Positions 1 through 52,369 of a stretch of 52,369 nucleotides of DNA are shown piece by piece; within the stretch, counting starts at the first letter, position 1, and each line of letters starts with the position of its first letter. The DNA lies in contig CAIMVM010000007.1 of NCBI GenBank assembly GCA_903844895.1, forward strand, positions 1-52,369. Direction: 5' to 3'. Below the pieces are notes generated by a model. The model did not search any database and was not told where the DNA came from. It was given only the letters and a program-made list of their open reading frames with translations. This DNA is from an uncultured Pseudomonadota bacterium. Its GTDB lineage: Bacteria > Bdellovibrionota_B > Oligoflexia > Oligoflexales > CAIMVM01. The position numbers and the translations under genes are program-made.

Positions 1-78
1 CTTTACAGCTTCTTGTTTAAATTCTTGGGTGAACGTCCGGCGATGACTGTGTTTTTTCTTAGATTTAGATTTTTTCAC
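1..78 (-). CDS. IS3-family transposase OrfA (partial, N-terminus)
   Basis: Only about 26 codons are present. From a GTG start at 78 the product has a lysine/serine-rich opening and then RRTFTQEFKQEAVK, the usual beginning of the helix-turn-helix domain of IS3-family OrfA proteins (family pattern R-x-F-[ST]-x-E-F-K-x-E-A-V). A ribosome-binding site (AGAGGAAAA) ends about two bases before the GTG. OrfA binds the terminal repeats and normally forms OrfAB with the DDE integrase by programmed frameshifting. Whether the copy is intact cannot be judged, because the gene leaves the window. Confidence 0.75.
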   Translation of the reverse strand, partial: MKKSKSKKKHSHRRTFTQEFKQEAVK

Positions 79-141
79 TATTTTCCTCTTGGTTATATAG
101 AATTAGTTTATCACTGACTCCACTAAACCCGGGAAAGTTCA
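1..141 (-). mobile_element. IS3-family insertion sequence, 5' end only
   Basis: The element runs off the left window edge. Read on the minus strand, its outer end is most likely at 141, where the sequence begins TGAACTTTCCCGGGTTTAGT, a TGAAC-type terminus like those of many IS3-family elements. A strong Shine-Dalgarno (AGAGGAAAA) and the start of an orfA-type gene follow about 60 bases further in. The boundary at 141/142 is supported because sequence to its right, but not to its left, is homologous to the IS1634-like transposase copy at 48.2-48.5 kb. The element therefore appears to have inserted into an older IS remnant. The other end, the target duplication and orfB are outside the window. 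Confidence 0.75.
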
Positions 142-437
142 TACATTTCGAACCCTTAAAAACCCAATGCATCTGGCAGTCTGCCCTGGTTCCATGGGAC
201 AGGCCAAAAATCTCAAACCATTTTCTGATCTGTTTTGTCGGATATCTCCTAACCACTGCCGCAAATACCAAAGCCAAAGAACGCGGCAGATACAAAAGAA
301 ACATCAATAACTTCTTAATTGAAGTTCAACACATACGGCTCGCATGCACCAAGAAAAAGAAAAGCAGCACCTTGAGATACAAACTCGATTCCATACCGCC
401 CGAATTGAAAGAAATCGCCAAAATCTTAGACATCTAG
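142..437 (+). pseudogene. IS1634-like transposase, C-terminal remnant
   Basis: The + frame encodes KISNHFLICFVGYLLTTAAN, then a KAKERGRYKRNI segment and ELKEIAKILDI before a TAG at 435-437. It aligns directly with the minus-strand fragment at 48.2-48.5 kb (KISTHFLICIMGYLLTVAAY, ELKETAKILNI), so both derive from the same or closely related elements. Nucleotide similarity continues past the stop to about position 500, which probably marks the old IS end. The 5' three quarters of the gene are absent, apparently displaced by the IS3-family insertion ending at 141. Not expected to be functional. Confidence 0.75.
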
Positions 438-1445
438 AATCAGTCTATCAGGCCAAACTTCGATTCCAGTGGCTATACTTAGAATCCCTCAAATCCGCTG
501 TGCAGCTGTGCGTAGGTGGTTTTTAGGTGTAGCGATTTACCTAAGTCGCGCCAGAAAGGCATCAAACTCTTTAATCACATAGTTTGGTAATGGTTGTCCT
601 TCCCTATTCGTGTCGGAGATAAAAGTGTTTAGTTGAGTAAAAGCCATATCGAGTTCTATTCTTCTTGAAACTTTATTTCACCATTTGTCCTATGAGAGGC
701 TCAGGCTCTACATTTGCGCAAACAAGATCTTCCACATGTCTGAAATCCAATCGGCTAGTTTTTCGAAAGCAAGGTTATCAGCCTTTTTTTTGCGGTCCTC
801 TAATTCTTTAGATCCGGTCGATTTTTCTTAAGCAGAAGTCTGTGATTGACTTCCCATTCGAGAAGCCTCTGCCAGTTTGTACGGGCTTGCTCTTCGAGGT
901 ACTTGGGTTTTGGATTCCTGGATTACTGCTTGGCAGATTGGTTCACCCTTTCTTCCAGCAGGAGATGATCAAACTTGTTAATATGTGTTCTTGCCACGCA
1001 CCTCAAAGGTTTTCCTTATTCAGGTAACACATCAATTTGGCCCAGGATAAAGCCTTTCGAATCCTCTGGTATTCACCTGCGTCGTGAGAAAACCGTTAAT
1101 CAAAAAAATCCGACATTTACCTAGAAAACTCAACGTCTAAATCGGCATCCCAATTCCAGCTTCTGATTTGGCGATTTCAAGATTTTGACGATTCCTGTGG
1201 GTTCGAGTAGGATAAAATTTTCTAGAGATCCGCTTTAAAATAGGCCGACTTATGGTTCGATTGACTACATAAAACCACTAGAGGCGCCGTAGCTGATGCG
1301 TTTTTAAACCGATCCATCCAAGAAAACATCCAACTTTATGGAGTTGCTGCTTTCAATCTATCAAGTTAGACTAGTCCGTAAGATAAGGATCCGAAATTGA
1401 TTTCCAAACCAGCATTTTTATTTAAAATTCTGTGAGGTTCGACTA
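438..1445. other. Gene-free stretch with decayed reading frames
   Basis: No intact gene was recognised in this kilobase. The first 60 bases still resemble the IS1634-like element end. At 537-647 (minus) a short frame reads NREGQPLPNYVIKEFDAFL, which resembles the start of IS91-type (Y2) transposases, where a 'G-x-P-L-P-x-[FY]-V-x-x-E-F' segment occurs. At 708-916 (minus) two adjacent frames join into a protein-like stretch (KYLEEQARTNWQRLLEWEVN, then NLAFEKLADWISDMW) broken by stops, whose family I do not recognise. The rest up to the aminotransferase start shows nothing I can name. Confidence 0.4.
537..647 (-). pseudogene. Possible IS91-like transposase N-terminal remnant
   Basis: A 36-codon minus-strand frame opens MAFTQLNTFISDTNREGQP and continues LPNYVIKEFDAFL before a TAA. 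In IS91/IS801-type transposases the N-terminus typically contains an 'E-x-F-L ... G-x-P-L-P-x-[FY]-V-x-x-E-[FL]-x-x-[FY]-L' segment just ahead of the zinc-binding part. Here the frame stops where the Cys-rich segment should begin. Other IS91-like scraps occur at about 9.1 and 16.6 kb, which makes the call more plausible. The match is short and rests on motif memory only. Confidence 0.35.
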
Positions 1446-2615
1446 TTGAAAGATGAAATTTATTGCAAGCATGGCGGCCGCATGCATGAGACAATTGGTG
1501 ACACATTTTCTTTTCCTGAAAAGAGGAACGATTGTATTCCAGCAGATGTATTAGATGCCTGGTATCCACCACATTCCTCGGTCACGCAGTTTCTGATAGA
1601 AAACATGAATTGGCTTGTGGGCACTTCCCCCCCGTGCCGAATGGATGCTCTACGGGTAGAAGTTGCAAATTATCTAGATATACCCTCCCCAAATCTTCTC
1701 TTAGGTTCAGGATCCTCAGACCTCATTTTTAGAATAATGACCTCCCTATTTCCAAGGAGCAATAGTTCTACACATTTCCAAACTTCCCATAGTCATGAGA
1801 ATAAAAGAATAGGCATCGTTTCGCCTTGCTACGGTGAATACGCCCATGTAGCTTCCAAACTCTGTGGCCTCGAGATATTCCGGATTTATTCTGAATCGGA
1901 TCAGTTTACACTCAGCGCCAGAAGAATTTTAGATGAAGTTCAATCTAAATCCTTAAAAGCCCTATGTCTGGTAAATCCCTGCAACCCCACGGGTCAGTAC
2001 CTCCCCATTGAAGAGATGACGCTTCTTGTCATGGAATTACCAGGGTCATGTCTGTTGATCGTTGACGAAACTTATATTGAATTTGTAGGGAGGAGGCACT
2101 CTTTAGCTAAGTTGGCACTTTCAAGAAAAAATCTTATCGTTATAGAATCCTTTTCCAAGTTTTTTGCTTTAAGCGGCGTTAGGGTTGGCTGCGCGATTTC
2201 TCACCCAGATTTGACAAGCAGATTAGAGGAGACTTTTCCAACCTATCAATTGAGTAATTTTGCGATTGGCGCATTATCAAAGTCTCTGAAGCAAATTCCC
2301 TACTATCATGAAAAAGTAGAAGAAACTCATAAATTGCAAAAAGAATTAAGCAAAATGTTGCTGGAAATCCATTTTGTAGAGCGAGTCCTCCCTTCTACCA
2401 TAAATTCGGTATTGATAAAAGTAAAGGAGCAGCACAGCGCCGAGAAAATAAGAATTGCTCTCGGCGACCTATCTATATTTGTCAGAAATATAAGCGAACA
2501 AGGTTTAAAAACTGAGGATTGCGATCGATACTTGAGAATTGCCGTCTTGGATCAAGCCAGAAACATAGCTGTATACAAGGGCCTTAAATACCTTTCAGGC
2601 AGGCCAAAGCTATGA
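1446..2615 (+). CDS. PLP-dependent aminotransferase, HisC-like (class I/II)
   Basis: A 389-residue fold-type I aminotransferase of the histidinol-phosphate aminotransferase-like group. Visible marks are LLGSGSSDLIF (85-95), NPCNPTG (177-183), VDETYIEF (206-213), the PLP-binding lysine in SFSKFFALSG (K238), R246, and the substrate-carboxylate-type arginine in YLRIAV (R364). The opening (HGGRMHETIGDTF, then ADVLDAWYPP) resembles a HisC-like subfamily that I recall as also occurring fused to MobA-like nucleotidyltransferases, not classical HisC. Start is TTG at 1446. The gene overlaps the next by four bases (ATGA), so the two are probably translationally coupled. With an acyltransferase and a lipid hydroxylase behind it, a role in making an amino-containing lipid head group is plausible but inferred. 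Confidence 0.85.
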   Translation: MKDEIYCKHGGRMHETIGDTFSFPEKRNDCIPADVLDAWYPPHSSVTQFLIENMNWLVGTSPPCRMDALRVEVANYLDIPSPNLLLGSGSSDLIFRIMTSLFPRSNSSTHFQTSHSHENKRIGIVSPCYGEYAHVASKLCGLEIFRIYSESDQFTLSARRILDEVQSKSLKALCLVNPCNPTGQYLPIEEMTLLVMELPGSCLLIVDETYIEFVGRRHSLAKLALSRKNLIVIESFSKFFALSGVRVGCAISHPDLTSRLEETFPTYQLSNFAIGALSKSLKQIPYYHEKVEETHKLQKELSKMLLEIHFVERVLPSTINSVLIKVKEQHSAEKIRIALGDLSIFVRNISEQGLKTEDCDRYLRIAVLDQARNIAVYKGLKYLSGRPKL

Positions 2616-4021
2616 CCATAAACCTCAGAATCTATAGCAACCCTTTCCCCCTAGATCTCGAGAAAAAAATAGTCGATGTTTGCGCCTTCTGCTATCCGGG
2701 GATGCCAAGCTCCGAAATTCATCTTAGGTTTAAGAACTACCACAATATCATAGTTGCATTTGATTTAGATAAAGCGATTGGTTTTCTATTCTTGTCGCGC
2801 CATGAAACGCCTTTGCGGGTTCTCTGGGGCTTACGAATGAATGGAGTCCTCCAGGAATATCGGTCCAAGAGAGTTTTGCTTCGCATGGGCTGGAAAGCGA
2901 TCATAAAGTTCGTCTTACCTGATTTTGGGAATAGCCTATTGCGATTGTCAAAACGACCGAAAAAGGAAATTGTTTGCTATGCTCGGATATGTAACCCTAT
3001 TGCGGCCAAAGCCTTTACTCGCAGCAAACAATTTGAGCCTAACTTTCTTTCAGAGGCACCGCCTTCTGAATGGGCAAAAGAGGTTTATTTAGATTTGATC
3101 GCCTATTCTGCGATAAGTGGCTTAGATCCTAAGACCGGACTTTGTTTGAATTCAGCCCACGAGCATGGCATAAATCCAGAGGTATCACTCACTCAGACCC
3201 ATTCTCATTTTTATAGATCCTGGAACAAGCTCGTTCCGCAAGGCTCAGAACTAGTTTTGCTATTTCCTTTCGATTTAAAGTTTTTGGGGCAATGTATAGA
3301 AGATCAGGCTTTAAAGTTTAAAAAATTTGCTATCACATCCTTCAATAGGTCTCTGAAGGGCCTCAGTTTTAGTGTCTTATTGCTGGCAGCTTGTATATCT
3401 ATTTTGCTTGCAGCAACGCGTTCAATTGATACTGCTCATGTTTTTTTAAGAAATTGGTCGCGGTATCTCCTTAAAGTCCTTGGGTGCAAACTGGAACTGC
3501 AAGGATCCTTACCTGAGAATCTGAGCGGATATATAGTAGCTGCTCAACACACATCGTTATTGGATACCTTTATTTATCCGTGCATTTTACCGCCTAGAAC
3601 ACTGTATTTTGCCAAGAAAGAATTGCGTCACACTCCTATTTTTGGTTTTCTATTGGCTCGCCTGGGCTATTTGTTTGTAGAAAGAGATTCTGCCGTTAGT
3701 TCTCTAAAGCTTATGGAAAATGTTGGTCTGAAGGCAAAATCAACCGATATTTTCTTCATGCATCCCCAGGGAACTAGAAGACCTGATGGTACAATTGGAA
3801 CATTAAAATCGGGGTTAGCAGTTTTGGCGAAATCTAGCCGCTTACCGATAGTGCCGATTACCTCGGAGGGTGGGTCTGCGCTTTGGCCAAAAGGCAAATG
3901 GCTCCCCCATGCTGGAACTGTTAGAATAAGTATCCTTGCGGAAGTTTCTAAGGAATCAGTGAGCCATATGACCACGCGGGAAATTACCAAGCTGCTGGAA
4001 GAAAGTTTCTCCAGGGCTTAG
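2612..4021 (+). CDS. Two-domain acyltransferase: N-terminal GNAT-like, C-terminal PlsC-like
   Basis: A 469-residue protein. Residues 1 to about 160 look like a GNAT-type acyltransferase (segment VLQEYRSKRVLLRMGWKAI near 79-97). A hydrophobic segment spans about 248-268. Residues 295-460 form an LPLAT/PlsC domain with HTSLLD (H313 to D318, the HX4D catalytic motif) and FMHPQGTR (383-389), where most relatives carry FPEGTR; the Glu is replaced by Gln386. PlsC-type enzymes transfer acyl chains to lysophospholipids at the inner membrane. The start codon overlaps the aminotransferase stop (ATGA). The pairing of two acyl-transferring domains suggests N- and O-acylation of one amino-lipid precursor (inference). 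Confidence 0.8.
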   Translation: MTINLRIYSNPFPLDLEKKIVDVCAFCYPGMPSSEIHLRFKNYHNIIVAFDLDKAIGFLFLSRHETPLRVLWGLRMNGVLQEYRSKRVLLRMGWKAIIKFVLPDFGNSLLRLSKRPKKEIVCYARICNPIAAKAFTRSKQFEPNFLSEAPPSEWAKEVYLDLIAYSAISGLDPKTGLCLNSAHEHGINPEVSLTQTHSHFYRSWNKLVPQGSELVLLFPFDLKFLGQCIEDQALKFKKFAITSFNRSLKGLSFSVLLLAACISILLAATRSIDTAHVFLRNWSRYLLKVLGCKLELQGSLPENLSGYIVAAQHTSLLDTFIYPCILPPRTLYFAKKELRHTPIFGFLLARLGYLFVERDSAVSSLKLMENVGLKAKSTDIFFMHPQGTRRPDGTIGTLKSGLAVLAKSSRLPIVPITSEGGSALWPKGKWLPHAGTVRISILAEVSKESVSHMTTREITKLLEESFSRA

Positions 4022-4229
4022 AGCTAAAACAGCCAACCGAAAGCTTGCGCAAACTTGATCAACTTGTCTTACAACTGCCGATAATATGATTTTTTTTGGT
4101 TCAGCCCCCTGTTCCGAAATGCGGCTGGCAAATATATCTCGGCATAATCTGAAGTTTTCTGACCTCTCTATTCTCTGCACGCAAGGCATGGTAAGATGTC
4201 TATACACTAGCACGGAAAGACAATAAGGC

Positions 4230-5225
4230 ATGCCATCTCTTCCCACACCTGAAGATAAGATTTCATCATTTTATCGTATGGCATTTTGCATCTCTTTTGT
4301 TTGTCAGTTCCTTCTAACATTTGCTTACCTCCGGGGTGGCCATTCCATAGAGTTCTCTCACCTCGGACTTTTACCAGTACTGATTTCCGTGCTGATTCTC
4401 GCTTGTGAAATCATCTTGTTGCGTAATATCATTTGGAGAGATATTTACCTTTTTATCCTTAATTATGGGACTTACGCTTTGGTTGGATTTTTTACTATGC
4501 GCTTTGTGCTCAATGATCTTCTTATTGAGCAAAGAACGGCGTCTTACCGAGAGCAGTTACCAGGACAATCGAGTCTTTGGCTTTCAATCTCGATCGCCTC
4601 GTTTTTGTTTGCTGATTATCTTTCATGGCTCGTGCATTTCCTGTTTCATAAGGTGCGTGGGTTTATAGGCGATATATCATTTCTTTGCCACATGACACAT
4701 CACAGCATGGATAGAATGCAATTCTCAGCAGTGCGACACAATGCCGTTGCGGTATTTTTGGCTCTTGCTCCCACAACAGTTTTATTGGCTTTTCTTGAAG
4801 ATAGGAATGATTCACTTGCATGCGCCATCTTAATTGGATTTCTAGCTCAACTTTCACTCAATGCAATCTTGACTCCATTTCAACATGCAAAGTTCCATTC
4901 CCTTTTTGCTCAAAAGCTGAGAATTGCGGTTGGGTCTTTCCATGGGAAACATCACGACGACCGTATTGGGGGGAGTCGCTACAATTTCTCAGTTGGAGTT
5001 TTGAGCATTTGGGATGACTTGATGGGAACCGCAGCACCGATGGGGCCGCTTTCAGATGAAAAAAATGAGACATGGTCTTCTAGCGACGAAAGCTCAGCCT
5101 ACGGGATTTTGGGCGTAGCCTATGCTGGCAATTCAAAGACAATACTCCAAGCGTTTTTGCGCGGTCAGTCAGGCCCTTTACAATCCTATTTTTCTACCCA
5201 CCTTAAAAGGCTCACAAAAAACTAG
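4230..5225 (+). CDS. Fatty acid hydroxylase / sterol desaturase family membrane protein
   Basis: A 331-residue integral membrane di-iron enzyme candidate. The histidine clusters of the family are present: HFLFH (136-140), HMTHH (154-158), H219/H223, and HGKHHDD (238-244), followed by the conserved NFSVGVLSIWDDLMGT segment (252-267). Several hydrophobic helices lie between 15 and 130 and at about 172-215. Such enzymes hydroxylate or desaturate lipid chains using O2. It lies about 210 bases after the acyltransferase on the same strand, so it may share a transcript or have its own promoter in that gap. ATG follows AATAAGGC. Substrate unknown; context suggests the lipid made by the two upstream genes. 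Confidence 0.85.
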   Translation: MPSLPTPEDKISSFYRMAFCISFVCQFLLTFAYLRGGHSIEFSHLGLLPVLISVLILACEIILLRNIIWRDIYLFILNYGTYALVGFFTMRFVLNDLLIEQRTASYREQLPGQSSLWLSISIASFLFADYLSWLVHFLFHKVRGFIGDISFLCHMTHHSMDRMQFSAVRHNAVAVFLALAPTTVLLAFLEDRNDSLACAILIGFLAQLSLNAILTPFQHAKFHSLFAQKLRIAVGSFHGKHHDDRIGGSRYNFSVGVLSIWDDLMGTAAPMGPLSDEKNETWSSSDESSAYGILGVAYAGNSKTILQAFLRGQSGPLQSYFSTHLKRLTKN

Positions 5226-5732
5226 CAGCATAAGTAGGAAAATCTCAACTAAGTCAGAATCAGATGATTGGTTTCGCATCGATCAAAACACCTAATACCT
5301 TCGCTTTCTTTAAAACTTGACTGTCCGCGTCTAAGTATTGGTAAAAACTGTATTATGACGACCTCTAAAATTCTCCAAAATCATTCGTCGTCTGAAAGGC
5401 TCCGAAAAAGGCATATCGTGAAACACACGGCCCAGATCCAATGAAACTCACCACAAGTTTGCATAAGCTTTTAGTCAATTGACACACCCCATAAGACTAT
5501 ATTACACACTAATTTATTGATTTTATTAAATAGTTATCCTGCTTACATGAATGGAGCTAGCCTTTCTCTAAAAAGCTCACGAATTGGGCAAGCCTTTTTG
5601 CTCGGATTCACACACTCATGTTTCCTACATGTGCTTTTTTCTCTAGTAATAGGGATGTTTCAGCACGTCGGCTCCCAAAGTGAATCTGCCATTAACCCGA
5701 AATAGTGAAGACCCCCAAAAAAACAAAAGACC
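5226..5732. other. Intergenic region, nothing recognised
   Basis: Between the hydroxylase gene and the convergent acetyltransferase remnant I see no recognisable gene. A 62-codon hydrophobic frame at 5517-5705 has neither a convincing ribosome-binding site nor familiar motifs. Near 5717-5745 the minus strand carries AAGAC, a short loop, GTCTT and then a T-rich run, which could be a weak terminator for the acetyltransferase gene. Confidence 0.35.
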
Positions 5733-6414
5733 TCAAGTCCAAGTCTTCTGCCCAAGCCAATCATAAACAGTTAAGCGACTTTGAAAGTCCTCGTACCAGC
5801 CTAGATTTGGGATTTCGTCTGGACATAAGCCGCGCAACACAGTTTCAGGAGCCCCTTGCCATCCGTTAAGAATCATCTCCGCGGTTGTGCAGGGATTCAA
5901 AATTTCTAAATATTCCTTCAATTTTAAAGCCACATTTGTCATTAACGCGCGAACTGGCTTCATTGCTAGAATTGTAACCGCATTGGACCCGCTTCAGGCC
6001 AAGATACTCAAATCCATAAACGATGAGCGATCTAGTGACTGCTGTTGCACGCCCCTCTCCAGCCATGGATGATCGCATCAAGTAGCCAATCTCTAAACCG
6101 TGGGTGTTCAAAGTTCGCCTATGTAAGCCTGTGCTACCTAAAAGGCGATTGGTCGTGTTTCCAAAAATTCCGAGCACATATTCCTTGCCACTCCAGTAAT
6201 CATATTTAGCAGTGACGATCCTGGCCAGTTGGCTCTCGACTGTTTGCGGAAAATGCGCCCAAGACATGAATCGCCTCAGTTCTATCAAACTCTCATTTAT
6301 AGCCTCAACAATATTGGGGGCATCGGTCAATGCTAACGGTCTCAAAATGATTGTATCGTCACCTTTTAGTGACTTTTCCAAGGACAAGGAAAACCTCGAG
6401 ACAGGAGTCTGCAA
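5733..6414 (-). pseudogene. RimJ/RimL-type GNAT acetyltransferase, frameshifted
   Basis: From a TTG start at 6414, 182 codons encode a RimL-like N-acetyltransferase: TIILRPLALTDA near the start, LGSTGLHRRTLNTHGLEIGY in the centre, the acetyl-CoA loop region MAGEGRATAVTRSL, then VNDKCGFKIEGIFRNF. The frame ends at 5866. The expected C-terminus (CPDEIPNLGWYEDFQSRLTV, then YDWLGQK) continues in another frame down to 5733. A single-base indel in roughly 5850-5890 would restore a protein of about 225 residues. Relatives acetylate protein N-termini or small substrates. Either a recent pseudogene or a sequence error. Confidence 0.7.
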
Positions 6415-6651
6415 AGAAATATTTTAGTTTCCGCTCCCATGAAACGAAAACAGCTATTGAAATGAGTTGCGATCGTAACAGATTGCGCAAATGACGGAAA
6501 CAACGAAGAAGAACCTAAGCTTTCCCTGAACATTCCTCAGATTTACCGCTATCCCGCAATGTCTTGCTGTTTTAACGCTAGATTCTTCCGAAAAGACTGT
6601 CCTCCACATAAGCAAATATGTTAATCTAGCAGGTATAGCACTTGGAGACTT

Positions 6652-7926
6652 GTGGCATCACTAGACCCAAATCAGCGAAAGCATGAAGAAGCGCGCACCA
6701 TATTGATACGGATTTTAGATGCCGGTCATCAAGCGATGTTTGCGGGGGGCTGCGTGCGCGACAGGATTTTGAATTTAACACCCTCAGACTTTGATATTGC
6801 GTCTTCTGCCAAGCCGGAAGAAATCATACAGATATTTAGAAAATCTTCATTTTCAGTCATTCCTACGGGTGTTGATCACGGCACCGTTACTGTTGTAGGA
6901 AAATATTCATCTACAGAAATAACGTCTCTTAGGCGAGATGTCGATACCGATGGCAGGAAAGCTGTTGTTGAGTTCGGGGCGAGTTTTGAAGACGACTCCA
7001 AAAGGCGAGATTTTACCATCAACGCCATGTATGAAGATATCCATGGACAAATTTTCGATTTCCATGGAGGTCGCGAAGACTTAGCAAAAAATCATCTTCG
7101 TTTTGTGGGTGACCCCCATCAGAGAATCAAAGAAGATTATCTTAGGCAACTTAGAATGGTTCGATTCATCTCAAAGTTTGGATTTGATGTGGACGAAGAA
7201 ACGACCGCTGCTGTCTCTGCCCATGTCTCTGGACTTAAACAGATTAGCCAAGAAAGAATCACTTCTGAACTGTGGAAAATCCTTGAAGGACGGCACTTAA
7301 AAAATGCCCTTTCTTGCCTGGTCAATACAGGGATATTTGGGGAAATATTTAAGGAGTTTTCAAATCCTACGTCCCCCCTAATCTCTACCCTTCATCTTTT
7401 ACAACATCCGCATTTTGATTCCAAGTATACGGCTCAGCTTCGACTTGCATTCCTTCTCACTGAACTTTCTGAGGATAGCTCAGATAGGACTCAAATTCTG
7501 ACTTTTTTAAAGTCACTGCGTATAAGCGGGGAAGAGCTCAAACGAGTCTTAGGCTTCAGGGACCTACTGCGAGCCCCCCCCCTCCAGAGCCGTGATGAGA
7601 TCATGGGTTTTTTAGACTCCATCGAAGACTCGAAAATACCTTTAAGTTCTTTGGGGGATTTAAAGGAGTCTCTAGAAAGACTTTCCTATAAAAACCATCT
7701 TTCTGCTCTAACTACATGTGAAGAAACCTATGGCTATCTCAGAAAAAAGCGCCCTCCCCTCACCGGCGACGACCTCATGAAAGAATTCCAATTAAGGCCC
7801 GGCAGAGATCTAGGGCTAATTCTCGATAAACTAAAGAGCGCCTTTAGACGCGGGGAATGGGCCGAGGCAAAGGAAGGTCTCAGTCTGGCCAAATCCATTC
7901 TGGACGATTCCACAAAACCTAAATAG
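6652..7926 (+). CDS. cca: CCA tRNA nucleotidyltransferase / poly(A) polymerase family
   Basis: A 424-residue class II nucleotidyltransferase. The N-terminus shows the head-domain signature FAGGCVRDRIL (30-40) and DFDIASSAKPEEI with the two metal-binding Asp residues, then RRDVDTDGRKAVVEFG, the RRDFTINAM neck motif, FDFHGGREDL and the RFVGDPHQRIKEDYLRQLRM segment with the conserved Arg. The C-terminal part is variable and helical. These enzymes add or repair the 3' CCA of tRNAs without a template. GTG start at 6652. No neighbour forms an obvious operon. The last ~265 bases of coding sequence plus ~45 bases downstream are duplicated at 10.46-10.77 kb. Confidence 0.9.
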   Translation: MASLDPNQRKHEEARTILIRILDAGHQAMFAGGCVRDRILNLTPSDFDIASSAKPEEIIQIFRKSSFSVIPTGVDHGTVTVVGKYSSTEITSLRRDVDTDGRKAVVEFGASFEDDSKRRDFTINAMYEDIHGQIFDFHGGREDLAKNHLRFVGDPHQRIKEDYLRQLRMVRFISKFGFDVDEETTAAVSAHVSGLKQISQERITSELWKILEGRHLKNALSCLVNTGIFGEIFKEFSNPTSPLISTLHLLQHPHFDSKYTAQLRLAFLLTELSEDSSDRTQILTFLKSLRISGEELKRVLGFRDLLRAPPLQSRDEIMGFLDSIEDSKIPLSSLGDLKESLERLSYKNHLSALTTCEETYGYLRKKRPPLTGDDLMKEFQLRPGRDLGLILDKLKSAFRRGEWAEAKEGLSLAKSILDDSTKPK

Positions 7927-7970
7927 AGCTTCTTGGCAGACTAGGTTCTGGAAATTGCGAAAAAAAATTG
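7662..7970 (+). repeat. Direct duplication, copy 1 (3' end of cca)
   Basis: This stretch, the last ~265 bases of the CCA-adding gene plus ~45 bases after it, recurs almost unchanged at 10459-10768 in the same orientation, about 2.8 kb away. Only scattered substitutions separate the copies. In this copy the sequence after the stop (AGAGCTTCTTGGCAGACTAGGTTCT) no longer forms the clean hairpin seen in the other. Confidence 0.9.
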
Positions 7971-8140
7971 CCCCACTCAAGAAACTCTCAAAAGCAACCG
8001 TTTGGCTTAGTTTCGATATCCCATTGCCTATCTCTGTTAAGGCTCGCGCCATGAAAAGCTTTCAAACCGGTCGCTAAAGTAATAGAATGATCAACAACCA
8101 GATTCACGACTCAATCATTGCTGCGCATAAAGGGTGTTTA

Positions 8141-8950
8141 ATGAAGATTTCTAGCCTATTCATCATTGTACTTTCGTGGAGTCATTCCTTAGTTTATGCC
8201 GGAGAATCACCCTCGAAAAGCGAGCCGACCCTTTGGGAAAAGGCAAAAACCATCGGGAGTGAGGTTTTGCAAGGCAAATTTGACACCTCTAACTCTAAGA
8301 ACGACAGCAACCATGTGGAAGAAGAGGCAGATCGAGAAAAAGGGAAGATGAAACCCGAAGTTCGAGATAGCGAAAAAAACCGCGCGGACAGCAAGGCTTC
8401 TTTATTTTTTATTCCGATTTCATCAGGAGTAGTCTTGCCTTCAAAAACAGGATTCTCTGCGACTTGGATTTGGGACTCTTCGTCATCGTTAGAAGCAGAA
8501 TATCTCTCAGGGTCCTATGGCCTATCCTTTTCACATTTGGATATTGCGAAGTTTTCGGAGAAAATAGTATCGCTAAAGTACAGGATGTACACAGGTAATA
8601 GTTTCAATTGGTTTGCCGGAGTGGGGCAAAGAAGCTATAGATTTGCAATTGGAGATGATTTGTTGGCTGTGGCGACCAAACAGACTGTTCCAACAATTCC
8701 AGTTTTTGTTGTAGAAAATCAGGTAATTTCCCTAGGTCTTGGCAATCGCTGGCAATTTGACAATCGATTCACTTTAGGATTTGATTGGTTCGAACTCCTT
8801 ATCCCCGTGGGTCGAGGGAAAATACAAGATGATACCTTAGCCTACTTCGCAAATGAAGGCGACCGCGACAAGACAGAAAAATTTCTTAAGTTTCTTAGAT
8901 ATGGGCCTACGTTTAGCGCAATAAAGCTTCAACTAGGATATTCGTTCTAA
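8141..8950 (+). CDS. Secreted beta-barrel-like outer membrane protein, unknown
   Basis: I do not recognise the family. The best start is the ATG at 8141, preceded by AAAGGGTG and followed by a clear signal peptide (MKISSLFIIVLSWSHSLVYA, then GES); an upstream ATG at 8087 would put a polar extension before it. After the signal comes a charged, low-complexity linker (about residues 30-85), then alternating aromatic/polar strands. The protein ends in LGYSF, the terminal-Phe signature of Gram-negative beta-barrels recognised by BamA. So it is probably a 269-residue precursor with a small barrel in the outer membrane. Role unknown. Confidence 0.65.
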   Translation: MKISSLFIIVLSWSHSLVYAGESPSKSEPTLWEKAKTIGSEVLQGKFDTSNSKNDSNHVEEEADREKGKMKPEVRDSEKNRADSKASLFFIPISSGVVLPSKTGFSATWIWDSSSSLEAEYLSGSYGLSFSHLDIAKFSEKIVSLKYRMYTGNSFNWFAGVGQRSYRFAIGDDLLAVATKQTVPTIPVFVVENQVISLGLGNRWQFDNRFTLGFDWFELLIPVGRGKIQDDTLAYFANEGDRDKTEKFLKFLRYGPTFSAIKLQLGYSF

Positions 8951-9068
8951 AAAAATATCGAAACGTAAGTGATTTATCCATAGACTTTGGCACTAAAATC
9001 AGTCCCACCCGAGTCCATTCTGAAGCTGGCTCGTAAAGTTGGTAGGATGGTTCACCATCTCACTTACA

Positions 9069-9102
9069 GTTTTAAGTAGCTTTGCGTTTTAAGTAGCTTT
9101 GC
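9069..9102 (+). repeat. Two perfect 17-bp tandem copies
   Basis: GTTTTAAGTAGCTTTGC occurs twice head to tail. On the minus strand it lies in the decayed transposase-like frame next to it, so it may be a slippage duplication during decay. Confidence 0.9.
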
Positions 9103-9170
9103 TTTTTGAGAAGTTTAAAAACTTTACCGCTGATTTCCACATAGATCTTTTCGACTTCTTTGTCGGTAAG
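9086..9170 (-). pseudogene. IS91-like transposase remnant
   Basis: The minus strand encodes LTDKEVEKIYVEISGKVFKL followed by LKKQSYL. The same pattern occurs on the + strand at 16.70-16.79 kb (IIDKELE, VLVEINGRVFKHLSKQGYL). It matches the region of IS91-type Y2 transposases that reads roughly 'T-x-x-E-[VL]-x-x-[VIL]-x-x-x-[IV]-x-x-[RK]-[VIL]-x-x-x-L-x-[RK]-x-G-x-L'. The rest of the gene is absent or unreadable. Dead fragment. Confidence 0.4.
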
Positions 9171-9689
9171 GGCTTAAAGATTTAGAAAGCTGAAGGCTGC
9201 AGTGGATTGGAGCAATTCATGAACTTTGTTTGATAGGCGTGCGAATTTTCATTACGTCGACAACTGTCGATTGAGTAGTTCCCGTAGGTTGCAAAGACAT
9301 TTTAAGATTTTCAAGAGAGATTTTCTTTACTCCCTGGCTCACGGGAGATTAGGCTAAGAAGGGAGTGCAGCGGACTGCTTTGTTGGTTTCAATTCTTAAT
9401 TGCCTTGCCGCTACTATTTCCTCTTTAAGTTCGTTTTTTTCTCTTCGGCCCAGCTACCAGTATTGATTTATTCTGAAGTAGCCCTATTAAAGCTGAATGA
9501 GGACTAACATGAGTTACTAGGATGTGCTTTGGGGTTATTTTGGAAACGAATGTTCAGCGAAACACCCATACCGCAAGTTGTTAACGGATAAAATGTGAAA
9601 GGTTAAGGTTTAATCAAAGAATGGGATTTCTGTTTTTTAACAGGAATCCCAATTGCAATTTTAAACGGTAGCTTGTTCTAAATGTTATC

Positions 9690-10311
9690 GCATTTTAGAG
9701 GTTGAATCTCAAACATCAAAGTCTCGGTCAAATATCGCTCAAAATTTTCTGAGCTGCTATGTGTTTGATCTTGTCTTCAATATCTGAAGGGAGTCCCATC
9801 ATTCGATAGATCTTTTATACGGGGATTGTTGTATCAAATCCTTCATCCGTAAATCGCAAAGCGCTCTCTTGCTAGAGGGCTCCACAATGCGAGCAAGTAT
9901 AGAGGAATGTAAAATGTTAGTCCACTCTCGGTCTTTTGATGTACTCTGAATCAATTTAGCAAAGCCTAAGTCTTCATGACCTAGGCGAAAATGTCAGACA
10001 TTACCTCATGGAAGCGCTTTTTCTCCTTTAAATTAGAGGAATATACTTTGTCCTCGCCGCATGGCACTTGCCTCTTGCGTGGTGAGTGAAACTCCACAGG
10101 ATCGAAAGTTGAGATAACTCGCTTAGCCGCATTTTTAATGTCTAAAGTCCCCGCTTCGCCTATCCTTTTAAACTCAGAAGCATCTGTTTCTGAATATGCA
10201 GTACCTACACTTCTAACGATTTTTTTGAAGAACGCTCTGGCCATCACGAACAGATTCAATAATCTTCACCTGCAAACTATTTTCATCTTTTTTCATTGCT
10301 AATACATACAT
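9690..10311 (-). pseudogene. IS1634-like transposase, N-terminal remnant, frameshifted
   Basis: From an ATG at 10311 the minus strand reads MYVLAMKKDENSLQVKIIES, then VRDGQSV; a shift leads into KIVRSVGTAYSETDASEFKR (in the 9981-10259 frame). Further shifts lead to ILARIVEPSSKRAL and KIYRMM with KIKHIAAQKIL, ending in stops near 9730. The order (VQIVES-VRDG, KIVRxVGTA, LARIxEPxSK, IYRxMD) is that of IS1634-type transposases. The DDE core and C-terminus are missing. The C-terminal parts of a similar element lie at 142-437 and 48.2-49.1 kb, so this may be the complementary piece of one old IS family. Confidence 0.65.
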
Positions 10312-10458
10312 GAATAAAAGCTATCGCAGTCATAAAACAAAGGTCAATTCCTGAGGCACTGCAAAGCGCCCATTTTTGAAAAAAATAATTGTTGGAAATA
10401 ATACGGTAAGTTACACCAATCCAATCATTCAAAATTGGAGCTAGCTGTCGAAGTCAGC

Positions 10459-10768
10459 AAAGGAGTCACTAGAAAGACTTTCTTATAAAAACCATCTTTC
10501 TGCTCTAACTACATGTGAAGAAACCTTTGGCTATCTCAGAAAAAAGCGCCCTCCCCTCACCGGCGACGACCTCATGAAAGAATTTCAATTAAGGCCCGGC
10601 AGAGATCTAGGGCTGATTCTCGATAAACTAAAGAGCGCCTTTAGACGCGGGGAGTGGGCCGAGGCAAAGGAAGGTCTCAGTCTGGCCAAATCCATTCTGA
10701 CGATTCCACAAACACTAAATAGAACCTAGTGGCAGACTAGGTTCTGGAAATTCTGGAAAAAAATATTG
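10459..10768 (+). repeat. Direct duplication, copy 2 (orphan 3' end of cca)
   Basis: Near-identical to 7662-7970. It carries a one-base deletion relative to copy 1 (ATTCTGACG instead of ATTCTGGACG), which shifts the last codons. It has no start codon context and encodes nothing usable. It ends with a perfect hairpin at 10721-10745. Confidence 0.9.
10721..10745 (+). terminator. Perfect 10-bp hairpin after the orphan cca end
   Basis: AGAACCTAGT, loop GGCAG, ACTAGGTTCT. No direct T-run follows (the sequence goes GGAAATTCTGG then A-rich), so it is at best a weak or Rho-assisted terminator. In copy 1 the left arm is degraded. The perfect arm here may be the ancestral state of the cca 3' end. Confidence 0.45.
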
Positions 10769-10890
10769 CTCACCTGGAAAACGCCATAAAACTGTCCTTA
10801 TTATCAGATAGTTAAGACTGAACCCCTGAAAACATTCAATAAAAAAACACCACCGCCGATGGGACTAGGGAACCCTTAGGAGTTATATCA

Positions 10891-11538
10891 ATGGAAACCA
10901 CTGTTAAGCCTAAAGTCCTTCTGATCGATGACGATCTGATGGCTTGCAAATTAGTGGTTAATTACTTCTCAGCATTCTATGACATAGCTTATATTTTAGA
11001 TCCTCGCTCTGCTCTCGACACCATTAAAGACTTCAAACCTGAGCTTCTGCTTCTTGACATAGAAATGCCTGTAAAAGATGGCGTCCAAGTACTAAAAGAA
11101 GTGAGAGAAGCCTATCCCAGTTTGCAGCTGCCGATTATCATGCTAAGCGCATCAGGAGCCGACAACGTCATTGTGAGTGCTTTGGATCTTGGCGCCAATG
11201 ATTTTATTACCAAGCCGATTATCCCCAAAGTCGCCCAAGCCAGGATCCAGACCCAAATTCATCTCAAAAAATTCTATGAAACAAGTATGGACCACCGCGA
11301 GTCAGAGGCCATTCGCTCGATGGTTGTCACATATAACCACGAGATCAACAATCCCCTCACGGTTGCGCTTGGAAATTTGAGTAAAATAAAAAAAGAACTG
11401 CCAGATCATCCTGCAGTTCTTAAAGCAGAAGACTCCCTCCTAAGAATTGCAGGGATCACCAAAAAAATAGCTTCACTTATCAACAACCCCGAAGAAAAAG
11501 AAGTCTATATTAAGGGCGAATTGAAATACAAAATATAG
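10891..11538 (+). CDS. Response-regulator receiver fused to a DHp (HisKA-like) segment, no ATPase domain
   Basis: A 215-residue protein. Residues 8-125 are a CheY-like receiver: acidic pocket DDD (13-15), phospho-acceptor D56 in LLLLDIEMP, S86 in MLSAS, K108 in ITKP. Residues about 138-200 form a helical hairpin with an H-box (TYNHEINNPLTVALGN, H150) typical of the histidine-kinase dimerisation domain. The HATPase domain that normally follows is absent; the gene simply ends. It may act as a dimeric phosphotransfer hub or decoy, taking phosphate from a partner kinase. AGGAG precedes the ATG. No partner kinase adjoins. Confidence 0.85.
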   Translation: METTVKPKVLLIDDDLMACKLVVNYFSAFYDIAYILDPRSALDTIKDFKPELLLLDIEMPVKDGVQVLKEVREAYPSLQLPIIMLSASGADNVIVSALDLGANDFITKPIIPKVAQARIQTQIHLKKFYETSMDHRESEAIRSMVVTYNHEINNPLTVALGNLSKIKKELPDHPAVLKAEDSLLRIAGITKKIASLINNPEEKEVYIKGELKYKI

Positions 11539-11564
11539 CAGACAGAAGCACTTCAACTTGAATC

Positions 11565-12440
11565 TTAGTCTCTATGAGGTATCCATGAGACGGATTGTTG
11601 GATACTCAGCGAACTCATTTTCTCTAAAATTTTTGCTTGTTCTGCATCCGCATACCCAAGTTTCAACCAACTCTCTAGGGCCTCGTTGCGATCTTCAAAT
11701 CCTTCTGGATTAACAGCGTGGAGGACAAGTTGAACATCAGCATCACGACCGAGCCCTGAACCTTGACACTCCCCAGAGCGCGAGGTGCAAGAATATTTGA
11801 AGTTATAGCGCAATTCGCCAAGCGATGATCCATCTTGTTTTTTCCCTGAAAAACAAAGAAAAATCTCAGAAGATTTGCCACCGAGATTCGCTAAGTCGTA
11901 AGTAAAGAGGGAATGTGGATCCAACACGACCAAATCCTCATTGCAACGGCTGTTATAGCCCAAGCCGACATAAACTTCCTTTGCAGATTCAAATGGCAAG
12001 AACATATTTAAAAGACGTTTGGTAGACTCTTTTTCAGGAAGGCCTTTAATTGCAGAAATGGAAAAATCTATATCAAAGGTTTTTTCACCTAAAAAGTAGA
12101 ACGACTGCCACGACAGCTCACCTTTAGGCCTCAGACAAAGCTTAAAGAATCCCTTTTGGGCGATGGGAATCTGGATTTTTTTTGAAGTAATATTTACTGT
12201 TTGACCTTGTTCGCAAGGCTCATTTGATTGAGAAACTAACGCGTCCATAGGCTCTGATAAGCCTGACAATAAAGTCGCATTAAGAACTCCTTGATCTTCC
12301 CCCACAAGCAAACCCGCGATAGGAAGAAAGGGGTTTTCGGCTACTTCAACTCGAAGCGGCAACTCCCGCTGCCCCCCGGCCATAGACAAATGGCACGCAG
12401 CAATACCCAATAGAAAAACCCTCGCTAAGACTGTGCTCAT
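11565..12440 (-). CDS. Secreted protein of unknown function
   Basis: I do not recognise a family. The start at 12440 is preferred because GAGGGG sits at the right spacing; an in-frame ATG 12 bases upstream has its purine run too close. A signal peptide is visible (MSTVLARVFLLGIAACHLSM, then AGG). The mature part is about 270 residues with paired cysteines (for example in the YSCTSRSGEC segment), suggesting a disulphide-bonded periplasmic or secreted protein. It is convergent with the REC-DHp gene and on the same strand as the next receiver gene, from which it is separated by about 140 bases. Confidence 0.6.
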   Translation of the reverse strand: MSTVLARVFLLGIAACHLSMAGGQRELPLRVEVAENPFLPIAGLLVGEDQGVLNATLLSGLSEPMDALVSQSNEPCEQGQTVNITSKKIQIPIAQKGFFKLCLRPKGELSWQSFYFLGEKTFDIDFSISAIKGLPEKESTKRLLNMFLPFESAKEVYVGLGYNSRCNEDLVVLDPHSLFTYDLANLGGKSSEIFLCFSGKKQDGSSLGELRYNFKYSCTSRSGECQGSGLGRDADVQLVLHAVNPEGFEDRNEALESWLKLGYADAEQAKILEKMSSLSIQQSVSWIPHRD

Positions 12441-12577
12441 ATGACCCCTCATTTCCTCTAGCTCTTAAAAAGCTCGGGCAAAATGAGAATAAACTAAAAG
12501 AAAAACGAAGGTGCGTTTTTCTTTTATAATATCATAGACTTGCGAGTCAATCTTGCGGCTATTTAACTAGGATGCGG

Positions 12578-12952
12578 CTAGGATGCAGCTAAGTTTCGCT
12601 TCACCGCAGCCACAAGATCAGTTTCTGAGTAGGGCTTTTTCAAGAGATCATTGGCACCGCTTCGTTTTACGGAATCTGAGGACAAAAAGCTTGCCTCGCT
12701 CATGATGAGAATAGGAGTCCTTAGCCCGCGCTGTCTCAGCTCAAACGTCAAGCCAAGTCCCGACTGATCCGGCATCAAATAGTCAGCTAAAATAAGATCT
12801 ACTGTCTGCTCCTTCGCAAGCTCAGCAGCCTCTTTTCCGCCTTTTGCTAAAACAGTAGAATATCCAGCTGCCTCTAAAATCTTCGACGCTTTTTCCAATG
12901 CAAATTTATCATCGTCTGCAATCATCACTTTTTTGTTGCTACTCACTGACAA
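12578..12952 (-). CDS. Single-domain response regulator (CheY-like receiver)
   Basis: A 124-residue stand-alone receiver. Visible: DDD (13-15), phospho-acceptor D57 in ILADYLMPD, S85 in ILIMSEAS, and the conserved lysine in LLKKPYS. No output domain, so it acts by protein contact as CheY or Spo0F do. A promoter-like pair on the minus strand (TTGAGT, then TAAATT about 16 bases later, near 12980-13005) lies upstream. The partner kinase cannot be named. It is about 1 kb from the REC-DHp protein, which could exchange phosphate with it (inference). Confidence 0.85.
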   Translation of the reverse strand: MSVSSNKKVMIADDDKFALEKASKILEAAGYSTVLAKGGKEAAELAKEQTVDLILADYLMPDQSGLGLTFELRQRGLRTPILIMSEASFLSSDSVKRSGANDLLKKPYSETDLVAAVKRNLAAS

Positions 12953-13095
12953 ACCTCTTTACGATTAAAATTTACGTGTAAAATCTACTGACTCAAATGC
13001 TCGTTTCATTTCTATTTTAGCAGACATCCTTTTTTTGTTGGAGAGTCGGTTAAAAAAAAGTAGAAATAGAGACCCCTCTTACTAAGGACTTCAAT

Positions 13096-13497
13096 ATGGT
13101 TAAAATGGAAGCGGTCGATCAAGGCAACCTCAATATTGCTCTGTCTCATATGTCGGGTGCTCCTAAACTTATTACCAGTGCCCCAATCGATAATGGCGGA
13201 GACGGCAAGGGATTTTCACCCACAGATCTCCTAGGCGCCTCCTTGCTTTCCTGCATTCTCACGACCATGGCACTTAAAGCAAAACGAATGGGCTTTACTT
13301 TTGAAGGCGCCTCGGGGCAGGTTGAAAAACATATGATCGCCGATCCTCTTCGCCGGGTCGGTCGGCTTGTCGTACAGATAAAAATGCCCGTTACGCTTTC
13401 TGCGGAGCAGTATCAAAGCCTCGAAGAAGCAGGCCGAAACTGCCCCGTAGCCCTAAGTCTTTCTGAGAATCTCAAGACAGAGATTCATTTCTCCTGA
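13096..13497 (+). CDS. OsmC/Ohr family protein
   Basis: A 133-residue OsmC-fold protein. The FSPTDLLGASLLSCILTTMA segment holds the peroxidatic cysteine and the AGRNCPVALSLSEN segment the second cysteine, so the thiol pair used to reduce organic hydroperoxides is complete. Length is normal for the YhfA/OsmC-like subgroup. The ATG at 13096 is followed by a second Met two codons later. It faces the S1 protease gene tail-to-tail. A second, more divergent OsmC protein is encoded near 38 kb. Confidence 0.85.
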   Translation: MVKMEAVDQGNLNIALSHMSGAPKLITSAPIDNGGDGKGFSPTDLLGASLLSCILTTMALKAKRMGFTFEGASGQVEKHMIADPLRRVGRLVVQIKMPVTLSAEQYQSLEEAGRNCPVALSLSENLKTEIHFS

Positions 13498-13525
13498 TAA
13501 GCCCCGAGAACTTTGTGAGGCAACT

Positions 13526-14473
13526 TTAAAGCTTCTCAAGCGTTTCTTTAATCCAAGATAAATAAGGCCAAGCGCCAGTGGCAATCGTTAAGGCCGACTG
13601 GCAGCCGCCGCCGGAATCATCTGGCCCCCTTGAGACAACCCCCACTACGGCAAGTTTGCCATTTATGAGATTACGATAAATAGGACCGCCGCTATCACCT
13701 GAACAGCCGCCCACAGGTTCAGATACTTTTCCAGGTTTTGCAAAGCTTCCTTTTCCCACAACAAAATCTGCGTTGTTAAGTAGTCTTTGAATAAAAGGCA
13801 CCGTAGCTTGCCTGAGCTCAGGAACATCAAATTCTGAACTTGGATTGCTTTTTCCATACCCTGCTAGGATCAAAGCTTCATTGGCTGTAGGCATCTCGGC
13901 AATACTCGAAACCGGCTCTTTTTTATAAGCCAACGGAGTCTCGAGCTTCATTAACGCCAAGTCAAAAACTTCAGCGGTAGGATTCCAGGGATCGGCGCGC
14001 TTTGTATACCAAAGATCTTCAAAACGGGGATGCCTTGACGAAGACGTAACTTTGACTCCAGAAGTTTCACTTTGCCCCGCCTTTAAAACGGAAAAGACCT
14101 CGAATTTCTGGCTTGCAAATTTTGCAGTATAAGTTTTTCCTTGAAAACTATAGTTCAGCAGACCAGGTAGACAGTGTGCTGCAGTAAGTATGGACATTTG
14201 GGTTAAATAAACACCCGAACAACGCCAGGAAATCGTTTTTCCTTCCAGCCCGGGCGCAGGAGCAGCCACAAGGCCACGACCTAGTATACGAACAGTACTT
14301 TTATAGACAAAACTCGAAGTATCTAATACAGGATCCCCTCCCACCACCGAGGATTCCATATCGGCGTTTGTATGCAAAGGGATCGTCTCTTGATCCAGAA
14401 AAAACGGTTCAGAAAGCACAAGGTCATTTCCATAGCAAACACTGCTGAGAAAAATCCAGCTCAAGTATTTCAA
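13526..14473 (-). CDS. Secreted trypsin-like serine protease (family S1)
   Basis: A 315-residue precursor with a short signal sequence (MKYLSWIFLSSVCYG). The catalytic triad is visible: His in SILTAAHCLPG, Asp in VFDLALMKLETPL, Ser in GCSGDSGGPIYR. Cys pairs flank the His and Ser as in chymotrypsin-fold enzymes. A likely activation region lies around VVGGD. Probably exported to the periplasm or outside; such S1 proteases are plentiful in predatory and scavenging bacteria. It follows apt on the same strand with only about 24 bases between, so they may be co-transcribed. Confidence 0.9.
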   Translation of the reverse strand: MKYLSWIFLSSVCYGNDLVLSEPFFLDQETIPLHTNADMESSVVGGDPVLDTSSFVYKSTVRILGRGLVAAPAPGLEGKTISWRCSGVYLTQMSILTAAHCLPGLLNYSFQGKTYTAKFASQKFEVFSVLKAGQSETSGVKVTSSSRHPRFEDLWYTKRADPWNPTAEVFDLALMKLETPLAYKKEPVSSIAEMPTANEALILAGYGKSNPSSEFDVPELRQATVPFIQRLLNNADFVVGKGSFAKPGKVSEPVGGCSGDSGGPIYRNLINGKLAVVGVVSRGPDDSGGGCQSALTIATGAWPYLSWIKETLEKL

Positions 14474-14497
14474 GGGTCACCTCCCGATGGCAATCCC

Positions 14498-15025
14498 TTA
14501 TTCTACTAAGTAGCGGAGAATCGATTCAACTTTATGTCTAGGAAGATTTTTCCTCCCTTCTAGAAACGCTAGCTCGATTACAAAAGCACACCCTACTGCC
14601 TCCCCACCGCAACGCCGCACCAACTCTAGACAGGCAGATATTGTACCTCCTGTAGCTAGAAGGTCATCGACAATAAGAACACGATCGCCATTTTTGATGG
14701 CATCCTGATGTATCTCTAGGGCATCCTGCCCGTATTCTAACGCATAACTTTCTCTAAAAGTGGGCCCAGGCAATTTTCCAGGCTTTCGAATAGGGACAAA
14801 CCCCTTCTTTAAATGGGTTGCCAATGCGACTCCGAAAATAAACCCCCTAGACTCAGGACCTACCACCAAATCATAGGAATCTGGAGGATAGAACTTTTCA
14901 AATGCCATGCACACTTTCGTCATGGCTTCAGGGTCTAGTAAAAGCGGAGTAATATCTTTAAAGCCGATTCCGGGTTTTGGAAAATCTGCCACTTCTCTTA
15001 CGAATGACTTAAGATAGTCTTCCAT
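14498..15025 (-). CDS. apt: Adenine phosphoribosyltransferase
   Basis: A 175-residue type I phosphoribosyltransferase that makes AMP from adenine and PRPP in purine salvage (cytoplasm). Visible: [15 protein letters not shown] near the N-terminus, [12 protein letters not shown] in the base-binding part, RKPGKLPG, and the PRPP motif [13 protein letters not shown]. Length and motif order are those of bacterial Apt. ATG at 15025 preceded by an AAGGAT-type ribosome-binding site. Confidence 0.95.
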
Positions 15026-15107
15026 CTCGATATCCTTTCACAAGTGTTTCTTTAAAACTGAGGGCTACCTGACAGAAAAGATCACTAAAAAAAGCTTTAT
15101 TCAAAGA

Positions 15108-15656
15108 TTATCTTTCTATATGCCGAAAGGCGATGCAATCTAATTCGACTTTCTTATATTCAACGGGATGCACTTTATTTTCATAAGAGAGCTTAGCAGA
15201 CGTTTCTTTGTTCTCAGGATTTGCAGACTGTACGTCCAAGTTTAAGGATAAAAAGGCAGTTTTTGACCCCTCTTCGTAGAGCTCAATTCCGCCGTTATTT
15301 CGCTTAAAATCCAGCTTAACCGATTTTATGCGACTCATAAGAACGTCATGGAAAATCTGATACTTACCAGAAATAGATCCCACATAGGAAAACTGAACCT
15401 TGCCGTCTACAATCTCAAACCTCGCATACACGTATTTCTTATTAGAATCTAAACCATCGCATTTTAAAATCCCCCCTTTTTCAAGTTCGCTAGGAGACAT
15501 CAGCTTCATATTCTGGGGGACGTCTCGATCTGTATTGGGAAGACTGTAAACTTCGTCAATGTGAGCAAGTTGACTTGCCTCCTGACTTTGACAAGCACTC
15601 AACCCCAAAAAAAACAAAGTCATCGCGGAAAACCCGAAAAAGGAATGTGACGCCAC
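15108..15656 (-). CDS. Putative lipoprotein, unknown
   Basis: A 182-residue precursor with a lipoprotein signal: MASHSFFGFSAMTLFFLGLS followed by A-C, so the lipobox is LSAC with acylation at the Cys. The mature part is rich in charged residues and predicted beta strands (for example KYVYARFEIVDGKVQFSYVG). No family recognised. It sits about 80 bases upstream of apt on the same strand. Confidence 0.65.
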   Translation of the reverse strand: MASHSFFGFSAMTLFFLGLSACQSQEASQLAHIDEVYSLPNTDRDVPQNMKLMSPSELEKGGILKCDGLDSNKKYVYARFEIVDGKVQFSYVGSISGKYQIFHDVLMSRIKSVKLDFKRNNGGIELYEEGSKTAFLSLNLDVQSANPENKETSAKLSYENKVHPVEYKKVELDCIAFRHIER

Positions 15657-16562
15657 TGTTAGCTCCCATTATGTAATATCTAGGATGGACTCAAAGTATT
15701 ATACGAGCAACCTGACGCTCTTTGCAAATCTTTCAGCTCCTCCACAGCAGCTCCCAGCATATTCTTTGCTCACATGCTAATATTCTTGCTGTTTGGATAG
15801 CCCAATGGAATTTAAGCGTCTATCAATTGGCTGTATCACGGCTGTTTTAGTCTTTTTTTTGCAAAGCACCCTTAAATATCAGAACGTAATCTTGAGTCCG
15901 CCTTCTCATGAACAGTTTGACCTTCGTTTTTTGTGATCTTTGAATCAACACCTTAGTAAGATGCTTCACATAATTCGAGCCAATTTACAAAGAGAAGGAC
16001 ATCGAAGCGTGATCGAATATGCGGCAGAGTTCACGTAAACTACGCTTCCCTGGCACGGCAAGCCCACATCCATCTGCCAGCGCCGCCTGTTTCATAGTGC
16101 CTCAAACTGTTTAGGCATCTGTATGTATCTATGGGTACTGACGGGTAAATCTAAAAACTTAACTTCATACCCCACCAAATATTTTGGTGCTGATTTGTAT
16201 TGCTATACCTGAAAACCGGTCCGCCGCTTTTTTGCATAGGATTTATAGCGATTTCTCTGAGTGCTCCACACCTCCATGCGCCCCATACTGCCGTTCTGCT
16301 TACCATGCTGTTTTCATTTTATTCCCAAGCCCAAATCACTGGAATCATTTTTCAAAAGCAATTTTGTTTAAAGCTTGTCACATTGAAGTTCCTAATGACT
16401 CAATGAAATATCTTTAAGAGCGCTTTCATGTATTTCTATTCTTTTTGCGGAAGATGGAAAGTATCACGGAACGGAATCTACCTTGCTAAATGCAAATTAC
16501 AATTTAGATAAAGTCACTTATGATTTAGAAAAGCGTATTAAGTTGCCACGTTTGAAGTGAAT

Positions 16563-16800
16563 ATGTTGCAACATGACGGTTCGCCTCTAAACTTAAACCC
16601 GCAACTGCAAACCTGCTTCAGCCCTATTCTGCGATGCCTTTCTTTAAGGTATCAATCTAAGCGGAGCTGAAACATTCCGCTTTGGAAACCTCGAAACCAT
16701 TATCGACAAAGAATTAGAATGAGTCCTTGTCGAAATCAACGGTAGAGTTTTTAAACATCTTAGTAAACAAGGTTACCTAGACTTCGAATGAGAATTGGTG
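16563..16800 (+). pseudogene. IS91-like (Y2) transposase remnant
   Basis: Adjacent frames read MLQHDGSPLNLNPQLQT and then IIDKELE and VLVEINGRVFKHLSKQGYLD. IS91/IS801-type transposases carry 'F-x-Q-R-x-G-x-x-L-N-L-N-x-H-x-H' followed later by a 'I-x-x-R-V-x-x-x-L-x-[KR]-x-G' helix. Here the two catalytic-region histidines appear as Gln. Several stops and shifts break the frame. A similar scrap lies at 9.1 kb. Confidence 0.45.
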
Positions 16801-16948
16801 AACTCTCCGCTACATGAAACTTACCTCTCCCTTTAGTGGCAGTCGCAAGTTTCCAGCCAAAACAGACACGGTCTAATCCAGTTTTCGAAAGTGACTACAA
16901 CGCCTTTCGCTACGAACGAAAGCGCGATGGCAATGTCGATGTGACAAG

Positions 16949-17138
16949 AACTTAGCTGCGCTATCTGAACTTAGCTGCGCTATCTGAACTTAGCTGCGCT
17001 ATCTGAACTTAGCTGCGCTATCTGAACTTAGCTGCGCTATCTGAACTTAGCTGCGCTATCTGAACTTAGCTCTGCTATCTGAACTTAGCTCTGCTATCTG
17101 AAATTGGCTGCGCTATCTGAACTTAGCTGCGCTATCTA
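16949..17138 (+). repeat. 19-bp tandem repeat, about 10 copies
   Basis: The unit GAACTTAGCTGCGCTATCT is repeated head to tail about ten times. Two adjacent copies carry GCTCTGCTATCT and one reads GAAATTGGCTGCGCTATCT, so the array has begun to diverge at its right end. There are no spacers, so it is not CRISPR. It lies downstream of the metalloprotease gene ending at 17244. Confidence 0.95.
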
Positions 17139-17243
17139 AAATTTGGACAAACTTGCATTAGCAGGTTTGGATAAATTTCAGGTAGCGCTTATCTCTAGTT
17201 GCAAAACTTACTTGAGTTAAGGATTTTCAGGGAAAGCAAGTTC

Positions 17244-18146
17244 TTACTTAACATTTTGCTTAAACCAGCACTTGGGGCGTCCCGCAAACATACGATCTTT
17301 GTCAAACTGGGAACAAGACACCGTAAGTGCTTCCTTTTCTCTACTTAAATCACTGGCGCGGGCAGAAGAGCCTGGGATCAAATTGTCCTTAAACTGTACG
17401 TCGCATAATCCGCCAGCGACATAGGTGTCGAGACGACACTGGGCTTTGGGATGCTCATGATCTGTTTCTGTTACGACCGTTGCATCAGGCTTGGAAAAAT
17501 CAGGCCTGCTCCCTTCCAAAGCCCCAAGGAGCCTTGCTAAAGATAAACTCGCACCTGCTACTCTGTAACAAAGATTTCTATCTTTTGGCGACTGCCATCT
17601 GGCATTACATTTCTTCTTGGCTATTGAATTGACGGAAGATGCCGCCTTCTCATTACCCGCCAGATCATTCCCCCAAAGCTTTCTGGCACATGCCTGAGTG
17701 GCAAAATAGTCCGCTTGGCCTTCGTCGGCTGCCCAGTCACTTACAAAAGGAAAGCCTCCCACGTGATGACCTAATTCATGACACATTACCAACGCAAAGC
17801 CATCAACAGTAATTTCTGGTCTTCGAGCGAGCCCCCCAAACATGTAGACCTTCCAAACATTCCCATCGCGATCCGCATAAGCATTTACAGTGGAATCTTC
17901 CCAGTCGCCCTCGACTTCGAGGTCTCCTTTAAAATTTTTAAGTATCGGCGCGTAGAGATTCGATACAAGCGCAATCGTGTCGACAAATTCTTTTTTGGAA
18001 ATACCACCTTTAAGAAGGCCATCTTCGAGATCCAAATTGTTGGGAGGCAAAATGCTAGCTCTTACTGCAGCTGAGGATAATAAAAAACTAGCAATCAAAA
18101 ATCTTGCAGATCTCACAAAATGCTCCCATTTTAAGTTTAGGTTCAT
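17244..18146 (-). CDS. Secreted HExxH zinc metalloprotease (gluzincin-like)
   Basis: A 300-residue precursor. A hydrophobic N-terminal stretch (about 14-30, FLIASFLLSSAAVRAS) is a likely signal peptide. The zinc motif is HELGHH (123-128); the third ligand is probably Glu142 in DEGQADYFA, giving the gluzincin spacing. Six or more cysteines follow (ATQACARK, KKKCNARW, NLCYRV and others), consistent with an exported disulphide-bonded enzyme. Closest known type is M48-like, but it lacks the membrane helices of HtpX. Its neighbour upstream encodes another HExxH protease with the same transcription direction, about 70 bases away. Confidence 0.8.
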   Translation of the reverse strand: MNLNLKWEHFVRSARFLIASFLLSSAAVRASILPPNNLDLEDGLLKGGISKKEFVDTIALVSNLYAPILKNFKGDLEVEGDWEDSTVNAYADRDGNVWKVYMFGGLARRPEITVDGFALVMCHELGHHVGGFPFVSDWAADEGQADYFATQACARKLWGNDLAGNEKAASSVNSIAKKKCNARWQSPKDRNLCYRVAGASLSLARLLGALEGSRPDFSKPDATVVTETDHEHPKAQCRLDTYVAGGLCDVQFKDNLIPGSSARASDLSREKEALTVSCSQFDKDRMFAGRPKCWFKQNVK

Positions 18147-18216
18147 TTTAAGTCATCTTTATCGCTAAGATCAAGATGGAGGCCCCTATCGCCGATCTTT
18201 GATTTATAAAAGAGCT

Positions 18217-19839
18217 TTAGAGTTTTTCTTGGATTCCTTTTGCTCTTCTCCTGGTAAAAATCACGAAAAACAAAGGCAACAAGAGCCCCCCTGTCACGTA
18301 CCAATTTCTTTCAACATCCATTCCAGCTGCGGCGCAACCAAATTCCCACCATTTTTTGGAACTCGTCTTTTTGCTTGTGGTGGTTGCAGCTGGAGAGCTA
18401 CCCCCAACTGTGGGAATAGGAGGCAAAGTGGTTTCCGCCCCGAGAAGCCAAGTTGAAAAGCCAGCATTTCGCAGCTGTTCTAAAAAAACAGCACGATTTG
18501 CGGATCTATACAGCTCCGCTTCAGCATGCAGCAATGCGATTACGTATTGTTGAATCGAGCAATTAGGCGACACTTTAGAAAGGGCTTTAAACGCTACTTT
18601 TCCGGCAACACCAGGTGGAACCTTTGACCGTATATTATAAAGAGCGGTCGCTATTAACTGACCCTTTTTATGAAACTCAGACATTTTATTCCACGTATCG
18701 TCACCGTACGTAAAATCCACATTTCCTACTCTTAAACAGGAACTCGTGACACATTTAAGAGCGCCGGGACAAATCGACTCACCCAGGCAGGTATCTCCAG
18801 TGCGGTCATAAACAAAAAAATCGGCAAGCCCCTCATGTAGAACCTTAGACTCCAAACTGGAAACATCATAAATCCATTTAAAGATCAAATAGTGACCAAT
18901 TTCATGGCTGATGACATCTTCATCTTTGCCGAGGTTTTGAAGGTAGGGTGCCTGTCCTTGACCTATGACAATTCGACCTCCGACTCCTGGTTGAGCGGAT
19001 GGATCAAAATGCGCATTGTTGAGCTCAGTACCTATTCCACCTACAATGAGCTGGATGGGGGTATTTGAGTAATACTCAAAGGCATATTGATCCTTTAAAA
19101 AGTCGAAATGTCGTGCACCATAAAGGAAGCTAGCAGACTGATCGTAAAAAGAGTCGGCATCGGAAACCGTCGCTGACTTATTAAAAACATTGGAGGGCTC
19201 ATTATAGCGCTGAATCGTGCCTGACGCGCTATAACTGCTAGCCTGCAGCCTTGCGTCACTCAAGTACCCATCTTCCGTTGTTGTAATGGTGTGGTCAGAC
19301 GGCGTTCCTTGGTTAATCCTCGAAGGAAAGGCTTTGATCGTAGCTGTGACATCAAATCCTCTTCTAGTATATGTTAGCTTTCCCTCAAAGTACTCAAAGT
19401 TAAAAGAAGAACCCTGATATTCAAACTGACCTAATACTTTTTTTACTAATTGCCCTCCCGCAGCTGACCAGCAGACTTCTGAAGCGGCAAGGTCCGCACC
19501 TGCAAAAGTCTTTAATATTTCTTTTTCAGCCGCGCCCTCAGGTATTTCGGCACTCAAGAGGGGTTTGTTTACCGTGTCTGGAACCTCTCCTAGAAGGGAC
19601 AGGAATCGGTCTCCCGAAACTTTAACCCATCCCCCACAGATATGAACCCCTTCTATAGTAAGCTTTATTAGGCCATCTTTATCTTCGGCAATAGCCACTC
19701 GATCGTCTTTTAAAACCTCACGGACCCACTCATAATTATGGTTAATACCGAAACCTATTGGCCGGTACTCTGCGACTACTGCTGCAGTTACTACTTGGCC
19801 AAAATTGATACCCGTTAGCCATAGAAGGACCCATCTCAT
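18217..19839 (-). CDS. Secreted HExxH metalloprotease with C-terminal membrane-anchor signal
   Basis: A 540-residue protein with an N-terminal signal (MRWVLLWLTGINFGQVVTAA). After a roughly 300-residue region of unknown fold comes HEIGHYLIFKW (312-322) and HEGLADFF (335-342): zinc ligands H312, H316 and probably E336, as in thermolysin/fungalysin-type gluzincins. The C-terminus has a Ser/Thr/Pro/Lys linker (about 470-496), then FGCAAAG with C502, a hydrophobic span (517-529) and RRRAKG. That order (Cys motif, TM, Arg cluster) resembles C-terminal sorting signals such as MYXO-CTERM. It likely ends up anchored to the cell surface after processing (inference). Confidence 0.75.
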   Translation of the reverse strand: MRWVLLWLTGINFGQVVTAAVVAEYRPIGFGINHNYEWVREVLKDDRVAIAEDKDGLIKLTIEGVHICGGWVKVSGDRFLSLLGEVPDTVNKPLLSAEIPEGAAEKEILKTFAGADLAASEVCWSAAGGQLVKKVLGQFEYQGSSFNFEYFEGKLTYTRRGFDVTATIKAFPSRINQGTPSDHTITTTEDGYLSDARLQASSYSASGTIQRYNEPSNVFNKSATVSDADSFYDQSASFLYGARHFDFLKDQYAFEYYSNTPIQLIVGGIGTELNNAHFDPSAQPGVGGRIVIGQGQAPYLQNLGKDEDVISHEIGHYLIFKWIYDVSSLESKVLHEGLADFFVYDRTGDTCLGESICPGALKCVTSSCLRVGNVDFTYGDDTWNKMSEFHKKGQLIATALYNIRSKVPPGVAGKVAFKALSKVSPNCSIQQYVIALLHAEAELYRSANRAVFLEQLRNAGFSTWLLGAETTLPPIPTVGGSSPAATTTSKKTSSKKWWEFGCAAAGMDVERNWYVTGGLLLPLFFVIFTRRRAKGIQEKL

Positions 19840-20194
19840 AGTTTTTCCTAATTTTTACTTAATAGTTCTTTCATTATACTGGCAAGTCGTTATGGGAACA
19901 ATTCCATTAGAAGCAAAATGCTTCCTCATGGAATTTCTCCTGTAGTTGACCTCGTTGGAGCATATGCCGGGCGCTCATTCCGAATACAAAAGCCTCAAGC
20001 TTGTTCCCCGGAACCTTAGGTCCCCCTCAAAGTAAAGCAACTCCCGGGACCTTCTAGGAATTATTGGCTTATTTTGCTAAAATAAGGTCTGTACCTCATC
20101 CGTAAACAGGGTGAGGTCCGCCTGTCGTTCGTGGTAAGAACAGTTTTATGATATCAACTCTAGTCCCTGTAGCTTGCAAATAAAGAGACCTTTC
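19840..20194. promoter_or_regulatory. Divergent intergenic region with several inverted repeats
   Basis: It separates the metalloprotease gene (minus) from a small lipoprotein gene (plus). Inverted repeats are: 19900-19935 (AATTCCAT / ATGGAATT, enclosing AAGCA / TGCTT), 20068-20086 (CTTATTTT / AAAATAAG, loop GCT) and 20093-20117 (ACCTCATCC / GGGTGAGGT). They could be operators, RNA hairpins in the 5' leaders, or terminators. No promoter can be fixed by eye. Confidence 0.45.
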
Positions 20195-20617
20195 ATGATT
20201 AAAAATTTGTTTTTTTCACTCCTTCCTATCTGGGCTTGCGTAGCGAGTTCCAGCAATGTGCCAGATAAGAAACAGTATTTGCGAGACCCTGCCTCACTCA
20301 ACAGCCTCAATGTCTCAGCAAGCAAAACCTTGAGCTGCATCAAGCAATTTCCTTCCAAAGGAAAAATAGAAGGCCAGAAGTTTTCCGTTATCCTGAGTCG
20401 GACCAGCCCCTCTTCATATAAAATCGGCCTTACGGAAGATAGGCCCTTGAGGCATTTTGGTATTCTCCAGGACCGTGAATACTGGGGAGAGCCCCCCGAG
20501 TATGATTTGGCAGTGCGCGTTGGTGTAAAAAGTTTGACCCAAGTGACACTTACCCTATATAACCAGATGGGGGATATTTCCCAAACCATTGAATTTACTG
20601 ACTGCAAATTACATTAG
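20195..20617 (+). CDS. Small putative lipoprotein, unknown
   Basis: About 140 residues. The start at 20195 is chosen because the signal sequence begins there (MIKNLFFSLLPIWACVASSS); the Cys15 after I-W-A resembles a lipobox. The mature part has two cysteines (LSCIKQF and FTDCKLH) and a DREYWGEPPEYDLAVRVG stretch. No family recognised. It is followed after 7 bases by another secreted protein gene, so the two likely form an operon. Confidence 0.6.
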   Translation: MIKNLFFSLLPIWACVASSSNVPDKKQYLRDPASLNSLNVSASKTLSCIKQFPSKGKIEGQKFSVILSRTSPSSYKIGLTEDRPLRHFGILQDREYWGEPPEYDLAVRVGVKSLTQVTLTLYNQMGDISQTIEFTDCKLH

Positions 20618-20624
20618 AGGATTT

Positions 20625-21050
20625 ATGAAACTCCTAACGACCTACTTCTTAGCAGCCGTTACCACTTTTCAGGCACAAGCTGGCATCATTTCCAAAGGAA
20701 CAAACTCTACCTTATCCATCGAACACACCCAGGGAAATCTGGTCTTCAAAATCGAACCCCATAAAGACCTAGCCATATCCCATGATGCTCCTTGGTCCGC
20801 AAAGCTGACCAATGTTAACAACCTCTCTCCCGAAGCTCTAAGCTTGGCCAAAAAAGATTTTGATCCGAAGATTCCTGGCTTTAAATTTGCCTTGGGAACC
20901 CCTCAAGACAAAGGAAAGCCAGGAACAACAAAAGCTGGAGACAAGAATCCGAGTCCCTCTAGTTTTGATTACACAGTTACTGCCTTTATTTGTACTGTAG
21001 ATAAAACAAAATGTTTTAGAGACGTCATTAAAGGCAGAGCTGAACTCTAA
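20625..21050 (+). CDS. Small secreted protein, unknown
   Basis: About 141 residues from an ATG at 20625, preceded by AGAGGA at good spacing. Signal peptide MKLLTTYFLAAVTTFQAQA. The mature chain contains a Gly/Lys/Pro-rich linker (GTPQDKGKPGTTKAGDKNP) and two cysteines in ICTVDKTKC. No known family. Probably co-transcribed with the preceding lipoprotein gene. Confidence 0.6.
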   Translation: MKLLTTYFLAAVTTFQAQAGIISKGTNSTLSIEHTQGNLVFKIEPHKDLAISHDAPWSAKLTNVNNLSPEALSLAKKDFDPKIPGFKFALGTPQDKGKPGTTKAGDKNPSPSSFDYTVTAFICTVDKTKCFRDVIKGRAEL

Positions 21051-21484
21051 GAGCTGATGCCTAAAGGCGCGTCACACAGCTTTTTAAACCTCGGCTATCT
21101 GACTATCTTAATTTCATAAATCGCTTCCTACAGTCGAAGCCCGGCTTCTGGATCATTAGGAATCATAGAGCCTTTGCCGTAGCGACTCATCAACCATGGT
21201 GAGCCTATTTGAAAGGCGCTCTTTGAGCGGAGGCATTAAAAAAGATCTTTCTTTAAAAGAGATAGAGAGGTTACACCTGCACCAATAGGGAGCCATTTAT
21301 GAAATTCCTTCACCAGACTCGCCTCAAGAAAGACTTTTCAAGAAAGACTTCGTTTTAAAATCCACTTGTACTCTGGGGATGCTCTCTGCTGGTGGCTCTC
21401 TGCTGCTGGGGACGCCCTCAAGCAGAGAGCTCCCAGGTCTCACATTTGTGACTTTGGAGCGAGGCACATTTTAATTCCAAAGAA
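21051..21484. other. Intergenic region with a repeated inverted motif
   Basis: No gene recognised. GCTCTCTGCT occurs at 21381-21390 and again at 21395-21404; its reverse complement AGCAGAGAGC is at 21421-21430, so either left copy can pair with the right arm. A short direct repeat (TCAAGAAAGACTT) lies around 21325-21350. The hairpin may end transcription of the two small secreted-protein genes or of the convergent M23 gene. Confidence 0.5.
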
Positions 21485-22783
21485 CTATCGCTTGGCCAAT
21501 GCGTTCATGCCGTCCTGTTTCTGAAGCTGAGACAGCCAAAACTGACTAGACTTCTTAAACTTCCCTAAGGCATCAGCTGGCAGGGGAGACGCAGAGGGAA
21601 AGACTTCATTCAAAGGGTCCACGTAGGTTCCATTTCGGTAGAGTTCAAAGTGAAGATGGGGACCAGTTGCCCAGCCAGTGGATCCCACATAGCCGATGAT
21701 GTCTCCTTGTTCAACTTTTGATCCAGGAATGATGTTTTTGGCAAAAGCACTTAAATGCTTATAGGCCGTTTCATAGGTTCCATTATGCTTAATCTGTAGA
21801 TAATTTCCGGCCCCCTCCCGATAGCTTGCCGTTTCCACGTGACCACTGCCGATAGCCCGGATAGGCGTACCTTCAGGAGCACTGTAATCAACCCCCATAT
21901 GCGGACGGTTCACTTTAAATATCGGGTGAAAACGGACCATCGAAAATCCACTGGTGACCCGCGCCGCCTCAATGGGAGATTTTAGAAACATGCGCTTTAA
22001 GCTTTGTCCATCGGGACGATAGTACCCTCCAGGATGGCTTTCATCTCCATCAAAACGTACTACTTGCACAAGTCTATCGCCCGTAAAAAATTCCGCAGCC
22101 CTTAAGTAGGACCAAGAAAAATGTTTGCCATCTATTAACTTCTCTTCAATGATAAAACTTAGGGTTGCTCCTTCCCGTAGCTCACGACTGAAATCTATGT
22201 CCCAGCTGAAAAGTTCTACGAAAGCATTCATCGCCCCAGGATCTATGCCAGCATCTGCAGCAGACTTCCAAAGACTTGCACTGCCTAAAACGGCTGAAAA
22301 TCTCACCAACCTAGATTCTTGGGGCAGCTCGTGGACTTCCCCTACCCAGCCCTTTGCAGAAATTTCCTTTAAAGGCCCCTTTAGCCACTCAGGAGTAAGC
22401 ACAAGCAAACGGCCATGCTCTAGCTCCAGGGTGATTCTATCTAGAAATTGAAAATGGCAGCACGACCCATGACTTCGATACGAAAACTCAAGTTGAGCAT
22501 TTGATTTGATCTTGCTCAAGTCCACCAAAGCATGAGCCGCTCTACTAATGTTATGTACTTCTGCAGCTGGTAGACCCGCACTTTGAAGTAAGCTTGAAAG
22601 GGTGGCCCCTTCTGAAAATACTTTTCGAAGAGTTTGCAATGACTCACTAGCCGGCACGTGCTCACCCCTAACTTTAGGAATCACAATGGGGTTGGGTGGC
22701 AATGATGGACGGCATTGTGCCACTACAAATAAAGAAAGTAGTTTTAGAGTGAGGCTAAATTTAGGAATAAGTCTATTTTTCAT
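21485..22783 (-). CDS. M23 family metallopeptidase (murein endopeptidase-like)
   Basis: A 432-residue protein. The N-terminus (MKNRLIPKFSLTLKLLSLFV, then VAQC) is a lipoprotein-type or classical signal. Residues about 45-260 resemble the LysM-like/OapA-like regulatory part found in YebA/MepM relatives. The C-terminal LytM domain shows HMGVDYSAPEGTPIRA (zinc His and Asp), GNYLQIKHNG, YKHLSAF and GPHLHFELYRNG (catalytic and zinc His). Such enzymes cut peptide cross-links in peptidoglycan in the periplasm. Divergent from the integrase-repeat gene across a region with overlapping inverted repeats. Confidence 0.9.
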   Translation of the reverse strand: MKNRLIPKFSLTLKLLSLFVVAQCRPSLPPNPIVIPKVRGEHVPASESLQTLRKVFSEGATLSSLLQSAGLPAAEVHNISRAAHALVDLSKIKSNAQLEFSYRSHGSCCHFQFLDRITLELEHGRLLVLTPEWLKGPLKEISAKGWVGEVHELPQESRLVRFSAVLGSASLWKSAADAGIDPGAMNAFVELFSWDIDFSRELREGATLSFIIEEKLIDGKHFSWSYLRAAEFFTGDRLVQVVRFDGDESHPGGYYRPDGQSLKRMFLKSPIEAARVTSGFSMVRFHPIFKVNRPHMGVDYSAPEGTPIRAIGSGHVETASYREGAGNYLQIKHNGTYETAYKHLSAFAKNIIPGSKVEQGDIIGYVGSTGWATGPHLHFELYRNGTYVDPLNEVFPSASPLPADALGKFKKSSQFWLSQLQKQDGMNALAKR

Positions 22784-22852
22784 AGCCTTACCTTACCTTC
22801 AATTGTTTTCCGCTGGCAAACGATAATCCTAAAAGTGACACTTTTCTTAAAA

Positions 22853-22897
22853 CCCAGGCAGGCTTAGGCCTCCAGACAGCCTGCCTGGGAGGCCTAA
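22853..22897. promoter_or_regulatory. Interlocked inverted repeats (A-B-A'-B')
   Basis: Arm A CCCAGGCAGGCT (22853-22864) pairs with A' AGCCTGCCTGGG (22878-22889); arm B TTAGGCCTCC (22864-22873) pairs with B' GGAGGCCTAA (22888-22897). The pairs interleave, so the RNA could form either of two hairpins or a pseudoknot. It lies between divergent genes, in the 5' region of both. Function unknown. Confidence 0.6.
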
Positions 22898-23051
22898 ACT
22901 GACTGGCTAACCAATTTTTTCGGCTGAATTCTCCTGGAATATCGGCGGGCTAAAGAAAGGTGCTTGCACAAGTTACACAGCCGTATTAAGGAAGAGCACA
23001 ACCGCAGGGCTTGGGGCTCTAACAACCAGAACACTATAAGGACTGAGAGAC

Positions 23052-23336
23052 ATGGAAAACACAACTACAGAAACTTCTGCCTCCATCATTACGGAAAAGC
23101 CGGTCGTAACACGCCGCCGCCGCCGCGCTTTTAAAGAGTTCAGCGATGCGCTTGCATTTGTACGCGCTCTAGGCATCAAGTCTCGCAAAGAATGGCGCCT
23201 TTGGATCAAAGGTGAATTAGAAGGCGTCGCCAGAAAGCCAGACGATGTTCCTGCGCATCCAGATGGAGTTTATAAGATTTCTGGCTGGCAAGGATGGCGT
23301 CACTGGCTCGGAACCGGCGCTAAAGATTTGCACTAA
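23052..23336 (+). CDS. Small protein with one phage-integrase-repeat-like unit
   Basis: A 94-residue protein. After a basic segment (VVTRRRRRAF) it carries one copy of the unit FKEFSDALAFVRALGIKSRK ... DVPAHPDGVYK ... GWQGWRHWLGTG. This pattern ('F-x-x-A-x-x-F-V-R-x-L-x-[LI]-x-[ST]-x-x-[ED]-W ... P-x-x-P-x-x-x-Y ... G-W-x-x-W-x-x-W-L-G') matches the repeat found in many integrases and stand-alone plant/bacterial proteins (Phage-integrase repeat unit family). It probably binds nucleic acid or protein; no catalytic residues are present. A terminator follows at 23389. Confidence 0.7.
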   Translation: MENTTTETSASIITEKPVVTRRRRRAFKEFSDALAFVRALGIKSRKEWRLWIKGELEGVARKPDDVPAHPDGVYKISGWQGWRHWLGTGAKDLH

Positions 23337-23388
23337 AATTTTCGTGTTTCGAAGGCTTTGGGAATATGACCGGAGCCATGGGATACAG

Positions 23389-23433
23389 CTAAAAAAACAG
23401 ACAGCGAGATGACCATTCTCACTGTCTGTTTTT
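23389..23433 (+). terminator. Rho-independent terminator
   Basis: AAAAACAGACAG, an interrupted stem with GAGA/TCTC and a short loop, CTGTCTGTTTTT. Serves the small gene ending at 23336; the A-run on the other side could make it work on both strands. Confidence 0.8.
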
Positions 23434-23645
23434 GCATCCCGCATTTCTATAGCTCGCACCTGTAAATTCTCCACAAGAGCACCAGTGTCCACAAAACAGA
23501 GAAAAACCTCAGGTCGGAGCTGCTGCCTTGCAGAAGAGGAACACTTGATGAGCTTTGTACACAAATCCAAACTTCAAAATAAGTACGGACACTTTTTCTC
23601 TCTGTCCCTATCCAACGATCTTACTTCCTAAGGTGATCTTCAATA

Positions 23646-23678
23646 AAAAAACATCGTGAAATGTTTCACGATGCTTTT
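23646..23678 (-). terminator. Rho-independent terminator
   Basis: CATCGTGAAA / TTTCACGATG with a two-base loop. On the minus strand it is followed by TTTTTTTA, so it fits the end of the minus-strand gene at 23696-24349. Confidence 0.8.
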
Positions 23679-23695
23679 ACCTAGGTGCAATGGAC

Positions 23696-24349
23696 CTAAT
23701 TTTGAATCGCTTTGGCATGCTGGGCGAAGATATATACTACGTCCCCTGATTCCCCGATGACACAGGAAGGGATAGACCTAGAAAGCCGAAGCTTAATATG
23801 TCCAGCTACAAGACCTAGATCTTCGCCAGCTAGTACGGAATCCGCTCGCACAAGGCATTTTTGCGACCTTGAAAGGGTTCCAGACTGCTCGGTAGAGACT
23901 TTGGCATAAGTATCCACCAAAAGACTTAACGCCAGAGTCTGCTGGTCAGGTGAATCCAGAATCAGGGAACGCGCATAGAAATACTCTCGCGAAAGCTCTT
24001 TAGCTTGATTCTGTAGTGCCACGTTTCCGGCTAGACCGACCTCACGCTCGATTTTTCGAAGGCCATAAAGGGCACTCTCGATTCCGGAACGTGCGAGATC
24101 GGCTTCATCTTCCTCCAAAGCAATAAAAACGCTTCTGGTCGTACTTTGCATGGATCTGGCGGACGACACCACACCATACTCACCCGCTATCTTTGCCTGA
24201 CGTATCATTGAGGACAGTGTGTGTAATACGGCACCGACGGCATCTCTTTGCTCAGCTTCCAAACCTTGGGCACCTGCAGTGGAAACCGAGGAGGTTCCTG
24301 CCACAAAAACCAAGACACTTGCTACTAGCACTTGTTTCATGAGTTTCAT
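23696..24349 (-). CDS. Secreted helical protein of unknown function
   Basis: 217 residues from an ATG at 24349, chosen because AGGAG lies seven bases upstream and a signal peptide follows (MKLMKQVLVASVLVFVAGTS, cut near AGAQG). The mature part is mainly helical (EADLARSGIESALYGLRKIE, QAKELSREYFYARSLI) with two cysteines (RSQKCLVRAD and SIPSCVIGES) and ends in a beta-like stretch (GDVVYIFAQ). No known family. A strong terminator follows at 23646-23678. Probably periplasmic. Confidence 0.65.
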   Translation of the reverse strand: MKLMKQVLVASVLVFVAGTSSVSTAGAQGLEAEQRDAVGAVLHTLSSMIRQAKIAGEYGVVSSARSMQSTTRSVFIALEEDEADLARSGIESALYGLRKIEREVGLAGNVALQNQAKELSREYFYARSLILDSPDQQTLALSLLVDTYAKVSTEQSGTLSRSQKCLVRADSVLAGEDLGLVAGHIKLRLSRSIPSCVIGESGDVVYIFAQHAKAIQN

Positions 24350-24780
24350 AAAGTTTCTCCTAAATAGTGGTTCGGTACTCTCTGCTATACCAAGCAATTT
24401 AAGTGCCAAATTTAATTAGAAAAAACACGCCAAATAGACACCATTCGTGCTGAAATCGCACAGTTTCCCCAAGAAAGTAATCAAATGGTAACAATTTGAT
24501 ACTTCCAAGAAGGTCTAAAAAGAAATCTATCTAAACTCACCGCACTAAAAATAGATCCCAAAATCTGTATCTTCAGGTGGGAGTTTTTTTGCTCAAGAGC
24601 CTTGTAAACAGCTAGACAGGAAAAACTCCACGGCTTTCCTTCCTCAGAAGTTAAACTAAGAGATGAAAGCAAGCCTTTGCCTCTGCTAAGAAGTTGGACT
24701 CCTTGAGACCAGCGCAGGCTATCTCCGCTATCTCCGCTATCTCCGCTATCTCCGCTATCTCCGCTATCTCAAACCTTTTA
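24350..24780. other. Intergenic region with a 9-bp tandem array
   Basis: Nothing gene-like recognised. A 63-codon minus-strand frame (24481-24672) lacks motifs and a good ribosome-binding site. A 9-bp array occupies 24719-24770, just after the stop of the membrane-protein gene. Confidence 0.5.
24719..24770 (+). repeat. 9-bp tandem repeat, about 5.8 copies
   Basis: CTATCTCCG repeated perfectly five times plus a partial copy. It shares the core GCTATCT with the 19-bp array at 16.95 kb. Confidence 0.95.
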
Positions 24781-25467
24781 CTATTTTGATTTCATAAGCT
24801 CAGCCGAGGTGAGTCCCGTTAGTTTTTGGAGCCCTTTGGAAAGTTTAAAAAGTCCTAAAGCTAATATCAACATGGAAGGCAGAGCAATTACGGGGAAGGA
24901 AAGTGCGTTCATTTTGCCAAGCTCAGAGTTAAACGCCTCAGTCCCCGGCTCACTTTTAATAAGCCACATGGCTAGGGAAAAATTCAACACGGCACTTAAT
25001 ACAAAAGAAGCTGCCACGATAAGATTTACAGTTTTTAAAAGCTCGAGAAAACGTTCACCAGTACCTTTTTCATGGAGAGCTTGCTCGATTCTATCTTTAT
25101 GAAAAATCATATCGCTATAGATGAAGGCATTGATCAGGGGCTTACGCCAGGATAAAGACATCAAGGTCGCTATCCCTAGTACACTTGGAAGTAGGGCTTC
25201 TTTCACGGCAAACCATAATCCCGTCGCTCGAAACATGCCCAGAGCACCCGAAGCAAGTACACTGGCAAATCCTAAAAGCGACATCAAACTCGTTTCACGT
25301 CGGGTGTAATAATCCCAAGCAAAGTAACCAATGGGGAGTGCAATGGCTAGGGCTAAAGCTCGATCTGCTCCGAAATAAGGAGTCCCTTTAGTCAAAACCA
25401 ATGAAGGCAAAACAATATTCATCACAATACTGATCAAAACATTTTCATCTCGTTTCGCCTCAACCAT
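24781..25467 (-). CDS. VC0807-like / septation-protein-A-like membrane protein
   Basis: About 228 residues if translation begins at the ATG at 25467, preferred because a GGGGGAAG run precedes it and it leaves room for a promoter facing the next gene; longer frames reach 25581. Five or six hydrophobic helices are visible (SIVMNIVLPSLVL, ALAIALPIGYFAW, LLGFASVLASGALG and others), with charged loops such as YTRRET and a conserved-looking LSWRKPLI. It resembles the VC0807/intracellular-septation-A-like family of inner-membrane proteins, whose biochemical role is not settled. Confidence 0.6.
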   Translation of the reverse strand: MVEAKRDENVLISIVMNIVLPSLVLTKGTPYFGADRALALAIALPIGYFAWDYYTRRETSLMSLLGFASVLASGALGMFRATGLWFAVKEALLPSVLGIATLMSLSWRKPLINAFIYSDMIFHKDRIEQALHEKGTGERFLELLKTVNLIVAASFVLSAVLNFSLAMWLIKSEPGTEAFNSELGKMNALSFPVIALPSMLILALGLFKLSKGLQKLTGLTSAELMKSK

Positions 25468-25591
25468 CAATTCTTCCCCCAGCAAGAAAACGGTAATTTT
25501 ATAGGAGGTTAGGAAGAATCCCAATGAAAATATTGACGGCTTCTCAAAATAAAGATACATCATTGTTTCTTTTCTAAACATGGAGTTCTAA

Positions 25592-25783
25592 ATGGCAACG
25601 AAGAAAGCTGGCAAAGCGAGTAACCCCACCCCCGGATTTACAGTAGTAAAGCGCGGCGATGGGCGCTATGCAGTTCGCAAGGGCGGCAATTACATCAACG
25701 GTGAAAAAAAGGTAGAAGTTTTAGTCGCTCATGGACTAATTAAAGCCCAGGCTAAAAAAGCTGCAGCAGCTCCAGAAGCCTAA
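25592..25783 (+). CDS. Small basic protein, unknown
   Basis: A 63-residue Lys/Ala-rich protein with a compact beta-like centre (FTVVKRGDGRYAVRKGGNYI) and an Ala/Lys tail. It has no cysteines, no signal and no recognised domain. The composition resembles small nucleic-acid-binding proteins, but this is weak. A perfect terminator follows, which supports its being a real monocistronic gene. Confidence 0.65.
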   Translation: MATKKAGKASNPTPGFTVVKRGDGRYAVRKGGNYINGEKKVEVLVAHGLIKAQAKKAAAAPEA

Positions 25784-25819
25784 ATCAAAAGTTTAGGTCA
25801 GGTATTTGTTTTCAATTAA

Positions 25820-25857
25820 AAAAAATGAAGTGACTCAATCACTTCATTTTTTTTTAA
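25820..25857 (+). terminator. Bidirectional Rho-independent terminator
   Basis: AATGAAGTGA, loop CTCAA, TCACTTCATT, with an A-run on the left and a T-run on the right. It sits between the + gene ending at 25783 and the minus-strand gene ending at 25889, so it can serve both. Confidence 0.9.
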
Positions 25858-25888
25858 AACAGCATTTTTGGGGGCTCAAGAGTGCTTA

Positions 25889-26830
25889 CTATAAAGGACA
25901 CTTCTGCAATTGCCCATAAAAGCTCACCACATTGGAAGCATAGGCGTTTTGATGCTCAGGACTGCCATTGTAGTAAAAAGCTAAATCCCAAAGGCTATTT
26001 GACATGTCTGTTTTTGCAGCAACCACGCGGACAGAATACTTAAGATTTGTTAAAATATTGTGAGTGATGCCGCGCCATGCGGGATGACTATCATCTATTT
26101 TATTTCCATTTTGGTCTATCGCGGTAATAATTTGCCCTATCCCGATTCCGTTACAGTTTCCATTGCTGCAAGAATCAGGAAGTATGCCTAGTTTTGTTTC
26201 TTGCTGAGTTTTTGCCATAAGCGCTAATACAGGGTTTATGTTACGTGCTTTAGCCCAATTTCTAAATTTGATAGCAGTGGGCTCATCGGCCTTTACTGCC
26301 TTTTCAAAACAATGCTTTAAAGCACGAGCTCTCTCGCACATAGTGCGGTCTTTATGTTCTGCGCTACCCATCAGGGTTTTAGATTCGGGGTTGGCAGAAG
26401 TCGCGTAGGACTTGTTATTGTAGGCATCGAACGTCGTATAATCCATGATTTGAGCTTCTTCCCAGCTTTTCTGACAATAACCTGAGGGAGGCTGAGAAGG
26501 CGTTATATGCTCAGCGAAAACAAATCCTGTAGCAAATTTGCAGCCAGGAATCGTGTTGGCTAAAGTCACTTTATAATATCCGTCTTCAGGACCTGAGAGG
26601 TCTTTCACGAAATATTTGCCCTTAGAACTAAGCTCGCACTTTCCGGTGCCAGGATTCAACTTATTGGAGACTTCGATTTTAATCTTAAGAAAAGTATCCA
26701 CACCGGAGTCAACTGTAAAAAAAGGTTGATTCCGTTTGGCTGCTTCCTCAGATATGGGTTCTTCGTTTCTTAACTGATTACAAGCACTCACCGCCGCCAA
26801 AGCTAGCGGGAATAAATAGATATTTCGCAT
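25889..26830 (-). CDS. Lipoprotein with lytic-transglycosylase-like domain
   Basis: A 313-residue precursor. Lipoprotein signal: MRNIYLFPLALAAVSAC, acylated at the Cys. The N-terminal third has several cysteines and no known domain. The C-terminal part (about 190-310) looks like an SLT/lysozyme-like fold: NPVLALMAKTQQETKLG with the candidate catalytic Glu, GNCNGIGIGQIITA, HPAWRGITHNILTNLKYSV, and FYYNGSPEHQNAYASNV. Such enzymes cut the glycan strand of peptidoglycan. The Glu-x-x-x-G and G-I-G-Q-I spacing is suggestive, not decisive. Confidence 0.65.
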   Translation of the reverse strand: MRNIYLFPLALAAVSACNQLRNEEPISEEAAKRNQPFFTVDSGVDTFLKIKIEVSNKLNPGTGKCELSSKGKYFVKDLSGPEDGYYKVTLANTIPGCKFATGFVFAEHITPSQPPSGYCQKSWEEAQIMDYTTFDAYNNKSYATSANPESKTLMGSAEHKDRTMCERARALKHCFEKAVKADEPTAIKFRNWAKARNINPVLALMAKTQQETKLGILPDSCSNGNCNGIGIGQIITAIDQNGNKIDDSHPAWRGITHNILTNLKYSVRVVAAKTDMSNSLWDLAFYYNGSPEHQNAYASNVVSFYGQLQKCPL

Positions 26831-26951
26831 ATCACCTCTATTTAAATTACGACTCCGTAATTATATCTCAAATCCCGTCAATTTGGCAAAGCCTGGATCT
26901 AAAAACGTCACTTCATGAAACTAGGAAGAACCTCTGCCGACCTGTAACTCC

Positions 26952-28877
26952 CTATTTTAATTCCACTCCGTAAAGCTTAGTTTCGATCAAAGGACTTTTA
27001 ACGGATCCATTTAGACTTGATTTTGAGAGCAATCTGGATGACAGGCTACTCAGCTCCCCAGCCTTAATCGCAGACAGTGCGGTTTGAAGCGAACTAGGTA
27101 CAAAGATTTCAGAAATTTTGTTTTTTAATCCCAGAGAGGCTCGGGAGTTTTTAGCAAAGCACTCTCTAATATCTACTTTGTCTAAAAGACACTCTGTAAG
27201 ATTAAACTCAGAATTAGGAGAAACCACCGGAAGGGGTTTGTCTTGATCTAAACCTGCTAATTCCTTAGCTTCTTTTATGGCTTCTTGGATCCCACCCAGA
27301 CGATCCACCAGTTTCAGATCCAAGGCTTGTCGTCCTGTCCATACTTTACCTTGTGCGATTTCATGAACTGCATTTCGGGTTAAAGAACGGCCTTCTGAAA
27401 CGCGCTTTAGAAAGAGTTCATAGGTTTCATCAATACTTTGCGATATGAGTTCTTTGTCCTCTTCTGAAAGAAGCTTTCCGCGGTTTCCAATAGTCTTGCG
27501 ATCGCTGGAAGTGACTTCAAAAAAGCTTACGCCATATTTTTCTTGAAATTGGACAAAATTTGGAACCATTCCTATAACCCCAATGGAGCCCGTGATGGAA
27601 AACGGGTCAGCTACAATTTTTTTAGCAGCGGATGCTATATAGTATCCCCCAGAGGCTCCCACACCACCGATACTTACAACCACCGGCTTCTTCAGGCCAG
27701 CCTCGTGAACCATACCCCAGATCATCTCACTTGCAAGAGCAGAACCCCCCGGCGAGTCCATCCTGATGACAATTGCTGCCACACTATCCCTTTCAACAGC
27801 CCAGTCTAGATCCTCACCCACCCAGTCAGGGACTATTTTGGGGTCTCCAGAATTCTCTTCGGAATGAGCGATTTCTCCACTTAAGTGAAGATAAGCAATC
27901 TCTTTCTTTCTAGAGTCCAATACGTTCCAAGACGTATCATAATCGTGATAGTCTTGATAATCTAACCAGTTCAATTCTTTTTTAGCCAGTTTCTCTTCAA
28001 ACATTTTTTTGGTTTCTGCCTTTTGACGCAAGTCACTTACGATACCTACCGTCTTAGCTTCGATTCCCGTATAGAGTGATTTTTTAAACCACGACCTTAA
28101 CTTTACTTCATCGAGTCCTTCGCGGGCCGATTTTGCAGCCGCCTCGATGAGAGTTGACCGCAGGTCACCTTCGAGCCATCGATACATTTGAAGCGTCTCT
28201 GGGCTTGGTTCATTAGAAATAAGAGGTTCAAAGGCATTCTTAAAAGGGCCAGATCGAATCACTTCAATCCCGACGCCTAATTTCTTAAGCGCCTCCCCAA
28301 AGTACATCAAGGAAAAATAGGGACCCAACAACTCAATATTTCCTGCTGGAGACATATCCAGCTGATCACAAACACTTGCAACAATAAACAAGTCTGAGTC
28401 TAAACTAGGCACCCAGCACCACACTTTTTTGCCTTTTGCTTTAAAACCTGCAATGCTTTCTCGGATTTCTCTTAACTGATTCTTAGAACCTGATAGATTT
28501 TTAAAATCTAAAAAAAGGCCCTCAATAAAAGGATCGGATGCTGCCTTTTTAAGCCTACCTTCCAGATCTAGCAGAAAATACGTTTTCTCCGACGAAAAAA
28601 GAAAGCTAAGATAGTCTTCTTTAGAGCTTGCAATGCTGTCGGAAACCTCCCCATCAAATTCAATATTTAAAATTGAGGGTAAGGATTTGACTTTAGGGGC
28701 CTCAGCAATTTTATGCTGCTGGTAGGCTTTTCGAACGGACCCCGAGATGAGAAATACAATCAACAAGGGAACTGCAGTCCAAAAAATCCCTACACCTATA
28801 AGGTATACTTTTAAAAGCGTTCCTAATTTTTTAAATAAACGACGAAAGAAACCATGTTCTTCTTGGACAAAACTCAA
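26952..28877 (-). CDS. sppA: Signal peptide peptidase A, long form
   Basis: A 641-residue tandem-domain SppA. An N-terminal TM helix lies at about 20-45 (YLIGVGIFWTAVPLLIVFLI). The N-terminal ClpP-like half carries GPFKNAFEPL with the general-base Lys, and the C-terminal half DSPGGSALASEM and GGVGASGGYYIASAA with the nucleophile Ser, so one Ser/Lys dyad is formed between halves as in E. coli SppA. It degrades leftover signal peptides in the inner membrane, facing the periplasm. TTG start with AGAGGTG upstream. It directly follows a two-lipoprotein operon on the same strand. Confidence 0.9.
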   Translation of the reverse strand: MSFVQEEHGFFRRLFKKLGTLLKVYLIGVGIFWTAVPLLIVFLISGSVRKAYQQHKIAEAPKVKSLPSILNIEFDGEVSDSIASSKEDYLSFLFSSEKTYFLLDLEGRLKKAASDPFIEGLFLDFKNLSGSKNQLREIRESIAGFKAKGKKVWCWVPSLDSDLFIVASVCDQLDMSPAGNIELLGPYFSLMYFGEALKKLGVGIEVIRSGPFKNAFEPLISNEPSPETLQMYRWLEGDLRSTLIEAAAKSAREGLDEVKLRSWFKKSLYTGIEAKTVGIVSDLRQKAETKKMFEEKLAKKELNWLDYQDYHDYDTSWNVLDSRKKEIAYLHLSGEIAHSEENSGDPKIVPDWVGEDLDWAVERDSVAAIVIRMDSPGGSALASEMIWGMVHEAGLKKPVVVSIGGVGASGGYYIASAAKKIVADPFSITGSIGVIGMVPNFVQFQEKYGVSFFEVTSSDRKTIGNRGKLLSEEDKELISQSIDETYELFLKRVSEGRSLTRNAVHEIAQGKVWTGRQALDLKLVDRLGGIQEAIKEAKELAGLDQDKPLPVVSPNSEFNLTECLLDKVDIRECFAKNSRASLGLKNKISEIFVPSSLQTALSAIKAGELSSLSSRLLSKSSLNGSVKSPLIETKLYGVELK

Positions 28878-28890
28878 GATGCACCTCTAG

Positions 28891-29469
28891 CTAATCATAT
28901 GATGAGGTCGATACTATTTCTAACTCAGGCTCTTTACAATCACTTCCGTCAGAGTTCACAATGTCCTTCCATTTTACGTTGACTGTAAAGGTCTTATCTT
29001 GAGCCTTACCAATCGTAAAATCACTGCTTAAAGTTACCACAGTGGTGGCTAAGGTTTTGGATATCTCTTTTTCAGCCGTTATACAGGTCCAAGGTGCATC
29101 AAAAGTGACCTCTACCCCCGTAAAGGTTTGCGTGGATCCATCGCTGGCTTTTCTTAAACTATCGGTGATGGCCTTTTCGTAGACCCGCTGACCACGGTCC
29201 ACAATGGTTAGATCAATGGGAGCATCATTGTAAAGACTTAGGCTCGTATCTGTGCCTCGAAGCAGATTGACTGCCAAAAAGGTAAATTTAGCTTGGCTGG
29301 GTTCAGCCGTATATTCTGGATCAGCTTCCTGAGCGCTTTCGTAGGTACCTTGCATTCGCAGACGGAAATAATAGGTCGTCGTAACGAGAGTCGAACAACT
29401 TCCGCTGAAAATTATGATCACCGAGAAAAGAAGGTAAGGAATCCCCTGCTTCAACCTATGCATTGTCAT
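28891..29469 (-). CDS. Putative lipoprotein, unknown
   Basis: 193 codons from the ATG at 29469, which overlaps the stop of the upstream gene (ATGA). The signal MTMHRLKQGIPYLLFSVIII, then FSGSC, gives a lipobox with acylated Cys. The mature part is beta-rich (LAVNLLRGTDTSLSLYNDAP, ATTVVTLSSDFTIG). No family recognised. The 4-base overlap implies coupling with the preceding lipoprotein, and sppA follows after about a dozen bases. Confidence 0.7.
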   Translation of the reverse strand: MTMHRLKQGIPYLLFSVIIIFSGSCSTLVTTTYYFRLRMQGTYESAQEADPEYTAEPSQAKFTFLAVNLLRGTDTSLSLYNDAPIDLTIVDRGQRVYEKAITDSLRKASDGSTQTFTGVEVTFDAPWTCITAEKEISKTLATTVVTLSSDFTIGKAQDKTFTVNVKWKDIVNSDGSDCKEPELEIVSTSSYD

Positions 29470-30191
29470 CGGACAACCCCCTTCTGCCAAGTCCAGCTTG
29501 TAATCTCTCGTTCCCGACCCAAGGTGGCACTATACGGGACTACTTGCATGGCTTTGATTCCTTTTGATATCCACGGATCTGATGATACTTTTTCCCCAAA
29601 CTCGCGCCAGTCTTGTAAAGGTATTCCAAGCTCCCAAACGAGCCCTTGCGCCCTGTTGACTCTATATTCAGGAAAGAGTTCCTTAAAAAGTTCTTTGGAA
29701 ATTCCACGCCCAGTATTGTCCCACTGCACAAGCAGTCTTCCCGTAAACTTTGACGAGTCATTTCCGGACTTTGACTGCAGCCATAGCGGCTTAGCATCCC
29801 CCCACTCGGAAGGCGATTCCGGAAAGCTAAAACCCAAAACCGAGTCACCACTTTCTACTTGCACCGACCATAGGATGCGTTCTGTCATAAGAGCTTCAGA
29901 AAAAACAGACAGCCTGAATTGATGAGGAAAGGCCAATGGAATACCAGACTTTTTAAGACCTAACTCGATTTTCTGGGATAGCAATTCGACAAACGCCCCC
30001 CTATTCCACGTGATGGACTTTCTTCCCCGCTCTATAGAGACAAATTCTGGGGACTCACAAACTCGAAGTTTTTTAGGAACGACAATGGCACAGCCTTCTT
30101 CAATCACAAGCTCTTCTTTAGGTTTAAAAAAGCCCTGAATGTTAGTACATGATGTAAGGCACATGAGCCACATTAAGCAAAACGATTTCAT
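29466..30191 (-). CDS. Putative lipoprotein, unknown
   Basis: About 241 residues. The ATG at 30191 is chosen because GGAGGAATC precedes it. Lipoprotein signal MKSFCLMWLMCLTSC with LTSC lipobox. The mature part has two cysteines near its start (EEGCAIVV and RVCESPEF) and no recognised domain. First gene of a probable three-gene unit with the next lipoprotein and sppA, which suggests an envelope function for all three (inference). Confidence 0.7.
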   Translation of the reverse strand: MKSFCLMWLMCLTSCTNIQGFFKPKEELVIEEGCAIVVPKKLRVCESPEFVSIERGRKSITWNRGAFVELLSQKIELGLKKSGIPLAFPHQFRLSVFSEALMTERILWSVQVESGDSVLGFSFPESPSEWGDAKPLWLQSKSGNDSSKFTGRLLVQWDNTGRGISKELFKELFPEYRVNRAQGLVWELGIPLQDWREFGEKVSSDPWISKGIKAMQVVPYSATLGREREITSWTWQKGVVR

Positions 30192-30274
30192 GATTCCTCC
30201 ACGCAAATGTTTCGGAAGAATCTAAAGATATCTTTAACGATTAGAATCTTGAAATGATGCTCTTTAAAATGAAA

Positions 30275-31168
30275 CTACGATGCGGGCCCACGTTCGAAAA
30301 AGGATATCGAGTATTCTAACTTTAAAATCCCCCCTGGCTTCAATATCGTTCTTAAGGGTTTTTGCACTTCCCCCAAAATATTATTGGAATGACTTACTGG
30401 TTCGACCGCAAACCAAGGTTTATCAGGATTATAAACCACGAGGTGATCTATGGAGTCCGAAAACTCTAGGAAAGCTTCGACTCCATCCTGGGGCCAAATC
30501 AGCTGAGCACTTTTCTTTCCGAGTAAAAATGAGGCATCGACCAAGACATCTTGGGAGAGTCTCACCCCTTGAGCAAAGTTTTTTGACCATAGCGATGGCA
30601 AAGCTGGCCCGCTTGGAATACCTACATGCTCTGTCGCGGGATATTCGGCGAGGGCATCGAAAGAAATCATGACTCCACTTAATCGAGAGAAATACGGATG
30701 GAATCCACCGCCCATAAAAATAGATAGAGGAGAATTATTGGTTATGGTTAGTGAAAAAGATGCTTTATTTTCCACCAACTGAACTTCGTAGATAGCGCTA
30801 TAGTCTGCAGGAAAACGACTCTCAAAAGGCCGCTCTATACGGCAACGAAGATACTCTTCCCTATGGCTTTCCACCTGCCAAGCTTTGTCCCAAACCTCAC
30901 CATGCAGCGCATGTTCCTCAGCACGGCCTAGGAAAAGCTGGCCCCACTCATGCCACATCTTGCCCTCAAAAACTCGGCCAGACCATGGCAGCATATTAAA
31001 ACCAGCTTCAGGCAGCTCTCCACGCTGAGTAATCAAGCTGGAAGTCGGCCTGAGGGCCTCGCGTCGGTCTGGCATCATAGCTCGGCCACGCCAAGAAAGA
31101 CCCAAAGTGCAGGCCCCGTAATCAGGCTCAACCCACAGGGACAATTGGGAATTTCGAAGTTCAAGCAT
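30275..31168 (-). CDS. Aldose 1-epimerase family protein
   Basis: A 297-residue galactose-mutarotase-like protein. Family marks are FNMLPWSGRVFEGK near 58-71 (Asn and Arg of the sugar pocket), HALHGEVW with the first catalytic-region His, GGGFHPYF with the second, and FAVEPVSHSNN with the conserved Glu base. It interconverts alpha and beta anomers of hexoses or acts on a related sugar; substrate unknown. Monocistronic by appearance, divergent from rpsU. Confidence 0.85.
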   Translation of the reverse strand: MLELRNSQLSLWVEPDYGACTLGLSWRGRAMMPDRREALRPTSSLITQRGELPEAGFNMLPWSGRVFEGKMWHEWGQLFLGRAEEHALHGEVWDKAWQVESHREEYLRCRIERPFESRFPADYSAIYEVQLVENKASFSLTITNNSPLSIFMGGGFHPYFSRLSGVMISFDALAEYPATEHVGIPSGPALPSLWSKNFAQGVRLSQDVLVDASFLLGKKSAQLIWPQDGVEAFLEFSDSIDHLVVYNPDKPWFAVEPVSHSNNILGEVQKPLRTILKPGGILKLEYSISFFERGPAS

Positions 31169-31444
31169 AGGTTCCCCTTAGAAGAAGTAAATGCCTATAT
31201 TTTGCGCATTTTAGCGTAGGCCGCTCCTCTATGTCCTTAGAATCAAGGAAACAAAGTCATGAAAATTATACCAGCTCCAAGGCAAAAAAGGCCCTATTTT
31301 TGTGAAACATTTGTGTCATTTGTCTTTAACTCTCCCGCAATTTATGCTTTACTAAATCAGCACTTGATCAGACATCAAGTCCCTCGAAGACAAGGTCTTC
31401 ATCAAAGAGGTCGGCTATTAGCCAAGTTGGGAGGTGATTTTTTT

Positions 31445-31648
31445 ATGCCAGGAGTTAGAGTAAGAGATGGTGAGCCCGTTGAGAAGGCTCTTCGCATTTT
31501 TAAGAAGCAAGTAGAGAAAGCCGGCATTATCGGTGATCTTAAAAAGAAGCAGGAATATGAAAAACCTTCTGTTCGCTTGAAGAAGAAAAGTGTTGCTGCG
31601 CGCAAACGCAGAGCGAAGCAAATCCGAAAGTTCGGTTATGCCGACTAA
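31445..31648 (+). CDS. rpsU: 30S ribosomal protein S21
   Basis: 67 residues: MPGVRVRDGEPVEKALRIFK, then a basic helix-rich chain ending RRAKQIRKFGYAD. The start at 31445 is decided by the perfect GGAGGTGA at 31430-31437; the longer frame from 31259 has no such site and adds nothing homologous. S21 is the last protein to join the 30S head and helps initiation. A strong terminator follows. Confidence 0.95.
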   Translation: MPGVRVRDGEPVEKALRIFKKQVEKAGIIGDLKKKQEYEKPSVRLKKKSVAARKRRAKQIRKFGYAD

Positions 31649-31669
31649 GGGTTAAAACGATCAAGAATC

Positions 31670-31702
31670 TAAAAGAGCGAACTCTAGGGTTCGCTCTTTT
31701 CT
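31670..31702 (+). terminator. Rho-independent terminator after rpsU
   Basis: AAAGAGCGAAC, short loop, GTTCGCTCTTTT. Eleven-base stem followed by T's and ending about 50 bases after rpsU. Confidence 0.9.
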
Positions 31703-31742
31703 AATTGTAATTCTTCATTTAACCTCTAACTCCCAATAAATT

Positions 31743-31949
31743 CTACGTAACAGCGATCCCCCATTCTTTGAAAATGATCTGCGATGTGCGTGGCACTTCG
31801 GCAGAAATCCACTCGGCTCCAAGTCGTATTTTGGCCACTCGCATTACCCTGGCCGCCTCTGCTTCTCGTATTGACTCATGGGAAAAAGACACCCTAAGTA
31901 ATTCAGCCCTGGCCTGATATTCCGCATGGAAATAGGATACATAGGCCAT
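31743..31949 (-). CDS. Possible small protein, unknown
   Basis: A 68-residue frame with Ala/Glu/Arg-rich composition (FHAEYQARAELLRVSFSHES, EAEAARVMRVAKIRLGAEW). Composition looks like a real helical protein, but no convincing ribosome-binding site precedes the ATG and no family is recognised. It lies between rpsU and the divergent prepilin-like gene. Confidence 0.3.
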   Translation of the reverse strand: MAYVSYFHAEYQARAELLRVSFSHESIREAEAARVMRVAKIRLGAEWISAEVPRTSQIIFKEWGIAVT

Positions 31950-32038
31950 TTTAAAATGGGGCGAATTTTTAGATTTAAGTTAAGTAAAGGCGTGCCGAAA
32001 GGGAATTTACACCAATTGGTGAACAGGATGGAGGCCTC

Positions 32039-33076
32039 ATGACGAATAAAAATAAAACTCACTGGGCAGTGAATATCTCCTTAAACCGATTTGCAACCCT
32101 CCGAACCCAGTTGACTCATTTGGACCTTTTTCCACAAATACACCACAAAGCAGTGGGCGCACGCCCGTTGGCTTTCATCCGTCAACGAGGTTTTACTATA
32201 CTTGAAGCTTTAATTACGATTGCTATTATGTCAGTTGCCGGTTTGGCACTGACTAGCCTTAATGTTCGGGGAATGAAAGCGAATAAGTCAGCTTTGATGA
32301 GAAGCGACATTATGGATACCAAGCGGACGATCACGGACTTGCTTAGCTGTGAGCAAACTCTAGGAGTTGCAAGACCTACGACCTGTTTAGGCGAGGTGAT
32401 TCTTAAAGATAAAAAAGGAAATCCACTTTTGCACAATGGTAAACTTGGCGAATGGACTATTAAAGGTACTTGCGAAGTCCTTGGTGATTCAGGAGCAGGA
32501 CTTACTATCCGTGCTACTAAGCCTGAAGGTAGCAATGGAACGACATTTAAGACGGATCCAATTAACAATTTACCCCTTGATGATAATCACCCTTTGAGCA
32601 TGCTGTTTTCTCCTGATGTTCGCCCCTGTGCAGGCAATTTTGGAAATGAGGCACCTACACAGACTATCCCTTTGGGTGGCATCATAATGTGGTCTGGAAG
32701 TATTGCTTATATTCCCTCTGGGTGGTCATTATGTGATGGTTCTAATGGAACTCCAGATTTGAGAGATCGTTTTGTTGTTGGCTCTGGGGGGGCATATAAT
32801 GTAGGTGACATCGGCGGTAGCCCAGATGCAGTTCTTGTTGCACATAAACATGCTCCAGAAATTCTTCCTACGAATGGAAATAGTGGATTTTCAATCGCAA
32901 ATCCCAATGGACCGAACACTGGTAGCTTTGCTCTTACTCCCGTCCAATTTACAAGTGCTACTAATGTTTGGGGCCAGGGATATCCGTCTCAATTTACATC
33001 TACTGAAGGCGTATCCGGCAAAAATGCAAATCTTCCTCCATACTTTTCGCTTGCTTACATAATGAAAATAAAGTGA
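32039..33076 (+). CDS. Prepilin-type N-terminus fused to a phage tail-collar-like C-terminal domain
   Basis: 345 residues. At 51-73 lies a prepilin leader/cleavage motif, RG|FTILEALITIAIMSVAGL, with Glu at +5 and a hydrophobic helix, so prepilin peptidase should cut after G51. Residues about 80-200 are pilin-like globular sequence with several Cys. From 208 the chain resembles the tail-collar/MdpB-like domain: LGGIIMWSGSIAYIPSGWSL, CDGSNGTPDLRDRFVVGSG, GGSPDAVLVAHKHAP and the end NLPPYFSLAYIMKIK. ATG follows GGAGGCCTC. The 50-residue pre-leader is unusually long; a TTG at codon 44 would give a normal leader. It may be a minor pilin with an adhesive tip (inference). Confidence 0.8.
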   Translation: MTNKNKTHWAVNISLNRFATLRTQLTHLDLFPQIHHKAVGARPLAFIRQRGFTILEALITIAIMSVAGLALTSLNVRGMKANKSALMRSDIMDTKRTITDLLSCEQTLGVARPTTCLGEVILKDKKGNPLLHNGKLGEWTIKGTCEVLGDSGAGLTIRATKPEGSNGTTFKTDPINNLPLDDNHPLSMLFSPDVRPCAGNFGNEAPTQTIPLGGIIMWSGSIAYIPSGWSLCDGSNGTPDLRDRFVVGSGGAYNVGDIGGSPDAVLVAHKHAPEILPTNGNSGFSIANPNGPNTGSFALTPVQFTSATNVWGQGYPSQFTSTEGVSGKNANLPPYFSLAYIMKIK

Positions 33077-33179
33077 ACGATTTGGTTTTTCAGGGTTCAA
33101 TCAGTAAGTCAAAATCTTTTGATTTGGATAGAAGTAGGGAGAATCCGTCGCCGGTCCCTGTCCCTCCTATAATTCCAAT

Positions 33180-33705
33180 TTAAGCAGCAATGGGTGTGTA
33201 GTACATGCCTCCACACACTGGCTTCCACTTAAAGTTCTTCAAATCTATTGAGGCCAATTGCCGTTCATCAGTTATTTCATTGGGGGTTTTACCACCATGG
33301 TTGTAATGAACACGGTAGAAACTGAAATACTCTTGAAACACTAAAAGCTTTGCAAGTAAATCTGACTCACTCCAAAACAAAATATAATCTGTAAACTCTC
33401 GTCGCCAGCTTCCAATTAGACGCTCGATGAAAGAGTGACTCCATGGGCAATAGGGAGCCGATTTAATCTCTTGGATGTTGAAGTTATTTTCCAGATTTAC
33501 TTTCCAGAGCCAATAATTGAAGAGAGGGTCGTGGTCAGGTGAGATGTATCTTGGCCAGTCCTTGCCAGAAGCTATTTTGCTATCCATATAACAGATATTG
33601 CCACCACTCAAAGAGCCTTGACGAACTGAAAATCCAACTATTTTTCTTGTAAATGGATCCATAACTACCATTACCCAAAATGAACGCAAAAACAGCTAGA
33701 ATGCC
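33180..33705 (-). pseudogene. DDE integrase-core transposase, C-terminal remnant (IS481-like)
   Basis: The open part begins at 33689 with SFWVMVVMDPFTRKIVGFSV (first Asp), then GKDWPRYISPDHDPLF (second Asp), PYCPWSHSFIERLIGSWRRE (Glu), and ends KPVCGGMYYTPIAA. It resembles integrase-core proteins with an 'S-x-W-V-L-V-V-M-D-x-x-T-R-R-I-I-G-F' motif. Just upstream the same frame has an in-frame TAG and then no homology, so the N-terminal half is lost. It lies tail-to-tail with the prepilin-collar gene. Not expected to be functional. Confidence 0.75.
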
Positions 33706-33729
33706 CGAAATGCGTTAATTGTGGCATTG

Positions 33730-33897
33730 CTAGCAATTTGAGGAGCCACAGGTTTCGGACTCCAGCAAATTGCTAGTCAGTGTGGCTTCCACAGTGTGCC
33801 GCAGCAAACTCGATTTGCCAGTTTGACGCGGGCCAAATAGAAAGCATGATTTGTCAGTAGGAATGGTTAACTTTCGCTTGATATAATGAATACTTAT
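33730..33897 (-). pseudogene. AAA_14-type ATPase, N-terminal remnant
   Basis: The minus strand reads YIKRKLTIPTDKSCFLFGPR followed by QTGKSSLLRHTVEATL and stops at 33730. 'F-L-F-G-P-R-Q-T-G-K-S' is the Walker A region of the AAA_14 (DUF4143-associated) ATPases. About 50 codons remain; there is no Walker B or DUF4143. There is an in-frame stop just ahead of the segment and no normal start codon. Confidence 0.6.
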
Positions 33898-34448
33898 CCC
33901 TTGGAAGCGCCCGTCTCGTCAATTTTCATGATATTTGACGGAATAGGCGACGTCAAGGGGGCGAATGTTCGATCTGGCTGCAGGGCGGCCGCGCTGCAAT
34001 ATTTTAAGACATTTTAAATTGAGGTGAGAGAATTTTTGGTCCAAAAGACTCGAAATGTCTAGAACTAACGCCAGAGAAGTAATTCTGGCGATTTCTTGTT
34101 TTTACGCCTTGACATCCGTTACCACTTTAATCAACGATGCTCTTTCAGCAACCCCCGCACTCAAGCACTATTCAACACGAAGTGAACAATGGCCCTCGCT
34201 ATTAAATCAAAGTCGACTTCGACTCCATAGTATGTCAGACATATTATATGATAGCAACATTCGATTGAATTAGGAAATTTCATAAAACCTTCGAACTTTA
34301 CAGGCCAAGCATCCAGACGTTGCGTCAAAACCGCGCGAGAGTTCCACGCCTTCGTTCCAAACCCATTACCTCCTGTTATTTCGCTAATACCAGAAATTGT
34401 TGAACTGCTGTATTTCTCTAAACTTTTGGTATGGGAGGTTACGGCTCG
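33898..34448. other. Intergenic region, nothing recognised
   Basis: A 72-codon + frame at 34055-34273 has no motif or convincing ribosome-binding site. No other structure was noted between the ATPase remnant and the photolyase stop. Confidence 0.4.
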
Positions 34449-35942
34449 TTATCGCTTATAAAGTTGAAGTGCGAGAATTCTTCGACGCGAGTGATCTACG
34501 ATTGGACTGGGGTATCCCCAAGGGCTGCGATCCGCGTCCGAATCATGAAGCAGCTTGGAAGGGGCCGTTTTAAGCTCGGGAATAAACGTTTTGATATATA
34601 GACCATCTGGGTCAAACTTGGCACTTTGCAGCCACGGGTTAAAGATTCGGAAATAGGGTTGCGGGTCACACCCCGTTGAAGCTGCCCATTGCCAGCCGCC
34701 GTTATTGGGAGCGAGATCACCATCTAGGAGAGTCTTCATGAAATGCCTTTCCCCCCATTTCCAATCAATGAGCAAATCTTTTGTAAGAAAAGAGGCTACT
34801 ATCATTCGAACTCTGTTGTGCATCCAGCCAGTTTGAGCGAGTTCGCGCATTCCTGCATCCACGATGGGAAACCCTGTTGTGCCTGCTGTCCAATGCTGGA
34901 AAAGGGTTTGATTATTCTCCCATGGTATATTCTCATAGTGTTTCAAAAAACTAGCAGACTCCACTTGAGGTCGGTGATAGAGAATGGAATAGTAGAATTC
35001 TCGCCAAGCCAATTCTTTTACAAAATGCGCTGGTCCAGCTGTGTCCTTCCAACTAATCTTACCCAGATCGAAAGTTGAAAGGATTTGGGGAACGGTTAAG
35101 CTTCCATTCTTCAAGTAAATAGAAAGCTTTGAGGTCGCGGACCTTGAAGGAAAGTCTCGTTGGACTCTATAGGCAGAAATTTTTTCTTTGAAATCCAGGA
35201 GTGCTTGGTAGGCACTGAAAAATCCCGCTTCGGGCAAGGGCACGGAAACCTTTTTTACATTTTCCGCTTCAAAAAGCTCCAAGGCGTCCCTAAATGGGAA
35301 GTTCACTAGACCGGCAAACTCACTCCACTTCATTTTAAACAAGTCAGAAGATCGTTGATTTCTAGAAAAGTAATCCCCTACGTTACTTTGAGCTCTGAGT
35401 CTTTCGTCTCCTTTAGGCCCATTCAAGGCTTCAAACCAGCGCCTGGCATAAGGGGAGTATACTTGATAGAAATCCCCTGGACGATCTCCTTTCAAAATTT
35501 CATGAGGCTCAAAAAGCAGATGATCTCGGGCGTGATAGAATTCGATGGCCAATTTAAAAAAAAGATCCTCTACGGCTGCATCCCGGACTCTAGCGAAGGG
35601 CTCATAATCTCGGCTCCATGTCACAAGGGAGGGCGCCTTTTTTCCATTTCGCTTTAAAAACTCCACTAGACAGGAAAAAAAATCAGAAGGCTGCCTATCG
35701 ATGACTAGGAGGTCACCTCCCTGATCCTTCAAATCTTCCTTTAGTGCTTTTAAAGTCTTTATAAAGAATCCGAACCGATTGTGTGAAAAGTCAGGCCGAC
35801 TCAGAAACTTAGAGTCGAAGCAAAAAACACCTAAAGTGCGGCCTTTATTTCTCTTCCAATTAAACTTTAAGGCTTCGTTTCCGGGAATGCGCAGATCTCG
35901 CCGAAACCAATGTATGCCCCACTCTTGATCTTCAAGTGTCAC
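34449..35942 (-). CDS. phrB: Deoxyribodipyrimidine photolyase, class I type
   Basis: A 497-residue FAD enzyme that splits UV-induced pyrimidine dimers with blue light. The N-terminal antenna domain starts WGIHWFRRDLRIPGNEAL; the FAD domain shows GFPIVDAGMRELAQTGWMHN, RMIVASFLTKDLLIDWKWGE, APNNGGWQWAASTGCDPQPY and FRIFNPWLQSAKFDPDG. The Trp residues in these segments fit the electron-transfer chain. Last gene of a five-gene operon; its ATG overlaps the stop of the upstream gene (ATGA). Antenna type (MTHF or other) cannot be read with certainty, but folE in the same operon points to a pterin. Confidence 0.93.
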   Translation of the reverse strand: MTLEDQEWGIHWFRRDLRIPGNEALKFNWKRNKGRTLGVFCFDSKFLSRPDFSHNRFGFFIKTLKALKEDLKDQGGDLLVIDRQPSDFFSCLVEFLKRNGKKAPSLVTWSRDYEPFARVRDAAVEDLFFKLAIEFYHARDHLLFEPHEILKGDRPGDFYQVYSPYARRWFEALNGPKGDERLRAQSNVGDYFSRNQRSSDLFKMKWSEFAGLVNFPFRDALELFEAENVKKVSVPLPEAGFFSAYQALLDFKEKISAYRVQRDFPSRSATSKLSIYLKNGSLTVPQILSTFDLGKISWKDTAGPAHFVKELAWREFYYSILYHRPQVESASFLKHYENIPWENNQTLFQHWTAGTTGFPIVDAGMRELAQTGWMHNRVRMIVASFLTKDLLIDWKWGERHFMKTLLDGDLAPNNGGWQWAASTGCDPQPYFRIFNPWLQSAKFDPDGLYIKTFIPELKTAPSKLLHDSDADRSPWGYPSPIVDHSRRRILALQLYKR

Positions 35943-37315
35943 TTTAAGAGCCCCTTAGCAGCAAGCTCCTGAATCTTTCCTCGCCTATACGCAAAGATCC
36001 CAGATACATCTCTTTTTATCAAGGGTAGTAACAGTTTGCCAAAAATCCACCCAGGAACCTCGTAGGCTACATCGTCAGATATAAGAGTGCCGCCAGGTAC
36101 TTCTTCAAAAGTATGCAGGTGATACCACTTTTTATAAGGCCCTCTCAATTGAGTATCAACAAATGACTCGTTTGGATTCCACTCGTCGATCAAAGTTCGC
36201 CACCTAAAAGGAAATCCATGAATCCTCAATCTATAGTTAATGAGTGTCCCTTTTCTAATCTCTGGTGTCGACTGGTTAAGAATCTTAAATTTAAGCCATG
36301 GAGGAGTTACAATTTCTAGATTCTCCGCTTTAGAAAAAAAAGAAAAGACTAAGTCCCTAGGCAGCGGTAGAAACTGTCTTGATAAAAAAAAGTTTTCGGT
36401 AATTTTAGTTTTGCCTACTAAATTTTCTAAAGCCTCTTCTAGATTCTCAAACTGAAACCTAAACCCCAGTTGCAAAGCCTCTACAGGCTGCACCCGTTGG
36501 CTTGACAGTACTAACTGTGACAACTCGCCTGTTAGGACCTTTATAACCCATTTAGGAGCAGTCAGGAGAAAAGGAACTCTCTTTACAGCAGAGTAAATTT
36601 TCATAAAATCTAGATTCGTGACAGGGGTCGGCGCCGTGAGGTGGAACTCACCCTCTATAGCACTTTCTTTAACAGCGAAGTCAATCAATCCAACGGCATC
36701 GTCTATATGAATCCAACTCATCCACTGGTCGCCGCTTCCCAGAACAAAGGGAGGTGCTTTAGAAAGAAAACCCGATTCTTTAGCTAAAACGAGTCCTATT
36801 CTCAGCAATACGGTTCTAAGTCCCAATTCCCGAGCTTTGTTCGCGGAAGCTTCCCAGTCCCGACAAAGTTCAGGCAAGAATCCGGAGCCGGGGCCGCCAT
36901 TCTCAGGGTGAGGAGAAGTAGACTCCCCGTAAAACCCAATGGCAGATGCTGAAATAAAGACCTTTGGTCTAGAATCTTCAGCCAGCAAGGAAATAGCCCG
37001 AACAATGTTTTTGGTGCCTTCTACTCTTGAGTCACGAAGCCTCTTCTTTCTATGGGCTGTCCAAAGCTTGTCTGCAATCCCCTCCCCTGCTAAATGGACC
37101 ACAATATCCATATTACTGAAAACCTCGGGAGAGGGGACTTCCTGGTCCGACCAGGAAAAAACTCGATCAGAGGGGATCTCAGGAAGCTTTTGGGGAGACC
37201 TGACAAGTGCAGACACTTCATGCCCCTGTGTCATCAGGCTGTGAATAAGCCTCCTGCCTATAAGTCCAGTTGCTCCAGTCACAAGAATTTGTAATGTTGG
37301 ATTACTATTTTTCAA
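35939..37315 (-). CDS. TIGR01777-family SDR epimerase fused to SRPBCC domain
   Basis: 458 residues. The N-terminal ~290 residues are an extended SDR of the TIGR01777/YfcH type: [17 protein letters not shown] (NAD-binding GxxGxxG), [31 protein letters not shown] with the Tyr, and the DUF1731-like [20 protein letters not shown]. The C-terminal ~150 residues (from [20 protein letters not shown]) form an SRPBCC/START-like lipid-or-ligand-binding domain. The substrate is unknown. The ATG overlaps folE by about 11 bases and the stop overlaps phrB, so it is tightly coupled within the operon. Confidence 0.88.
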
Positions 37316-37898
37316 ATTGCTTCCAAATTCTTTTAAGCTCTACATCAGAGACGGATTCCGCGCCTAAGGAAAATTCAGTCCGAGTCAGAGAGGACTGTTT
37401 TTGAACGCCTCGCATCATCATGCACATATGCTGTGCTTCCACAACTACGGCAGCCGCTCTGGCATCCACTAAGCTATAAACAGTTTCAGCTACTTCTTTT
37501 GTAAAACGCTCTTGGACTTGCAAGCGCTTGGAAAACAAATCAACGATCCTCGCTAGCTTGGAGAGGCCCAATATCTTTTGATTCGGGTAGTAGGCGATCG
37601 ATGCTTTTCCCCAAAAAGGCAGCATATGGTGTTCACAAAGGCTGTAGAATTCTATATCTTTAACGCAAACTAAGCCACTAGACTCGCTACTAAATATGCC
37701 TTCCCCAATGACTTCTATTGCCGTTTTTCCATATCCGGAGGTCAGATGCTGAATGGCTTTGTAAAATCTTTCTGGAGTCTTAAGCAAGCCCTCTCGCTTG
37801 GGATCTTCGCCAATTTCGAGGAAAATATTTTCCGCAAGCCTAGGTATATTCGTCTCTAAGTTTGGGCTTCGATGAACTGAGCTAATTGTGTGACTCAT
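37305..37898 (-). CDS. folE: GTP cyclohydrolase I
   Basis: About 197 residues from the ATG at 37898 (GGAAGG upstream; a longer frame to 37943 lacks this). It converts GTP to dihydroneopterin triphosphate, first step of folate/pterin synthesis. Zinc ligands C88, H91 and C159 are in [13 protein letters not shown] and [12 protein letters not shown]; other marks are [14 protein letters not shown] and the [20 protein letters not shown] stretch. In an operon with photolyase it may supply the folate or pterin cofactor used as light antenna (inference). Confidence 0.95.
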
Positions 37899-37936
37899 GA
37901 GGACCTTCCTATCTTTGCAGCAGGGACAATGCATAA

Positions 37937-38383
37937 TTAACAAATAGGCCCGAAGGTACCTTCATTGAGCGAGTAAAGGATCTCACTTTTTACCGAGTTG
38001 ATGATAAATCCTTCACGCAGTGCTTTTGACACCAGATTACCCAGACGCTCGGGGCGATCGACCCCCGATATTCCGATGGCAAGGTGTATGGCCTTCATAC
38101 AAACTTTTCCTTCATTGTTTTTATCAACATAAAGCTTCCCATCCACTTGCACATTTGTGAATGTTACTTTAGAAAGCTTTGCCATGACCTTAAAAGTACC
38201 TACAAAGCAGTTCATTACAGCCTGCAAGAAGAGATCTTCAGGTGAAAACCCTCCGCCAGATCCGCCAAAATCTTTGGGAACACTGCAAAGAGTATTCATA
38301 TCCCCTGATGAAATTGACCAGGGCAGCTCAAACACTTGATCAGCCTTGGCCTCGGAAAAAAATTCAACTGGGTAACTAGGCAT
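37937..38383 (-). CDS. OsmC-like protein lacking the second cysteine
   Basis: About 148 residues from the ATG at 38383, which follows GAGGTTAAGAGAA; a GTG at 38398 is an alternative. The OsmC signature [20 protein letters not shown] is present with one cysteine, but the C-terminal half ([20 protein letters not shown]) has no cysteine where the partner thiol is usually found. It may bind a ligand or use another thiol source. Its start overlaps the end of the DCC-family gene, and it precedes folE. Confidence 0.8.
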
Positions 38384-38810
38384 TTCTCTTAACCTCACTT
38401 TTCAAATCATTTTTGACTTCACTTTTCAAATCACAATAGGGGCTTTCCCTACAATCTGCAGGACTCGTGTAGCGCGGCAGAAACGGTCTTATTATGGAAA
38501 ATCCTGCGTACCCCAAATGAAGACCGGCATTTACGGGAGCCCATCGCGCAGCCTTGGCAAGCCATTGAAACCTCGGAAGTACCGACCATATTTCTATAAA
38601 GGCATCGACTTTTAGAGCCAGAGTTCCCTCTTGCCGCCGAACGTGCATCACTTGATGGATGCGAACGGGATCCAGTCCTTCAACTTTAGCGTCAAAATCC
38701 TGAGAGCAAATATCAACGAACTTAATGGAATCAGCGCCAAGCTGATTTCGGTAGAACGATATCTCCTTGCTGCAGACTTTGCATAGGCCATCGTAGTAGA
38801 CAGTAATCAT
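38376..38810 (-). CDS. DCC family thiol-disulphide oxidoreductase-like protein (DUF393)
   Basis: About 144 residues from the ATG at 38810 (MITVYYDGLCKVCSKEISFY). The thioredoxin-like DGxCxxC motif is intact. Further on are the conserved KVDAFIEIWSVLPRF and AGFSIIRPFLPRY segments. An upstream ATG at 38855 lies inside a palindrome, so the shorter start is preferred. The C-terminus has two tandem copies of DLKSEVK[NR], a 24-bp duplication. Family members are often near light- or stress-induced genes; the reaction is unknown. First gene of the operon running to phrB. Confidence 0.8.
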   Translation of the reverse strand: MITVYYDGLCKVCSKEISFYRNQLGADSIKFVDICSQDFDAKVEGLDPVRIHQVMHVRRQEGTLALKVDAFIEIWSVLPRFQWLAKAARWAPVNAGLHLGYAGFSIIRPFLPRYTSPADCRESPYCDLKSEVKNDLKSEVKRNA

Positions 38811-38845
38811 TTTGCATCCAACCGAAGGTTTAAGTTGCGTCTCAG

Positions 38846-38871
38846 TATTGTTCATAGTAATATGAACAATA
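38846..38871. promoter_or_regulatory. 26-bp palindrome, likely operator of the divergent regulator
   Basis: TATTGTTCAT, spacer AGTAAT, ATGAACAATA: a perfect 10-bp inverted repeat between the DCC-led operon and the GbsR/MarR-like gene. Its symmetry and length fit a winged-helix dimer site. The arms contain possible start codons for both genes, so binding here could block both directions. Confidence 0.65.
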
Positions 38872-39368
38872 TGAAAAGTAAACTAAAAAGCCAAAAAGCA
38901 TCCAACCAACTGAAAAAGCTATCTCTTTCCATTGGAGATTTCATTCGATATTGGGGATTTCGCCGCATTCATGGGGCGATCTGGACTCAACTCTATCTTT
39001 CAAAATCTCCTTTGAGCTGCACCGACTTAACCGTCAATCTAGGCCTATCAAAAGCCTTGATCAGCCCAGCTCTTGACGAACTTTGCAAGTACAAATTGAT
39101 TTTCGAAGCGCCAGCTCCCAACGATAAAGTCCGTGTCTATTCTGCGGAAAAAGACGTAAATGAGGTAATTAGGCAAATCTTAAAAACAAGAGAGCTAAAA
39201 ATTCTAAAGCAAATAGCTAGAGACTTCTCCGACCTGAAGCAAAAAGACACTGATATTAGTGAAGTGAGTTTAGAACGCTTAGAAAGTCTTGAAGAAATGA
39301 TCTTTTCCGCTAACGTTATGCTAGAAGTTATACTGGATCAAAAAGACTTGATGAAGCTACCTTGCTAG
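38862..39368 (+). CDS. GbsR/MarR-like winged-helix transcriptional regulator
   Basis: About 168 residues if started at the ATG at 38862; a TTG at 38835 with a good AAGG upstream and an ATG at 38871 are alternatives. The winged helix is visible: GDFIRYWGFRRIHGAIWTQL, SPLSCTDLTVNLGLSKALIS and LDELCKYKLIFEA with the DNA-recognition helix, then KVRVYSAEKDV as the wing and a long C-terminal helix for dimerisation. GbsR-type proteins act as repressors that dimerise on inverted repeats. It faces the photolyase operon across the palindrome and precedes the UbiB-like kinase gene by about 200 bases. Confidence 0.8.
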   Translation: MNNMKSKLKSQKASNQLKKLSLSIGDFIRYWGFRRIHGAIWTQLYLSKSPLSCTDLTVNLGLSKALISPALDELCKYKLIFEAPAPNDKVRVYSAEKDVNEVIRQILKTRELKILKQIARDFSDLKQKDTDISEVSLERLESLEEMIFSANVMLEVILDQKDLMKLPC

Positions 39369-39572
39369 CTCCATATATCAGAGCGGCTAGAAGACGACTC
39401 TGGACCATTGGAGACTTTACAACGATTCAACTAGTATCGATGAAGCGGAAAATGAACAACAGGCTTGCATTAGTTTGATGTAGCGGTTTTAACTTTTGCT
39501 TCAAACCCTAATTACTATATAGTGATTTGATTTATTTAAAAGGCAAGGGTCCTTTCACTGTAGGAGGAACCA

Positions 39573-40877
39573 ATGAAGTCCAAGGGGATAAGCAGAACCT
39601 TTGAGCTCCTGAAACTCGCAACAAGCGTTGGCATTAAAGAGCTGCAGTCGGGAGATTTAAACTCCCGAATTGAGCAGGCTATGCTTATCGCAAAGTCTCT
39701 CTCTCAATTAAAGGGCGCCGCCATGAAAGTTGGCCAGCTTTTAAGCTTAGATCTCGACGACTATTTCCCGCCCGAAGCCGTAGAAATTCTGAGTCAGCTT
39801 CAGAATGCCGCCGCAAGCCTTCCCTTTGAAGAGATTGATAGGGTTATCAATTCAGAAATCAAAGGACCTAACAGAAAACTGATAACAGATATTTCTAGTA
39901 GTCCCATTGGAGTGGCCAGCATTGCCCAGGTTCATAAAGCCAGAATGCGCCAGCGCGACATAGTCCTAAAAGTGCAGTACCCGAAGGTTGCGGAATCCAT
40001 TGACACTGATTTGAAAATTTTGAAAACATTAGCCTCTTCTTTCTGTCGACTATCCGGACGTAAAATGAATTTAGATGATCTCTTTAAAGAGTTTGAGTTC
40101 ATCCTAAACCAAGAGTTGGACTATAGGCTTGAGGCAGGTTTTCAAAGAGAGTTCTCAGAAAAAGTAACAAATTTAAACCAAACCTCAGCTTGCCAGTTTA
40201 GGGTACCTGAGATTTTTGAAGAACTATCCGGCAGAAAGGTGCTCGCCATGAGCTTTGAGCCTGGATTGACTTTTAGGCATTGGCTGAGCACGACCCCCAC
40301 CAAACGAGATAAAGACCAAGTCGCCGTAGCGATTCTGGATCTCTACTTTCATGAGTTCTTTGAATGGGGGCTGGTTCAAACCGATCCCAATTGGGGCAAC
40401 TTTTTAATTAATAAGAAGAATTCTGAAATTGGCATCACTCTCTTGGATTTCGGTGCGACGAGAAGATATAGCTCAGAGTTTGTAAAACGATATATTGCAC
40501 TTCTAGACTTAGCCTCCCAAAGCAGCCCTAAGGCATTTAGAGAACTGGCCATAGACATGGCATTTATCGATTCTCGGGAATCTGAAGCAGCATTTCTTGC
40601 TTTTGAAGAAATGCTTAAAACCGCGATAAAGCCATTTTTTAAGCAATCATCAGGTAGCGCCTTCTTTGATTTTTCAGACAGAAATCATACTAAGGAGTCA
40701 CAGACAGCCATGAAGGCTCTATCGAGAGAGTTAGTTTATAGCCCGCCCCCATACTCTATAGTATTTCTTCATCGCAAGTTAGGCGGAGTCTATTCGATTT
40801 TGAAAAGTTTAGAAGTAAAGTTAGATATATCTCCCTACTGGCAAATGATGAATGACTTGTCCAAAAAAAATGTTTAG
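39573..40877 (+). CDS. ABC1/UbiB/ADCK family atypical kinase-like protein
   Basis: A 434-residue protein. Family marks are the N-terminal KxGQ motif MKVGQLLSLD (51-60), the Ala-rich loop SPIGVASIAQVHKA in place of a P-loop, the ATP-anchoring lysine in VLKVQYP (K133), a QELDYRLEA segment with the helix Glu, then QTDPNWGNF (catalytic loop with Asp and Asn) and LLDFGATRRY (DFG). UbiB homologues support isoprenoid lipid and quinone traffic at membranes as ATPases. AGGAGG lies just upstream of ATG. Position next to the regulator suggests co-regulation with the photolyase operon. Confidence 0.88.
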   Translation: MKSKGISRTFELLKLATSVGIKELQSGDLNSRIEQAMLIAKSLSQLKGAAMKVGQLLSLDLDDYFPPEAVEILSQLQNAAASLPFEEIDRVINSEIKGPNRKLITDISSSPIGVASIAQVHKARMRQRDIVLKVQYPKVAESIDTDLKILKTLASSFCRLSGRKMNLDDLFKEFEFILNQELDYRLEAGFQREFSEKVTNLNQTSACQFRVPEIFEELSGRKVLAMSFEPGLTFRHWLSTTPTKRDKDQVAVAILDLYFHEFFEWGLVQTDPNWGNFLINKKNSEIGITLLDFGATRRYSSEFVKRYIALLDLASQSSPKAFRELAIDMAFIDSRESEAAFLAFEEMLKTAIKPFFKQSSGSAFFDFSDRNHTKESQTAMKALSRELVYSPPPYSIVFLHRKLGGVYSILKSLEVKLDISPYWQMMNDLSKKNV

Positions 40878-41237
40878 TTTTCAAATGAAACTACCCACCC
40901 TTTTTTACTATTGGTTGCTACTATGTTAAAAATGAAAATATTGCTCCCGGCCTGATAGCCGGGCAGATAGCCGGGCAGATAGCCGGGCAGAAATGCTTGG
41001 CATTACATAACGCCTATAGATTTACGCCCCCAAAAAATAGATCCTTTCCAAGTTCCCACAAGGCAGCTCGGTGCAGAAGCCACATAGACGCCTTTACCGC
41101 CCCCTAGGTGTTTCCGCAGCACAGCTAGTATAATTTAGTTATAGGAAACGCATCAGATAAACATTCTTATGCTCTGTGTAGGGTTCGTCCCGAGCTAGGA
41201 AGGCTCCCCTTAAGTTTCTATATAGAGAGGCCTCACT
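40878..41237. other. Intergenic region with a 12-bp tandem array
   Basis: No gene. A hairpin CCCGGC / GCCGGG near 40946-40963 runs into three tandem 12-bp units (see repeat at 40954). The remainder leads to truA, whose TTG is preceded by AGAGAGG. Confidence 0.55.
40954..40990 (+). repeat. 12-bp tandem repeat, three copies
   Basis: GATAGCCGGGCA repeated three times plus one base. On the minus strand each unit reads TGCCCGGCTATC, again containing the GCTATC core of the two other arrays in the window. Confidence 0.95.
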
Positions 41238-42047
41238 TTGAATCATATTAGACTTGACTTAGCTTACGATGGACGACGGTACTTCGGATTTCAAAGCCAA
41301 GTTCATGGAAATACGGTTCAGGACATTTTAGAAAAAGCTTTAGAGCAAGTCCTGCAACACTCCCTTCGTCTGACGTCAGCGTCTAGAACTGATACTGGTG
41401 TGTCTGCAGAGCATCAAGTGGTTACCTTTAAGTGGGATGCGGCCCCTTTAGACTTAGCACTTTTAGAATCTCGCTTAAATTCTTTGCTTCCTTCAGAAAT
41501 TAGGCTTAAACGCGCTCAAATAGCACATGAAAATTTTCACCCCGCCTATTCCGCACGGGGAAAGATATATCGCTACCGAATGTGGAAAGGCGAGTGCCTT
41601 AATCCTTTTGCCTGGCCTTATATCTGGGAACAAAGGCGCATTAATGACACCACTCAGTTTGCGAAAAGTTTGTCGTCATTTGTCGGAGTTCACGATTTCA
41701 AGGCTTTTGCAAACATAGGATCCATGGAAAGAAATACGATTCGCCGTATCTTCGATATTAAGATAGAAGAACAAGGAGACCTCATCAATATTTGGGTCAG
41801 TGGAGGAGGTTTCCTCAAACAGATGATTCGCATCATGATTGGATCGGCACTTGATGAATCTCTCGGCCGCCTGGAACGACCGATTACGTCCCTACTTCAG
41901 GAACCCGAACGCAGCTTAGCCGGAAGGACCGCACCTAGCCCCCCGCTAAGTCTGATTAAGATTCTCTATGACAAAATCCCAGACCTAAATGAATTTGTGG
42001 GCGAATATAATGCTAGATCCGCTATTTCCCTCCCACAGCGACGGTAG
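41238..42047 (+). CDS. truA: tRNA pseudouridine(38-40) synthase
   Basis: A 269-residue TruA. Visible: LDLAYDGRRYFGFQSQVHGN at the start, ASRTDTGVSAEHQVV with the catalytic Asp, LNSLLPSEIRLKRA, YSARGKIYRYRM, and GGFLKQMIRIMIGSALDE. It isomerises uridines 38-40 in the anticodon stem-loop of tRNAs. TTG start at 41238 with AGAGAGG 8-9 bases upstream. Stand-alone gene. Confidence 0.93.
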   Translation: MNHIRLDLAYDGRRYFGFQSQVHGNTVQDILEKALEQVLQHSLRLTSASRTDTGVSAEHQVVTFKWDAAPLDLALLESRLNSLLPSEIRLKRAQIAHENFHPAYSARGKIYRYRMWKGECLNPFAWPYIWEQRRINDTTQFAKSLSSFVGVHDFKAFANIGSMERNTIRRIFDIKIEEQGDLINIWVSGGGFLKQMIRIMIGSALDESLGRLERPITSLLQEPERSLAGRTAPSPPLSLIKILYDKIPDLNEFVGEYNARSAISLPQRR

Positions 42048-42360
42048 CCCCAAACATCCCTTCTTAAAGATTCGCGTGCATCGCTGAGTCTTCACTGTCC
42101 TGCCTTAAGGTCCCAATTTTAGGGCAGATTTTAGATACGTTTTAGCTTCGCACGCTCCCTCGGCTCCCCTTCAACTTTCTTTAAAAATGAGAGTGAGATA
42201 GTTGGACATATAAAAAATCTTAAAAATTCTTCATGTGAAACTTTTAAGATGTTGCCTCGCCAAAACACTAGATTGTCAATTGATAGAGCACATTTAGAGT
42301 TGGCCCATTTCCCAAACCGTGCCATAATTGCGGGAATAAACTTTTATCTTTGGAGTTTCT
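42048..42360. other. Intergenic region with promoter for the next gene
   Basis: No gene recognised; a 64-codon minus-strand frame (42131-42325) lacks motifs. The right end holds a good promoter-like pair at 42300-42328 and the GGAG of the following gene. Confidence 0.45.
42300..42328 (+). promoter_or_regulatory. Sigma-70-like promoter
   Basis: TTGGCC at 42300-42305, 17 bases, CATAAT at 42323-42328. The gene starts 33 bases downstream at 42361 with GGAG in between. Confidence 0.5.
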
Positions 42361-42771
42361 ATGAAGTCGATGATTTTGGTTTCCGCCCTTGCGCTTTCCT
42401 CTTTAGTCCATGCTGAAGAGCAAAATGCTGTCGAAAAAAAATACGAACACGGCAAAAGCATGTTGCAAGGCGCTAAGGGAAAGATATCGGAGGCCAAGGC
42501 TAAAGCAGCAGAAGCTAAAGCAGATAAAAAAGCGGAAAAAAATGCGAAAAAAGAGACTCGAAAAGCGATCTTAGCGGGCCCTGCATGCGCTAAAGTTGTG
42601 CAAGAATGCAATTCATCTGGATTTGTACCAGGTGGCAACAAAGACGGCGGAGACAATGGACTTGTTGCTGATTGCCTCGCAAAAGTAGGCCAAGGCCACT
42701 CTGTAACCGGAGTCACAGCCACTAAAGAAGATGCCCTAGGCTGTCTAAAAGCCTTGAAAGATGGAACCTGA
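42361..42771 (+). CDS. Small secreted Ala/Lys-rich protein with a Cys domain
   Basis: 136 residues: signal peptide MKSMILVSALALSSLVHA, a helical Ala/Lys/Glu-rich segment (AKAKAAEAKADKKAEKNAKK), then a compact domain with four cysteines (GPACAKVVQECNSSGFVPGG, VADCLAKVGQG, ALGCLKALKDG). The spacing suggests two disulphides. I think similar Cys domains occur in secreted proteins of related bacteria, but cannot name a family. A promoter precedes and a terminator follows, so it is a self-contained gene. Confidence 0.7.
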   Translation: MKSMILVSALALSSLVHAEEQNAVEKKYEHGKSMLQGAKGKISEAKAKAAEAKADKKAEKNAKKETRKAILAGPACAKVVQECNSSGFVPGGNKDGGDNGLVADCLAKVGQGHSVTGVTATKEDALGCLKALKDGT

Positions 42772-42793
42772 AACCATTTAGCAATCCTCCATA

Positions 42794-42835
42794 AAGAGTC
42801 AGAGCCGCTTCAGCCCCTTAAGGCTCTGACTTTTC
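42794..42835 (+). terminator. Rho-independent terminator
   Basis: AGTCAGAGCC, loop, GGCTCTGACT followed by TTTC. Ends the small secreted-protein gene. Confidence 0.85.
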
Positions 42836-42956
42836 ATGTTTGCTGCTTTTTTCTCGAATGAGTTGTTCCTTTAGGTCTTGTATCAAATCACTCATCAGCC
42901 TTCACAATTTCAACTATCTTTAAAGGCGCTGATTTAATTTTAGAATAGGCCTCTTT

Positions 42957-43889
42957 TCAGAATAAGGCCATAATCACGAAAGTTCTTAATACACTCCCAA
43001 AAATAGCACTCACGAAAAGCGATGAAGTCCAAATATAAATGAGTCCTGACGCTGCTCCCACAGCAGCTGCCCCTGCCCAGTTTGGCATCAATGAAAATAC
43101 CGCACCAAGAACCGCAGATAGAGCAATACTTAAGATGGAAGAAGCCGTAACGGACTTAGCCCAGTTTAAAATAAACCCCCTGAAGAGAAGTTCCTCTATA
43201 AATCCGTAGACGACAACGAGGGTTAAAATTTCTAAGAGTAAAGATCCCCGAAATGAGACCTCAGGCAGTTTCAAGCTGTGACGATGAAGAAAAAGGTAGG
43301 AACCAGCTAACACAAGACAAAAACCGCCCACCTTCAACCAATCTTTTTTCGTCTGCTGCAAGGGAATCCCTAACAACGCAAATTTTCGACTGAGTAAACA
43401 AACTCCCACATGAACGCTTAAAATCCCGTTAATCGCGTGAAAACCTCCCTGCCCCTTCCCTAAAGACCATGCACCGTCGAGCACACCCAATTTCCAAGGC
43501 AGCAGCAGACTTAACAGAAGCAAGATATCCATGAGAGTACGATCTTTGATGACATTGCCGAGATGCCACAACAGATACGGCACCCATAAAATAAGAGCCG
43601 TCTTGCCAAGATGGTTTAAACTCAAAGTATGGGTTTGTACCCCCCAAATACCGTTTACAAAAAGTGGTAGACTTATCCACAGAAAAGTCCAACCACCTTC
43701 TAATGGCTTGCCGATAAGCTGGGCAAGAGGATTTTCTTTGAAGAGCGGAAAAAAAGCCATGGCGACTAAACTAATCCATAGGCCGAGTAGAGGTAAAGCC
43801 TGCAAACTCATACCTACCTTCACCCATAGCGCCCAAGAATACCCCAGGAGCACGGCTGAGAAGGGAACCATAAATTTAGCTTTTTCCAT
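42957..43889 (-). CDS. CPBP-family intramembrane protein with missing His residues
   Basis: 310 residues with eight or so hydrophobic helices. Near residue 215-230 lies GFIEELLFRGFILNW, the EExxxR motif 1 of the CPBP (CAAX protease and bacteriocin-processing) family. The later family His motifs (F-x-x-x-H and a C-terminal H-x-x-x-N) are not seen: the corresponding stretches read AVFSLMPNWAGA and SAIFGSVLRTF. Active CPBP enzymes use the Glu and His residues, so this one may be inactive or use other residues. Monocistronic. Confidence 0.75.
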   Translation of the reverse strand: MEKAKFMVPFSAVLLGYSWALWVKVGMSLQALPLLGLWISLVAMAFFPLFKENPLAQLIGKPLEGGWTFLWISLPLFVNGIWGVQTHTLSLNHLGKTALILWVPYLLWHLGNVIKDRTLMDILLLLSLLLPWKLGVLDGAWSLGKGQGGFHAINGILSVHVGVCLLSRKFALLGIPLQQTKKDWLKVGGFCLVLAGSYLFLHRHSLKLPEVSFRGSLLLEILTLVVVYGFIEELLFRGFILNWAKSVTASSILSIALSAVLGAVFSLMPNWAGAAAVGAASGLIYIWTSSLFVSAIFGSVLRTFVIMALF

Positions 43890-44026
43890 ATTTTGCTCCT
43901 CATTTATGATACCCAGAGATTTTAAAAAAAACTAGATCTCGCCACCAACTTCAGTCCTATGAATAACTGGCGCTTAGTTAAAGACATCTACTGGTTGCAG
44001 CCCTCAATCCGCTGATGATAGTTGTG

Positions 44027-45478
44027 CTAGAGGAGCGAGAGGGGTGCCAGAGAGGAGCGTTTTCCTGTGGCATCTGGATATCCTAATGTCTCTTCAAGAT
44101 GATAGGCAAGTTGGAGCAGGGACGCATCTTGAAAAGGAGCCCCTACCACCTGAATCCCAACGGGAAGCCCTGTCGAAGTCCGACCTAAAGGTAAGGATAT
44201 GGCTGGCTGTCCGGTAACGTTTACCCAAGGGGTCATGGGACTCAGCTCCCAATTCTTATCGATAAGACTTTTGGGAGAGACTTGGGAGATCTCAAGGGAA
44301 AGTCCTGCCTTAGGTGGAGGCGTGGGTACCGTTAAAGTAACCAGAAAGTCTATATCTGATGCAAATTGCGAGACGATTCGTCTGGAAAAAAATTGAGCTT
44401 CATTTTGGGCCTTAAATAGCTCCATGGCCGACTGGCGCCTTGACATTTCCCACATCCATTGGTTGGTGGGCTCAAACTGGGAAGGGTCATCGGAAACAGC
44501 TCCGATGAGGGACGCCCAAAGAGTTTGAAAGAAATCGATAAAAGTCTCAGTGTCTCCCCTATCCAGGTCATAATCCAAAACTTGGTAGCCTAGAACTTTT
44601 AAGTGCGCCGCTACTTCGTCTAAAACCTTGAGAGAGTCTTGATCGACGCCCCCCGAAGGGCGAGTCTCTCTTAAGATTCCGACACGCAACTTTCCGCGCC
44701 TACTTGCCTGAGCAGCCGATGCTAATGATGCGAGGCCCCGCCTAAAGTGCATCTCTTTAAAAGGCGACCAAGCCAACAAGTCGGGCTGATTCCAAATATC
44801 ATAGACTAGCGCCTGATCTTCTATGTTTCTTGTCATGACGCCTTGTGTGGAGAGCATCGACCATGAGTACCGGGGCCCTGAGGTAACCACTCCACGGCTA
44901 GGTTTAAAACCTACAACCCCGCACCAAGCGGCTGGAATGCGTAGCGATCCTCCCCCATCACTCCCATGGGCTATGGGAATCATACCTGCTGAAAGAGCTG
45001 AAGCCCCTCCCCCACTAGAACCGCCTGGTGTCAGATTGAGGTCCCAAGGATTTCTCGTAATTCCGTTTAGTAAAGACTCCGAAAAGCAACTAGCCCCAAA
45101 CTCTGAGCTTGTGCTAGAGCCGAAAGGCATAAAACCAGCATCCATAAGTTGCTTCACGGCAGTTCTGGTAAAGGGAGCTTTAAAGCCTGAAAAAGCACGC
45201 GACCCATAGGTCGTTAGGCTCCCTTTTACTTCTGTCAGCTCCTTGATGGGAAGAGGTATCCCGAAAAAAGCTTGGTTGCGTTCTGGACTGGCATCGAGCC
45301 TTTGGACCTCTGAGAGAATCTTCTCAGGATCCAAATGAATCAGGCAGTTGAGCTTGGGATTGTGTTCTTGAACTCGATCTAAAAAATAGGTCACGACTTC
45401 AGAGGGTTTTAAGGCCCGACCGCGGACAAGTTTAGCAAGCCCTCCCGCCGAATACTCGGCAAGACTCACTTCTTCCAA
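44027..45478 (-). CDS. Amidase signature family enzyme
   Basis: A 483-residue AS-family hydrolase. The catalytic Ser-cisSer-Lys triad is visible: Lys in GIPLPIKELTEVKG, then TPGGSSGGGASALSAGMIPI and GSDGGGSLRIPAAWCGVVGF containing the two serines. The C-terminus ends with the GLPVGIQVVGAPFQDASLL segment typical of the family. It resembles GatA in the N-terminal half, but no gatB or gatC adjoins, so a general amide hydrolase is more likely. The start codon is uncertain (TTG at 45478 or GTG at 45469); the gene overlaps the end of kdsA by about 13 bases, indicating translational coupling. Confidence 0.85.
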   Translation of the reverse strand: MEEVSLAEYSAGGLAKLVRGRALKPSEVVTYFLDRVQEHNPKLNCLIHLDPEKILSEVQRLDASPERNQAFFGIPLPIKELTEVKGSLTTYGSRAFSGFKAPFTRTAVKQLMDAGFMPFGSSTSSEFGASCFSESLLNGITRNPWDLNLTPGGSSGGGASALSAGMIPIAHGSDGGGSLRIPAAWCGVVGFKPSRGVVTSGPRYSWSMLSTQGVMTRNIEDQALVYDIWNQPDLLAWSPFKEMHFRRGLASLASAAQASRRGKLRVGILRETRPSGGVDQDSLKVLDEVAAHLKVLGYQVLDYDLDRGDTETFIDFFQTLWASLIGAVSDDPSQFEPTNQWMWEMSRRQSAMELFKAQNEAQFFSRRIVSQFASDIDFLVTLTVPTPPPKAGLSLEISQVSPKSLIDKNWELSPMTPWVNVTGQPAISLPLGRTSTGLPVGIQVVGAPFQDASLLQLAYHLEETLGYPDATGKRSSLAPLSLL

Positions 45479-46299
45479 CCCTTAACCATTTGATCCGCCT
45501 CTTTCAGGTGAGAAAGCATGGCCTCCATATCCCGTAAAGGGGTGGCGCAAGGACCATCGCACCGGGCATTTTCAGGCTCAGGGTGGGTTTCTAAGAAGAC
45601 GCCTGCGATCCCTTGTACCACTCCTGCTAGGCCAAGGCCTTCCGCCAGACGGCCGCGACCAGCAGTGGCTTCTCCTAAGCCTCCCGGCTGCTGAAGAGAG
45701 TGGGTCACATCAAAGATCACCGGATACCCATATTCCTTTAAATGAGGAAACCCAAGGGGATCCACCACCAAGTTATTATAGCCAAATGTGGTCCCGCGCT
45801 CACAAATCAGTACATTGGTGTTACCTGCTTCTTCAAATTTTTTAAAAATATTGGTGACATCCCAAGGAGCCATCATCTGCATTTTTTTTACATTGATAAC
45901 TTTGCCTGTATTGGCAGCAGCCAAAATAAGGTCCGTCTGCCGACATAAAAATGCAGGAATTTGAATGATATCGACCACCTCTGCTAGGGAGGTCGCCTGG
46001 GACGGATCATGAATATCCGTAATTACGGGAACACCCAGCTGGGATTTAATTTCCGAGAAAATCTCTAGGGTTTCCTCGATGCCGATACCCCGATAGCTTT
46101 TAAATGAGCTGCGGTTGGCTTTATCAAAAGAGGCTTTAAAAACAAAAGGCATGCCGAGCTTTGAGGTCGTTTCCTTAAGAGCTGTGGCGACAGAAAATGC
46201 TAAATCTCGGCCCTCCATAACATTGATTCCTGCTATGATCGCCAAAGGAAGGTCGTTTGAAAAACGGACAGTGGGCAAAGATACGATTTTCTGTTTCAT
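45466..46299 (-). CDS. kdsA: 3-deoxy-8-phosphooctulonate (KDO-8-P) synthase
   Basis: A 277-residue enzyme that condenses PEP with arabinose-5-phosphate to give KDO-8-P for lipopolysaccharide inner core. Visible: NVMEGRDLAFSVA, KASFDKANRSSFKSYRG, PVITDIHDPSQA, QIPAFLCRQTD, KKMQMMAPWDV, CERGTTFGYNNLVVD, and ETHPEPENARCDGPCATPL. The NV segment in place of the metal-free type's Asn pattern is not enough to class it by metal use. Presence of kdsA marks a Gram-negative envelope. Confidence 0.95.
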   Translation of the reverse strand: MKQKIVSLPTVRFSNDLPLAIIAGINVMEGRDLAFSVATALKETTSKLGMPFVFKASFDKANRSSFKSYRGIGIEETLEIFSEIKSQLGVPVITDIHDPSQATSLAEVVDIIQIPAFLCRQTDLILAAANTGKVINVKKMQMMAPWDVTNIFKKFEEAGNTNVLICERGTTFGYNNLVVDPLGFPHLKEYGYPVIFDVTHSLQQPGGLGEATAGRGRLAEGLGLAGVVQGIAGVFLETHPEPENARCDGPCATPLRDMEAMLSHLKEADQMVKGWKK

Positions 46300-46610
46300 A
46301 AGGATCCATCCTGTTTCGAAGTAATTAGCAGTTTCCCATGGCGCCTGCCGGTATTATTTTCAGGCCAATGGCCCACGTCAAGAACACAGGCAAAAATTCT
46401 AGCAAAATCGAGATTTCACTGCCACAAAATCCGAATTCCCTCCCTTGCCCCATTTCTAAGCTCCCCATTTGAACTTATAGATTTTTTCACGTAAGAACTC
46501 CATGGGAGCGATGCCTCTGTATTATACATTTAGACGATCACCATCTTCGTGGTTGACCTCATATTTTAAAATCCGTAGGGTGATATCTTTATCAAGTTAA
46601 GGAATATTGG
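46300..46610. other. Divergent intergenic region, nothing recognised
   Basis: It separates kdsA (minus) from the ABC ATPase gene (plus). I see no gene or clear hairpin. Promoters for both must lie here, but I cannot assign them with confidence. Confidence 0.4.
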
Positions 46611-47711
46611 ATGACAGCATCCCTAGAAGTTAAAGATGTGGTGAAAAGTTATGGCGGTAAAGCTGTGATCAACCACCTTTCATTTAAAGCTGAGCCTGGC
46701 GAATTTATCGTTTTAGTAGGTCCTTCTGGATGCGGGAAGTCCACAATGCTTCGAAGCATTGCAGGACTAGAAGATATTTCCTCGGGGTCGATTGTTATCG
46801 ATGGAAGAGATGTTTCCAAGCTTCCTCCCAAAGACCGTGATATCGCGATGGTATTCCAAGACTACGCCCTTTATCCCCATAAAACCGTTTACGAAAACAT
46901 TGCATTCGGACTCAGAATCAGAAAAATGCAAGAATCTGAAATCGATCGCCTGGTAAGAGATGCTGCCGATAAACTCAATTTAACTCCCTTTTTGAGCCGC
47001 AAGCCGGCAGAGTTATCTGGGGGCCAAAGACAAAGGGTAGCCATAGGCAGGGCCATTGTCAGAAAGCCTAAGATATTTCTTTTTGATGAGCCCCTTTCCA
47101 ATTTGGACGCCAAACTTAGAACCACCATGCGAGCTACCATTTCTCAATTGCACTCAGAACTGGGCGCTACAGCCGTCTATGTGACGCACGACCAAGTCGA
47201 AGCAATGACTTTAGCAACCCGTATTATTGTGCTGGAAGGTGGAAAAGTTCAGCAAATTGGCACCCCTTTACAACTCTATTACCACCCTGCGAATCGATTT
47301 GTAGCCCAGTTTATTGGTTCTCCCTCGATGACCTTGATTGAAGGCAAATTGCTCCTTTCGGAAAGTCCTGAGTTTGTTTCTGATTCCGGCGTGCGGATGC
47401 CTCTTCTACCTAGATATCACAACATTGTGCGTGAACGTGGCACGGAAGGCCAGTCCGTGCAGTGGGGCATTCGGGCTGAAAATCTCACCATAGCAACCTC
47501 AAATGACAAAGTAGTTTTTGAAGCTAAGGTCCTTTTAACAGAGCCGCTAGGCGCCTTAACGAATACTTTGATTAAACTTGGCAAGGATGAGGTTATGGTG
47601 AGTATACCTGAGCCTCACCGCCCGAAAAAAGGTGAGACGCTTTCCCTCGCCTTTACGTCTACCCATAACTATCTATTTGACCAGGCCTCTGGCCTAGCGG
47701 TAACCGATTAA
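46611..47711 (+). CDS. ABC transporter ATP-binding protein, UgpC/MalK type
   Basis: A 366-residue ATPase. The ABC domain (about 1-235) shows Walker A VGPSGCGKST, Q-loop MVFQDYALYPHKTVYENIAF, signature LSGGQRQRVAIGRAIVRKPK, Walker B FLFDEPLSNLDAKL and H-loop VYVTHDQVEAMTLA. The C-terminal TOBE/MalK regulatory region follows (QWGIRAENLTIATSNDKVVF, VMVSIPEPHRPKKGETLSLA). It energises uptake of sugars or related solutes, but no permease or binding protein is adjacent. mscL follows after 12 bases, so the two probably share a transcript. Confidence 0.9.
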   Translation: MTASLEVKDVVKSYGGKAVINHLSFKAEPGEFIVLVGPSGCGKSTMLRSIAGLEDISSGSIVIDGRDVSKLPPKDRDIAMVFQDYALYPHKTVYENIAFGLRIRKMQESEIDRLVRDAADKLNLTPFLSRKPAELSGGQRQRVAIGRAIVRKPKIFLFDEPLSNLDAKLRTTMRATISQLHSELGATAVYVTHDQVEAMTLATRIIVLEGGKVQQIGTPLQLYYHPANRFVAQFIGSPSMTLIEGKLLLSESPEFVSDSGVRMPLLPRYHNIVRERGTEGQSVQWGIRAENLTIATSNDKVVFEAKVLLTEPLGALTNTLIKLGKDEVMVSIPEPHRPKKGETLSLAFTSTHNYLFDQASGLAVTD

Positions 47712-47723
47712 GAAGGAGTTTTT

Positions 47724-48131
47724 GTGCCCCTAGAACCCACTGGTATTTTAAAATCCTTTAAAGAGTTTGCTCTAAAAGGAAATATAGTAGATCTCGCAGT
47801 TGCCGTTGTAGTCGGGGGCGCCTTTAGTAAAATCGTAACCTCCCTGGTTTCCGATATCGTCATGCCTATGGTCAATCCTCTAATCCCAGGCGGTGACTGG
47901 CGAGAAGCTACCGTGGGGCAGGGAATTAAAATTGGATCCTTTGCTGGCACGCTAGTCGACTTTACGGTTGTCGCCTTGGTCCTCTTTTTTGTCATATCAG
48001 CGATAGCTCGTCTCAAGCGAAATCGTGACGAGAATTCACCACCAGCAATTTCTGAAAAGCCCTCTTCTGAAGAAAACCTAGCACGCGCCCTTGACAGGCT
48101 AAATTCTTATCTGGAAAAAAAGCTTCCCTAG
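47724..48131 (+). CDS. mscL: Large-conductance mechanosensitive channel
   Basis: A 135-residue MscL. After a short N-terminus comes LKSFKEFALKGNIVDLAVAV with the amphipathic helix and TM1, GGAFSKIVTSLVSDIVMPMV, a periplasmic loop (GGDWREATVGQGIKIGSF), TM2 (VVALVLFFVISAI), and a C-terminal helix bundle (LARALDRLNSYLEKK). It opens under membrane tension to save cells from hypo-osmotic shock. GTG start at 47724 preceded by AAGGAG; 12 bases after the ABC ATPase stop. Confidence 0.95.
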   Translation: MPLEPTGILKSFKEFALKGNIVDLAVAVVVGGAFSKIVTSLVSDIVMPMVNPLIPGGDWREATVGQGIKIGSFAGTLVDFTVVALVLFFVISAIARLKRNRDENSPPAISEKPSSEENLARALDRLNSYLEKKLP

Positions 48132-48164
48132 CGCGAGTTTATTAAATCAGTATGGCTAAAAAAC

Positions 48165-49065
48165 CGCCATGCATTGTAGTACAACGGGTTCACGTGATTC
48201 TAAGTGTAGTCACTGCAATTGATGTTTCGCCTGATTCTATGATTTGAGATGTTCAAGATTTTGGCGGTTTCTTTCAGCTCGGGCGATATGGATTCGAGCT
48301 CGAATTTCAGGGAACTGCTAATCTTTTTCTTGGTACATGCGAGTCGTATGTGCTGAAGTTCAGTTAAGAAGTTACTGATATTTCTTTTATAGCCGACGCG
48401 CTCTTTGGCTTTGGTGTAGGCTGCGACAGTGAGTAGATATCCCATAATGCAGATGAGAAAATGGGTTGAGATTTTTTGATCTGCCCCATGGTGCTGAGGC
48501 GAACGGCAAGATGCATGGGGTTTTTAAGGGTTCGGAATGCATATTCCACCTTTGATTGGCCCCGACAAGCCAAAATGATATTTTCGGCACTCCACTCATG
48601 TTGATTCGTCACAAGGATCTTCCTGCCTAAGACTTCTTCTTGGAGCTGGGTATGGGCATCTGCGTCAATAAAGTAAGTGAAGCTGTGGATCCCGTCTTCC
48701 AACTTAAAAATTGCATATTTTAGGATTTGGTCGACAAACTGACCTTTTATGATTCCTATGAGTCTGTTTTTAATTTCCGATTCAGTAAGAATCTTTCTTC
48801 TTTTAGGATTTTCAAGCTGCTGTTTGAGCTTTTCAAGGAGTTTGTATTTGGTTTCAAGATGTTGTTCAATGACTCTGATTTGACCTTCTTTCAATTGGCT
48901 TGATACAGTTACAATGCAAGTCCGCTCAGCTCCCCAAATCTTCTTTTTAATGCGATATGCTGGAACTTCTTCTTCATCGATGACTATGGGCTGAAAGTTT
49001 TTATTCACCTCTTTTATAAGTTCTACGAAAATGGTGTTACTTCCACATCTGCAAGGCTAGATACT
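48165..49065 (-). pseudogene. IS1634-like transposase, C-terminal half, frameshifted
   Basis: The frame enters near 49060 (SNTIFVELIKEVNKNFQ), continues to the IS1634-type segments YFIDADAHTQLQEEVLGRKI and NQHEWSAENIILACRGQSKV and the E-bearing YAFRTLKNPMHLAVR, then shifts by one base at about 48510-48530. The rest (HHGADQKISTHFLICIMGYL and so on) lies in another frame ending near 48200. A one-base deletion in CGCCTCAG would explain it. The N-terminal half is absent; a stop precedes the frame. Similarity to 142-500 shows that the two are copies of one element type. IS1634-family enzymes use a DDE transposase. Confidence 0.75.
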
Positions 49066-49412
49066 GCGCCTGTGGTTAGTAGCTGCACAGACCGGATTTC
49101 CACCGGCTAGAACATAAGGCATTGCAAGGCCGCAACCAGAAATTAATCTCCACATTTAAAAATTTGATCCAGTGACTAAATTTTGATTGCCATCAATCCT
49201 GTGTTCAGCAATGGGTTAATGGAATTCAGGTAGGCTATCGCGGAATGGAGCGCGATGTTTCTTCGGACCCCCTTGCCTTCGCCTGCTTGTTCCTCCTATC
49301 TAGGCCAAGATCTCTTGTTCATAATTAGCTGCTGCCCATACCGGATGCACAAAGGCTCAAGGCTATGGCCTTGAACCTTTTTGGGGGTATAGATGAGATT
49401 CCTTTCCTAAAT
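49066..49412. other. Intergenic region, terminator only
   Basis: Nothing gene-like recognised between the transposase remnant and the GDSL hydrolase stop, apart from the hairpin listed at 49351-49383. Confidence 0.45.
49351..49383. terminator. Rho-independent terminator-like hairpin
   Basis: AAAGGCTCAAGGC, loop TATG, GCCTTGAACCTTTTT. Strong stem with one mismatch. The T-run is on the + side, the minus side has only TTT, so it may work better for + transcripts, but it also fits the end of the minus-strand GDSL operon. Confidence 0.65.
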
Positions 49413-50366
49413 TTACTCCAAAGCTCTTAAGGCTTCTTTTGAAATGACTTGATTCACTTGGCTCGTGGGATGATTCAAATCATAGTAGAAGTAATTTTCA
49501 GGCTGGGTGCAAACTCTATTGTTAGCTCCACGCTCTCCACACGCTGCGTCGCGAATCAAGTTAGGAGACAATCCATAAGCCGATGGGTCCGCCATTAACT
49601 TATGAAGATTCGTGAGCAAATCAAACGTTCTAATTGATAAACCCGCAGCACCTTTATGGGAGGCTTTTACGTCATTCACGGCAACAGCTAGCATCCTATT
49701 AAGCTTCATGGAGTACAAACGAGCTAGGTCGACCGCATTTCTTTTACGGGCAAAAGGAGCTAAGCCTAGATCTGGAGCATTCATCACTAAAAACTTTCTG
49801 GCTCCCAAAGAAATAAGCCTATGAAACTGAGCTTTGTAGGCAACTATAGCCTTATCTAGCTCTTGGTCTGCCGCCTTCATGGCTTCATCTCTCGTTTTTC
49901 CTGCCTTCATCATCTGCCCAAAGATCTTCATGGCTGACAATCCGTCATTGATGCCCATTTGAATCACGACGAGGTCATTGGACTCAAATTTTTGTTTCTG
50001 GCGTTCAAATAAGTCTATTTGGTCTGGAAAATCCTGAATTAATATACTTGAAAGTCTTGAGGAAGCTGCAATCATCGAGTAGTTACCAGGATTTCGTCCT
50101 CCTTTAACCCATACCGTTTCAGCCCTCTCTGGCATGCCAAGCGACTCTGCAAAGTACTCAATCCAAAGCTTGCCATCACTGAGTTTACCGTCACTTGGCA
50201 GTGGAGGAGCACCGGCAGATTTCAAAAGAGGCAGTATGTCAACAGTCGATCCATTATCAGAGAAACTGTCACCAAAAATCCAAAGATTCGAATAACTGGC
50301 AGCAAAGACACTGCTTGATATGTTTAAGGCCAAAGATCCTAAGAAAACCTTTAAACTTCTGTTCAT
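49413..50366 (-). CDS. Secreted GDSL/SGNH-family lipase or esterase
   Basis: A 317-residue precursor with signal peptide MNRSLKVFLGSLALNISSSV, cut near FAAS. SGNH blocks: block I LWIFGDSFSDNGS with nucleophile Ser34, block III region VVIQMGINDG with the oxyanion Asn, and block V YYDLNHPTSQVNQ with the Asp-x-x-His pair. Such enzymes cut esters of lipids or acylated sugars and resemble the secreted GDSL phospholipase/lecithinase group. It ends a minus-strand operon; the gene starts one base after the hydrolase gene stops. Confidence 0.88.
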   Translation of the reverse strand: MNRSLKVFLGSLALNISSSVFAASYSNLWIFGDSFSDNGSTVDILPLLKSAGAPPLPSDGKLSDGKLWIEYFAESLGMPERAETVWVKGGRNPGNYSMIAASSRLSSILIQDFPDQIDLFERQKQKFESNDLVVIQMGINDGLSAMKIFGQMMKAGKTRDEAMKAADQELDKAIVAYKAQFHRLISLGARKFLVMNAPDLGLAPFARKRNAVDLARLYSMKLNRMLAVAVNDVKASHKGAAGLSIRTFDLLTNLHKLMADPSAYGLSPNLIRDAACGERGANNRVCTQPENYFYYDLNHPTSQVNQVISKEALRALE

Positions 50367-50367
50367 A

Positions 50368-51213
50368 CTAAGACTCCTTTTTTTGATGATATGTCGTAAG
50401 CATTTCTAAAGTTTTATCAAGAAATACTTGTGGCATGTGTACATGTAGGAAATGATTCGCTCCTTGAATGACATCGAGATAGAGATTTGACTTTGACTTC
50501 ATTTTTTCAAAATCAGCATCGTCGATCGCGCTGTTAATCGTAGCTTTAAGAATCTTACAAGGAGCGACGAGTGCTTCATGGTTCACCCATTGATTCTCTA
50601 ACTCATTGTTTCGAAGCAGCTTATAGAAATTATTTGATCCGGCCTTCCAATGTCCTTCTTCAGGTTGGCCTTCGAAATATTCGATGTGATTGTAAATTAG
50701 GATTCTGAGCATTCGATCGGGAATCATTCCCTCAATCTCTTTTCTAAGGGAAGCCCAATCTTGCTTTAAATTTAACTTAGGAATGCTCCCAAATGCCAAT
50801 TGGAACAAACTTGATTTCTCGCACAAGGGCCCTAAACCAACATCAGTCACGCACAGACCTGAAATGAGGTGAGGAATCTTTTGGGCGACTTCAAAACAAA
50901 TTTTGCCCCCAAAACTAATGCCTACTAAAAAGACTTTTTTGCCGGCATGAAACGTCTTCAAATACTCGATGATCATTGCCGGAGCCAATTGATACTTAAG
51001 GACTTCTCCCTCTTCATCATCCGCTACGGAATAGCCTACCTTTAGTGCATTTCCTGGAATCAAGTCCGGAATTTTAAGTTGGTAGTCTTTTCCCCAAGCG
51101 TCGATAAAGGGACGGAAATCTTCTACTTTTCCCATGATGCCGTGCACGCAAATCACCAAGGGCCCGTTAGGATTTCCAAAAGAATGGAATTGATCTTCTA
51201 GGCGAGTATGCAT
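50368..51213 (-). CDS. Alpha/beta hydrolase
   Basis: A 281-residue alpha/beta-fold hydrolase without a signal peptide. Oxyanion-hole HG motif is in VICVHGIMGKVEDF, nucleophile in VGISFGGKICFEVA (Gly-x-Ser-x-Gly), catalytic His in VIQGANHFLHVHMP, an Asp lies in between. Could be a thioesterase or esterase acting on the product of the SDR genes upstream. The start overlaps the SDR gene by 16 bases, and GDSL hydrolase follows directly. Substrate unknown. Confidence 0.85.
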   Translation of the reverse strand: MHTRLEDQFHSFGNPNGPLVICVHGIMGKVEDFRPFIDAWGKDYQLKIPDLIPGNALKVGYSVADDEEGEVLKYQLAPAMIIEYLKTFHAGKKVFLVGISFGGKICFEVAQKIPHLISGLCVTDVGLGPLCEKSSLFQLAFGSIPKLNLKQDWASLRKEIEGMIPDRMLRILIYNHIEYFEGQPEEGHWKAGSNNFYKLLRNNELENQWVNHEALVAPCKILKATINSAIDDADFEKMKSKSNLYLDVIQGANHFLHVHMPQVFLDKTLEMLTTYHQKKES

Positions 51214-51941
51214 TTGCCACCATCAATTGTAAATGTTTGGCCCACAAACTGCCCCCCCATGCGGCTTGTGCATAGAAACGAGACAAACTCTCCGACATCT
51301 TCGGGGGTCGTCATTTTTCCAGTAGGAGTTTGCTTGATACACGCTAGAATGCGGCCTTCTTTATCGGGAAAGGCTTCGACAGCGTCTGTCATCACCATTC
51401 CTGGGCAGACCAAATTCACGGCTATGCCTGAAGGAGCCAACTCAACAGCCCAGTGACGAAACAAAGAATCCAAAGCTCCTTTGCTGCTCCCTACGGCTGT
51501 ATAAAAGGGAATCGTACGGGTGCCTCCATTAGATGTCAGCCCTACAATCCGGCTTCCACTTGACATCAAAGGGAGAAGCTCAATCAAGATCTGTTGAATG
51601 GCTATAACATTGATTTCAAATGTCCATCTTAAATGCTTAGTTGTAATCTCTTTGGCTGGCCGATGGACTCCACTTGCCGCGCAATGAACCAAAACATCTA
51701 CTTTTGAGGTTTGTGCTTTGATGAGAGAAATCGCTTCATCGATTCCTTCTTTTTTTGAAAGATCACTCTTTAAGGTCACAATATCTAGACCTTCTTTAGA
51801 CGAAGTCTCTTCTAAATCCTTTGCGGATTCGCGATCTCTTGCATACAAAGCTTTGACTGCATATCCTTGTTTTGCTAAGTCTAAAGATATAGCTCGTCCA
51901 ATTCCTCGTGTTCCACCTGTAACTATCGCAACTTTTTTCAT
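51198..51941 (-). CDS. Short-chain dehydrogenase with FabL-like Tyr-x6-Lys site
   Basis: About 247 residues from the ATG at 51941 (GGGAGATTAATC upstream). The NAD(P) motif is VTGGTRGIGRAI, followed by CAASG instead of the common NNAG. The active site reads PFYTAVGSSKGALDSLF: Tyr and Lys are separated by six residues, as in enoyl-ACP reductases of the FabI/FabL type, not by three as in FabG. So it is a candidate enoyl-ACP reductase or related enoyl reductase. It lies three bases after a FabG-like gene and overlaps the hydrolase gene, within one operon. Confidence 0.8.
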   Translation of the reverse strand: MKKVAIVTGGTRGIGRAISLDLAKQGYAVKALYARDRESAKDLEETSSKEGLDIVTLKSDLSKKEGIDEAISLIKAQTSKVDVLVHCAASGVHRPAKEITTKHLRWTFEINVIAIQQILIELLPLMSSGSRIVGLTSNGGTRTIPFYTAVGSSKGALDSLFRHWAVELAPSGIAVNLVCPGMVMTDAVEAFPDKEGRILACIKQTPTGKMTTPEDVGEFVSFLCTSRMGGQFVGQTFTIDGGKCILA

Positions 51942-51943
51942 GA

Positions 51944-52369
51944 TTAATCTCCCACCAGTGAACGTCCACCACACACATCAATGACCTGTCCCGTTATATA
52001 GCGCGCTTCAGGCGAGCAAAGGAAAGCTGCCAGTGCGCCAATGTCTTTAGTTTCGCCCACAAATCCTGCAGGGATGCGCGAACGAAGTACTTTGCGGTCT
52101 TCTTCTAATTTGCTAACCATTGCTTCTGTCATGGGAGTTCGAATAAGTCCTGGAGCAATGGCATTGATCGTGATCCCACGATGGGCGACTTCACGAGCGA
52201 TAGACTTCGTAAATCCTTCGATCCCTGATTTTGCAGAACTGTAATTGACCTGCCCCATTTTAAAGCGGCGAGCTGTTATGGAGCTTAAGTTGATAATCCG
52301 CCCAAACTGATTGCGGTACATGCTTTTCAGCACGCGATGACAAAGAATCATGGGGACGAGCAGATGTTC
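51944..52369 (-). CDS. FabG-like 3-oxoacyl-ACP reductase, partial (C-terminal part)
   Basis: The 5' part lies beyond the right window edge. Visible from the edge: VLKSMYRNQFGRIINLSSIT with the active-site Ser region, VNYSSAKSGIEGFTKS with the normal Tyr-x3-Lys, the AIAPGLIRTPMTEAM segment, and YITGQVIDVCGG at the end. These are FabG-type marks; the enzyme reduces beta-ketoacyl-ACP with NADPH. It is the first visible gene of a minus-strand operon with the FabL-like SDR, hydrolase and GDSL enzyme. Confidence 0.88.
   Translation of the reverse strand, partial: EHLLVPMILCHRVLKSMYRNQFGRIINLSSITARRFKMGQVNYSSAKSGIEGFTKSIAREVAHRGITINAIAPGLIRTPMTEAMVSKLEEDRKVLRSRIPAGFVGETKDIGALAAFLCSPEARYITGQVIDVCGGRSLVGD

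Follow-up and report, generated by a model that had tools for sequence, protein, structure and literature searches.

The product of the gene at 32039-33076 is best read as a modular minor type IV pilin whose head would be assembled at the pilus tip and whose phage tail-collar domain would be displayed there as a receptor-binding module, an identity to which we give somewhat better than an even chance. The gene lies in a stretch of DNA of 52,369 nucleotides (hereafter, the window). A prepilin motif, homology to phage collars and a family of related heads, all detected at the sequence level, make this the best reading, and it agrees with the original prediction of a pilin or pseudopilin subunit whose C-terminal domain serves adhesion or cell contact. 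Prepilin peptidase would cut after Gly51, and the head would then enter the pilus via its hydrophobic helix. The collar would most likely sit at or near the pilus tip, since so bulky a domain would not fit into the shaft, the same argument that has been made for the tip position of Streptococcus sanguinis PilB (PMC8179133). From this position it would project a phage-derived receptor-binding module able to touch surface glycans or lipopolysaccharide (LPS) of other cells or the substratum. The features of the locus are as follows.

32039..33076, plus strand: modular pilin gene; ATG start, 345 amino acids in a single frame, with a long leader, a prepilin cleavage site, a four-cysteine pilin head and a phage collar tip
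32030..32034, plus strand: Shine-Dalgarno sequence GGAGG, 4 bases 5' of ATG 32039, read from the sequence
32039..32191, plus strand: leader peptide, residues 1-51, with predicted prepilin peptidase cleavage after Gly51 (FIRQRG/FTILE); start uncertain
32192..32344, plus strand: long N-terminal helix of the mature pilin (Phe+1, Glu+5); helix 2-50 in the AlphaFold model, mean pLDDT 67
32192..32647, plus strand: conserved pilin head, residues 52-203 (about 150 residues), with Cys 104, 116, 145 and 197; common to paralogues and members across the phylum
32654..33073, plus strand: phage tail-collar tip domain, residues 206-345 (PHROG 1800, E = 1.6e-21; phages; PDB 9qgo, 6ov6, 9nxk and 1ocy)
32843..32851, plus strand: His-Lys-His, residues 269-271, an HxH motif that hardly varies among related viral collars and that the profile alignment places next to the HKH of T4 gp12
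33180-33689, minus strand: integrase-core open reading frame; its DNA is found again on contig 227 (91%) and, as fragments, on more than 10 other contigs

The plus-strand frame from 32039 to 33076 has no internal stop and stays open over its full length of 345 residues. The fusion of pilin and collar is a single frame, which rules out the frameshift or two-gene reading that the original prediction had raised against itself. That prediction had also flagged the leader as long and the true start as possibly later. A leader of 51 residues is indeed unusual, and two in-frame alternatives, GTG at 32153 and TTG at 32168, would give leaders of ordinary length (13 and 8 residues, respectively). However, ATG 32039 is probably the start, because GGAGG precedes it, neither the GTG nor the TTG has a good Shine-Dalgarno sequence, and several relatives also have long leaders (39-68 residues in the longest reading of each). 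The mature protein is identical whichever of the three starts applies.

Residues 46-71 (FIRQRG followed by FTILEALITIAIMSVAGLAL) carry the Gly(-1), Phe(+1) and Glu(+5) of a type IV prepilin site. Pfam N_methyl matched residues 48-71 at 26.0 bits (cut-off 21.2; E = 6.1e-6) and TIGR02532 matched above its own cut-off, bearing out the cleavage motif with Glu+5 that had been claimed from the letters. The hydrophobic helix claimed behind it was recovered as one predicted helix over mature residues 2-50. We folded the head and the collar separately, as a joint alignment of the whole proteins misplaced the heads. In the head model (six sequences, pLDDT 67) the helix is followed by a small sheet with strands at 67-69, 88-96, 102-109 and 137-139; at middling confidence, the model shows the layout expected of a pilin. 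A fold search of the PDB with this model returned no significant match. Used as a profile, the head retrieved pilins as its top PDB matches over the N-terminal helix only (toxin co-regulated pilin, E = 2e-4; geopilins, 7e-4), and a comparison of the head with described families found nothing beyond the N-terminal motif.

The C-terminal part of the protein resembles phage tail collars over its whole length. Residues 200-344 matched PHROG 1800 ('tail collar fiber protein') in a whole-domain alignment that includes the HxH motif and the C-terminal strand of the gp12 type. A tblastn search of phages found 48.9% identity over 139 residues to the cyanophage Synechococcus phage S-SKS1 (E = 5e-29), and 70 viral contigs were matched by the domain. 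In the PDB, the collar matched the tail fibre proteins 9qgo and 9nxk (E = 7e-10 and 4e-5) and the Bizionia C24 protein 6ov6, and as a profile it matched the tip of the T4 short tail fibre gp12 (1ocy) over the whole domain (E = 1e-4). Significant matches in the PHROG, phage and PDB searches thus confirm the collar domain, the point on which the original prediction had been made to hang. Of the two Pfam families proposed in that prediction, N_methyl exceeded its cut-off, whereas Collar (PF07484) reached 21.5 bits over residues 213-236 only, below the gathering cut-off of 24. The collar modelled as a monomer was poor (pLDDT 59); Foldseek with this model gave the collar-bearing 6ov6 (E = 7e-4) and the tail fibre of Pseudomonas phage Pa223 (8e-3) as best matches.

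The core motifs of the collar, HxH and the NLPPYFSLAYIMK end, are kept in the window protein. In the gp12 trimer, this His pair holds a metal ion, and by analogy residues 269-271 are a putative metal site of a trimer. Because tail-fibre collar domains are trimeric and the HxH is kept, the working tip would probably consist of three copies joined round a metal ion, comparable to the trimeric pilus tips of TcpB and CofB. A bacterial surface glycan would be the likeliest ligand, again by analogy, because gp12 binds cells and its probable target is inner-core LPS (PMC8760310). Recognition of prey by such a tip is possible.

We found no similar collar elsewhere in the order (43 genomes searched). 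Because the nearest collars found are viral and the order has no similar one, the collar tip is likely to have come from a phage, with cellular genomes outside the phylum covered by searches with short patterns only. Elsewhere in the phylum, collars stood on signal-peptide proteins or on long fibre-like proteins, and none was seen with a prepilin head. Five such proteins from one genus (g25; L058, L060, L061, L062 and L073) are free-standing collar proteins within the same taxonomic class, with about 200-300 amino acids, an apparent signal peptide, a short linker and what looks like a collar. Two candidates for further collar-tipped pilins were rejected: the end of a 195-amino-acid reading (L008) is a short stretch that merely resembles a collar start, and collar-tipped proteins on conjugative Serratia plasmids have an N terminus without a prepilin motif. 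On the Serratia marcescens plasmids pE53 and pQC19 (L201 and L202), these fibre-like proteins adjoin a gene for an AAA ATPase and a large baseplate-like protein, and they are probably part of a phage-tail-like particle.

The head, by contrast with the collar, recurs widely. The same genome encodes two paralogues that resemble the window protein in the front part only and have other C termini; identity is 55% for the one on contig 174 (residues 48-202) and 49% for the one on contig 191 (residues 44-213). Across the phylum, a head profile found members in 31 of the 58 genomes, frequently as tandem pairs or triplets. Four cysteines are conserved, here 104, 116, 145 and 197, and similarity ends just past the fourth. 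Among 28 members compared pairwise, heads were similar at E < 1e-3 in 293 of 378 pairs and tails in 8, mostly those of tandem neighbours. When 48 members were scanned, N_methyl was found in 30 and a collar match in the window protein only; most of the other tips had no assigned family. Head and collar are joined immediately past the fourth conserved cysteine, at the point where the C termini of other members also change, and therefore the collar occupies the usual tip slot of the family.

The original prediction had called for the same architecture in relatives. The head-plus-tip layout is present in both paralogues and in dozens of relatives, but its collar version was not found in a second genome among those of the order and the phylum or by short patterns outside the phylum. 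Because the paralogues and relatives share the head with other tips, the layout is not an assembly error. Since many unrelated tips share one head as their base, the collar would be one of several contact probes displayed by the lineage. More broadly, we tentatively suggest, at rather less than even odds, that the pilus tips of the lineage form a mosaic repertoire, in which a four-cysteine head found across the phylum exchanges unrelated tips, a phage receptor-binding domain among them, that recognise bacteria or surfaces. As a whole, this mosaic family appears to be undescribed in the literature that could be searched. The residue at position +5 was readable in 38 members and was Glu in 22 and another residue in 16 (Ser in 9). 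In one tandem triplet of family members, none had Glu+5. Losing Glu+5 would be compatible with a role in initiating the filament at its tip.

Of the components of a type IVa pilus, PilM, PilN, PilO, PilP and PilQ are encoded by a single operon on contig 361. PilA is encoded on contig 57, two PilT-like ATPases on contigs 19 and 225, and one A24 prepilin peptidase, PilD, on contig 216; all of these were checked with Pfam. The assembly ATPase PilB and the platform protein PilC were not found: PF00437 matched GspE and the two PilT-like ATPases only, and PF00482 matched GspF only, one protein here versus two in most relatives. In this assembly (4.23 Mb in 372 contigs, 95.6% complete, 1.8% contamination), either a gap or a true loss would explain their absence. 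A full type II secretion system (T2SS) is encoded on contig 73, with a secretin, GspE, GspF, GspG and further pseudopilins. Six N_methyl proteins were detected in the genome (PilA, two T2SS pseudopilins and three members of the head family), although this search missed other pseudopilins of contig 73 and further pilins may exist. The co-occurrence with pil or gsp genes that had been proposed as a check thus holds for the genome but not for the locus.

These findings bear on two other destinations for the protein. With a complete T2SS at hand and no PilB or PilC found, it could be a minor pseudopilin rather than a type IV pilin, placed at the tip of a T2SS pseudopilus, whether ordinary or over-extended, and the NCBIfam models GspH, GspI and GspJ do match its helix weakly. 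We consider this unlikely: the gene is outside the gsp operon, which has its own pseudopilins, the genome retains an intact PilMNOPQ operon with PilA and two PilT-like ATPases, and a globular collar of 140 residues is hard to fit in a periplasmic pseudopilus. The protein could also be a surface or periplasmic adhesin that is merely pilin-like, exported or anchored in the membrane by its helix and never part of a filament. Its unusually long leader, the absence of Glu+5 in 16 of the 38 readable relatives and the scattering of the family genes away from pilus genes would suit such an adhesin. However, the window protein itself has a perfect cleavage site that includes both Phe+1 and Glu+5, filament tips are known to contain subunits without Glu+5 (GspK) and minor pilins are commonly unlinked, and so we regard this explanation as quite unlikely.

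The surroundings of the gene raise the question of whether the fusion is meaningful at all. The gene stands alone, with the gene for ribosomal protein S21 on one side and a stretch derived from an insertion sequence (IS; 33164-34440) on the other. Its neighbours are housekeeping genes (ribosomal protein S21, an aldose epimerase, a photolyase and a tRNA pseudouridine synthase) with no pil genes among them, which rules out a prophage location. A recent accident, in which a piece of a phage gene landed behind a pilin gene near IS debris and is functionless or decaying, would account for several observations: the only close relatives of the collar that were found are in phages, the genomes searched in the order have no similar collar, IS-like DNA repeated in the genome starts about 90 bases downstream, and the third codon positions of the collar are poorer in G+C (27%) than those of the head (34%) and of three neighbouring genes (38-45%). 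We nevertheless judge it very unlikely, given that the 345-residue frame is intact, that the collar has retained its core motifs and that the joint falls in the tip slot used by the rest of the family. We attach almost no weight to the idea that the joint is an artefact of assembly or contamination, for which the fragmented and slightly contaminated assembly and the lack of a second genome with the fusion might speak; the frame crosses the joint with no stop or shift, overall G+C is alike on both sides, the joint coincides with the family boundary, and the two paralogues, on contigs 174 and 191, repeat the layout with different tips. Against the minor type IV pilin itself we count the missing PilB and PilC, a locus unlinked to pil genes, the middling head model without a fold match, the poor model of the collar monomer, the relatives without Glu+5 and a fusion seen in one genome.

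Modular pilins are already a published class, and the window protein is a further member of it. A survey of modular type IV pilins described 264 architectures, one of them with an S74 peptidase domain that is also found on tail fibres, and it placed S. sanguinis PilB, a von Willebrand factor A (vWA) adhesin, at the pilus tip (PNAS 2021, PMC8179133); S. sanguinis PilC, of the same class, has a lectin module. Like these proteins, the window protein combines a small N-terminal pilin module with a C-terminal module whose use is not restricted to pili. Unlike them, it bears a phage tail collar, on a four-cysteine head that is spread over the phylum and carries many tips. Full-text searches for literature naming pilins together with tail collars returned nothing relevant.

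TcpB of Vibrio cholerae and CofB of enterotoxigenic Escherichia coli (ETEC) are homotrimeric type IVb minor pilins in which the loop that follows the helix contains a disulphide (PMC9565799), a position that fits Cys104 and Cys116 here. In both, the pilin domain precedes beta-rich domains, which assemble as a homotrimer at the tip, resembling the trimeric collar tip proposed here, but their tip has an H-type-lectin-like fold and we detected no homology to the window protein beyond the pilin helix. Separately, a family member in another genome (L011; contig 5 of G017, 1195-2025, minus strand) and its tandem neighbour have tips that, by eye, look alike and H-type-lectin-like, as in CofB and TcpB. 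PilV of the I-complex plasmids R64 and TP114 likewise has a constant pilin N terminus and exchangeable C-terminal adhesin segments that select the partner cell, which are switched by a shufflon (PMC9045228), whereas each variant described here has a gene of its own, single or in a tandem array, and the tips are unrelated; no shufflon recombinase was noticed among the genes listed around the locus. The Kil/Tad pilus tips of Myxococcus, in which alternative minor pilin complexes expose variable domains for prey contact (PMC12075869), are similar by description; they are Tad-type heterotrimers encoded in clusters, unlike the present family.

Two further comparisons concern the contact end. The entire tip domain, residues 206-345, can be matched to T4 gp12 (1ocy) and to collar proteins of phages, and yet in phage fibres the collar sits on a trimeric stalk and here it sits on a pilin. 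The mosaic adhesive trimers (MAT fibres) of Bdellovibrio bacteriovorus pair a conserved display end with a diversified, phage-fibre-like trimeric contact end (PMC10769870), as is proposed here. However, MAT proteins are long trimeric fibres with a beta-helix shaft, whereas the window protein has a pilin as its anchor, with a pilin-like head of about 150 residues and few residues before the collar. At one locus in another genome (L126; contig 234 of G034, 189-4373), the gene immediately upstream of a family member (3399-4373) encodes a 1,031-amino-acid protein that by eye looks like a secreted MAT-type fibre, which suggests that MAT-type fibres and pilin-tip display systems can be neighbours.

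If the minor type IV pilin reading is correct, bacteria of this lineage reuse the host-recognition parts of phages on their pili, a pilus-based counterpart to the MAT fibres of Bdellovibrio. The specificity of the pilus tip would then be directly testable by binding assays on isolated tips, and the pilin head would mark a ready list of contact modules, comprising dozens of tips without assigned function in 31 genomes.
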